Positions 1-43,921 of a stretch of 43,921 bases of DNA are shown here, in pieces. The stretch's first letter is position 1. Every line of letters begins with the position of its first letter. Where the stretch lies: assembly GCA_016218475.1 (NCBI GenBank), contig JACREB010000009.1, positions 1 through 43,921 on the forward strand. The letters are read 5' to 3'. The DNA is from Nitrosomonadales bacterium. GTDB lineage: Bacteria; Pseudomonadota; Gammaproteobacteria; Burkholderiales; Gallionellaceae. A model generated the notes under the pieces. The model ran no database searches and had not been told where the DNA came from. It was given only the letters and a program-made list of their open reading frames with translations. Position numbers and translations under genes: made by a program.

Positions 1-59
1 AATGCTTCAAGTTCGTTGCGCTCTTGCTCCGTGAGCGTTACCCGGTATCTCGGTGACAT
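1..59 (-). CDS. IS630-like transposase, 5' end only (runs off the window)
   Basis: Nineteen codons are visible, reading leftward off the window edge, beginning MSPRYRVTLTEQERNELEA. This resembles the start of the helix-turn-helix domain of IS630-family transposases (R-Y-x-V-x-L-T-x-x-E). A near-perfect Shine-Dalgarno, AAGGAGGT, lies 4 bases before the ATG. The ORF track omits it because it is cut by the window edge. Only the N-terminus can be judged, so the family call is moderate and it is unknown whether the gene is intact. It neighbours an integrase remnant and a toxin-antitoxin pair, which fits an accessory island edge. Confidence 0.55.
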   Translation of the reverse strand, partial: MSPRYRVTLTEQERNELEA

Positions 60-140
60 GGCGACCTCCTTTTGTTAAGGGTTTCACCAGTATGTCACAA
101 GGCGTTACAATACGAAAGCAATAATGTTACATGGTACTAG

Positions 141-331
141 TCTTACTGTGTCACAAAGCGATCAAGGGATGCAGTGCAAGGCAAAATCGGGCGAAGTGGG
201 TCAAGCAGGGATGGGCGGTTTGCCGTTGCCGCCCAACTCGCAAAAAGCGGAGTTTACATGTAGTAAATGAGCATTTTGAGCCTGATTTTAACGCCGCAAT
301 GCGCCCTTCAGCGCTTTGTGACACAGTAAGA
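141..331 (+). repeat. Hairpin repeat, TCTTACTGTG-capped, copy A (long form, 191 bp)
   Basis: The ends are a perfect 20-bp inverted repeat, TCTTACTGTGTCACAAAGCG against its complement. Inside are a TGCAAGGC arm, a central palindrome around TTTACATGTAGTAAA and a complementary AACGCCGCA arm. Compared with copy B (18905-19164), this copy has an extra 48 bases (195-242) that contain their own GGGCGG/CCGCCC stem. Copy C (43781 to the window end) also has the extra block. No clear target duplication is visible. It carries no credible gene, so a non-autonomous mobile or structural element is the best description. Confidence 0.85.
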
Positions 332-455
332 AGTGCGTTCCAGCAAAACCGTTACCGTTCGCGGTTAAGTAGTGACTTGGCACGGGGTTATCGTGCTTAG
401 TCAATACTTAGTTCCATCAGAGATTGTCGAACCGCTGGATGCCCGCCGATACTGG

Positions 456-493
456 CCTTCGACAAGGCCTTCAGTCCTGAGCGTAGTCGAAGG
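456..493. repeat. REP-like inverted repeat CCTTCGAC...GTCGAAGG
   Basis: An 8-bp inverted repeat, CCTTCGAC and GTCGAAGG, encloses a loop reading TCAGTCCTGAGCG. This is the type of dispersed REP-like hairpin common in proteobacterial intergenic DNA. A related half-unit, CTTCGACAGGCTCAGGAC, occurs inside the capD-like gene at 37993-38010. Confidence 0.6.
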
Positions 494-527
494 GTCAGGC
501 CGAACGGTTTGTTTGTAATGGTTTTAG

Positions 528-728
528 TGGAACGATCTATTAGTCCAATATCCGCATCAGGTGACCGAGCGGCAGCTTGCCCATGGCGAGCGCAACCAGG
601 TCAGCGCGGCGTACAACTTCGCCGAGCATTTGCCTGAGCGCCGCAGGATGATGCAGGAATGGGCGGATTATCTGGACAAGCAAAAGGCAGGAGCGGAAGT
701 GATAACGCTGCCAATCAAAGCTGCTTGA
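528..728 (+). pseudogene. Phage/P4-type tyrosine integrase, C-terminal remnant
   Basis: An open frame ending in TGA at 726-728 encodes QVTERQLAHGERN, then SAAYNFAEHLPERRRMMQEW and a tail ending LPIKAA. This matches the C-terminus of P4-type tyrosine recombinases (the ERQLAH...AYN.AEYLPERRRMMQ.WADYLD pattern), which contains the last catalytic region. A stop codon at 525-527 and lack of further similarity upstream show that the rest of the gene is gone, so no active integrase is encoded. A start codon is not identifiable. It probably marks one end of a decayed integrative element that brought in the adjacent HigBA pair; that link is inference from position. Confidence 0.75.
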
Positions 729-758
729 CATGTGAGTCGTTACGCGATACAGTGCGCC

Positions 759-1037
759 ATGATTAAAACATTCCGGCATAAAGGGCTTGAGTCGTTTTTC
801 TTGACTGGCAGCAAAGCAGGCATACAGCCTCACCATGTTGCGAAATTAGAACGGCAATTGCTGCGCCTCAATGTTGCCAAAGACCACAGCTACATGAATA
901 TGCCGGGGTGGGGGTTTCATCCGCTGACCGCAAACCTTGCCGGGCATTATTCGGTAAGCGTGAGCGGCAACTGGCGTATGACGTTTACATTTGAGGGCGA
1001 GGATGCCGTGCTGGTCGATTATCAGGATTACCACTAG
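759..1037 (+). CDS. higB: HigB-type toxin of a type II toxin-antitoxin pair (RelE superfamily)
   Basis: The 92-residue protein starts MIKTFRHKGLESFF and contains the HigB hallmarks TGSKAGIQ, a central GWGFHPL segment and the C-terminal VSVSGNWRMTF plus LVDYQDYH. Family members are ribosome-dependent mRNA interferases whose activity is blocked by the partner HigA. The track start (GTG at 732) would add nine residues not usual in the family; the ATG at 759 is preferred, although no strong ribosome-binding site precedes it. The gene lies directly after the integrase remnant and 12 bases before higA, giving the toxin-first order typical of higBA. It appears full length. Confidence 0.9.
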   Translation: MIKTFRHKGLESFFLTGSKAGIQPHHVAKLERQLLRLNVAKDHSYMNMPGWGFHPLTANLAGHYSVSVSGNWRMTFTFEGEDAVLVDYQDYH

Positions 1038-1049
1038 GAGCAAACAAAA

Positions 1050-1376
1050 ATGAAAATGCACAACCCACCACACCCCGGCCTGACCCTACGCGACGATGTG
1101 TTGCCAGCGCTTGGGCTGACTGTGACTGAGGCCGCGCAACAATTGGATGTTGCCCGCGTAACGCTTTCCCGTGTGCTGAATGGCCGCGCCGCTATTTCGC
1201 CGGAAATGGCCTTGCGCCTTGAAGCATGGTTGGGTGTGGAGCGTGGGGGTCATGCTGATGCGTGGATTGCCGAGCAGCGCGCCTACGACATGTGGCAGGC
1301 CGAGCAGCGAATTAAGGTTGCGCCCTTGCATGTTCAGCCTGCGCCGGTAGCACCTGGACGGTGGCGCGCAGCCTGA
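1050..1376 (+). CDS. higA: HigA-type antitoxin, XRE-like HTH protein
   Basis: The protein has 108 residues. An N-terminal PPHPGLTLRDDVLPALGLT segment leads into a helix-turn-helix (TEAAQQLDVARVTLSRVLNG, roughly residues 26-45) and ends with a proline-rich tail. Family knowledge: HigA binds and neutralises HigB and represses its own operon through this HTH. An AGGAG motif lies 9 bases before the ATG, and the gene starts 12 bases after higB stops, so the two are probably co-transcribed. The C-terminal PAPVAPGRWRAA tail is longer than many HigA proteins and may be variable. Confidence 0.9.
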   Translation: MKMHNPPHPGLTLRDDVLPALGLTVTEAAQQLDVARVTLSRVLNGRAAISPEMALRLEAWLGVERGGHADAWIAEQRAYDMWQAEQRIKVAPLHVQPAPVAPGRWRAA

Positions 1377-1792
1377 AACGAGTTCCACCGTCCCTCATGC
1401 GGATCATGGGGAAAGCGGCGGCAAGGGTGATACGCACCCCAACTGCCTGACCACAACGCAACCTATAGAGGAGGTAGCATCATGGCTACAGGCCATGCAG
1501 CAGATCATCCATGGATGAAAAATGCCCATCTGCAAGTCCGCCCACAATGGGCATTGCGCTACACCGTAGCAAGGGGAAAACAGGGTAAAGCGGACATTTT
1601 TATTTGGCGTTGACAGGCAAATTTTCGATTCCGGTTCCGGCGCCATCACACTTCCATCCATGCTCGACGAAGCCCACAAAATCCAATAGAGGTAACAAGT
1701 TTGAGTGTTTTATTTTAGCGGGCCTTGATAATGCCTACCCATTTCATCAATTTCAGAACTTGGATGCCCGACACCCGGCAAAGGAAAATATC
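1377..1792. other. Intergenic stretch between higA and fumC
   Basis: Apart from the 43-residue ORF at 1482-1613, no gene is recognised. A short open segment around 1622-1689 (ending [18 protein letters not shown] and a stop) could be the tail of a vanished gene but is not identifiable. The ORF track extends fumC upstream to 1604 through this region; that extension is not conserved-looking and is rejected. Confidence 0.5.
1482..1613 (+). CDS. Small ORF of 43 residues with strong ribosome-binding site, function unknown
   Basis: GAGGAGGT lies about 6 bases upstream of an ATG that opens a frame beginning [18 protein letters not shown] and ending KADIFIWR before TGA. The Shine-Dalgarno quality is the only positive evidence; I do not recognise the peptide. 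It is too short for the supplied ORF track. It may be a real small protein belonging to the accessory island, a remnant of a larger gene, or a chance frame. Confidence 0.3.
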
Positions 1793-3187
1793 GTGAACAC
1801 CAGAACAGAACGTGATTCGTTCGGCCCTATTGAAGTTACGGCGGAACGCCTTTGGGGCGCGCAGACGCAACGCTCGCTGCAATACTTCCATATCTCGACC
1901 GAGCGAATGCCGGAAGAAATCATCATGGCGCTTGCAAAAGCCAAACGCGCCGCTGCTCTGGTTAACAGTGAGCTTGGGCTATTGGGCGGAGAAAAGGCGG
2001 ACGCCATCATGCAGGCGGCAGATGAAGTGCTGGATGGACAGCACAATCAGGAGTTTGTCCTGTCGGTATGGCAGACCGGCTCGGGCACACAGAGCAACAT
2101 GAACATGAACGAGGTGCTTGCCAACCGCGCTTCGGAATTGCTTGGTGGCGCACGCGGCGAAGCGCGCAAGGTTCACCCCAACGATGAGGTCAATCTCGGC
2201 CAGTCATCCAACGATATTTTTCCCACTGCGATGCATGTGGCCGCCGCCACCGGCATCACGCAAAAACTGCTTCCGGCATTGAACACATTGCGCGCGACGC
2301 TGGAAAAGAAATCCGCCGCATTCGTCGGTATCATCAAGATCGGACGCACCCATTTGCAGGATGCCACCCCGCTGACACTGGGGCAGGAGTTTTCCGGTTA
2401 CGTGGCGCAACTGTATCTCGCGGAATCGGCCATTCGCGCCACGCTGGCGCCGCTGTGCCAACTGGCGGTCGGCGGTACGGCGGTGGGCACCGGGCTGAAC
2501 ACCCATGCCGAATTCGGCGAACGCGTCGCCGCAGAACTGGCGCGCAGCACCGGCTTGCCCTTCAAAAGCGCCGCCAACAAGTTCGCCGCATTGGCCGCGC
2601 ACGATGCGCTGGTGGCCGCTCACGGCGCACTCAAGGCACTGGCTGTCGCGCTGATGAAAATTGCCAACGATGTGCGCTGGCTGGCCTCCGGGCCACGCTC
2701 CGGGCTAGGAGAAATCAGCATACCGGAGAACGAGCCGGGCAGCTCGATCATGCCGGGCAAGATAAATCCGACCCAGTGCGAAGCGCTGACCATGCTGTGC
2801 TGCCAGGTGTTCGGCAACGATGTCGCGATCACCGCAGGCGGCGCTTCGGGCAATTTCGAACTCAATGTATTCAAGCCGCTCATCGCGCACAATTTCATGC
2901 AGAGCGTGCGCCTGCTGGCCGATGGCATGGAAAGTTTCGAGGAGTATTGCGTGCGCGGCATCGAAGCCAATCGCGAACGCATCAAGGATCAGGTGAGGCG
3001 TTCGCTGATGCTGGTGACCGCGCTGACCCCGCATATCGGCTACGACCGCGCCGCCGAGATCGCAAAAAGAGCCCATCACGACGGCAGCACGCTGAAGCAG
3101 GCGGCAATGGCGTCGGGTCATGTTACGGAAGCCGAATTCGACCGATGGATACAGCCGGCGGAGATGGTGCATCCAAAGACGAACTGA
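1793..3187 (+). CDS. fumC: Fumarate hydratase class II
   Basis: The 464-residue protein has the size and motifs of class II fumarases, which interconvert fumarate and malate in the TCA cycle without an iron-sulfur cluster. Visible signatures are [18 protein letters not shown], the [15 protein letters not shown] segment and the mobile catalytic loop [15 protein letters not shown]. The start chosen is GTG at 1793 ([15 protein letters not shown]), preceded by AAAGGAAAA; the track's 527-residue version adds 63 residues of unrelated upstream sequence. The gene stands alone, convergent with the uracil-DNA glycosylase gene 55 bases downstream. Confidence 0.96.
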
Positions 3188-3242
3188 AAAGGTATGCAGC
3201 AACCTTGTTTTTCCCAAACCATACCTGGCAGTAATACGCAAA

Positions 3243-3926
3243 TCACCTTCGGCGTGAAGCTGATGTTCCTTGTGGGTGAATACCGGGTACCTCTAAAAAT
3301 TTTGCAATATTACCGATCACCGCCTCGAACATCGCCGTGGTCAGGCGTTTTGTCTGTGTGTTGTAGCGGCTGCAATGGTAACTGTCAAACAACTTCAAGC
3401 CGCCGGGCAGCATATGTTGTGCGCCGTGCCCGAACGCAAAATCGCTCTTGCGCTGTTGCAGCGCCATCAGCACCGCCTGATGCGCTATCGCGCCCAAGGC
3501 AAGTATTGCCGCGCCTTGCGGCAACATCGCCAGTTCCTCCGCGACATAGCCGTTGCAGGCGCGAATCTCGCCCGGCTCCGGCTTGTTCTGCGGCGGCAAA
3601 CAGCGCACGGCGTTTGTGATGCGGCAGCCCTTCAGATGCAAGGAAGAATTGGCGTTTCCGGTTGTATCTAACGGCTCGGCGCTGCTTGCGAAACCATATT
3701 TGTGCAACGCACCATACAACAGGTTGCCCGCGAAATCGCCGGCGAATGGGCGGCCTGTGCGGTTCGCACCATGCATTCCGGGCGCGAGCCCGACGACCAG
3801 AAACGGGCTGCGCGGTTCGCCAAACGAGCTTACCGGCAAGGCATGGTAGCCGGGATGTTCGCCTCGCACTTGATCGAGAAACCCCGCCAGGCGCGGGCAC
3901 GAGCGGCAATCTGCGGTAAATTTCAT
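3243..3926 (-). CDS. Uracil-DNA glycosylase family 5 (UDGb), Fe-S type
   Basis: The 227-residue protein carries the UDGb motif GLAPGMHGANRTGRPFAGD (about residues 46-64) and a second active-site motif SYHCSRYNTQTKRLT near the C-terminus. Cysteines at 7, 10, 109 and 124 fit the four ligands of the [4Fe-4S] cluster of family 4/5 enzymes. These enzymes remove uracil and other deaminated bases from DNA to start base-excision repair; the family-5 motif lacks the Asp used by classical UDG. The ATG at 3926 lies three bases after the stop of the 711-residue gene, so the two are probably one transcript. Confidence 0.92.
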   Translation of the reverse strand: MKFTADCRSCPRLAGFLDQVRGEHPGYHALPVSSFGEPRSPFLVVGLAPGMHGANRTGRPFAGDFAGNLLYGALHKYGFASSAEPLDTTGNANSSLHLKGCRITNAVRCLPPQNKPEPGEIRACNGYVAEELAMLPQGAAILALGAIAHQAVLMALQQRKSDFAFGHGAQHMLPGGLKLFDSYHCSRYNTQTKRLTTAMFEAVIGNIAKFLEVPGIHPQGTSASRRR

Positions 3927-3929
3927 CGC

Positions 3930-6065
3930 TCATCCATGCCCGAAAAAACCGGCGTACCACAAGCCGATCAGCGAGCAGATGCCCGCCGCTATCGCCAGGT
4001 AATAAGGCCATGCCACCTGTTTATCCGCAAACGGATCAACCAGCGAGCGCTGCGCGCCCTCCGGTAAATCGGCCAAGCCGGTCAACGAAGCGCCGAACGG
4101 AATATTGATAAGCAACCGCGCATTGATCGCCCAGCCGCCGGCATCCAGTATCGGGCCGAGATTGCGTTTCTTCAGCTTGAACCAGGCCATCAGCATGGCC
4201 GGGCCGGAAATCAGCAACATCAGGCCGATTACCGCCAAAGGCATTTGCCAGAGCTTCAGCCCCAGCAAGCCGCTGACGATCGAAGCGAGAATGCCGCCGA
4301 TAGCGCCGATCGCCAGCCCTATCGCCGCAAAAATACCGGCGAACTTGCCCACATCGAAAGGTGGCTTGGGCGGCGTGGCAGGTATCTCTACCGCCGGTTT
4401 GCCGCCGTCCACCACCGCCTTGAGCAACTTGTCATCCACCGGGCCGACCTTCGATGCGGCCAGTTTTTGCATCTGTTCACCGATCATCTTGGACAGTTTT
4501 TTGTAGGGCGACCAGAATGCCTGGCGGATGCTGATCGGATGGTCGATGATGCGCACGATGCTGGCATTCCAGTCCTGCCCCTTGCGGTCATAGAAAATAC
4601 CGTTGCGCCCGACCAGCAGAAAATCCGAGTCGCCTGCGGTAAATGCGGCGGCGATACTCATTTTTTCCGCACCGCCATTGCGCACGCAATCGCAATACGC
4701 GAGGCAAATGCCGCTCATGCTGGCAAACCCGGCGTGCTTGGACACATCCTCGACCTTGACGCACAAATCGCAACTGCGCCCGTCCAGATACAGCGCGCCG
4801 ACCTGAAATATCGCCTTGTCCTCACCGGTGTAAAAATTGCGGAACGATACAAAGTTGTTTACCAGGCTGAACAAATCGCGGTTGTAGCGCAGCAATTTTT
4901 CTACTGAACGTATTGCTTTTACTTCGGCTTCGACAGCCTTATCCTGAACAACCAGGCCATCTATCGCTTCTCTGTGGCCGCTGCCGAGAATCTCGCGTAT
5001 GCGTGCAATGCCAAGCTGTTCGATATTATTTGCCGGCTTGTCCGCTTGCCAGGTTTCAAATGCGGTAAATCTGGCGCATAGATCAACCCATTCCGGAGCG
5101 CTCAGACTTTTTCTGCTGCCCAGCAGAGGCGTAACGACCTGTTCGCGCAACACATCAACCTTGCTTTGCCAAGCCGGGTTGATGCCGGAAATCAATGGCA
5201 ACGGCTTGTCCGCTTCTACTGTCGCCAGCGGGAAACTGGCCACTTCCCGGCTTTGCGCCGACAGGTTTTGCGCGGCGAGCTGCTGGTAATCTTCGACCGA
5301 GCGGCTTAACGGCACGGCTGCACGCGCATCGTATGCCGCCAACTGGCAACGCGTGAAATAGTCGTTGACCTTATCCTTGATAGCATGAAAAGCAACCGCC
5401 GCAGCTTCTGTTTTATCACCCAAAAACTGGATGGTCGCATCTCTCTCTCCCTTGGAATGCCAACCCGAATAAGCGGTTGCCCCGGCAAAAAATCTGGTTG
5501 CAATATCCTGATTGATACCATCCCCGCCGCCCAGATCCGCCACCGAACCGGCGCATTTGACAATGTCTGCAATGGTTGCGCGCAACCCGGTATCGGCAAC
5601 CTGCCCGGCACAAATAACCCCGTCGCCGTTAAATTCCAGCCTTGCCACAAATTTTTCAATATCGGCCATGTCCGCCAGCGAGATGCTTGCGGCATCGGTC
5701 TTGCCGAGACTTTTCAGGATGTGCCGCGCAGAGGCCAGCACCTGTTTGCCTTCTTCGCTACTGCCGTCAATGTCGGCTAATGCCAGACTATCCGAGCCCT
5801 TGACCAATAAATCGGCATTCTTCAACAACCCGCCCGCCCATGCGATGGCCGCCAGCACTTCATTGGCGCGCACATGCGCATCCGCATCGGCATCGATCAA
5901 ATCCAGTGTTCTGGTATCAAACTCAATACCGCGCGTCGGACAGCTCAGGGCTACCCACAGCTTCTGATCCAGTTCTTTGAGCGCCAGCAAATCCGCGCCG
6001 GTATCAAGCTGCACCTGATCGAATCCGCCGGCGCGAAAAAAATTCCATGTGTGCAAAAAAGCCAT
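3930..6065 (-). CDS. Uncharacterised 711-residue protein with EF-hand-like loops and C-terminal membrane segments
   Basis: I do not recognise a characterised family. The N-terminal third contains a good EF-hand-type calcium loop, DADADAHVRANE (residues 58-69), and two weaker ones, FNGDGVICAGQV (about 145-156) and GGGDGINQDIAT (about 179-190). A central region has a cysteine-containing patch (GRSCDLC, then CLAYCDC) and an IVRIIDHPISIRQAFWSPYK stretch. A proline-rich linker (ATPPKPP) precedes hydrophobic helices from about residue 575 to 640, a conserved-looking NLGPILDAGGWAINARL motif, INIPFGASLTGLADLPEGA, and one more helix at the C-terminus. No signal peptide is seen. AAGGAAAA precedes the ATG. 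Calcium binding and membrane anchoring are inferences. Confidence 0.75.
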   Translation of the reverse strand: MAFLHTWNFFRAGGFDQVQLDTGADLLALKELDQKLWVALSCPTRGIEFDTRTLDLIDADADAHVRANEVLAAIAWAGGLLKNADLLVKGSDSLALADIDGSSEEGKQVLASARHILKSLGKTDAASISLADMADIEKFVARLEFNGDGVICAGQVADTGLRATIADIVKCAGSVADLGGGDGINQDIATRFFAGATAYSGWHSKGERDATIQFLGDKTEAAAVAFHAIKDKVNDYFTRCQLAAYDARAAVPLSRSVEDYQQLAAQNLSAQSREVASFPLATVEADKPLPLISGINPAWQSKVDVLREQVVTPLLGSRKSLSAPEWVDLCARFTAFETWQADKPANNIEQLGIARIREILGSGHREAIDGLVVQDKAVEAEVKAIRSVEKLLRYNRDLFSLVNNFVSFRNFYTGEDKAIFQVGALYLDGRSCDLCVKVEDVSKHAGFASMSGICLAYCDCVRNGGAEKMSIAAAFTAGDSDFLLVGRNGIFYDRKGQDWNASIVRIIDHPISIRQAFWSPYKKLSKMIGEQMQKLAASKVGPVDDKLLKAVVDGGKPAVEIPATPPKPPFDVGKFAGIFAAIGLAIGAIGGILASIVSGLLGLKLWQMPLAVIGLMLLISGPAMLMAWFKLKKRNLGPILDAGGWAINARLLINIPFGASLTGLADLPEGAQRSLVDPFADKQVAWPYYLAIAAGICSLIGLWYAGFFGHG

Positions 6066-6228
6066 AAGTTTTCCTTAAAAATGCGCCGAAATACATTTTG
6101 CAACCCCACACCGTATGACTGCCCGCATTATAATCCTCCATCTTGATACCTTACTTCCCCTTCGCCTAAAGGCGAAGTTGATTATTACTCTCGCGTGTAA
6201 AAACACATCATCATCCATGCTGCTCTGC

Positions 6229-6234
6229 TATAAT
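6229..6234 (+). promoter_or_regulatory. Likely -10 box of the tRNA-Pro promoter
   Basis: A perfect TATAAT ends 9 bases before the tRNA 5' end, the distance expected when transcription starts just ahead of the mature tRNA. The -35 position holds only a weak match, so only the -10 is annotated. Confidence 0.6.
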
Positions 6235-6243
6235 CCGCGCCCT

Positions 6244-6320
<77 letters not shown>

Positions 6321-6396
6321 GTTGAATCAGATGGTTACTTATGTGAAGCCACGTCGGGTTAGCGGCTTTATGGTTCGACAAGCTCTGATGGAACTG

Positions 6397-6936
6397 CTAA
6401 CCCACTCTCTGTTTTCTGGCTCGCCACCGCAACACTACCGCCACGCGCCATGCCACGCGCACCACAAAATATCCTGCAATTGCCAGACACGTGGCGAGTA
6501 GCGGCAGGCCGATCATGATCGGTTTGCCCAGCATCACCAGCCAACCCCACAATTCATTCACCCAATTATGCCAATGCATTTCCGGAAATGACAGTTGCGC
6601 CACCACCGCTTCGCTGCGTGCGCCACTCACTATTGCGCCAAGTTCATAAGCCAGCACGTACAGCGGCAAGATAGTGAAGGGATTGGTATAAAGCGTAGTA
6701 AATACCGCCACCGGCAAATTGACGCGCAACAGCAATGCCAGCAATGCGGCAGAGATCATTTGCAACGGCCCGGGAATCAGGCCGCAAAATAATCCGACCG
6801 CCACACCGCCCGCCACCGAGCGGCGATGCAAGTGCCACAGGTTGGGATGGTGCAACCAGCCACCGAACGGCTTCAGCCATTGGTTGCTTCTCACCGTTTC
6901 GTGCGATGGCAGGAATTTGCGGAATAATTTGCGCAT
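6397..6936 (-). CDS. DUF2062 membrane protein
   Basis: The 179-residue protein has a basic N-terminus followed by the DUF2062 core: HHPNLWHLHRRSVAGGVAVG, then GLFCGLIPGPLQMISAALLA, TLYTNPFTILPLYVLAYELG and a C-terminal hydrophobic helix pair. DUF2062 proteins are small inner-membrane proteins of unknown biochemical role. It is divergent from comEC, with an 87-base gap between the two starts, an arrangement often seen in betaproteobacteria. No frameshift or missing region is seen. Confidence 0.9.
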   Translation of the reverse strand: MRKLFRKFLPSHETVRSNQWLKPFGGWLHHPNLWHLHRRSVAGGVAVGLFCGLIPGPLQMISAALLALLLRVNLPVAVFTTLYTNPFTILPLYVLAYELGAIVSGARSEAVVAQLSFPEMHWHNWVNELWGWLVMLGKPIMIGLPLLATCLAIAGYFVVRVAWRVAVVLRWRARKQRVG

Positions 6937-7023
6937 GGCTTCATTCTATACGAACCTCCCGAACCATCCATATGCCATAAAGGATTTATTCATGTTTCGC
7001 GGTATTTGCGTTAGTCTGCGCGC

Positions 7024-9471
7024 ATGGTTCTTTTCACAATCTGCTTCACCTTCGGCGTATGGCTGTTGCAACAACAGCCCGCCCTGCCGGAATTCGTCTG
7101 GGCATGGTTGCTGCTCGGTTTTCCTTTCACCTTTATCCTTTCGCGTCTTCGCTGGCGCAGTCGGTTTGCCCGCTCGATATGCGCCCTGCTCCTCGCCGCC
7201 TTTGCCTGCGGGTCAGGTTTCTATCACGCCGCATGGCAGGCCGGACAGCGTCTTGCCGTCAGCTTGCCGGATGAGTGGCAGGGCCGCGACATCGAGGTGA
7301 TCGGGGTGGTTGCCGAGCTGCCGCGCAGCCACGAACGCGGCCTGCGCTTCAGTTTCAATGTCGAAAAAATCCTCACGCCCCAGGCCAGCGTGCCGCGACA
7401 TGTTTATCTCAGCACCTATTACGACAAACTGGCCACTCCGCTCGGAATACGGGCAGGCGAACGCTGGCAGCTCACGCTGCGCCTCAAGCAGCCGCATGGC
7501 AGCAGCAACCCGCACGGGTTCGATTTCGAAGTATGGGCGCTGGAAAACAAGGTGCGCGCAGTCGGCTACGTGCATAACAAGGGTAATAATTTTCGTCTCG
7601 ATGCGCTAGCCGATGGCTTGTTTTATCGCATCGAGTCGTGGCGCGAAACGGTGCGCGACAAATTCAGCGCCACGCTCGGCAAAGCGCCCTACTCCGGCGT
7701 ATTGAGCGCGCTGGCGGTCGGCGACCAGAGCAGCATCCCGTCGGCGCAGTGGCAGGTATTCACGCGCACCGGCGTGAATCACCTGATGAGCATCTCCGGC
7801 CTGCACATCACCATGCTCGCCAGCTTCGGCTTTGCACTCACCTACTGGCTGTGGCGGCGCAGCACGCGGCTCACGCTGCGGCTGCCCGCACGCAAGGCCG
7901 CCGCGCTGGTCGCGCTGCTGGTGGCGCTGGGCTATGCGCTGCTGTCCGGTTTCGCCGTCCCGGCGCAGCGCACCGTGTACATGGTCGGCGCGGTCGCCGC
8001 CGCGTTGTGGCTGAACCGCAATTTTTCGCTCGGGCAAATTCTCGGCATCGCGCTGCTCGGCGTGCTGGTTCCCGATCCGTGGGCAGTCATGTCGCCCGGC
8101 TTCTGGCTGTCGTTCGGCGCGGTGGCGATCATCCTGTACGTAACCGCGCACCGCATCGATGGCAGCCACCGGCTGCAGGAAGGCAACGGTGGAACTGCCG
8201 GGCATCAATCTCGCTCTTTGCGGATGCTGAATGAATACATCACGGTGCAATGGGCGATGACCATCGGCCTGATCCCCATGCTGCTGGCGCTATTCCAGCA
8301 GGTGTCGCTGGTCTCGCCCATCGCCAATGCCTTCGCGATTCCGCTGGTGAGTTTGATCGTCGTGCCGCTCGCTTTGCTCGGCGCGGTGTTGCCGCCCTAT
8401 TTCAGCAATTGGGATGTGCCGCTGTGGCTGGCGCATATCGTGATGGATTGGACGATGGTGTTGCTGGAATGGCTGAGCACCCTGCCGCAGGCGGTGTGGA
8501 CGCAACATGCGCCGCCCGCGTGGAGCATCGTGGCCGGCATGTTAGGCGTATTGTGGTTACTGCTGCCGCGCGGTTTCCCGGCGCGCTGGCTGGGGTTTCT
8601 GTTGCTGCTGCCGATGTTTTTGAACACCCCGGAGCCGCCCGCGCAAGGCACGCTGCGCCTGATTGTTTTCGATGTCGGGCAGGGTCTGGCCGTCGCCGCG
8701 CAAACCCGGCAGCATGCGCTGCTCTACGACACCGGCCCTGATTTTTCCGGCGATGCCGACAGCGGCAACCGCATCCTGATTCCCGGCTTGCGTGCCTTGG
8801 GCATCAGCAAACTGGACGGGTTGATCCTCACGCACGACGACACCGACCACACCGGCGGTGCGCTTTCCGTGCTGCAGGCCATGCCTGTCGACTGGCTGTC
8901 TTCTTCGCTGCCCGAGCAAAGCCCCATTCTGCAACAGGCATCCCCCTCCCTACCCCAAAGGAAGAGGGAGTTATCTCGTTGCGCCGACGGGCAAAACTGG
9001 GATTGGGATGGTGTGCATTTCGAGCTGCTGCACCCGTCACCCGAAAGCTATGCGCAGGAAAAAATCCGCAAAAATAACCGCGGCTGCGTGCTGCGCATCA
9101 GCACGGGCAAGCAACACATTTTGCTGGCTACCGACATCGAGAAAGAATCCGAGCAGCGGCTGATCAAGGAACACGCCGACAAGTTGTCCGCCACCCTGCT
9201 GGTTGTGCCGCACCATGGCAGCAAGACTTCATCCACCATCGAATTTGTTGCGGCCACCCTGCCCGACTACGCCGTATTCACCGTGGGCTACCGCAACCAT
9301 TTCGGCCATCCAAAACCGGAAGTGCTGCAACGCTATGCCGACAGCGGCGCTGAACTGCTGCGCTCGGACGAAGACGGCGCGATCCTGGTTGAAACAGACT
9401 CGCAGGGCTTTCAGGTTGAACGCTACCGCAAGACGCATCGCCGCTACTGGACGCATGCGCCGCGCCAGTAA
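7024..9471 (+). CDS. comEC: ComEC/Rec2 DNA-uptake channel protein
   Basis: The 815-residue protein has the ComEC architecture: N-terminal hydrophobic segments with a DUF4131-type domain, a central competence domain (VGDQSSIPSAQW, GVNHLMSISGLHITMLA) with many membrane helices, and a C-terminal metallo-beta-lactamase-like domain with ILTHDDTDHTGGAL and VPHHGSKTSS. ComEC forms the inner-membrane channel that passes single-stranded DNA into the cytoplasm during transformation. The ATG at 7024 has no clear ribosome-binding site; a stop shortly upstream in frame leaves little choice. Codons around 8941-8970 read through a CCCCTCCC...GAGGGAG repeat, adding a linker (SPSLPQRKREL) inside the metallo-beta-lactamase-like domain. 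Confidence 0.95.
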   Translation: MVLFTICFTFGVWLLQQQPALPEFVWAWLLLGFPFTFILSRLRWRSRFARSICALLLAAFACGSGFYHAAWQAGQRLAVSLPDEWQGRDIEVIGVVAELPRSHERGLRFSFNVEKILTPQASVPRHVYLSTYYDKLATPLGIRAGERWQLTLRLKQPHGSSNPHGFDFEVWALENKVRAVGYVHNKGNNFRLDALADGLFYRIESWRETVRDKFSATLGKAPYSGVLSALAVGDQSSIPSAQWQVFTRTGVNHLMSISGLHITMLASFGFALTYWLWRRSTRLTLRLPARKAAALVALLVALGYALLSGFAVPAQRTVYMVGAVAAALWLNRNFSLGQILGIALLGVLVPDPWAVMSPGFWLSFGAVAIILYVTAHRIDGSHRLQEGNGGTAGHQSRSLRMLNEYITVQWAMTIGLIPMLLALFQQVSLVSPIANAFAIPLVSLIVVPLALLGAVLPPYFSNWDVPLWLAHIVMDWTMVLLEWLSTLPQAVWTQHAPPAWSIVAGMLGVLWLLLPRGFPARWLGFLLLLPMFLNTPEPPAQGTLRLIVFDVGQGLAVAAQTRQHALLYDTGPDFSGDADSGNRILIPGLRALGISKLDGLILTHDDTDHTGGALSVLQAMPVDWLSSSLPEQSPILQQASPSLPQRKRELSRCADGQNWDWDGVHFELLHPSPESYAQEKIRKNNRGCVLRISTGKQHILLATDIEKESEQRLIKEHADKLSATLLVVPHHGSKTSSTIEFVAATLPDYAVFTVGYRNHFGHPKPEVLQRYADSGAELLRSDEDGAILVETDSQGFQVERYRKTHRRYWTHAPRQ
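8941..8970. repeat. CCCCTCCC/GAGGGAG repeat inside comEC
   Basis: The stretch TCCCCCTCCCTACCCC followed by AAAGGAAGAGGGAG is an imperfect hairpin of the same CT-rich/GA-rich type as those at 21510-21544, 24602-24682 and 38331-38371. Here it is read in frame as protein. Confidence 0.55.
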
Positions 9472-9476
9472 AGTTT

Positions 9477-9618
9477 AGGGAACCTCTATAAATCCAAACT
9501 ACGTCGCGATACTGCGTTGCTCAGAAAATTTTAACGCTTACATATCAAACATATGCGGCGCGCTAAAATTTTCTTCGCGCCTTGTCTCGTTTAGTATTTT
9601 GGATTTATAGAGGCCCCT
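9477..9618 (-). repeat. Hairpin repeat, GGGAACCTCTAWAAATCC-capped, copy 1
   Basis: About 142 bp that can fold end to end: outer arms CCTCTATAAATCC and its complement, inner arms with AAAATTTT and GCGCGCC, and a centre CATAT-CAAAC-ATATG. Its reverse complement aligns with the repeat at 40913-41055 across CAAGGCGCG, GCGCGCCGCATATG, ATATGTAAGC and GCAACGCAG. It occupies the gap between the convergent comEC and ppiD genes, beginning 6 bases after the comEC stop. No gene is present in it. Confidence 0.85.
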
Positions 9619-9685
9619 TTATTTCTTCTTGCCCCGCATGCCCCAAAAAACTGCTGAAATTCAGAACAACGCTGGCCGCTCCGCC

Positions 9686-9710
9686 AACAAAAACGCCGGG
9701 TTTTTCCGGC
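9686..9710 (-). terminator. Rho-independent terminator of ppiD
   Basis: Read on the minus strand: GCCGG, loop AAAAA, CCCGGC, then GTTTTTGTT. It lies about 65 bases after the ppiD stop codon. With the hairpin repeat it fills the 304-base comEC-ppiD gap; nothing else is recognised there. Confidence 0.7.
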
Positions 9711-9775
9711 ACAAGCAGCCTTGTTTTCAACGTGATTTCTTATGCCGTTCTTGAAAATAATTTTTCGGTAGAGGA

Positions 9776-11671
9776 TCAAGGGCGCGCTGTCTCCGCCTCA
9801 GGCAATGTAATCTTTATAGCCGCCTGCTGTTTGGCGTCGGACAGATAAGCCTGAAACATTTCCTCGCCGCTCACCTGGCGCAATTGTTGCGCATAGCGCG
9901 CGCGTTTTGTTTCATCGGGTTTTGCGCCATCCTTGACAGCGTCAATACGCGCCAGCACATAACCGTTTTGCGCCGATTCCGCCCCGACAAACTGCGGCAG
10001 CCTGGCTGCATCCGCCTGAAATATTTTTCGTGCCATTTCCTTATCCAACGAGCCATGTTGCGCGCGGGTAATGGTCTGGGGAGCAGCCCAATTCAATGCG
10101 GGCTTATCGCCGCGCTGTAATTGTTCCAGCAGCGTTTTGCCTTGCTTGGCGGCCAGCTCCAATGCCTGCTGGCGCAACAGTTTCTGGCGGATCGCCTCCT
10201 GCACTTCGTCGAGCGGACGCACGGCGGCCGGCTTATATTCCAGAACGCGCGCGGCAACCAGTGTATTCGCCGCCACCTCGATCGCTGCCGTGTTACGCTT
10301 ATTTTTTACGGCCTCGTCAGTAAAAATTGCCTGCAACATTTTTGCCGTCCACGGCTCGCCTGCATCCTCCCCCTTAACCAGCCAGCCGCTCTGCTCCACC
10401 TTCACACCGGCAAGGTCGGACGCCGGTTTCAGGGTGTCGCTTTGTTCATATACAGTATTGCTGAATTTTTCCGCAAGCTCGGCAAATCTGTCGGCAGCTT
10501 TTTGCTGGCGCAGCTTGTTCTCGATACCTGCGCGAGCCTCATCGGATGACAGGATTCTGGCGGGCTTGATTGCGGCCATCTTGATGATGTGATATCCGAA
10601 ATCCGATTTCACCAGGCCGCTGATTTCGCCCTGTTTAAGCGCAAAGGCAGCTTCTTCAAACGGTTTGACCATCATGCCGCGACCAAAAAATTCAAGGTTG
10701 CCCCCGTTTGCGGCGGAGCCCGTATCTTGCGAATTCAGTTTAGCCAATTCGGCAAACTTGGCGGGGTTCTGCCTCGCTTGTTGCAGCAGCCGCTCAGCCT
10801 TCGCCCTGGCCGCATCCTGTTCGGCTTGCGGCGCTGCAGCGGTTACGGCAATCAGGATATGTGCCGCCTGACGCTGTTCCGGTGTGCCGAAATCGCCTTG
10901 ATGCGCCTCATAATATTGGCGCACTTCTTCCGGCGCAACTCCGGCTTTACCCGATAATGTATCTGCGGAAAACTTCACATATTCGACCTTGGCCTGCTCG
11001 GGGCTATGAAATTCTTTCTGGTTCTGTCCGTAGTATTTTTTAATGTCGGCTTCGTCTGCCCTGCTTTGCGTGACAAAAGGTTGAAACGATATGCTCGACA
11101 CGCTTACCATACGCTGCTGATCGTTCAAACGGATAATATTGCTGGCGACGCCGTTCGAGACAAATCCATTTTGCGCATAGGCGTCGCGCATCTGCTGCCC
11201 GAGCAAATCATCACGCAAACGCGCCTCGAACATCAACGGCGACATTCCCTGGCTTGCCAGCGCGGCTTCGTAAAGTTTCTTGTCAAACTTTCCATCGTTC
11301 CGGAAGGCTTCAATACCCAGTATAACGTGCGCCATCTGCTCATCGGTGACGGTTAAACCAATAGACTTGGCGCGCTCTACCAGCAAACGCTGCGCGACCA
11401 GATTGTCTATCGCCGCACGCTTCATTTCCGGATCGCCGAGCATCGTCTCATCAAATTTCGCCCCCAGCATTTGACGCAAACGATCCTGTTGCTTGCGCAA
11501 TGCATTTTCAAATTCCTGCTTGGGAATTTTTGCGCCGTTTACCGTGGCAACCACTTCTGCCGTATTCCCGGACCGGTTATATGAATCTACTCCCCAGAAC
11601 GCAAACGGCAAAATGATAAGCGCCAAAACAATCTGCACCAGTCGTTTTTTTTCATGGACAAAATCAAACAT
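9776..11671 (-). CDS. ppiD: Periplasmic chaperone/peptidyl-prolyl isomerase PpiD
   Basis: The 631-residue protein begins [20 protein letters not shown], a short cytoplasmic tail and one membrane anchor, followed by a SurA-like chaperone domain ([21 protein letters not shown]). A parvulin domain runs from about residue 265 to 355 ([10 protein letters not shown], then [20 protein letters not shown] and [10 protein letters not shown]). PpiD is an inner-membrane-anchored chaperone at the Sec translocon exit that helps outer-membrane and periplasmic proteins fold. The length fits the family. It lies downstream of hupB and two tRNAs on the same strand, keeping the hupB-ppiD neighbourhood known from enterobacteria. 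Confidence 0.95.
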
Positions 11672-11734
11672 GGCGATAACACCCGGCTATTGAACAAATG
11701 AAAAAAAGGCGAACTCGCGTTCGCCTTGATTATT

Positions 11735-11811
11735 TGGCGGAGTGGACGGGACTCGAACCCGCGACCCCCGGCGTGACAGGCCGGTATTCTAACCAACTGA
11801 ACTACCACTCC
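11735..11811 (-). tRNA. tRNA-Asp(GTC)
   Basis: On the minus strand a 77-base cloverleaf reads GGAGTGG acceptor, TTCAGTTGGTTAGAA D-arm, anticodon stem CCGGC/GCCGG with loop CTGTCAC (anticodon GTC), T-arm with GGTTCGAGTCCC, then CCACTCC-G-CCA. The CCA is encoded. It follows tRNA-Val by 11 bases. Confidence 0.96.
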
Positions 11812-11822
11812 AGAAACCATAG

Positions 11823-11898
11823 TGGTGGGTGCTGACGGGTTCGAACCGCCGACATTCGCCTTGTAAGGGCGACGCTCTACCAACTGAGCTAAGCACCC
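11823..11898 (-). tRNA. tRNA-Val(TAC)
   Basis: On the minus strand a 76-base cloverleaf reads GGGTGCT acceptor, TAGCTCAGTTGGTAGAG D-arm, anticodon stem CGCCC/AAGGCG region with loop CTTACAA (anticodon TAC), T-loop GGTTCGAACCC and AGCACCC-A-CCA. It lies 11 bases after the hupB stop, so it is probably processed from a hupB-tRNA-Val-tRNA-Asp transcript. Confidence 0.95.
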
Positions 11899-11909
11899 TG
11901 CAAAGCTTT

Positions 11910-12182
11910 TCAGTTTACAGCGTCTTTAAGTCCTTTGCCAGCCGAAAATTTTGGAACCTTGGCTGCCTTGATCTTGATCGTGGCGCCGGTACGGGGATTG
12001 CGGCCATTACGCGCAGCGCGCTTGCCAACTTTAAAAGTACCAAAACCGATCAAACTTACTGTATCGCCTTTTTTCAGCGCCTTCTTGATGGACTCTACAG
12101 TCGCATCCAGGGCACGCCCAGCAGCCGCCTTGGAAATTTCGGCGGTTTTTGCAATTGCATCAACCAGATCAGATTTATTCAC
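11910..12182 (-). CDS. hupB: DNA-binding protein HU-beta
   Basis: The 90-residue protein [19 protein letters not shown]... is a typical HU: helical dimer body, the signature [21 protein letters not shown] and the basic arm [19 protein letters not shown] bends and compacts DNA as a dimer. The start codon is GTG, with AAAGGAG five bases upstream. It lies between lon and the two tRNA genes, the order known for lon-hupB-ppiD in other proteobacteria. Confidence 0.97.
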
Positions 12183-12232
12183 GTATGTCTCCTTTGCGAG
12201 TGGTTAAAAAACAGGGTAAGCCCTGCAACGGC

Positions 12233-12262
12233 TTTATATCAAGGCTATACAGCTTTGGTCAA
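12233..12262 (-). promoter_or_regulatory. Putative sigma-70 promoter of hupB
   Basis: On the minus strand TTGACC and TATAAA are separated by 18 bases, with the -10 about 50 bases upstream of the hupB start codon. It would drive hupB and probably the two downstream tRNAs. Confidence 0.55.
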
Positions 12263-12434
12263 GCGATTACGATAATATTTTTATCTTGCGCCGCAACCAA
12301 CTAACTGCTACCAGAAATTTTTAGGCTCTGATATGGCTCAACCCTTCGCGTTTTCTGAGTAGAGCTTGCCATGCGGCAAAGCCGTAACCGCAGGGTGGGC
12401 TGTGCCCGCCATGTCGGGCCGCTCCGACAGGCTG

Positions 12435-14864
12435 CTAGTGCTTGGTTATTAGCGGCGCTTCCTGGACGCTGTCGGCTACCGGCAAGCTTGCAGCAAGCGC
12501 GGCGGTTTCAGACGATTCGGGCAAAGGCTCCGGTTTGCGCTCCAGAGCCAGTTCCAGCACCTGGTCTATCCATTTAACCGGATGGATGTCCAGCTTGTTT
12601 TTGATGTTGTCCGGGATTTCCGCAAGATCCTTGGTGTTTTCTTCCGGTATCAGAACCATCTTGATGCCTCCGCGTTGAGCCGCCAGCAGTTTCTCCTTCA
12701 AACCGCCGATCGGCAACACTTCGCCGCGCAAGGTAATTTCTCCGGTCATCGCCACATCCGCGCGCACCGGGATGCCCGTCAGCGCCGAGACCATCGCCGT
12801 ACACATACCTATGCCTGCGCTCGGCCCATCCTTGGGAATCGCGCCTTCCGGCAAATGGATATGCAGATCGTTTTTCTGATAAAACTCGCTGTCTATTCCC
12901 AATCTCTTGGCGCGGCTGCGCACCACGCTCAGCGCGGCCTGGATGGATTCCTGCATCACTTCGCCAAGCTTGCCGGTAGTGGTAGTCTTGCCTTTGCCCG
13001 GCAACACGGCGGTTTCGATAGTCAGCAATTCACCGCCGACCTCCGTCCACGCCAAACCGGTGACCTGCCCGACCTGGTTATTTTTTTCGGCAATCCCGTA
13101 TGAATAGCGGCGCACGCCGAGATATTTATCGAGATTGCGCGCATTGACCACGATTTTTTTACCGCGCTCTTTCAACGAAACGGATTTCACCACTTTGCGG
13201 CAAATCTTGGAAATTTCCCGCTCCATGCCGCGCACTCCCGCCTCGCGCACGTAGTAGCGCACGATGTCGCGCAATGCGCTTTCGGAAATATTGATCTCTT
13301 CCGGCTTCAGGCCATTATTCTTGATCGCCTTGGGCATCAGGTAACGCGTGGCGATGTTGATTTTCTCGTCTTCCATATAGCTGGATACATGGATAACTTC
13401 CATGCGGTCCAATAGCGCACCCGGAATATTCAACGTATTGGCTGTCGCAACGAACATCACGTCGGAAAGGTCATATTCCACTTCGACATAGTGGTCGACA
13501 AACGTGCTGTTCTGCTCGGGATCGAGCACTTCCAGCAGCGCGGAAGACGGGTCGCCGCGCATATCCATGCCCATCTTGTCCACTTCGTCGAGCAGGAACA
13601 GCGGGTTTTTCACCCCGACCTTGCTCATGTTCTGCAATATCTTGCCCGGCATGGAGCCGATATAGGTGCGGCGGTGGCCGCGAATCTCCGATTCGTCGCG
13701 TACCCCGCCCAGCGACATGCGCACGAATTTGCGGTTGGTGGCACGCGCGATGGATTGCCCCAGCGAAGTCTTGCCCACGCCCGGAGGGCCTACAAGACAA
13801 AGGATGGGACCCTTTAATTTGTTCACCCGTTGCTGGACGGCGAGATATTCCAGGATGCGTTCCTTGACTTTGTCGAGGCCGTAATGATCTTCTTCCAGCA
13901 CGACTTCGGCCTTTTTCAAATCGCCGCTGATCTTGGTTTTTTTCTTCCACGGCAAACCGATCAGCACGTCAATATAATTGCGCACCACTGTCGCCTCTGC
14001 GGACATCGGCGACATCAGGCGCAGCTTCTTGAGTTCCGCTTCTGCCTTGGTGCGCGCTTCTTTCGGCATGTGCGCGCCCTTGATTTTCTTATCCAGCTCA
14101 TCGAAGTCGGTGCCCTCCTCGCCTTCGCCCAACTCCTTCTGGATCGCCTTGACCTGTTCGTTCAGATAATACTCGCGCTGGCTCTTTTCCATCTGGCGCT
14201 TCACGCGGCCGCGTATGCGCTTCTCGACTTGCAGGATATCAATTTCGGCCTCCAGCAAACCGAGCAGGTGTTCGAGCCGTTTGCGCACGCCAAAAACCTC
14301 CAGCACTTCCTGCTTCTGCTCCAGTTTGAGCGGCAGATGGGCGGCGATGGTATCGACCAGGCGACCGGCATCATCGATGCCGGCCAGCGAGGTCAGGATT
14401 TCCGGGGGGATTTTCTTGTTGAGCTTCACATACTGGTCGAACTGGGCAATCAGCGCCCGGCGCATGGCCTCGGCTTCGCTGTCCGCTCCATCTTCGGCAG
14501 GAACGATTTCCACCTCGGCATCAAAATGGCTGCCCGAGTCAAACACGCGCAGCACGTTGACACGCTGCGTGCCTTCCACCAGCACCTTCACCGTGCCGTC
14601 GGGCAGTCTGAGCATTTGCAGGATATTCGCCATGCTGCCGATAGCGTACAAGTCTTCCTTCCCCGGCTCGTCCTTGGCGGCCGATTTTTGCGCGACCAGC
14701 ACGATGCCCTTCCCGGCTTCCATGGCAGACTCCAGCGCCTTGATTGACTTGGCGCGACCGACAAACAGCGGGATGACCATATGCGGAAACACCACGACAT
14801 CGCGCAATGGCAGCAGCGGGTGCAGGTTGACTGTAACAGCGTTTGAAATATCTTGTTCTGACAT
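12435..14864 (-). CDS. lon: ATP-dependent protease Lon (La)
   Basis: The 809-residue protein has a LON substrate-binding domain ([20 protein letters not shown]), coiled regions, an AAA+ module with Walker [12 protein letters not shown] and Walker [10 protein letters not shown], and a C-terminal Ser-Lys protease with [11 protein letters not shown] (catalytic Ser) and [10 protein letters not shown] (catalytic Lys). Lon degrades damaged and short-lived regulatory proteins in the cytoplasm. The C-terminal tail beyond the protease domain (about 25 residues, [20 protein letters not shown]) is poorly conserved in general. A sigma-32-type promoter is visible just upstream, and the gene follows clpX, as expected. 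Confidence 0.97.
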
Positions 14865-14894
14865 GGCGGCAACCTATTTGTTAACTGGAAAATT

Positions 14895-14922
14895 AGATGG
14901 GGATGGCTCAAAAAAATTCAAG
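14895..14922 (-). promoter_or_regulatory. Heat-shock (sigma-32/RpoH) promoter of lon
   Basis: On the minus strand CTTGAA is followed after 14 bases by CCCCATCT, an almost exact match to the RpoH consensus (CTTGAA, 13-15 bases, CCCCATNT). It lies in the clpX-lon gap, about 30 bases before the lon ATG, so lon can be induced separately from tig-clpP-clpX. Confidence 0.85.
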
Positions 14923-14964
14923 CATCCTTTGAACAAGGTGAAAAACAAGCGGTTGGAAACTTAA

Positions 14965-16215
14965 TCAGGCCGCTTTTGGCGTATCAGCATAAATAACGAG
15001 AGGCTTGATTTCCCCCGTCGCGTTTGCTTCGTCCAATACCACTTTGCTGACATTTTCTGTCGAGGGCAGGTCAAACATCACATCCAGCAATATATTTTCG
15101 AGTATCGAGCGCAGCCCGCGCGCGCCGGTCTTGCGCGCCAAGGCTTTTTTGGCGACGGCCAGCAACACGCCATCGCGGAATTCCAGTTCCACGCCTTCCA
15201 TCGCAAACAGCTTCTGGTATTGCTTGGTCAGCGCGTTCTTCGGCTCGGTCAAGATTTGCACCAAAGCGGCCTCGTCCAATTCCTCAAGCGTCGCCACGAC
15301 CGGCAAACGCCCGACAAATTCCGGGATCAGGCCGAATTTGATCAAGTCTTCCGGCTCCACCTCGCGCAAGGTTTCGCCGATCTTGCGGTCCTCCTTGCTG
15401 TTGATGGTTGCACCGAAGCCGATGCTGGCCTTCTCGGAACGGTTGCGGATGACTTTTTCCAACCCGTCAAATGCCCCGCCGCAAATAAACAGGATGTTGG
15501 TGGTATCCACCTGCAAAAATTCCGTATTCGGATGCTTGCGCCCGCCCTGCGGAGGAATCGAGGCCTTGGTGCCTTCGATCAGCTTGAGCAGCGCCTGCTG
15601 CACGCCTTCGCCGGACACGTCGCGGGTAATCGAAGGGTTATCCGACTTGCGGGAAATCTTGTCGATTTCGTCGATATACACGATGCCGCGCTGCGCCCTC
15701 TCGGCGTCATAGTCGCAGGTCTGCAACAGTTTCTGGATGATGTTTTCGACATCCTCGCCGACATAGCCCGCCTCGGTCAGCGTGGTGGCGTCGGCCATCA
15801 CGAACGGCACATCCAGCAGGCGCGCCAGCGTTTGCGCCAGCAAGGTCTTGCCGGAACCGGTCGGCCCGACCAGCAGGATATTGCTCTTGGCCAATTCCAC
15901 GCCGTCCTTGTCGTTGCTCTTGAGGCGTTTGTAATGGTTGTAAACCGCTACCGACAGGATTCGCTTGGCCTGCTCCTGGCCGATCACATAGTCATCCAGC
16001 GCCGCGCAGATTTTTTTGGGCACCGGCAAGTCCGTCTTGTCGGCCTTGATCTGGTCGCCCTGCGTTTCCTCCCGCATGATGTCGTTGCACAGGGTGATGC
16101 ACTCGTCGCATACGAACACGGACGGACCCGCAATCAGCTTGCGCACCTCATGTTGACTCTTGCCGCAAAATGAGCAGTAGAGCAATTTATCACCCGATTT
16201 TTTATCGCCAGCCAT
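14965..16215 (-). CDS. clpX: ATP-dependent Clp protease ATP-binding subunit ClpX
   Basis: The 416-residue protein has the N-terminal zinc-binding domain (Cys 14, 17, 36 and 39: YCSFCGKS and VCDECI) that recruits substrates and adaptors, and a AAA+ unfoldase with Walker A GPTGSGKT, Walker [10 protein letters not shown] and the pore and sensor motifs. ClpX unfolds tagged proteins and feeds them to ClpP. The gene is 45 bases downstream of clpP; GGAAGG before the ATG is a usable ribosome-binding site. Length and motifs are complete. Confidence 0.98.
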
Positions 16216-16260
16216 CGTAGCTAACCTTCCGTCACGTTATCGGTAAACCAACCGTTTTCT

Positions 16261-16872
16261 TTAGGTGCGTTTTTCCAGCACCTTATCCACCAGCCCGTAC
16301 TTTACGGCATCTTCCGCGCTCAGGAAATTATCGCGATCCGTGTCACGCTCTATGGTTTCAACAGGTTGCCCGGTATGGTGCGCCAGCATTTGGTTGAGTT
16401 TCTGTTTCAGATACAGAATCTCGCGCGCGTGGATTTCAATATCCGAAGCCTGGCCGCGGAAACCACCCATCGGCTGATGGATCATCACGCGTGAACTGGG
16501 CAGGCAGAAACGCTTGCCTTTCTCGCCCGCCGTCAGCAGGAACGCGCCCATGCTGGCGGCCTGCCCCACGCACAGCGTGCTGACGTTTGGCTTGATGAAT
16601 TGCATGGTGTCGTAAACCGCCATGCCGGCCGTGACGGAACCGCCCGGTGAATTGATATAGAAATGTATGTCCTTGTCCGGATTTTCGGATTCCAGGAACA
16701 GCATCTGCGCGACGATCAGATTTGCGCTGTGGTCGTTGACCTCCCCCACCAGGAACACCACGCGCTCCTTCAGCAGGCGGGAATAAATGTCGTAAGCCCG
16801 TTCACCTCGCCCGCTGGTTTCGATAACCATCGGGATCAGGCCGATATTTTGCGGCTCCTCATAATGCATCAT
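16261..16872 (-). CDS. clpP: ATP-dependent Clp protease proteolytic subunit ClpP
   Basis: The 203-residue serine protease has Ser107 in [10 protein letters not shown], His132 in MIHQPMGG and Asp181 in RDTDRDNF, the ClpP triad. [20 protein letters not shown] forms the oxyanion region. ClpP rings form the degradation chamber for ClpX or ClpA. The annotated ATG overlaps the last 14 bases of tig; a second ATG at the next codon is equally possible. GGGGAAA lies just ahead. Tight overlap with tig indicates one operon. Confidence 0.97.
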
Positions 16873-18169
16873 GTTTCCCCATCAATTCGTTAAAGGACAC
16901 AGCCTTGTCTGTCGTCCTTGCCTGCCCCATCGCCCAATTTACAATATTCTCTTCCAGCACCAGGTTCTCGACCTCCTGCAACTTGGAAGAATCCTTGTAG
17001 AACCAGCGTACCACATCCTCGGGCTGGTCAAAGCTTTGCGCATAATCTTCCACCGATACCCGCACCTGCTCGGGCTTGGCCTTCAAATCATATTTCTGCG
17101 CCATATCCGTAAAAATCAAGCCGAGCTTGACGCGTCTTTCGGCGCGTTCCAGAAACAGTTCGGGCGACAATGGCATATCTTCCAGCTTCATCCCGCGCGA
17201 TTCCACGTCCTTTGCGGCTTGCTGCATCAGATTTTGCGCTTCCCATTTCACCAAAGCCTTGGGCACATCGAATCGCGACACTTTCAGCAACATCTCCGTC
17301 GTCGCCTCCTTATTGCGCAGTTTCACGCGACGCTCCATCTCGCGTTGCAAATTGGTGCGGATTTCGCTTTCCAGCTTGCCGACATCGCCGTCCTCAATAC
17401 CGACGGATTCGGCAAACGCAGAATCCACTTCCGGCAGCTTCGGCGCATCTACACCATGCAGCGTGACGGTGAAAGTCACCAGCTTGCCCGCCACATCCTT
17501 GCCGTGATAGGTTTCCGGAAAAGTCATGTCAAACGGCTTTGTTTCGCCCGCCATCATGCCAACGATGGCCGCTTCAAAATCAGACAGCATGCGCCCCGCG
17601 CCCAGCACGAAATAATGCCCCTTGGCTTCGCCGCCCTGAAAAATCTCGCCATTCAGCCTGCCGGAAAAATCAATCCGCACCTGATCCCCGGTTTGCGCGG
17701 CGCGCTCCACCGGTTCATAGATAGCGCGTTGCTTGCGTAGCGCCATAATGGTGTTTTCCACATCGGCCTGGCCCAACTCGAACACCGTACGTTCCATCAC
17801 CTCGCCGCCAATGTCGCCCAGCGCCACTTCCGGATATATCTCAAAAGTTGCGCTGTATTCGATCTGCTCGGCACTCAAATCGCCGGTCTTGATCTCAAAT
17901 TTCGGATTTCCCGCCACCCTGAGATTATTGAGCTGCGCAGCTTCTTCAAACGAGCGTTGCAACGCGTCGCCCAAGGCTTCCTGATGCGCTTGCGCACCAT
18001 AGTGCTGCTCAAGAATTTTGGGGGGAATCTTGCCTGGGCGAAAGCCGGGAATTTTCACGTTGCGCCCGATCTTTCTCAGGCGGGCCGACACCTCGCTACG
18101 AATGGCTTGCTGCGGTATGGATGCATTAAGGCGACGCTCTAACGCACTCACAGTTTCTACGCTGGACAT
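16859..18169 (-). CDS. tig: Trigger factor, ribosome-associated chaperone
   Basis: The 436-residue protein has the N-terminal ribosome-binding domain ([17 protein letters not shown] contains the binding loop), a FKBP-type PPIase domain ([20 protein letters not shown]) and the long helical C-terminal chaperone arms. Trigger factor docks at the ribosomal exit tunnel and shields nascent chains. It is the first gene of the tig-clpP-clpX block and overlaps clpP by 14 bases. GGGGAAA 8 bases before the ATG is the likely ribosome-binding site. Confidence 0.96.
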
Positions 18170-18904
18170 ACTGTATTTCCCCGGTTTGAAGTTGAATTTG
18201 TGACCGATGCGGAAGGGGAAACCTGAATCAATCTACAACATCATGATTAAATTCAGTTGTTTTTGGCAACAATATCTCTTGTTTCCATCCTTCCACTGCT
18301 CGGGCGAATTGTATCATGGCTTGATATTTGAATCCGCAGGTTCCACAACATTATTCGCTTTGGGGGTGTCACCGTTTGGCTGGCCTCCGACCAGTTGTGC
18401 AGCAAGCGGCTCAAGGCCGCCCCGCCTTTGTGGTTGCCGCACTACGATCGCCCCATTTCACCGGAAACGCGATCCCTGCCCGACACCATCTCGGCGGCCA
18501 GCATTGACCGCCTGCTCAAGCCGATCCGCGCGAAGGTGGCGCGCAAAGGGCTGTCCGGCACCAAGCCCGGCACCTTGTTGAAGAAGCATATTCCCATTCA
18601 GGCCGGAACATGGGATGTGACGCAGCCAGGATTCATCGGGGCCGATACCGTGGCGCATTGCGGCAACAGCCTGGCAAGAAACTTCGTCTGGAGCCCGACC
18701 ATGGCCGACATCTGTTCCACCTGGACAGAGTGCCGCGCCACATGGAACAAGGGCGGCCATGGCGTGATGACCCAGATCAAATCCATCCAGAAGGCGCTCC
18801 CGTTCGCCATCAAGGGATTCGATTGCGACAACGGGGGCGAATTCCTGAACTGGCATCTACAGCGATATTTCCAGAACCGAAAACAGCCGATCCAGTTCAC
18901 GCGC

Positions 18905-19164
18905 TCTTACTGTGTCACAAAGCGATCAAGGGATGCAGTGCAAGGCAAAATCGGGCGAAAAAGCGGAGTTTACATGTAGTAAATGAGCATTTTGAGCCTG
19001 ATTTTAACCCAGATTGTTCATTAGAACAACACCTCATTGAAAAATAAGGAAAATCTCTAATGGATTCCATTAGAAACCCATTCAAAACAGGCGTTTTATG
19101 GCCTAATGGACAATCTGGGTTTAACGCCGCAATGCGCCCTTCAGCGCTTTGTGACACAGTAAGA
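18905..19164 (+). repeat. Hairpin repeat, TCTTACTGTG-capped, copy B (short form, split by MITE)
   Basis: The repeat has the same 20-bp inverted ends as copy A. Without the nested MITE and its duplicated 5 bases it would be 143 bp, exactly 48 bp shorter than copy A; the missing block is the one at 195-242 of copy A. It has inserted within the integrase core of a transposase gene, directly after codons for QFTR, proving that it is mobile or was moved. No unambiguous target duplication is visible. Confidence 0.88.
19008..19119 (+). mobile_element. 112-bp MITE, CCCAGATTGT ends, copy 1 (inside hairpin repeat B)
   Basis: The ends CCCAGATTGTTCATTAG and the complement of CCCAGATTGTCCATTAG form a 17-bp inverted repeat with one mismatch. 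It is flanked by TTTAA on both sides (19003-19007 and 19120-19124); copy A of the hairpin repeat shows the empty site with a single TTTAA. The sequence is identical, base for base, to the reverse complement of 36787-36898. A perfect 19-bp palindrome, TCTAATGGATTCCATTAGA, lies at 19056-19074. The ends and 5-bp AT-rich duplication resemble IS1380-family elements (inference). It encodes no transposase. Confidence 0.93.
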
Positions 19165-19615
19165 ATAAGCGCCCCTACCACTCCAACGACAACGCGCATG
19201 TCGAGCAAAAGAACTGGTCATGCGTCCGGCAGTTGTTCGGCTATGACCGCTTCGATAATCCCAGATTGGTCAATCTGATGAACGACCTCTATGCAAACGA
19301 GTTCAGCCTGTTTACCAATTTCTTCCAGCCCACCCAGAAACTCGCTTCCAAGGCCCGCGATGGCAGCAAGCGGATCAGGAAACACGGCAAGCCCGCAACC
19401 CCCGCCCAACGTTTGATGGATCATCCAGATGTGCCAAAAACCACCAAAGATAAACTGCGGCAACAGCTCGGCTCACTCAATCCATTTGAGCTTCGGAGGC
19501 AAATCCGGCGTAAACTGAAGGCCATCTTCAACATCCTTCGGCAACCTCCAAACCTGATGCAACTTACCATCCCTTCGGTAACCTTTTATCTTGAGGCGAC
19601 GCGTAGGTATTGGCC

Positions 19616-20503
19616 TTAGGTTGGAAAAATTCCAGTGGACAGATACCGATCCCCACGGTCGCACACGATGAACGCGATGGTCGCGTTCTCGGCCTGTTGC
19701 GAGATGCGTAGCGCCACGGCCAGCGCGCCGCCGGAGGAGATACCACAGAAGATGCCTTCCTCGCGCGCCAAGCGGCGCGTCATTTCTTCCGCATCCCGCT
19801 GGCTCACCTGTTCCAGCCTATCCACATTTTTGCCGTCGTAGATTTTCGGCAGATAGGCCGGTGACCATTTGCGGATGCCGGGAATTTGCGCACCCTCTTC
19901 CGGCTGCACGCCGATGATCTGGATGCCGGGATTTTTTTCCTTGAAAAAACGCGAGCAGCCCATGATGGTGCCGGTGGTGCCCATGCTGCTGACGAAGTGG
20001 GTGAGCTTGCCTTGCGTGTCGCGCCAGATTTCCGGCGCGGTGCCTTCGTAATGCGATAGCGGATTATCGGGATTGGCGAACTGGTCGAGGATGACGCCCC
20101 GGCCTTCGGCACGCAGTTTTTCCGCCGTGTCGCGCGCCAGTTCCATGCTGCCTTCTTTCGATGTCAGCACCAGTTCCGCACCGAACGCATGCATGGTCTG
20201 GCGGCGTTCCATGCTCTGGTTGTCCGGCATCACCAGAACCATTTTATAGCCGCGCACCGCCGCCGCCATCGCCAGCGCGATGCCGGTGTTGCCGCTGGTC
20301 GCCTCGATCAGCGTATCGCCCGGCCTGATGTCGCCGCGCGCTTCGGCACGCACGATCATGGACAGCGCCGGGCGATCCTTCACCGAACCGGCGGGATTGT
20401 TGCCTTCCAGCTTGGCGAGCAGCACGTTGCCGGTGTCGCCGGGAATGCGTTTGAGTTTAACTAACGGCGTGTTGCCGACGAAATTCTCTATGGATGGATA
20501 CAT
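19616..20503 (-). CDS. cysM: Cysteine synthase B (O-acetylserine sulfhydrylase)
   Basis: The 295-residue PLP enzyme begins MYPSIENFVGNTPLVKLKRI. The PLP-binding Lys42 lies in NPAGSVKDRPA; EATSGNTGIALAM binds the substrate carboxylate and SSMGTTGTIMG and ISSGGA bind cofactor phosphate. It makes cysteine from O-acetylserine and sulfide (or thiosulfate in CysM). The track start adds 15 residues that overlap hldD; the ATG at 20503, directly after the hldD stop, is preferred. The C-terminus (STGIFPT) is complete, though its last codons overlap the stop of the broken transposase on the other strand. Confidence 0.95.
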   Translation of the reverse strand: MYPSIENFVGNTPLVKLKRIPGDTGNVLLAKLEGNNPAGSVKDRPALSMIVRAEARGDIRPGDTLIEATSGNTGIALAMAAAVRGYKMVLVMPDNQSMERRQTMHAFGAELVLTSKEGSMELARDTAEKLRAEGRGVILDQFANPDNPLSHYEGTAPEIWRDTQGKLTHFVSSMGTTGTIMGCSRFFKEKNPGIQIIGVQPEEGAQIPGIRKWSPAYLPKIYDGKNVDRLEQVSQRDAEEMTRRLAREEGIFCGISSGGALAVALRISQQAENATIAFIVCDRGDRYLSTGIFPT

Positions 20504-20504
20504 T

Positions 20505-21503
20505 TCAGGGAGCCGTTTTAAGCATCTGCTCCACATACTTCGCCACACCCTGCTCGACGTTCAGGAACGGCTCGGCATAGCCGCTATTGCGTAGCGCGCC
20601 GATGTCGGCCTGGGTGTAGCTCTGATATTTGCCGCGCAATGCATTCGGGAACGGGATGTATTCGATCAAGCCCTGCTGTTGCAGTTCGGCGAGGCTTAAC
20701 GCGGGCTTCGCTTCGGCGTTGCGCAACGCATTGACGGTCGCCACCGCCACGTCGTTGAAGCTCTGCGCCTGCCCGGTGCCGAGGTTGAAGATGCCGGATT
20801 TGTGGGGGTTGTCGAGAAAGTGCATGTTCACCTTGACCGCATCTTCCACCGAGACGAAGTCGCGCAGTTGTCCGCCGTTGGCGTAGCCGTCACAACCCTC
20901 GAACAGCTTCACCTTGCCTTCGGCGCGATACTGGTTGAAGAAGTGGAACGCGACCGAGGCCATGCGCCCCTTGTGCGCCTCGCGCGGGCCGTACACGTTG
21001 AAGTAGCGCAGGCCGACGATCTGCGCGTTGCGCTTGTGCCAGCGGCGCCGCACGATCTGGTCGAACAGGAATTTTGAATAGGCGTACACATTCAGCGGGG
21101 CTTCGTATTCGCGGCTTTCCTTGAACGTCTTGCCGCCGCCGTACACCGAGGCGGACGAGGCATACAGGAACGGTATTTCCTCGTTCTGGCAGTAGTTCAG
21201 CAGATCCAGCGAATACTGGTAGTTATTGTCCATCATGTAGCGTCCATCGGTTTCCATCGTGTTGGAGCACGCACCCTGATGCAGCACCGCATTGACCAGC
21301 CCGTCGAAAAAACCGTCCTGCAATTTTTTCAGGAAGTCTTCCTTGTCGAGATAGTCGGCGATTTCGCAATCGGCCAAATTCCTGAACTTGTCGGCATTTT
21401 TTAAGTTATCTACCGCGATAACGTCGTGCTCGCCGCGCTCGTTGAGCGCCTTGACCAGGTTGGAGCCGATAAACCCGGCGGCTCCGGTAACGATGTAATA
21501 CAT
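20505..21503 (-). CDS. hldD: ADP-L-glycero-D-manno-heptose 6-epimerase
   Basis: The 332-residue short-chain dehydrogenase-type protein begins [20 protein letters not shown] (NADP-binding). SSASVYGGG and the YAYSKFLFD Tyr-Lys pair form the catalytic region, and [15 protein letters not shown] is typical of HldD. It converts ADP-D,D-heptose to ADP-L,D-heptose, the donor for the LPS inner core used by WaaC. The 386-residue track version includes 54 residues translated from the upstream GC-rich repeat and is rejected. It sits between rfaE1 and cysM on one strand. Confidence 0.96.
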
Positions 21504-21509
21504 ATTTTT

Positions 21510-21544
21510 CCCTCTCCCCAACCCTCTCCCGCAAGGGGAGGGGG
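21510..21544. repeat. CCTCTCCCC/GGGGAGGGGG repeat between hldD and rfaE1
   Basis: CCTCTCCCCAACCCTCTCCC is followed by GCAAGGGGAGGGGG, an imperfect hairpin of the widely dispersed CT/GA-rich type. It fills most of the 43-base hldD-rfaE1 gap and displaces any clear ribosome-binding site for hldD; its GGGGAGGG side reads as a purine run only on the plus strand. Confidence 0.7.
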
Positions 21545-21546
21545 CA

Positions 21547-22488
21547 TCAATGTCCCATATCCTGAATAATTTCCTCGCGGCTGACCACCGCCGTGCCCAG
21601 CTTGCCGACCACGATACCCGCCGCGCGGTTGGCGATGCGCACCGCATCGGGCAAATCCGCGCCACTCGCCAGCATCACCGCCAGCGCGGCGATCACGGTA
21701 TCGCCCGCGCCACTGACATCGAACACTTCGCGGGTCTGCGTCGGCTCGTGCAGCGCTTCGTTGGCGCGATACAGACTCATGCCGTCCTCGCTGCGCGTGA
21801 CCAGCAGCGCGTCGAGCTGCAATCCGGTGCGCAGCTTTTCCGCCTTGCTGTTGAATTCCGCATCGGTCTTCCAACTGCCCGCCACTTCGCGGAATTCGCT
21901 GCGGTTCGGTGTGAGCAGCGTCGCGCCGCGATAGCGCGCGTAATCGTCGCCCTTGGGATCGACCAGCACCGGCTTGTCTGCCGCGCGCGCCAGCCGGATC
22001 ATCTCGGCGATATGCGCCAGCCCGCCCTTGCCGTAATCGGATAGGATCACCACATCCGCTTCCGGCAATTTAACGCGAAAATCCGCCAGCTTCGTATTCA
22101 ACACCTCATGGCTGGGCTGAGTCTCGAAATCGATGCGCAGCAACTGCTGCTGCCGTGCGACGGCGCGCAATTTGATCGTGGTCGAAATACTGCTGTCGCG
22201 ATGCAGCAGCGCACTGATATTTCCATACTGATTAAGCAATTTCTCAAGGCACGCGCCCGCCTCATCTTCGCCGACTACCGACAGCAAGGTGGCTTGCGCG
22301 CCGAGCGCGGCGATATTGCGCGCCACGTTGGCCGCCCCGCCGGGCCGCTCTTCGATGCGCTCGACCTTGAGCACCGGCACCGGGGCTTCCGGCGAGATGC
22401 GGCAGACATCGCCGAACCAGTAGCGATCCAGCATCACGTCGCCGACCACCAATATTTTTGCATTTTTAAATTCTGGCAATACGCTCAT
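21547..22488 (-). CDS. rfaE1: D-glycero-beta-D-manno-heptose-7-phosphate kinase (RfaE domain I)
   Basis: The 313-residue PfkB-family kinase has the N-terminal [25 protein letters not shown] motif, [11 protein letters not shown] and the C-terminal VSGAGDT anion-hole and catalytic Asp signature. It phosphorylates heptose-7-phosphate to the 1,7-bisphosphate in ADP-heptose synthesis. It lacks the C-terminal cytidylyltransferase-like domain of the fused enterobacterial HldE, so the adenylyltransferase must be encoded elsewhere. The start overlaps the pyrF stop by four bases (ATGA). Confidence 0.95.
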
Positions 22489-23213
22489 GCCTGTTCTCCA
22501 ATTTCTTTATTGATGTCTAGTAAGGCCTGCAAAGGGTTCGCCGCCCGGGTGATCGGGCGACCGATCACCAGATAGCTCGCGCCGGCTTGCAGCGCGGCAA
22601 GCGGCGTCATCACCCGCGACTGGTCATCCGGGTGCCCGGCCAAAAGTTTTCCTGCGAGGCTCGCCTGCGCCGGGCGGATGCCCGGCGTCACCAGGCAGAA
22701 CCCGTCGCCGCATTCACGGCGCAACAGCGCCGCTTCCTGCGCAGAACACACCACACCATCCAAACCACATTCGCGAGCAAGTTTCGCCAGGCGCAGCACC
22801 ATCTCGGCGGGCGTGGCATTGATGCCGATGTCGGCAAGGTCTCCCTGCGCCATGCTGGTGAGCATCGTCACGGCGATCAGTTTGGGCCGCTGTGCGCTGC
22901 TGGCAATCGCCTCGTGCGCTGCTTCCAGCATCTTGCGCCCGCCGAGCGCATGCACGTTGACCATCCATACCCCGAGACTGGCGGCAACTTTGCAAGCCTG
23001 CGCGGCAGTGTTGGGAATGTCGTGGAATTTCAGGTCAAGAAAAATCTCGAAACCGCGCTGTTGTAACTGCTCGATCAACTTTGGCCCGGCAGCGGTGAAC
23101 AATTCCTTGCCGACTTTCAGGCGGCATAGTGCAGGTTGCAGCCGGTCGGCCAGCGCCAGCGCCGGGGCGGCGGCGGGGTAATCCAGCGCGATAATGATTT
23201 TCGGGTCGTTCAT
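22485..23213 (-). CDS. pyrF: Orotidine 5'-phosphate decarboxylase
   Basis: The 242-residue TIM-barrel enzyme begins [15 protein letters not shown] and has the catalytic [11 protein letters not shown] motif, then [10 protein letters not shown] and the phosphate-binding TPGIRPA and VIGRPITRA. It makes UMP, the last step of de novo pyrimidine synthesis. The 33 extra residues of the track ORF overlap lapB and are rejected; the ATG at 23213 overlaps the lapB stop by four bases. Position between lapB and rfaE1 suggests translational coupling in one transcript. Confidence 0.96.
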
Positions 23214-24388
23214 AAAGGGGTGCCGGTCTCTTCGCTGCGGCGCGGCGGGTAGCTGTCCCAAGCCTGGCAGGCCGGGCAATGCCAGTAGAACTGGCGCGCC
23301 TTGAAGCCGCAATGGGCGCAGTGGTACATCGCCAGGTTGCGCGTGCGCTTATGCACCAGATCTTTCACCATCTCGATATCGGCGCGCCTGTCCATCGGCA
23401 CTTCCAGCAACCGCGCTTCGAGCAATTTATCCAGCCCAAGCAGGCTCGGGTTACGCTGCAACTCGTCGCGCACCAATTTGTAGGCTGCGCCCGATCCTTC
23501 ATTTTTCAGCACACCATCGAACACCACATTCATCAAATCCAAAGAGTGGTATTTGTCCAGGTATTCGCGCAACAGGGCAATGCCATCCACTTCTCGATCA
23601 AGGCTGCGATACGCATTCAGCAAGCGTTCCGCCACCAGCGGCAGATATTGTGCATCCTGCGCCTCGATGTTTTCCCAGATGGCGATGGCTTCCTCAAGCT
23701 TACCCTCGCCGGAAGCCAAATCGCCCAGCATCATCGTGGCACGCACCGCCTTCGGATAAACCGCCAACGCCTGTTGCAGATGTCCGCGCGCTGCGGCCGG
23801 GTCGCCGCCCTTGATTTCCTCGCTTGCCAGCTCGCAATAAAAAAACGCGGCCTGCTTGCTGTACGACTGCTCGCCGGATACAGCCGTCAGGCGTTGTGCC
23901 ACCTCGATCGCCTTGAGCCAGTCATGCTCCTTTTGGAACAGCTCCAGCAAAAATTCCAGCGCAGGTTTGGCATATGGAGTATTTCCCAGTTCGCGGAACA
24001 GGCTCTCGGCACGATCCAGAATTCCGGCTTTCAAGTAATCCTGCGCCAACTCGAATATCGCCTGCTGGCGCTTGTTGTCATCCAGGTCTGCCCTGTCCAC
24101 CAGATTGTGGTGCATGCGCAAGGCGCGATCCACTTCACCGCGCCGCCGGAACAAACTGCCCAGCGCAAAGTGCAGCTCGACCGTTTGCGGGTCAACCTTG
24201 ACCACTTCGATGAACGCTTCGATGGCCTTGTCCTGCTGCTCGTTGAGCAGGAAGTTCAACCCCTGGAAGTACGACTGCGGCAACGCGCTCGATTCGGAGA
24301 GCAATTCCTTGATATCGGTGCGCGCAGCCAGCCATCCCATGCCGAAGAACAGCGGGAAGATCAGCAGCATCCAGGGCTCAAATTCCAT
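23210..24388 (-). CDS. lapB: Lipopolysaccharide assembly protein B (LapB/YciM)
   Basis: The 392-residue protein has one N-terminal membrane anchor ([20 protein letters not shown]), a run of TPR repeats and a C-terminal rubredoxin-like metal knuckle ([27 protein letters not shown]; four Cys). In E. coli, LapB couples LPS synthesis to transport and promotes FtsH-dependent turnover of LpxC. Its placement beside heptose genes fits an LPS role. Unusually, it is separated from lapA by a 450-base repeat-rich gap rather than being directly adjacent. Confidence 0.95.
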
Positions 24389-24838
24389 TTGGTATCTTCA
24401 TAAATCCATTTGACGGGCGAATCCACCCGCAAGGAGTAGGCCGACGGGTTCCCCGCTGCCGTGCAGCGACCCTCTCGCTCGCGGCGTCGCACGCGCGCTC
24501 ATTCCTCGTCTATCAATCGCGATATGTGGCTCCGACATAACCTGAAGGTGAGTCTTCGCCGAAACTCACTTCGCTCGTTTTCTCGTCATTCGCACAGCCC
24601 CCACCTCAATCCTCCCCCACTACGTGGGGGAGGAGGCGATCGTTCCTTCCCCCTCTGGGGGAAGGTTAGGATGAGGGTTGGCGGCTCCTTGCGGTGCCCG
24701 CGCGACACGGTGGGGCGCAGCCCTCCGGTGCGGGAGCGCGGAGCAGCAGGCCTGCCCGCCCCGGATGCTTCGCATCGCCGTGTCCGGCCTGCCACCCCAC
24801 AAAATGTATTCTAAAGATGCCAAAATACCGAAAATCCA
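24389..24838. other. Repeat-rich gap between lapA and lapB
   Basis: No supported gene is found in these 450 bases. The left part (24480-24590) is unassigned. 24602-24682 holds two hairpins of the CT/GA-rich repeat class. 24683-24790 is GC-rich with GGCCTGCC repeated near 24750 and 24785. The track ORFs here are low-complexity readings of these repeats. A promoter for lapB may lie in it but none is clear. Confidence 0.6.
24602..24682. repeat. Double CT/GA-rich hairpin repeat
   Basis: Two adjacent hairpins, CCTCCCCCACTACGTGGGGGAGG and CCTTCCCCCTCTGGGGGAAGG, are joined by AGGCGATCGTT and flanked by CCTCAAT and GGTTAGGATGAGGGTTGG. They belong to the same loose class as 8941-8970, 21510-21544 and 38331-38371. 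Confidence 0.75.
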
Positions 24839-25135
24839 TCAGGAGGGTTGAATTGGTAATTGCTGCGTCTCGCCGACGCCGGCGAGTTTATTCTTGACCC
24901 GGATATCGCGTTTCAGACGCGCGATTTCACGGCGCTGTTGCAGCACATTGGCGAGCATCGCGAGTACGCCAACCGCCGCACCGGCGGCAAAAAATATCAG
25001 CAGTGCGATAACCAACGATGACTGCCACTCATAGCCGAAAAAATAGCGTAACGTGACCGGCTGGTCATTCTTGACCGCAAATCCGAGCAATGCGATGAAC
25101 AATGCTACTCGCAAAACCCAATTAAGATAACGCAT
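24839..25135 (-). CDS. lapA: LapA-domain (DUF1049) membrane protein
   Basis: The 98-residue protein has two membrane helices, RYLNWVLRVALFIALLGFAV and SSLVIALLIFFAAGAAVGVL, separated by NDQPVTLRYFFGYEW, followed by a basic coiled segment (RREIARLKRDIRVKN). This matches LapA/YciS, the partner of LapB in LPS assembly control. It lies downstream of a strong terminator after ihfB. Confidence 0.9.
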   Translation of the reverse strand: MRYLNWVLRVALFIALLGFAVKNDQPVTLRYFFGYEWQSSLVIALLIFFAAGAAVGVLAMLANVLQQRREIARLKRDIRVKNKLAGVGETQQLPIQPS

Positions 25136-25183
25136 GGCTCACCCCGATAAAAACAACTGCAACAATAACATAAAGAGAGCCCC

Positions 25184-25219
25184 TAAAAAAATGGCGGCAA
25201 TACCTTGCGATATGCCGCC
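25184..25219 (-). terminator. Rho-independent terminator after ihfB
   Basis: On the minus strand GGCGGC, a 15-base loop, GCCGCC, then ATTTTTTT. It lies 32 bases after the ihfB stop and separates rpsA-ihfB transcription from lapA and the genes beyond. Confidence 0.88.
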
Positions 25220-25251
25220 ACTTGAACTGCATCAAAGCCGGAACCAAACCT

Positions 25252-25530
25252 CTACCCGCAGACCCGTTCCCTCAATTCCTTGCCCGCCTTGAAATGCGGC
25301 ACATATTTGGCCGGTACTTTCACCTTGTCACCGGTCTTGGGGTTGCGTCCCTGACGCGGCGGGCGGTAATTCAGGCCAAAACTGCCGAAGCCGCGAATCT
25401 CGACACGCCCCCCACCCGACAGTGTGGAAGACAATGTGTCCAGAAGCACTTTAACGGCAAGCTCGGCATCCTTGGCTTGCAGTTGCGGATGCATCTCGGC
25501 GAGTCTGGCAATCAAATCGGAACGTGTCAT
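25252..25530 (-). CDS. ihfB: Integration host factor subunit beta
   Basis: The 92-residue protein [21 protein letters not shown]... has the IHF/HU fold with [27 protein letters not shown] and a DNA-binding arm ([19 protein letters not shown]). With IhfA it forms the heterodimer that bends DNA sharply at specific sites. The track start adds 14 residues that run into the gap to rpsA; the ATG at 25530 is preferred. It follows rpsA by 19 bases, the conserved rpsA-ihfB order. Confidence 0.95.
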
Positions 25531-25549
25531 GGTAGTGGCCTCGGGTTTA

Positions 25550-27265
25550 TTATACTTCAGCTTTGTTGCCACTCATCTTGGCCTTCAGCAATGCGCCCAG
25601 ATTGGTGGTGCCGGCATTGGATGTGGTTTCGGCGGAGAACTTCTGCATCGCAACGGATTCTTCTGCTTTATTGAGCGCCTTGATCGACAGGTTGATACCG
25701 CGATTCTTTCGGTCCACGTTGATGATGACAGCGGTCACGCTATCGCCTTCCTTGAGGTGATTGCGAATATCTTCCACGCGGTCGGCAGACACTTCGGAAG
25801 CCTTCAGGTAGGCCTCCACATCGCCTTCCAGCGCAATCGTCGCGCCCTTCGCATCCAGTGATTTCACCTTGCCGGTGACCACCGCGCCTTTTTCATGGCT
25901 GGCGGCAAAACCGCCGAACGGGTCGCCTTCCATCTGCTTGATGCCGAGGGAGATACGCTCGCGTTCCACATCGATCGCCAATACCACTGCCTCGACTTCG
26001 TCGCCTTTCTTGTAGCTGCGCACCGCCTCTTCGCCTGGCTGGCTCCATGACAGGTCGGACAAATGCACCAAACCGTCGATACCGCCATCCAGGCCGATGA
26101 ACACGCCGAAATCGGTGATGGACTTGATCTGTCCTTTCACCTTATCGCCCTTCTTGTGGTTGATCGCAAAATCGTCCCAGGGATTCGATTGGCATTGCTT
26201 CATGCCCAGAGAAATGCGGCGGCGCGCTTCATCGATTTCCAGGATCATCACTTCCACTTCGTCGCCCAGGCTCACCACCTTGGAAGGATGAACATTCTTG
26301 TTGGTCCAGTCCATTTCGGAAACGTGTACCAGCCCTTCGATGCCCTGCTCGATTTCCACGAACGAGCCGTAATCGGTCAGGTTGGTCACCTTGCCGAACA
26401 TGCGTGTACCTTGCGGGTAGCGTCGTGCCAGGCCGTTCCAGGGATCTTCGCCCATTTGCTTGATACCCAGCGAAACGCGGTTTTTCTCCTGATCGAACTT
26501 CAATATTTTGGCTTCGACTTCGTCGCCGACGGTCAACACTTCGGAAGGATGCTTCACGCGGCGCCATGCCAGGTCGGTGATGTGCAGCAAACCATCGATG
26601 CCGCCCAGATCGACGAATGCGCCGTAGTCGGTGATGTTCTTGACCACGCCCTTGACGATTGCGCCTTCCTTGAGATTTTCCATGGTAGCCTCACGGTCGG
26701 CGCCCATGCTGGCTTCCAGCACGGCGCGGCGGGAAACCACCACGTTGTTGCGTTTGCGGTCCAGCTTGATGACCTTCAGTTCCATGGTCTTGTTTTCGTA
26801 AGGCGCGGTGTCCTTGACCGGACGGATATCCACCAGCGAACCGGGTAGGAACGCGCGGATACCGTTGACCATCGCGGTCAAACCTCCTTTGACCTTGCCG
26901 CTGACAAAACCTTCCACGATCCGGCCTTCTTCCATGGCCAGCTCAAGATCGTGCCATGCTGCCAGACGCTTGGCTTTTTCGCGCGACAGCTTGGTCTCTC
27001 CATAGCCGTTTTCCAGCGCCTCGATCGCGACGGTGACAAAATCGCCCGCCTTGACTTCCAGTTCACCTTGGGCGTTGAGGAATTCCTCAATCGCGATCAA
27101 ACTTTCGGACTTGAGTCCGGCATTCACGACCACCATGTTGTGGTCGACACGCACGACTTGTGCGGTAATCAGTTCACCGGCGCGCATTTCCTTGCGCGTC
27201 AAACTTTCTTCAAACATTGCTGCAAAACTATCGGGGTCTCGTACTGCGGCTGCGGTTGAGTTCAT
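25550..27265 (-). CDS. rpsA: 30S ribosomal protein S1
   Basis: The 571-residue protein consists of six S1 (OB-fold) repeats; motifs such as [51 protein letters not shown] and [25 protein letters not shown] are in order. S1 brings mRNA to the 30S subunit during initiation. No canonical Shine-Dalgarno precedes the ATG (TTGGGTATATCCG), as known for the autoregulated E. coli rpsA. It lies downstream of aroA-cmk on the same strand, with a hairpin repeat in the 222-base gap. Confidence 0.97.
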
Positions 27266-27343
27266 CGGATATACCCAAGATTAATACCGTTTGCACGGCG
27301 GTTAGTTAAATAATCCGCACCCTTGAGAGTGGCGCGGAACCTT

Positions 27344-27488
27344 AGAAGCTGTCTTAAAAATTGCTGCGGAGGGCGTCTGCGGCGTTGCGCGGTACTCGAA
27401 ATCCTCATGTACTTCTGTGTACATTCCGGTTTCTGCGTTCCGTGCGCCTTGCATCCCTCCCTCCTCGCTAATTTTTAAGACAGCTTCT
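27344..27488 (-). repeat. Hairpin repeat, AGAAGCTGTCTTAAAAATT-capped
   Basis: 145 bp with a perfect 19-bp terminal inverted repeat, GGAGGG-bearing arms and a central GTAC-TTCTGT-GTAC palindrome. On the minus strand it reads GATGCAAGGCGC, CGGAATGTAC, GTACATGAGGATTTCGAG and CAACGCCGCAGACGCCC, lining up with the core of the TCTTACTGTG-type repeat (CGGAGTTTAC, GTAAATGAGCATTTTGAG, AACGCCGCA). It begins within the last base of the aroA-cmk stop codon region and lies in the aroA-cmk to rpsA gap. Confidence 0.88.
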
Positions 27489-29452
27489 TACTTCTGCGGG
27501 TAGCGCATCAGCACTTCCTGTACCGCCTGCTCGATGTTCAGAGCGGTGGTGTCCAGCAGGCTTGCACCCGTTGCCTGTTGCAGGGGAGCCACACTACGCC
27601 GGGTGTCCCGTTCGTCGCGCGCCTGTATATCCTGCAAAAGGGCGGTGATATTAGCATCCATTCCTTTTTCTTTCAACTGCTTATATCGGCGTTCGGCGCG
27701 CGCCCCGGTGCTGGCGGTCAAAAAGATTTTCAACGCCGCATCGGGAAACACCACCGAAGCCATGTCGCGCCCGTCCGCCACCAGCCCCGGCGCGCGGCGG
27801 AAGGCGTGCTGCTTGCTCGACAACGCGGTGCGCACCCTGGGCAGCGCCGCCACTTTGGAGGCCGCCGTCGCGCATTGCTCGCCGCGCACCTCATCGCCAA
27901 CCAATACGCCGTCCAGCCAAATCTGTTCGCCCTCGAAGCGGATATCCATGCGTGCGGCCAATGCCGCCAGGCCCGCTTCATCGTCCAGCGCCACGCCGCG
28001 CTGCTGTGCGGCCAGCGCCAGCAGGCGATACAGCGCGCCGCTGTCGAGATAGTGGTAGCCGAGTTTGGCGGCGACGCGCTGCGCCACCGTGCCCTTGCCG
28101 GAAGCCGACGGGCCGTCGATCGCGATCACCGGCACGGCCTGCGTCACGCTGGCGAATGCCGCGAAATAATCCGGGAAGGTCTTGGCGACACAACCCGGGT
28201 CATTGATGCGCATCCCCTCCGCGCCAAACGCGGCGAGCGAAAAACACATCGCCATGCGGTGGTCGTCGTAGGTGTCGATGCCGGAGCGGGTAGCCTGTAG
28301 CGGGTAGCCTGTAGCAGGTGGTGTGATGCGGATAAAGTCCGCGCCTTCTTCCACCGTCGCGCCGAGCTTGCGCAGCTCTGTCGCCATCGCCGCGATGCGG
28401 TCGGTTTCCTTGACGCGCCAGCTCGCGATGTTGCGCAGTGTGGTCGTACCGTCGGCAAATAAAGCCACGACCGCCAGCGTCATCGCCGCGTCGGGAATAT
28501 GGTTGCAATCCAGATCGATCGCTTTCAACTTGCCGCCCGCTGGCGCACGCGCCTCCATCCAGTTCGGCCCCTGCTTTATTTGCGCGCCCATCAAAACCAG
28601 CGCGTCGGCAAAGCGCACATCGCCCTGAATGCTGTCGCTGCCCACACCCTCGATGCGCACCGGCCCGCCGCCGATCGCGCCCGCCGCGAGGAAATACGAA
28701 GCCGACGAGGCATCGCCCTCGACATATATCTTTCCCGGAGATGAGTAATGGCTGTCAGCACCAATGGCAAATCTGTTCCAGCCTTCTTGATGCACAGCCA
28801 CACCGAAGCGTCTCATCATCGCCAGCGTGATTCCGATGTACGGTTTGGAGATCAGCTCACCGACCACATTCACCGTTACTGATCGGCCTAATAGTGGCAA
28901 TGCCATCAATAGCGCGGTGAGGAACTGGCTGGAAACGTCGCCGCGTACGCTAACGCTTGACCAATTCTCATTACTTGCGGTGGGTGAATAAATTTCCAGC
29001 GGTGGAAAACCTTCATTGCCCGGATAGTCGATGTTCGCGCCCAATGTGCGCAACGCATCCACCAGATCGCCGATCGGCCGCTCGTGCATGCGCGCCACGC
29101 CGGACAGTTTGTAATGCCCGCCGGACAAGGCCAGCACCGCAGTCAGCGGACGAAATGCGGTACCCGCATTGCCCAGAAACAATTCCGCGTCCTTGACCGG
29201 GAAGTTGCCGCCGCAACCGGTCACGCGGAACACATGCTTATCCAGTTGTTCCACCCCGACGCCCAGTGTGCGCAAGCCATCCAGCATGCGCCCGGTATCG
29301 TCCGACAGCAGCACATCGCGTACCTCGGTCGCACCTTCGGACAGCGCAGCCAGCAACAGCACACGGTTGGAAATACTCTTTGAGCCTGGCAACGTGATCG
29401 TGCCGCGCGCGCTGAGCATAGGTGGGAGGTCGATAAAATTTTCGGATGCCAT
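27488..29452 (-). CDS. aroA-cmk: Fused 3-phosphoshikimate 1-carboxyvinyltransferase and cytidylate kinase
   Basis: The 654-residue protein has two complete enzymes. Residues 1 to about 430 are EPSP synthase: [43 protein letters not shown] and TYDDHRMAM. From about 433, [20 protein letters not shown] (P-loop) begins cytidylate kinase, with [24 protein letters not shown] and [13 protein letters not shown]. AroA acts in aromatic amino acid synthesis; Cmk phosphorylates CMP and dCMP. Fused forms are known in some betaproteobacteria. In front of TYDDHRMAM the protein has an insertion ([12 protein letters not shown]) encoded by a 14-bp tandem repeat. The gene precedes rpsA, as cmk usually does. Confidence 0.96.
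28286..28318. repeat. 14-bp tandem repeat inside aroA-cmk
   Basis: GCGGGTAGCCTGTA occurs twice in tandem, followed by a partial unit GCAGGT. The period is not a multiple of three, so loss or gain of one unit would shift the reading frame of the fused gene. Confidence 0.8.
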
Positions 29453-29735
29453 TGCGGTTGAACCGGGTAGCGATTTTGTGAGGGCGAGATAATACCGCAG
29501 AGGGGAATGGTATGCATGGTTTGCAGTGGTGGCACTGCGATAAAGGCCGTTCGCCCTGATGTATCGAAGGGTGTGGTGTGCAGGTTGGGTCGAGCGTAGC
29601 GATACCCAACAATCAAATCAACACTGCGGGCACACAATAAGAAAGCCCCACCTTGCGGTAGGGCTGACTTGCACCAGTTGGGGCGGCAACTATTCTTTAT
29701 TCATAACCGGTCACCCTCTTTGGGAGGGAATGTGG
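29453..29735. other. Gap between rpmA and aroA-cmk
   Basis: 283 bases without a gene. It holds an inverted repeat GTTGGGT...ACCCAAC around 29583-29608 of the dispersed GGTTGGGT type and the rpmA terminator. Nothing else is recognised. Confidence 0.5.
29644..29665 (-). terminator. Rho-independent terminator after rplU-rpmA
   Basis: On the minus strand AGCCCTACC, loop GCAA, GGTGGGGCT, then TTCTTATT. The stem has nine pairs. It lies about 70 bases after the rpmA stop. Confidence 0.72.
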
Positions 29736-29996
29736 TCAGGAGGCAGCTACGATGGAAACCGTCCTGCGCTGCTGCGCGCCCTTGATGGCGAACACTACTT
29801 TGCCGGTGATCTTGGCAAACAGCGTGTGATCCTTGCCCATGCCGACGTTGTCGCCGGGGTGGAATTCGGTGCCGCGCTGACGCACGATGATGCTGCCCGC
29901 ATTGATCAATTCGCCGCCATAGCTCTTGATGCCGAGGCGTTTTGAGTGTGAGTCGCGTCCGTTACTGGTACTGCCGCCGCCTTTTTTTGATGCCAT
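29736..29996 (-). CDS. rpmA: 50S ribosomal protein L27
   Basis: The 86-residue protein begins [22 protein letters not shown] and contains the L27 signature [19 protein letters not shown]. Its N-terminal tail reaches the peptidyl-transferase centre. It follows rplU by 33 bases, the universal rplU-rpmA pair. GGAGCAGATAAC precedes the ATG. Confidence 0.98.
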
Positions 29997-30029
29997 GTTA
30001 TCTGCTCCTTACGGGAATTGCCCCCAGAA

Positions 30030-30341
30030 CTAGACCGAAATGCCGTCGATGCGGATTTCGGTGTAGTTCTGACGATGACCTTGATTCTTCTGGTAATGCT
30101 TGCGGCGGCGCATCTTGAAAATGCGCACCTTGTCGCCGCGACCGTGCGACACGATGGTCGCCTCGACGGTAGCGCCGGCCAGCAATGGCCTGCCTACGTT
30201 CAGCTTGTCGCCGTCGGCCACCATCAGCACCTTGTCCAGCACGATGGCGCTGCCCACGTCGCCGGGGATAATTTCAACTTTTAAAGTTTCACCGTTCGTA
30301 ACGCGATATTGCTTACCACCGGTTTTAATGACTGCGTACAT
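30030..30341 (-). CDS. rplU: 50S ribosomal protein L21
   Basis: The 103-residue protein [20 protein letters not shown]... has the L21 signature [21 protein letters not shown] at the C-terminus and full family length. It binds 23S rRNA. It is the first gene of the rplU-rpmA operon, with a good promoter directly upstream. Confidence 0.98.
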
Positions 30342-30394
30342 AACAACCTCGATAACTATTGTGGCTTTGGGGGGCGCTTTTTTGCAAGGCGCGG

Positions 30395-30422
30395 ATTATA
30401 CCCAAATATCGGGTTTCGTCAA
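30395..30422 (-). promoter_or_regulatory. Strong sigma-70 promoter of rplU-rpmA
   Basis: On the minus strand TTGACG and TATAAT are separated by 16 bases, about 55 bases upstream of the rplU ATG. Confidence 0.82.
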
Positions 30423-30504
30423 AAGCATTTTTTGCGCCGAATTGGCTCGATATGAAATTGCCAATAGTGTCATCGCCATGATGGGTTGCCGATCTGCGCC
30501 GCAC

Positions 30505-31743
30505 TCACCATGGCGCGGCTGACACGTCGCTCCACAACTCCTGAATGTCGCTGATGTGCCATTTGGCGGGGTCTTCGTGCGAGACTATCTTGTCTTTGCA
30601 TGCGGGATTCGACAAATCCAGTATCTCGTGAGTGATTCGTGTGTTGGATTTGATGGAAAAAAACACTTTTACCTTGGGGGTGAGCAGCGATTGTTCGGCT
30701 TGCCCGATGACCACGCCCAAGCGGTCGGATGACAACCTGACCATGGAGCCGACCGGGTAGATGCCCATGCTGCGCACAAAGGCCTCGAATATACGCCAGT
30801 CGAAATGGCCGTGGCTCCATTCGGCCATTTTCCTGATGGACTGGGCCGGTTCCCAGCCGTTCTTGTAGGCGCGGATGGAAGAGATCGCATCGTACACATC
30901 GCACACCGCGCCCATCTTGGCATACATGTCTATTTTTCCGTCGGCGAGCTTGTCCGGATAGCCACTGCCATCCACTTTCTCGTGATGGCGCAGGCAGACA
31001 TGCCGCGCGATATCGCTTATTCCCTTGCTTTCCAGCAAGATGATGTGCCCGTCGATGGGGTGGTTTTTCATCACCTGGAATTCGGCTTCGGTCAACTTGC
31101 CGGGCTTGTTGATGATCTCCGGCGGGATCATCGTTTTGCCGATGTCGTGCATCAATCCGGCCATGCCGGCCTGGCGGGTCTGTTCTTCATCCAGGCCCAA
31201 CTGGCGTGCCAAGGCCACCATCAATGCGCATACTGCCACCGAGTGCATATAGGTGTAATTGTCCTTGTCTTTCAGGCGCGCCAGGCTGATCAACGCGCCG
31301 GGGTTGCGCGCTACCGAGGTGGTGATCTCCTCGACGATTGGCAGCGCGTCGCTGGCATTCAGCGCCTTGCCCATGCGCGCTTCCTTGAACATGAAGGTAA
31401 CCGCCTGTTTGGATTTGGCGCATATTTTGACGGCGCGCTCGGCTTCCTGGGTAATGTCGGCATGGCGCACTATTTTGTTGCCGGTATCGGCGCGAGCGAG
31501 CGCGCTGTCGACTTCTGCCGCTACCGCCTTTTCGCTCTTGCCGCCCTCCCCGCTCTCGACATCGAGTCCCTTGCCGGTGTCTATCCACACTTCCTTGATG
31601 CCGGTGGACAGGATTTCCTGCAGGTCTTCGGATTTATCCAGTATGAATGCGTTGCGCCAGAACGGGTGGTCGTACCACGAGCCGCAAAACTCGTGGATAT
31701 ACATGCCGATGCGGAGTTGCTTGACCGGGATGCGTTTTAACAT
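30505..31743 (-). CDS. HD-GYP domain protein with N-terminal DUF3391 (copy 1)
   Basis: The 412-residue protein starts with a DUF3391 domain (RIPVKQLRIGMYIHEFCGSWYDHPFW) and a charged helical linker, then an HD-GYP phosphodiesterase domain with HSVAVCALM, GLMHDIGKTMIPPEI and HHEKVDGSGYPDKL, all metal and GYP-loop residues present. Such proteins generally hydrolyse cyclic di-GMP and sit in the cytoplasm without a membrane anchor. A C-terminal PilZ-like-sized extension (GSMVRLSSDRLGVVIGQAE) follows. A close paralogue lies immediately upstream on the same strand, 198 bases away. Activity is inferred from the family; no sensor domain other than DUF3391 is visible. Confidence 0.92.
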   Translation of the reverse strand: MLKRIPVKQLRIGMYIHEFCGSWYDHPFWRNAFILDKSEDLQEILSTGIKEVWIDTGKGLDVESGEGGKSEKAVAAEVDSALARADTGNKIVRHADITQEAERAVKICAKSKQAVTFMFKEARMGKALNASDALPIVEEITTSVARNPGALISLARLKDKDNYTYMHSVAVCALMVALARQLGLDEEQTRQAGMAGLMHDIGKTMIPPEIINKPGKLTEAEFQVMKNHPIDGHIILLESKGISDIARHVCLRHHEKVDGSGYPDKLADGKIDMYAKMGAVCDVYDAISSIRAYKNGWEPAQSIRKMAEWSHGHFDWRIFEAFVRSMGIYPVGSMVRLSSDRLGVVIGQAEQSLLTPKVKVFFSIKSNTRITHEILDLSNPACKDKIVSHEDPAKWHISDIQELWSDVSAAPW

Positions 31744-31837
31744 GGACGATCCAATCTGCTGGTGGGATGGCGGATTCTAACCCAAAAGAATAACGGCACT
31801 GGACAGTGCTTGTACTGCTGTGTCGCAGTGGCATCGG

Positions 31838-31876
31838 TTTGTAGGTTGGCAAAGCGCAGCGTGCCCAACCTACAGG
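31838..31876. repeat. REP-like inverted repeat TGTAGGTTGG...CCCAACCTACA
   Basis: TGTAGGTTGG and CCCAACCTACA flank a loop with AAAGCGCAGCGTG. This is a common dispersed hairpin type; it lies in the 198-base gap between the two HD-GYP genes. Confidence 0.7.
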
Positions 31877-31941
31877 AATACAGCGTCCTATTTTTAGCCC
31901 CGACTCTCATCTGGTCGGTTTGGTTAAAACTCGCGGCGCGC

Positions 31942-33189
31942 TTACCAGGGCGCGGCAGGCATATCGCTCCACAATTCCTGAATATCGCGTATGCCCCATT
32001 TTGTCGGCTCTTCGTGCGAAACGATCTTGTCCTTGCTGGCGGGTTTCGACAAGTCCAATATTTCAGGAGGAATCCGGGCATTCGACTTGATGGAAAAAAA
32101 TATTTTCACCACAGGGGAAAGAAGCGATTTTTCGGTTTGCTCCACGATCACCGCCAAGCGGTTGGACTCCAGTTTGACAAGCGAGCCGATCGGGTAAATG
32201 CCGATGCTTTTGACGAAGGCTTCGAAAATACGCTTGTCGAAATGGCCGTGGCTCCACTCCGCCATTTTCCTCAACGATTCGGTAGGCTCCCAGCCATTCT
32301 TGTAGGGGCGGTTGGATGTGATCGCGTCATACACGTCGCACACCGCACCCATTTTGGCATACAGGCTGATCTGTTCGCCCGCGAGCTTCTCCGGGTAGCC
32401 GCTGCCGTCCATTTTTTCGTGGTGGTGCAGGCAGACATCCAGCGCAACCTCGCTGATCCCCTTGCCTTCCAGCAGCATCTTGTGCCCCTGGCCGGGATGA
32501 TCCCTTACCGACTGGAATTCGGCATCGGTCAACTTGCCGGGCTTGTTGAGTATGCCGAGCGGGATCATCATCTTGCCCACATCGTGCAACAAACCGGCCA
32601 AGCCGGCCTGACGGGTTTGCGTTTCATCCAGGCTCAATTGCCGCGACAGGGAAACCATCAACGCGCACACCGCCACCGAGTGCATGTAGGTGTAATCGTC
32701 CTTGTCTTTCAGGCGCGCCAAACTGATCAGCGCGCCGGGGTTGCGCATCACCGAGGTGGAGATTTCCTCGACGATAGGCAGCGCATCTTCGGCATCCAGA
32801 GCCTTGCCCATGCGTGCCTCGTGAAACATCGAGGTGACGGCTTGCTTGGACTTGGCGCAAATCTTGACGGCGCGCGCCGCCTCTTGCGCGATATTGACAC
32901 GCTCCACCTTTTTGACGCTTTTATCGGCCCGCGCAAGCGTGGCTTCGACTTCTGCCGCAATTTCCTCTTCCGTCTCTCCTTCGTCCTCGTCGTTTTCAAT
33001 AGCGACGCCAAGACCTTTGGCGGTATCTATCCACACCTCCTTGATGCCGGTGCCCAGCAGGGTTTTCAAGTCCTTGGGGCTATCCAGCAGGAAAGCGCCG
33101 CGCCAGAACGGGTGATCTATCCACGAGCCGCAAAGCTCGTGTACGTGCATACCCAGGCGCAGTTGTTTGACGTGTATACGTACCAGCAT
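31942..33189 (-). CDS. HD-GYP domain protein with N-terminal DUF3391 (copy 2)
   Basis: The 415-residue protein parallels copy 1 along its whole length: DUF3391 (RIHVKQLRLGMHVHELCGSWIDHPFW), a linker richer in acidic residues (ENDEDEGETEEEIAAE), and an HD-GYP domain with LLHDVGKMMIPLGIL and HHEKMDGSGYPEKL. The same C-terminal segment ends SDMPAAPW, against SDVSAAPW in copy 1. Predicted role is cyclic di-GMP hydrolysis. The linker is the most divergent part, so the two copies may differ in regulation or partner rather than chemistry; that is inference. Confidence 0.92.
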   Translation of the reverse strand: MLVRIHVKQLRLGMHVHELCGSWIDHPFWRGAFLLDSPKDLKTLLGTGIKEVWIDTAKGLGVAIENDEDEGETEEEIAAEVEATLARADKSVKKVERVNIAQEAARAVKICAKSKQAVTSMFHEARMGKALDAEDALPIVEEISTSVMRNPGALISLARLKDKDDYTYMHSVAVCALMVSLSRQLSLDETQTRQAGLAGLLHDVGKMMIPLGILNKPGKLTDAEFQSVRDHPGQGHKMLLEGKGISEVALDVCLHHHEKMDGSGYPEKLAGEQISLYAKMGAVCDVYDAITSNRPYKNGWEPTESLRKMAEWSHGHFDKRIFEAFVKSIGIYPIGSLVKLESNRLAVIVEQTEKSLLSPVVKIFFSIKSNARIPPEILDLSKPASKDKIVSHEEPTKWGIRDIQELWSDMPAAPW

Positions 33190-33283
33190 ATGAAGTTTTT
33201 GGAGCTAAGTTATTGGGTTTAACGACCGCATAAAAACCGGGGAAGCAATATACCAAAATTACTTGTAACTTATCTCTGAATAA

Positions 33284-34582
33284 TTACGGTTTACGAGAAA
33301 TATTCTGGTTGATGGCCACCAACGGCATGATGATCTGCAACGATTTGTCCGTCGCGCCGCGATTGCTTTCCACAAACCCGGCGCACTGTCGGCGCATTTC
33401 TGACAGGGTGTCCGGGTTGCCCAGCAGGTGTTGCAATTCCACCATCAGTTCACCGGCATCCTGTACCTGCACTGCGGCTCCGGCGCTGGCCGCCAGCCGG
33501 GTTGCTTCGGCAAAATTATGGGTGTGCTGGCCAACCAGCACCGGCGTTCCGGCCGCGCAGGCTTCGATCAAATTCTGCCCGCCATAAGGCAACAGGCTGC
33601 CGCCAATAAAAGCGAGGTCGGCGGCGGCGTAGTAAGCAAACATCTCGCCCATGCTGTCGCCCAGCACCATCTGAATCTCCGCCGGTACTATGCAGTTTGG
33701 TTCGCCCATTTTACTCCTGCGCATAAATGCGATGCCGCGCTGTTCGAGCAGTTGCGCGATTTCGTCGAATCGTTGCGGGTGGCGCGGCACGATAACCAGC
33801 AGCAGTTCCGGAATATGGATATTTTTCAGCGCATCCAGCAGCAGCGCCTCTTCACCCTCTCGGGTGCTGGCGGCGAGAAATACCTTGCGCCCGGCGCCGA
33901 ACTGTCCGCGCAGTTGCCCGCCCAGATGAAGCATGGCTTGTGGCGGCCCGATGTCGAATTTCAGGTTGCCCGTCACGGAAACATTCCATGCGCCAAGGCT
34001 GGTCAGGCGCGCGGCATCGTCGGCGGTTTGCGCGGCGACGGCGGCGAGTTCGCCCAGCGCATCGCGGGTCAGCCGCGCAAACCGCGCATAATTGCGCGCC
34101 GATTTCTCGGACATGCGCGCATTCAGCAGCAACAACGGCATTCCGGTTTCGCGGCATGCATGGATCAGGTTGAACCATATCTCCGTCTCCATCAGGATGC
34201 CGAGTTGCGGCCTGAAGTGACGCAGAAATCTGCTCACCGCAAACGGGTAGTCATAGGGCAGATATGCGCGCAGCACGCCGTCGCCGTACAGTTGTTCGCC
34301 GGTGGCGCGCCCGGTGGGCGTGGTGTGGGTGAGCAGGATTTGATGGCTTGGATAAGTCTTGCGCAACCGCGTGACAAGATTTTGCGTGGCGCGGGTTTCA
34401 CCTACCGAGACAGCATGCAGCCAGATGACCGGCTTGTCGCTTGATATGGAATAGAAGCCGAAGCGCTCACCGATATGGTGCAGATATTCCGGTTGTTTGC
34501 GCGCGCGCCACAGCAGGCGCAAAAAAATGCAGGGCAACAGCAGCCACAGCGCGAGAGTGTAAAAAAATCTTGCGCCTAACAT
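33284..34582 (-). CDS. waaA: 3-deoxy-D-manno-octulosonic acid (Kdo) transferase
   Basis: The 432-residue GT30 enzyme has an N-terminal membrane anchor (RFFYTLALWLLLPCIFLRLL), then WLHAVSVGETRA, ILLTHTTPTGRATG, LMETEIWFNLI and, toward the C-terminus, FIGGSLLPYGGQNLIEACA. It adds Kdo to lipid A precursors on the inner face of the inner membrane. The family length is about 420-430. Its start overlaps the predicted waaC end by seven bases, so waaC-waaA is one transcript. Confidence 0.96.
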   Translation of the reverse strand: MLGARFFYTLALWLLLPCIFLRLLWRARKQPEYLHHIGERFGFYSISSDKPVIWLHAVSVGETRATQNLVTRLRKTYPSHQILLTHTTPTGRATGEQLYGDGVLRAYLPYDYPFAVSRFLRHFRPQLGILMETEIWFNLIHACRETGMPLLLLNARMSEKSARNYARFARLTRDALGELAAVAAQTADDAARLTSLGAWNVSVTGNLKFDIGPPQAMLHLGGQLRGQFGAGRKVFLAASTREGEEALLLDALKNIHIPELLLVIVPRHPQRFDEIAQLLEQRGIAFMRRSKMGEPNCIVPAEIQMVLGDSMGEMFAYYAAADLAFIGGSLLPYGGQNLIEACAAGTPVLVGQHTHNFAEATRLAASAGAAVQVQDAGELMVELQHLLGNPDTLSEMRRQCAGFVESNRGATDKSLQIIMPLVAINQNISRKP

Positions 34583-35592
34583 GCCGCCACCCGTTGCAGC
34601 GCACCGATCACGGCGGCGACATCGGGCGCATGATTGATGCAGCCGAGGTTGGCGATATTCGCACCCGCGTACAACCCGGTCAGCGCGGGGTCGGTTGCGG
34701 TATAAATGCCGATGGTGGGTACGTTCAGCGCGACCGCGAGATGGGCGAGGCCGGTGTCCACGCCGACCACCGCTTGCGCGCCGCCGAGCAGGCTAGCCAC
34801 TTCATTCAGATTCAGGCGCGGCGGTGCAACGGCGCCGGGAATGGCTTCGGCGAGTCGCATGCTGCGCGCCTGTTCCGCCACGCTGCCCCACGGGAGGACG
34901 CAACGGATATTTTTTTCATGAAGAAAACGTCCAAGCTCGATCCAGCTTGCTTCATCCCATAGCTTGCTGCTGCGGCTGGTGCCATGCAGCAGCACCATGT
35001 ACGAAAAGCTTTTGTCCGGGCACCCGTACAGCTCTTCCGCAAGCCATGCGGGGCGGTCGATTACAGGCGGTCTAATGCCATAATCGGCGCGGCAATCCAG
35101 CGCGTAGCCGAGCGCTTGCGCCGCCAATTGGCGGTTGCGTTCGACAGCATGTTGCCCCGTCGCGACAGCAAAATTTTGTTGGTACAGGCTGGCCGCAAGA
35201 GGCTCGCGCGCGCTGTGCCGATCGAAGCCGCAACGCAGTCCGCGTGCGCCTCGCATCAGCATGGCGCTCTTGAACAGGCCTTGCGTATCGATCGCGATGT
35301 CGTAGTGTTGCGCGGCCAGTGTGCGGCGGAACGCCGCGATTTCGCGCCAGGTGGCGGCGCTCAACAGCCTGCCGCGCCAGCGCCGCATCGCAACCGGAAT
35401 GACGTTGCGCACCGCCGGATGCAGCTTGGGCAGCGCGGCAAAACCCTCTTCCACCATCCAGTCGATCTGCGCGCCCGGATAATGGCGCGCGATATCGCCG
35501 GCCACCGGCAGGTTATGCAGCACATCGCCCAGCGACGAAGTCTTGACCAGCAGGATGCGCGGTGTGCGTGGGTCGGCGAAAAGGGGCGCCAT
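34576..35592 (-). CDS. waaC: Lipopolysaccharide heptosyltransferase I
   Basis: The GT9 enzyme contains RILLVKTSSLGDVLHNLPV at its N-terminus, IDWMVEEGF, then YDIAIDTQGLFKSAML and the C-terminal VVGVDTGLAHLAVALNVPTIGIY. It transfers the first L,D-heptose to Kdo, using ADP-heptose from RfaE1 and HldD encoded elsewhere in this window. The ATG at 35592 (MAPLFADPRTP, 338 residues) is preferred to the TTG at 35607 used by the track. No strong ribosome-binding site is seen for either start. Confidence 0.94.
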   Translation of the reverse strand: MAPLFADPRTPRILLVKTSSLGDVLHNLPVAGDIARHYPGAQIDWMVEEGFAALPKLHPAVRNVIPVAMRRWRGRLLSAATWREIAAFRRTLAAQHYDIAIDTQGLFKSAMLMRGARGLRCGFDRHSAREPLAASLYQQNFAVATGQHAVERNRQLAAQALGYALDCRADYGIRPPVIDRPAWLAEELYGCPDKSFSYMVLLHGTSRSSKLWDEASWIELGRFLHEKNIRCVLPWGSVAEQARSMRLAEAIPGAVAPPRLNLNEVASLLGGAQAVVGVDTGLAHLAVALNVPTIGIYTATDPALTGLYAGANIANLGCINHAPDVAAVIGALQRVAAC

Positions 35593-35697
35593 AAATTGAA
35601 ATGCCAAACTTTCGAGAGTAATGGGCGCATCTTATAGGATGATGCGCAGCTTTAGGAAGTGGCTCGACGTAATGCTAAAATGAGCAACCCGGTTTAA

Positions 35698-35716
35698 CCC
35701 AGATTACCCGTTCAGG
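35698..35716. repeat. Possible solo or decayed MITE end
   Basis: CCCAGATTACCCGTTCAGG follows TTTAA and matches the first eight bases of the 112-bp MITE terminus, then diverges. It lies upstream of the WecA-like gene, with a true MITE directly downstream of that gene. It could be a decayed element end or chance. Confidence 0.3.
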
Positions 35717-35732
35717 TGTCTTAAACAGTGAA

Positions 35733-36785
35733 ATGGAAATTCGCTCTTTCTTTATGCACGTTTTTTTCGGCCTCATAATTATGGGGTTTTCCGCTTCAAT
35801 GACTTTCTTTTTGTCGCGCCATCTCAAGGCATTTGATGTTCCAAACGAACGATCATCGCATACCGGGATAACACCGAGGGGCGGCGGCATTGCAATTATG
35901 ACCGCATTTTTGGCTGGAATTTCACTGATTCATTTTATTGGCGACAAGACTCCGATTTATACGCCCTATTTTCTGGGTTTTTTGTTTTCTTCCCTCGTGA
36001 TAACCGCTCTCTCTTTGTACGACGATTTTTTCGATGTTTCTTTCAAGCTCAAACTGGGCGGACAGATAATCGCAATCATTGTTGGATTGTTGTCGGGCAT
36101 TTTGATCGATAAAGTTCATCTGCCTATTTTCGAGGAGGCGAATATGGGCGTTTGGGCGTACCCGCTTACCTTTTTGTGGATTCTAGGGCTGACTAATGCC
36201 TATAACTTCATAGATGGTTTGGATGGCTTGGCGGCAGGTACGGCGGTGATTGCCGCGTTATTTTTTGCATTTATTTGTTTTGTGCAAGGCAGCCATTTCA
36301 TTTATCTCGCGTCTTTGACGCTTGCGGCATCATCGTTTGGCTTTTTGGTATTTAATTGGCCACCTGCCAAAATATTTATGGGCGATGTCGGTAGCACATT
36401 TATAGGGTTTGCTTTTGCCGTGATGGCCGTGATAGCCGCACGCTATGATCATTCTCATACTTCGCTTTTCGTGATGCCGTTGCTGCTGTTCCATTTTATT
36501 TTTGATACCGCGTTTACCTTCTTCAGGCGATTACTGAATGCAGAAAACGTGTTCACCGCGCATAGGGCACACCTGTATCAGTTGCTTAACCGGCTAGGGC
36601 ATTCACACAAACAGGTGACACTGATTTATTTAGCCATGACGGTTCTGCAAGGGCTTGCCGCAATCTGGATGGTGTCTATTTCAGGACCTGAACGTGTGTA
36701 CATCTTTCTGCCATTTCTGATTTGTTATTTTATTTGTGCAAAATGGATAATTGGCAAGATTAAGCAAAAAGGCATTATCGTATAA
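35733..36785 (+). CDS. WecA/TagO-like undecaprenyl-phosphate sugar-1-phosphate transferase
   Basis: The 350-residue polytopic membrane protein has the family motifs in order: VPNERSSHTGITPRGGG, ALSLYDDFFDV (Asp pair), TNAYNFIDGLDGLAAG, AKIFMGDVGSTFIG and the HRAHLYQLLNRLG loop. It would transfer a HexNAc-1-phosphate (GlcNAc or a modified sugar) to undecaprenyl phosphate, starting an O-antigen or capsule repeat unit. Base composition is visibly more AT-rich than both neighbours, suggesting separate acquisition. It opens the rightward polysaccharide cluster; a 112-bp MITE abuts its stop codon, whose bases form part of the target duplication. Confidence 0.92.
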   Translation: MEIRSFFMHVFFGLIIMGFSASMTFFLSRHLKAFDVPNERSSHTGITPRGGGIAIMTAFLAGISLIHFIGDKTPIYTPYFLGFLFSSLVITALSLYDDFFDVSFKLKLGGQIIAIIVGLLSGILIDKVHLPIFEEANMGVWAYPLTFLWILGLTNAYNFIDGLDGLAAGTAVIAALFFAFICFVQGSHFIYLASLTLAASSFGFLVFNWPPAKIFMGDVGSTFIGFAFAVMAVIAARYDHSHTSLFVMPLLLFHFIFDTAFTFFRRLLNAENVFTAHRAHLYQLLNRLGHSHKQVTLIYLAMTVLQGLAAIWMVSISGPERVYIFLPFLICYFICAKWIIGKIKQKGIIV

Positions 36786-36786
36786 A

Positions 36787-36898
36787 CCCAGATTGTCCAT
36801 TAGGCCATAAAACGCCTGTTTTGAATGGGTTTCTAATGGAATCCATTAGAGATTTTCCTTATTTTTCAATGAGGTGTTGTTCTAATGAACAATCTGGG
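36787..36898 (-). mobile_element. 112-bp MITE, CCCAGATTGT ends, copy 2
   Basis: The sequence is identical to copy 1 (19008-19119) but reversed. The duplicated target ATAAA lies at 36782-36786 and 36899-36903; the left copy overlaps the TAA stop codon (36783-36785) of the WecA-like gene. It fills most of the 150-base gap before the capD-like gene, so it may affect the transcription or mRNA structure of that gene. Confidence 0.93.
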
Positions 36899-36935
36899 AT
36901 AAACAAACTGGTTTCCTCTGCTTTTAGTTTGAAAA

Positions 36936-38909
36936 ATGAACCTCAAATTCATGGAAAAAAGGCTTCAAATGTTTAAATCCAATACGCGCACTATTCTGGC
37001 CATGCTGCACGATGCTGTTGTTGCGGCATTGGCGTGGTATTGCGCCTATCTGCTGCGCTTCAATTTTGAATTGTCGCCCAGATATATTCTGGAGATGCAA
37101 CAAACCCTGCTTTGGGTCGTGCCGCTGCAACTGGTTGTTTTCTGGCAATTCAGCCTGTATCGCGGCATTTGGCGATATGCCAGCACCACGGATTTGCGGC
37201 GTATATTTCTGGCGGTCATGCTTTCTGCGGCAGCAGTTCCGCTGCTGTTCTGGATGCTGCGCATGGGTTGGGTCGTGCCGCGCGCGGTGCTGGTCATCAA
37301 TCCGCTATTGCTGATCCTGCTGATGGGTGGCAGTCGTTTCATATACCGGTTATGGAAAGAAAAAGGGTTGTATGGAACCATTAAGCAACACGGAAAACCA
37401 GTGCTGGTGATGGGCGCCGAAGATGCGGCGGCAAACCTGGCCAAGGAACTGTCCAAGAGCGACGCTTGGCGGCTGGTAGGCTTTCTCGACGATAACAGCG
37501 AACATCATGGGCGCACGCTGAACGGCATCCGCGTGCTGGGCGGACTGGATAGTCTGCCGGAATGGGCGAAACGGCTCGGCGTATCGCAAGTGATTATCGC
37601 CATGCCATCCAGCTCGCACCAACAGCGCAAGCGTGCGATTCAACTTTGCAATCAGGCCAGGCTGAAAGCCCTCACCGTACCCTCTTTTGATGATTTGATG
37701 AGCGGAAAAGTTGCGGTGTCGCAACTGCGCGCCATTGAGCTGGATGACCTGCTGGGGCGAGACCCCGTAGTGCTGGACGATGCGGGGTTGCATGGGCTAT
37801 TGGGCGGCAAGACGGTGATGGTGACCGGCGCGGGCGGATCGATCGGCTCCGAACTGTGCCTCCAAATCGCGCGCTTCATTCCCGCCAAACTGGTGCTGTT
37901 CGATTCAAATGAATTTGCCTTGTATACCATCGAACAGGAACTGACGCAGACCCGTTCGCCCTTCGGCATCTCGGGAGGCTCTGGGCAACCCGCTTCGACA
38001 GGCTCAGGACATGCCCCGACATTGAATTTTGTCTGCCTGATCGGCGATGTGCGAGACGGTGCACGGGTGGATGAAACCGTGCGGCAGCATCAACCGGATG
38101 TACTGTTCCACGCGGCGGCTTACAAGCATGTGCCGCTGATGGAGCAGCACAATGCCTGGCAGGCGATCCGCAACAATGTTCTGGGCACATGGACGGTGGC
38201 CCGCGCGGCACAGCAGCATGGGGTCAGAAAATTCGTGATGATCTCAACCGACAAGGCTGTCAATCCGGCAAACGTAATGGGCGCAAGCAAGCGGCTGGCC
38301 GAAATGGTATGCCAGGCATTGCAAAACAACACTCCCCTCCCCCCCGGCGGGGGAGGGGCTGTGGGAGAGGTGGAAACGCGCTTCGTGATGGTGCGCTTCG
38401 GCAACGTGCTGGGCAGCACCGGCAGCGTAATCCCAAAGTTCCGCGCGCAAATCGCGCAAGGAGGCCCGGTTACCGTCACCCACCCCGAAATCACCCGCTA
38501 CTTCATGTCCATCCCCGAAGCGGCCCAACTGGTTTTGCAGGCCGGCCTGATGGGGCAAGGCGGTGAAATTTTCGTGCTGGATATGGGCGAACCGGTCAAG
38601 ATAGTCGATCTGGCAAAAGACCTGATCCGCCTATCCGGTTTTACCGAAGATGAGATCAGGATCGAGTTCACCGGCCTGCGCCCCGGCGAAAAGCTCTACG
38701 AGGAATTGCTGGCGGATAGCGAGCGAACCCTGCCGACCCCTCATCCGAAACTGCGTATTGCCCAAGCAAGGCAGGCCGATGCAACATGGCTGGCAAAGCT
38801 TATGGAGTGGGCAGGTTCGACGACGATGGATGATGAAAATGTGCGTGCCGCGCTGCAAAGCTGGGTTCCTGAATATCAACCGAACTCACAGCAAGGCCAA
38901 CCCCGATGA
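36936..38909 (+). CDS. CapD/WbpM-like membrane nucleoside-diphosphate-sugar 4,6-dehydratase
   Basis: The 657-residue protein has four N-terminal membrane helices, a first Rossmann-like domain (KPVLVMGAEDAAANLAKEL, VGFLDDNSEHHGRTLNG) and a C-terminal SDR domain with VTGAGGSIGSELCLQ, FHAAAYKHVPLME and STDKAVNPANVMGASKR, where Met replaces the usual Tyr as in the S-M-K triad of WbpM. Family members convert UDP-GlcNAc to a 4-keto-6-deoxy sugar. Two in-frame insertions encoded by dispersed repeats are present (GISGGSGQPASTGSGHAPT and NTPLPPGGGGAVGEV). The start may be 36969 (MFKSNTRTI), which has AAAAAGG ahead. Its stop overlaps the next start (ATGA). Confidence 0.94.
   Translation: MNLKFMEKRLQMFKSNTRTILAMLHDAVVAALAWYCAYLLRFNFELSPRYILEMQQTLLWVVPLQLVVFWQFSLYRGIWRYASTTDLRRIFLAVMLSAAAVPLLFWMLRMGWVVPRAVLVINPLLLILLMGGSRFIYRLWKEKGLYGTIKQHGKPVLVMGAEDAAANLAKELSKSDAWRLVGFLDDNSEHHGRTLNGIRVLGGLDSLPEWAKRLGVSQVIIAMPSSSHQQRKRAIQLCNQARLKALTVPSFDDLMSGKVAVSQLRAIELDDLLGRDPVVLDDAGLHGLLGGKTVMVTGAGGSIGSELCLQIARFIPAKLVLFDSNEFALYTIEQELTQTRSPFGISGGSGQPASTGSGHAPTLNFVCLIGDVRDGARVDETVRQHQPDVLFHAAAYKHVPLMEQHNAWQAIRNNVLGTWTVARAAQQHGVRKFVMISTDKAVNPANVMGASKRLAEMVCQALQNNTPLPPGGGGAVGEVETRFVMVRFGNVLGSTGSVIPKFRAQIAQGGPVTVTHPEITRYFMSIPEAAQLVLQAGLMGQGGEIFVLDMGEPVKIVDLAKDLIRLSGFTEDEIRIEFTGLRPGEKLYEELLADSERTLPTPHPKLRIAQARQADATWLAKLMEWAGSTTMDDENVRAALQSWVPEYQPNSQQGQPR
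37957..38027. repeat. In-frame REP-like repeat in capD-like gene
   Basis: The stretch includes CCCTTCGGCATCTCGGGAGG and CTTCGACAGGCTCAGGAC (37993-38010), the latter a half of the dispersed REP-like unit also seen at 456-493. It encodes a low-complexity Gly/Ser/Pro insertion between the Rossmann segment (FDSNEFALYTIEQEL) and VCLIGDVRD. Confidence 0.6.
38331..38371. repeat. In-frame CT/GA-rich repeat in capD-like gene
   Basis: ACTCCCCTCCCCCCCGGCGG and GGGAGGGGCTGTGGGAGAGG form a hairpin of the same class as 21510-21544. It encodes TPLPPGGGGAVGE between helix KRLAEMVCQAL and TRFVMVRFGNVLGS, a position where homologues usually have a short link. Confidence 0.7.
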
Positions 38910-40168
38910 TGCTGACTGCCGCAGCAAATCCATTGCAGCGATTTGCCATGCCGCCGTTGCGCGCCAGTACAGTATTGATCGGTTTTGCCGTGCCCGTCTC
39001 GGTGGCGTTGGACAATGTATTGCTGGCACTGGTGCTGACAGGCCTATTGTTCAACGCGCGCGCAGTCTTGGCGATTGCCGCACAACATCCGGTGGCACGC
39101 GCGGCATGGCTGCTGTTCGGCATGCTGTTGCTCGCTATGTTTTACGGCGCAACGCCTTTGCGCGAAGCGGCAGGTATCTTGTGGAAATATGCCGACTTGG
39201 CCTTCATACCGTTGTTCATGCTGATGTTGAGCAGCGAAACCGCCAAGCGCAGGGCGCAATATGCCTTTCTTGCCGCAATGGGCATAACCTTGCTGTTGTC
39301 CTACTTGGTAGGCTTGGGGATATTGCCTGTTCAACATTGGATGAACACGTTTGCCACAGCAGATAACCCGGTAATCTTCCACAGCCACATCACTCAAAAC
39401 AACATGATGGCGTTTGCTGTATTTATCTCGTTGCTCAATCTGCGCGATGCCACTTATCGGTGGGCGCAGGTAGTTTGGGGTTTGTTTGCCTTGCTGGGAG
39501 CGATCAATATATTGTTCATGGTGCAGGGTCGAACCGGGTACGTGATTCTAATGGCGTTGCTGTGCTGGTTTGCCTGGATAACCCCGATCCGTTATATGCG
39601 CTTGCGCGGAAAACGGTGGGATTGGCGGCTGGCCGTGGCAGCGGAGCTGGCTCTTTTAGCCTTGATGGTTGCCATCTATAGCGTCTCGCCACGGATGCAG
39701 AATCGGGTCAACCTGGCGGTATCTGAATCACAGACTTGGCAAACAAAACAGGCTAAAGATACTTCGACCGGGCAACGATTGCTTTTTTATGACCATACCC
39801 TGCAAATTGTGAAACAGCAACCTGTGCTTGGTGTTGGAACAGGCGGGTTCCATGATGCTTTCGCGAAGCAAACTCAAGGCAAGGATGTGCCAGCGACGCA
39901 TAATCCGCACAATGAATACTTGATGATCACGGTTCAAACCGGCGTGATCGGCCTGGTATTTTTGCTCTATTTGTTTTACGCGCAATGGCGGTATGCCCCA
40001 TTGTTGTATACCCCGTTCGAACAGGATGCGGCGCGCGGGTTCGTATTGGCCTACATCGTGAACTGCGCGCTTAACTCGGCATTACTGGATCACTCGGACG
40101 GGTTGTTTTTTGCGTTCATGACCTCTGTGCTGTTTGCGGGGCTCAAGCTGGAGAAAAAAAATGGCTAA
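38906..40168 (+). CDS. O-antigen ligase/polymerase family membrane protein (WaaL/Wzy-like)
   Basis: The 420-residue protein has about ten to twelve hydrophobic helices and the Wzy_C/WaaL periplasmic loop: DTSTGQRLLFYDHTLQIVKQ, VLGVGTGGFHDAF and PATHNPHNEYLMITVQTGVIG. WaaL ligates undecaprenyl-linked O-antigen to lipid A-core; Wzy polymerases look similar, so ligase or polymerase cannot be settled here. Its neighbours are O-antigen initiation and core glycosyltransferases, favouring the ligase slightly. It overlaps the previous gene by four bases and the next by eight. Confidence 0.88.
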   Translation: MMLTAAANPLQRFAMPPLRASTVLIGFAVPVSVALDNVLLALVLTGLLFNARAVLAIAAQHPVARAAWLLFGMLLLAMFYGATPLREAAGILWKYADLAFIPLFMLMLSSETAKRRAQYAFLAAMGITLLLSYLVGLGILPVQHWMNTFATADNPVIFHSHITQNNMMAFAVFISLLNLRDATYRWAQVVWGLFALLGAINILFMVQGRTGYVILMALLCWFAWITPIRYMRLRGKRWDWRLAVAAELALLALMVAIYSVSPRMQNRVNLAVSESQTWQTKQAKDTSTGQRLLFYDHTLQIVKQQPVLGVGTGGFHDAFAKQTQGKDVPATHNPHNEYLMITVQTGVIGLVFLLYLFYAQWRYAPLLYTPFEQDAARGFVLAYIVNCALNSALLDHSDGLFFAFMTSVLFAGLKLEKKNG

Positions 40169-40925
40169 TTTATCGGTCATCATCATCACCAAAAACGAGG
40201 CGGCGAATATCCGCGCCTGCCTCGAATCGGTCGCATGGGCCGACGAAATCATCGTGGTGGATTCCAACAGCACTGACACAACGCCGGAAATTTGCAAGGA
40301 GCTTGGCGCGCAAGTCTATGTGCATGACTGGCCGGGTTTCGGCGCACAGAAAAATCGCGCGTTGGGTTATGCCACGCACGACTGGGTGTTTTCCATCGAT
40401 GCCGACGAGCGGGTCACACCGGAATTGCGCGCCTCTATCGAAGCGGTGTTGCACAACGAAACCGATACCTGCGCCGCCTATCGCATTTCGCGCCTGTCCA
40501 GTTATTGCGGGCGGTTCATGCGCCATTCCGGATGGTATCCCGATCACATCGTGCGCCTGTTCAGGCGCGATGCGGCGCGTTTCTCGGATGATCTGGTTCA
40601 CGAACAGTTGCGGGTGGAAGGGCAGATCGGCCAGCTTGACGGCGAGTTGCTGCATTACGCCTTCACCGATACAGAGGAAGTGCTGCAAAAAGTGAACCAC
40701 TATTCCTCTGCGGGCGCGGCCATGATGCAAAGGCGCGGCAGGCAAACCACCCTGACGGGTGCGGTGCTGCGCGGGCTATGGAGTTTTATCCGCACCTATT
40801 TTCTGCGCGCCGGATTTCTGGATGGGCGCGAAGGCTTCATGCTGGCCGTATCCAACGCGGAAGGCACCTATTACCGATACCTCAAGTTGATGCTGCTGAA
40901 CAAGAAATCTTCAGGGAGCCTTTAA
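40161..40925 (+). CDS. Family 2 glycosyltransferase, WaaE/KdtX (LgtF)-like
   Basis: The 254-residue protein begins MANLSVIIITKNEAANIRACL and has WADEIIVVDSNSTDTTPEIC, VHDWPGFGAQKNRAL and VFSIDADERVTPEL, the nucleotide-sugar and metal (DxD) sites of the WaaE/LgtF group, which adds glucose to inner-core heptose. The track start (40134) lies inside the ligase gene; the ATG at 40161 has GGAG eight bases ahead. The last four codons (GSL and stop) lie within the left cap of the hairpin repeat at 40913, so the C-terminus appears shaped by the repeat. Confidence 0.9.
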   Translation: MANLSVIIITKNEAANIRACLESVAWADEIIVVDSNSTDTTPEICKELGAQVYVHDWPGFGAQKNRALGYATHDWVFSIDADERVTPELRASIEAVLHNETDTCAAYRISRLSSYCGRFMRHSGWYPDHIVRLFRRDAARFSDDLVHEQLRVEGQIGQLDGELLHYAFTDTEEVLQKVNHYSSAGAAMMQRRGRQTTLTGAVLRGLWSFIRTYFLRAGFLDGREGFMLAVSNAEGTYYRYLKLMLLNKKSSGSL

Positions 40926-41055
40926 AAATTCAGAGTTCGCTCAAATGCAAGGCGCGGGAAAAATTTCGCCGCGCCGCATATGGGTTATATGTAAGCAAGA
41001 AATTTTTTCTGCAACGCAGCAGTTGAGATGAAGTGTGGATTTTTAGAGGTTCCCT
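40913..41055 (+). repeat. Hairpin repeat, GGGAACCTCTAWAAATCC-capped, copy 2
   Basis: 143 bp with outer arms AGGGAGCCTTTAAAAATTC and, reversed, AGGGAACCTCTAAAAATCC, inner arms TGCAAGGCGCGG/CTGCAACGCAG and AAAAATTT, and a centre CATAT-GGGTT-ATATG. It matches the reverse complement of 9477-9618. It lies between two same-strand glycosyltransferase genes, its left arm containing the TAA of the first and its right arm GAGGT seven bases before the ATG of the second. Confidence 0.88.
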
Positions 41056-41057
41056 TG

Positions 41058-41870
41058 ATGCGCATTGCACTGATCGTTACCACTTACAACCGGCCCGATG
41101 CGCTGGCCGCCGTGCTGGAAGGTTGCCTGAAACAAACCGATCCGGATTTCGAGGTAATCGTCGCGGATGACGGCTCCACGCGGGATACGGCTGACTTGGT
41201 TGCGGCTTACCGGGCGCGCGCACCGTTCGCCATCAAGCATGTCTGGCAGGAAGATGCCGGATTCCGTGCCGCCGCGATACGCAACCGCGCGCTGGCCGAC
41301 ACCGATGCCGATTACATCGTATTTATCGATGGCGACTGCGTGCCGCCGCCGGATTTTCTTGCCAATCACCGCAAGCTGGCGGAGCGCGGCTGGTTCTTGT
41401 CCGGCAACCGTTTGATGCTGACGCGACCGTTCAGCGAGCAAGTATTGCGCGACAAGCTGCCTGTTCACTTGTGGCGCACAAGCGATTGGTTGCGCGCGCG
41501 CCGACGCGGGCAAATAGAACGCCTGCTTCCGTTGCTGCGGCTACCCAATATAGGCTGGGTGCGCAAGCAGTTGCCGCGACGCTGGCAAGGCGCAAAAACC
41601 TGCAACCTGTCGGCATGGCGCGAAGACCTGCTGCGGGTAAACGGTCTGGATGAAAGTTATACCGGCTGGGGTCTGGAAGATTCCGATCTGGTGATACGGC
41701 TGTTGCGCGCCGGGGTCAAGAGCAAATCGGCGCGCTTTTTTGCGCCGGTATTTCACCTCTGGCACCCCGAAAATGACCGCTCCCGCTTGGCGGAAAACCG
41801 TCGTCGCTTGGAGGAATCCTTGCAGGCGACTCATATCCGTGCCTCGAAAGGCGTGGATCAGTATTTATGA
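41058..41870 (+). CDS. Family 2 glycosyltransferase
   Basis: The 270-residue protein begins MRIALIVTTYNRPDALAAVL and has FEVIVADDGSTRDTADL, GFRAAAIRNRALADTDADY, VFIDGDCVPPPDFL (metal site) and WGLEDSDLVIRLLRAG (catalytic ED region), the arrangement of GT2 enzymes with a C-terminal Glyco_tranf_2-associated domain. It probably adds a sugar in LPS core or O-antigen assembly; donor and acceptor cannot be read from sequence. The ATG at 41058 is preferred to the track start, which lies in the hairpin repeat. GAGGT from the repeat is its likely ribosome-binding site. Its stop overlaps the next start (ATGA). Confidence 0.9.
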   Translation: MRIALIVTTYNRPDALAAVLEGCLKQTDPDFEVIVADDGSTRDTADLVAAYRARAPFAIKHVWQEDAGFRAAAIRNRALADTDADYIVFIDGDCVPPPDFLANHRKLAERGWFLSGNRLMLTRPFSEQVLRDKLPVHLWRTSDWLRARRRGQIERLLPLLRLPNIGWVRKQLPRRWQGAKTCNLSAWREDLLRVNGLDESYTGWGLEDSDLVIRLLRAGVKSKSARFFAPVFHLWHPENDRSRLAENRRRLEESLQATHIRASKGVDQYL

Positions 41871-42916
41871 AAATATTGTTTATTGTGCGGCGCTATGGCC
41901 CGGTGGGCGGCATGGAACGCTATGTCTGGGAACTGACACGCGAATTGCACAACCTGGGGCATGAGGTCGAGGTGTCGTGCGAAGTTTGCCTCGCTGAAAA
42001 ACCCCACGGCATTGCAGTTCATGAACTGGGCACAATCGCACCGCGACCACGCTGGCTTTCGCTGCTGCGCTTCGGTCAGCGCGCGGCACGCTGGCTCGAT
42101 GCGCACCCTCGTCCGGGCTGGCTGATCCATAGCCACGAGCGGGTCAACGTGCATCATGTCACCACTTTCCATGGCCCGCCGTTTGCCGGCGTGTATGAAA
42201 AACCGCTCTGGCGGCGGCTGTCGATCCGTGTGCTGATGCAGTTGTATCTGGAGCGGCGCGAATTGACCAAGCCGCTTTATATCGTCCCGAATTCGCAAGT
42301 GATCGGCAAACAACTGGCTCATTACTATCCTCAACTAGCCTGTAAATTGACCGCCCCGATTGTTCCGGGTGTCCAGCCCGGCACGTTGCGCACTTCGCGC
42401 ATTGTTCCGCCCAGCGGCGGAATAATCGGCTTTGTCGGCAAAGAATGGCAACGCAAAGGATTGCCGCTAGCGGTCAGAATCGTTGCGCATTTACGCAAGC
42501 GCCGCCCCGATCTGGAGTTATGGGTGATCGGGCCGCAGCCGGAAGAAGTGCAACCGTTGTTTGCCGGCTGGCGGGACGGCTATCGCCTGCTGGGATGGAG
42601 CGGGCAATCTCATTACGCCGAGTTTGACATATTGTTGCACCCGGCCATATCCGAACCTTATGGCATGGTCATCAGCGAGGCGATGGCCGCGCGCGTTCCG
42701 GTGGTCGTGTCCGATGTGTGCGGGGCTGCCGCACAGATCGCGGCGGATGCCGGTTCAATCCTGCCGCTTGATGCACCCTGCGGGCGATGGGCGGATGAAA
42801 TCGAAAAACAATTATGCCGCAGCGATGCGCCGCCGCAATTCGTGCGCGGATGGAATGATGTGGCGCGCGAATATGAGACAATCTACCGCAAAATTTTCGA
42901 GCATGATTTGAAATGA
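41867..42916 (+). CDS. Family 4 glycosyltransferase
   Basis: The 349-residue GT-B enzyme has the N-terminal FIVRRYGPVGGMERYVWELT acceptor-domain motif and in the C-terminal half IIGFVGKEWQRKGLPLAVRI, LLGWSGQSHYAEFDILLHPA and EPYGMVISEAMAARVPVVVSD, the nucleotide-sugar-binding E-x7-E region. It resembles WaaG-like core glucosyltransferases, but the exact sugar is not determinable. Four-base overlaps on both sides place it in one operon with the flanking GT2 and methyltransferase genes. Confidence 0.92.
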   Translation: MKILFIVRRYGPVGGMERYVWELTRELHNLGHEVEVSCEVCLAEKPHGIAVHELGTIAPRPRWLSLLRFGQRAARWLDAHPRPGWLIHSHERVNVHHVTTFHGPPFAGVYEKPLWRRLSIRVLMQLYLERRELTKPLYIVPNSQVIGKQLAHYYPQLACKLTAPIVPGVQPGTLRTSRIVPPSGGIIGFVGKEWQRKGLPLAVRIVAHLRKRRPDLELWVIGPQPEEVQPLFAGWRDGYRLLGWSGQSHYAEFDILLHPAISEPYGMVISEAMAARVPVVVSDVCGAAAQIAADAGSILPLDAPCGRWADEIEKQLCRSDAPPQFVRGWNDVAREYETIYRKIFEHDLK

Positions 42917-43779
42917 GCAATCTGGAATCCCGATTTTTGAATGCATGCCCGGCAGGCTGCAACGCACCGCTGGAAGCCACCCCGTATATCTTGCCGGAAG
43001 GCGCGCTGTTGCGTTGCAGCGCATGCGGGCAATTGGTCAGCCAATGCACTTCGGCGCGTTACTGGCAGTCCATGCAGGAATTTGATGATTCACAGGGCAC
43101 CTTGCCGAAAGCGGGCTCGGAAAGCAGCCGCTCGCGGCGTAGCAGGAAATTCCTCGACCGGATCGCCAACCTGCTCGGGCAACCGCCCGGAGAGATTCGT
43201 TTGCTGGATGTGGGTTGTTCGAGCGGCGCATTCCTCAATTCGGCAGTCAAGCTCGGGTTTTGCGCCGAGGGCGTGGAACCGGCCCCGAAAGCTGCCGCCG
43301 CCGCTCATGCCGCCGGGTTGAAGGTGCGCCAGGGATTGCTCCATGAAGCGGGTTATGCCGACGAACAGTTCGACGCGATCACCCTGTTTGAAGTGATCGA
43401 GCATTTGCAGCAACCGCAGGAATTACTGCGTGAATGCCGTCGCATCCTGCGTCCGGGCGGCATCCTGCTGATCGGCACCGGAAATGCCGGGAGCTGGAGC
43501 ATGTCCGCGATGGGCGCGCGATGGGAATATTTGCACATCGAAAAGCATGGTGGCCATGTCAGTTTTTTCAACCCCGGATCCATCGCCTCCCTGGCGCAAC
43601 ATACGGGGTTCTCTGTGGAGGCGATACATACGCGCGGCGTGCGCTTTTGCGAAAAAGGCGATTGTGCCGGATCCGTTTACCGCATTGCAAAACTGGCCGG
43701 TGAACTGGTCAACCTTCTCGCCGCTTCATTGAATAAAGGCCACGATATGGCCGTGTATCTGAAAAAATCCGGGCATTGA
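42913..43779 (+). CDS. Class I SAM-dependent methyltransferase with N-terminal zinc-ribbon-like motif
   Basis: The 288-residue protein begins with a Cys-rich part (CPAGCNAPLE, LRCSACGQLV) that may bind zinc, then a methyltransferase core with RLLDVGCSSGAFLNSAVKLG (SAM-binding), FDAITLFEVIEHLQQPQELL and ILRPGGILLIGTGN. Such proteins in polysaccharide clusters often methylate a sugar or cap a chain; the substrate here is unknown. It overlaps the GT4 gene by four bases. Its stop is followed after one base by hairpin repeat copy C. Confidence 0.88.
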   Translation: MSNLESRFLNACPAGCNAPLEATPYILPEGALLRCSACGQLVSQCTSARYWQSMQEFDDSQGTLPKAGSESSRSRRSRKFLDRIANLLGQPPGEIRLLDVGCSSGAFLNSAVKLGFCAEGVEPAPKAAAAAHAAGLKVRQGLLHEAGYADEQFDAITLFEVIEHLQQPQELLRECRRILRPGGILLIGTGNAGSWSMSAMGARWEYLHIEKHGGHVSFFNPGSIASLAQHTGFSVEAIHTRGVRFCEKGDCAGSVYRIAKLAGELVNLLAASLNKGHDMAVYLKKSGH

Positions 43780-43780
43780 A

Positions 43781-43921
43781 TCTTACTGTGTCACAAAGCG
43801 ATCAAGGGATGCAGTGCAAGGCAAAATCGGGTGAAGTGGGTCAAGCAGGGATGGGCGGCTTGCCGTTGCCGCCCAACTCGCAAAAAGCGGAGTTTACATA
43901 GCGTAAATGAGCATTTTGAAC
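43781..43921 (+). repeat. Hairpin repeat, TCTTACTGTG-capped, copy C (long form, cut by window end)
   Basis: The first 141 bases match copy A in the same orientation with a few changes (for example ACATAGCGTAAATG at the central palindrome). It includes the 48-base extra block seen in copy A. The right cap lies beyond the window. Confidence 0.9.

What the first reader, a model, noticed from the sequence alone, without database searches (positions are those of the whole stretch)
9477..9618. One superfamily of giant-hairpin repeats with a shared core and exchangeable terminal caps
Repeats at 141, 9477, 18905, 27344, 40913 and 43781 have three different terminal inverted repeats, yet align inside: TGCAAGGC, then CGGAxTxTAC or CGCATATG, a 2-6-base loop, the matching GTAxATGAG or ATATGTAAGC, then AACGC(CGCA). 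The caps differ completely (TCTTACTGTG..., AGAAGCTGTC..., AGGGAACCTC...). A conserved core with swapped caps is not how ordinary MITEs look and suggests a selected structure or an unknown mobilising activity.
Basis: seen in the sequence. Interest (0 to 1): 0.72.

Follow-up and report, generated by a model that had tools for sequence, protein, structure and literature searches.

The report
Shared hairpin core, swappable transposon ends
Small parasitic DNA repeats in this bacterium, and in bacteria from many phyla including E. coli and Xanthomonas, carry the same conserved RNA-like hairpin between end sequences borrowed from at least two unrelated families of jumping genes, so a structure seems to have been re-packaged again and again to hitch rides.

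Summary
The six repeats are miniature transposable elements (MITEs): terminal inverted repeats, target-site duplications, hundreds of cap-A ends in the genome. They share an ~85-nt imperfect hairpin core. Tested against structure-preserving shuffles, caps A, C, D and E are strongly related; cap B (the flagged 9477 copy) is related only through the outer core motifs. The core's stems covary strongly, while several unpaired bases are more conserved than paired ones. It occurs with more than 20 caps in Proteobacteria, Chlorobi, Desulfobacterota and others. The caps are ends of ordinary insertion sequences: cap A is the end of an IS701-family element in a related genome; other caps match IS5-family elements, twice within the same genome. 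One core thus sits between ends used by two unrelated transposase families. The Xanthomonas form is the annotated sRNA sX9 (RF02228), so members are transcribed. Enterobacterial ERIC joins through intermediate copies in Regiella; the E. coli copy itself scores only marginally. Not an unknown mobiliser: probably MITEs moved in trans by known IS families, built around a selected structure of unknown function. No published description of this grouping was found in the open-access library searched.

The parts
141..331 (+). Cap-A element, long form (191 bp; extra ~48-nt hairpin inside the left half of the core)
   Evidence: this particular copy has no matching TSD (CTAG / AGTG), other copies do
221..305 (+). 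Core of the 141 element as matched by covariance model R1 (its outer-left block CAAGGC lies at about 177-182)
   Evidence: 46.8 bits, E 1.5e-8
9477..9618 (-). Cap-B element (the flagged copy), inserted just after a stop codon between convergent ORFs
   Evidence: weakest member: outer motifs 18/21, R1 not significant, R2 35 bits (L001, a model whose training set held one B copy)
18905..19164 (+). Cap-A element, short form, interrupted by another element (19008-19119)
   Evidence: core R1 57.5 bits at 18933-19020
19008..19119 (.). Unrelated 112-bp hairpin element inserted in the 18905 copy, with 5-bp duplication TTTAA
   Evidence: second copy inverted at about 36783-36903
27344..27488 (-). Cap-C element, 3-bp TSD TTA that also forms the stop codon of the ORF 27488-29452(-)
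   Evidence: core 27371-27459(-) 99.6 bits (this copy was in the training set)
40913..41055 (+). Cap-B element; an ORF (40134-40925) ends inside its left end
   Evidence: core 40940-41028(+) R1 27.5 bits, E 5e-4, not in the training set
43781..43921 (+). Cap-A element, long form, cut by the end of the contig; starts 2 bp after an ORF
   Evidence: core R1 33.4 bits at 43880-43919

Best explanation
Each repeat is a MITE made of two modules. The outer ~15-20 bp (the 'cap') is the terminal inverted repeat of an ordinary insertion sequence; that IS's transposase, supplied in trans, moves the repeat and leaves its usual target duplication (4 bp, mostly YTAR-like, for cap A/IS701 type; 3 bp TNA for cap C; 4 bp for cap B). 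The inner ~85-110 nt is one conserved imperfect hairpin, homologous under many caps, that has been re-packaged between ends of unrelated transposases (IS5 and IS701 families). Shown by sequence: one core under many caps, cap = IS end in several genomes, target duplications, covariation and conserved unpaired bases, and correlated changes of the two arms in young copies. Inferred: movement by those transposases; and that new caps arise when a core comes to lie beside an IS end and the hairpin arms are copied onto each other, making two matching ends from one. Most likely the core is kept because it acts as a folded nucleic acid. I favour the RNA level: elements sit at gene ends with the sX9-type strand transcribed more often than the other, a homologue is a detected sRNA, and ERIC hairpins are reported to affect mRNA stability. 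What binds the core is unknown.
For: Cap = IS end: L233, Xanthomonas dyei, ~880-bp IS (DUF4096 N-terminal domain; DDE_Tnp_1 match in the genome search) on the same contig as the MITE L165 with the same end; L301, genome G152, 907-bp IS with both ends TAGAAGCCATCTCAAAA and an IS5 transposase (NCBIfam transpos_IS5_3), in a genome with 48 core matches, several with that cap; L238, Chitinimonas, IS end GAGCGTGTTTTAAAAG against cap D GAACGTGTTTTAAAAG. Cap A: genome G055, ~1.47-kb IS TCTTACTGTGTCACAAA...TTTATGACACAGTAAGA with TSD CTAA and an IS701 transposase, 439 bits against a cut-off of 150; DDE_5 genes with cap-A-like ends nearby also in G010 and G017. TSDs: cap A 16 of 24 perfect 4-bp; caps B and C. 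Core selection: 107 distinct cores, 93.5% of cells paired vs 77.1% shuffled, 385 double changes vs 92, covariation 0.392 vs 0.121, 0/500 shuffles; wider set 0.618 vs 0.162; unpaired A105/C106 93-96% and A35 87% against 34-55% at several paired positions. Spread over phyla. Correlated arm changes 9 vs 2.2, 0/2000. Orientation 45 vs 16. Expression: sX9, Rfam 73-102 bits; sX9 genes reported up-regulated under copper in PMC10924375.
Against: The window's own MAG has no hit to PF01609 or PF13546, so the mobiliser is inferred from relatives; the MAG is 86% complete and multicopy ISs often drop out of MAGs. No autonomous partner was found for caps B or C. Caps C and D resemble each other, so some cap diversity may be divergence, not exchange. 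Correlated arm changes are only about four independent events. The orientation bias rests on open frames, pooled over genomes and not corrected for shared ancestry. No transposition, binding or RNA experiment was possible. Most of the 107-core set was selected by an exact pattern in the inner hairpin, so conservation of that part is not evidence, and the alignments were fitted to the model.
Confidence: 0.72

Rival explanations
1. No cap exchange: one ancient MITE lineage whose ends drifted to follow different IS transposases while the core changed slowly.
For: IS5-type caps share a loose pattern (C and D: AGAA..TGT.TTAAAA); the core is widespread and probably horizontally spread.
Against: Cap A is the end of an IS701 element (different transposase family, different end, 4-bp YTAR-like target), not alignable by eye with the IS5-type caps, yet its core is strongly related to C and D (z 9-10).
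Confidence: 0.15
2. The core itself is the target of an unknown mobilising enzyme (for example a TnpA-REP-like HUH transposase) and the caps are passive.
For: The core is conserved across phyla with extrahelical bases, as single-strand recombination sites are; some matches have no detectable inverted ends.
Against: Target duplications abut the caps, not the core; caps equal IS ends; no GTAG-tagged REP anatomy. RAYT genes were not searched for.
Confidence: 0.07
3. The core works as DNA, not RNA: a hairpin extruded on single-stranded (for example lagging-strand) DNA or a cruciform that helps transposition or is read by a DNA-binding host factor.
For: Palindrome; correlated arm changes in young copies fit hairpin-templated copying; conserved bulges fit single-strand recognition.
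Against: Orientation bias towards transcription of one strand and an annotated sRNA on that strand favour an RNA role, but neither excludes DNA.
Confidence: 0.3
4. The similarity is chance or convergence of GC-rich palindromes.
For: Cap B's inner hairpin (CGCATATG) is unlike the others; whole-core alignment of the 9477 copy to C has z = 0, and a sequence-only HMM misses B.
Against: A/C/D/E z 7-23; model E-values to 1e-20; outer motifs of B 0/1000; covariation controls.
Confidence: 0.04

Closest known systems
Xanthomonas sRNA sX9 (Rfam RF02228)
   Same: The Xanthomonas members of this family are sX9: seven matches in six loci at 72.7-102 bits against a gathering score of 44. sX9 covers the bottom strand from the central loop through the left arm into the IS end.
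   Different: Rfam treats it as an sRNA, covers half of the element and gives a different fold; nothing in the entry as returned names its MITE anatomy or IS5-type ends. In the window's genome cap D scores only 32 bits and the window itself has no match.
ERIC / IRU / RU-1 (enterobacterial repetitive intergenic consensus)
   Same: Same plan: CAAG(G)CG..., stem, GGAG-[CTTAC..GTAAG]-TGA internal loop, AACGC. Regiella copies found with E. coli ERIC by BLAST score 31-33 bits, E 2.5e-5 to 7e-5, with a model trained only on this genome.
   Different: Short (7-bp) inverted ends as tabulated in PMC2229807; no IS partner known to me. The E. coli copy alone is marginal (R3 E = 0.014; R1 E = 0.68).
MITEs in general (NEMIS/Correia, RUP, Nezha and others)
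   Same: Non-coding, ~140-190 bp, inverted ends matching an IS, target duplications, high copy number.
   Different: Ordinary MITEs are shrunken copies of one IS; here the interior is shared between ends of different IS families and across phyla.
REP/BIME with RAYT (TnpA-REP)
   Same: Conserved hairpins, extragenic, high copy.
   Different: Much longer, with IS ends and target duplications; GTAG occurs next to the caps of several copies but not as a REP tag. RAYT association not tested.

Membership tests
MITE | Terminal inverted repeats shared with an autonomous IS | tested here: met
   Cap A with an IS701 element in a related genome; three other caps with IS5-type elements, two of them in the same genome. 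For caps B and C no partner was found (for C).
MITE | Target-site duplication | tested here: met
   Cap A 16/24 perfect 4-bp; cap C 3-bp TNA, cap B 4-bp in most intact copies by reading the flanks
MITE | Small, no transposase, many copies | tested here: met
MITE | Interior is a relic of the parent IS (usual, not required by all definitions) | tested here: not met
   MITE and IS agree only in the terminal repeat; the core is shared between families instead. Filed as a MITE by ends and mobility, as a new variant.
Rfam sX9 | Covariance match above gathering score | tested here: not met
   Not met in the window nor for cap D (32 bits against 44); met for the Xanthomonas members of the same superfamily
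ERIC | Sequence similarity to ERIC over the core | tested here: inconclusive
   Regiella ERIC-like copies clearly match, E. coli ERIC marginally; pairwise z 5.0 with A, 2.0-3.8 with C/D/E, about 0 to 1 with B
ERIC | 127-bp unit with 7-bp ends as described for enterobacteria | tested here: not met
   Elements here are 139-194 bp with 15-20-bp IS ends; so not ERIC, but probably one superfamily
REP / RAYT system | Cognate TnpA-REP tyrosine transposase | not tested
Integron attC | Extrahelical bases in a hairpin with RYYYAAC/GTTRRRY boxes | tested here: inconclusive
   Works-like analogy only: conserved bulged bases are present, the boxes were not recognised by eye; no integrase search

The most novel reading that the evidence does not exclude
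A single ancient structured module, present in several bacterial phyla, survives by being re-capped with the ends of whatever transposase is locally active; ERIC, the Xanthomonas 'sRNA' sX9, an unannotated ~5-copy E. coli repeat and this genome's repeats are all branches of it, and the module has a conserved partner in bacterial cells that reads its fold.
Probability: 0.5. Interest if true: 0.85.

Novelty: new variant of a known kind. Interest (0 to 1): 0.74.

Why it matters
How ERIC-type repeats move and why their interior is conserved has been open: PMC2229807 says IS similarity of bacterial repeat ends had mostly not been looked for or found, and that mobilisation by transposases lacked experimental support. 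Relatives whose ends match intact IS5 and IS701 elements make this directly testable. It also suggests that sX9, listed among the 20 most prevalent bacterial sRNAs (PMC9029176), is in fact part of a transposable element, which bears on sRNA annotation. A core kept intact while its ends change would be an unusual case of modular evolution in bacterial non-autonomous transposons.

Tried and rejected
Unknown mobiliser: rejected after finding TSDs and IS partners. Chance similarity: rejected for A/C/D/E, nearly so for B. Known Rfam family for the window: none at gathering. Phage or plasmid origin: one viral contig with the exact pattern, few plasmid or phage hits, several of them chromosome-sized or host-titled records. 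R2 did not find E. coli ERIC, probably because most of its training set was selected by one exact inner-hairpin pattern; R3, from a more varied set, did at E = 0.014. E. coli Box C as a member: considered for the extra E. coli repeat; copy number 1-8 (median 5) per genome does not fit the 22-32 reported for Box C (PMC2267715), so not claimed. Autonomous IS for cap C in the family: no pair at IS spacing in 120 genomes. Sequence-only HMM for B: no hit. First arm-change script had an indexing error, corrected; one shuffle script timed out and was rerun. Literature searches for a description of the grouping found none in the open-access library; subscription journals were not searchable.

Full report
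WHAT IS THERE. The window is one contig (C59) of a 2.3-Mb, 221-contig genome, 86% complete, probably a metagenome-assembled one. The six repeats are present as described. Put in one orientation, they read: cap - ... TGCAAGGCGC - stem - small internal loop - 6-bp hairpin - stem - GCAACGC[C/A]GCA ... - cap'. Two further caps with the same full core occur elsewhere in the genome, D AGAACGTGTTTTAAAAGTG and E ACATAGCCACAGAAATC, and an inner core without the outer motifs sits inside an AAAGACCTCTGCA...TGCAGAGGTCTTT hairpin. Cap A is a burst: 240 cap-A ends and many contig ends lying inside copies.

IS THE CORE REAL. Local alignments of cores were compared with hairpins shuffled so that base pairs and loop composition are kept. 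A, C, D and E relate at z = 7-23 with 0/200 shuffles reaching the observed score. B, which includes the flagged 9477 copy, is weak by this measure, but its two outer motifs match 18-21 of 21 positions against about 12.2 +/- 1.0 in shuffled hairpins, 0/1000 in each of 11 copies; the motif was read from the whole set including B, which is a caveat. A covariance model (R1) from A, C, D, E alone finds other B copies, including the one at 40913, at E = 2e-5 to 1e-3, not the 9477 copy.

STRUCTURE UNDER SELECTION. A pattern from the inner hairpin found 117 stretches in one-genome-per-species data, the scan stopping at its limit: Beta-, Gamma- and Alphaproteobacteria, Chlorobi, Desulfobacterota, Deferribacteraceae, an Acidobacteria MAG, Vampirovibrio, a Bacteroidales MAG and a Bacillus. 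Some are MAG contigs and may be misbinned. Aligned cores (107 distinct) have 93.5% of pair cells paired (77.1% shuffled), 385 double changes (92 shuffled) and covariation 0.392 (0.121 shuffled); a more varied set gives 0.618 against 0.162. Outside the search pattern, unpaired A105, C106, A35, G77 and A78 are 82-96% conserved while paired columns such as 4, 20, 102 and 117 are 34-39%. The alignments were fitted to the model, which favours its structure.

THE CAPS ARE IS ENDS. In Xanthomonas dyei an ~880-bp IS5-type IS on the same contig has the cap of the core-bearing element. In an Enterobacterales genome (G152) a complete 907-bp IS5-family element has both ends identical over 17 bases to the cap found on core-bearing copies there. 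Cap D resembles the ends of an IS5-type IS of Chitinimonas. Cap A, the window's abundant one, is the end of an IS701-family element in a relative (G055), with a CTAA duplication and a transposase scoring 439 bits against NCBIfam IS701. In each case IS and MITE agree only in the terminal repeat. So the same core is carried by ends of two unrelated transposase families. Target duplications fit: 4-bp, mostly YTAR-like for cap A (16/24 perfect), TNA for C, 4 bp for B.

HOW CAPS MAY CHANGE. In 24 cap-A copies, 9 arm substitutions are identical in both arms of the same copy against 2.2 when arms are shuffled between copies (0/2000), perhaps four independent events. That fits copying of one hairpin arm onto the other. 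If a core lay next to one IS end, such copying would make a second matching end. This step is inference.

WHAT THE CORE DOES. Unknown. Elements in this genome lie at open-frame ends more often than random points (14/29 against 16%); at 27344 the duplicated TTA is the stop codon of the neighbouring ORF. Across loci, open frames read into the element from the right side more often than from the left (45 against 16; convergent 47), which would transcribe the strand on which Rfam places sX9. sX9 matches the Xanthomonas elements at up to 102 bits, and sX9 genes were reported up-regulated by copper in X. campestris (PMC10924375). I favour an RNA-level role, with moderate confidence only.

LINK TO ERIC. 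E. coli ERIC was confirmed in 5396 of 5426 E. coli genomes. BLAST with it finds diverged copies in Regiella; these score 31-33 bits with R1, trained only on this genome (E 2.5e-5 to 7e-5), and 35-48 bits with R3 for the clearest ones, while no place in the 50 kb of K-12 reached E = 10. E. coli ERIC itself reaches E = 0.014 with R3 and 0.68 with R1. The link is therefore likely, not proven. E. coli also carries about five copies per genome of another, closer relative (R1 E about 1e-9 to 1e-11), unannotated in the records viewed.

LIMITS. Names were not given for most whole genomes; no partner IS for caps B and C; no mobiliser in the genome itself; no RNA data; RAYT not searched; literature limited to an open-access library.

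Noticed in passing
window 19008-19119 and about 36783-36903 (inverted): A second 112-bp hairpin element (CCCAGATTGTYCATTAG...CTAATGGACAATCTGGG), copies 99% alike, with 5-bp duplications TTTAA and ATAAA; one copy sits inside the cap-A element at 18905.
   Followed up: partly
L347-L350 (E. coli, Klebsiella aerogenes); E. coli chromosomes, for example between rlmKL and ycbX: A ~139-bp repeat with the same core, median 5 copies in 5395 of 5426 E. coli genomes, unannotated in the records viewed.
   Followed up: partly
L176 (Bacillus sinesaloumensis), 629-3968: Thirteen tandem copies of the core at 271-bp spacing, each followed by a 5S-rRNA-like stretch; origin unexplained.
   Followed up: no
L302 (G041), L305 (G110): Elements with cap-A ends but unrelated interiors, in genomes of the same bacterial family: the same ends carry other cargo.
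   Followed up: partly
window 141-331; L020-L049: The long form of cap-A elements has an extra ~48-nt hairpin (GTGGGTCAAGCAGGGATGGGCGG...CCGCCCAACTCGC) inserted in the left half of the core; a similar insert occurs in a Gallionella copy (L180).
   Followed up: no
window 30495-33189: Adjacent minus-strand ORFs with two long direct repeats (74-75% identical, spacing about 1440 bp), apparently duplicated paralogous genes.
   Followed up: no
L064, L066, L067, L016: Core copies of caps B and D with other short repeats inserted into one arm, indicating repeated nesting of small elements.
   Followed up: no
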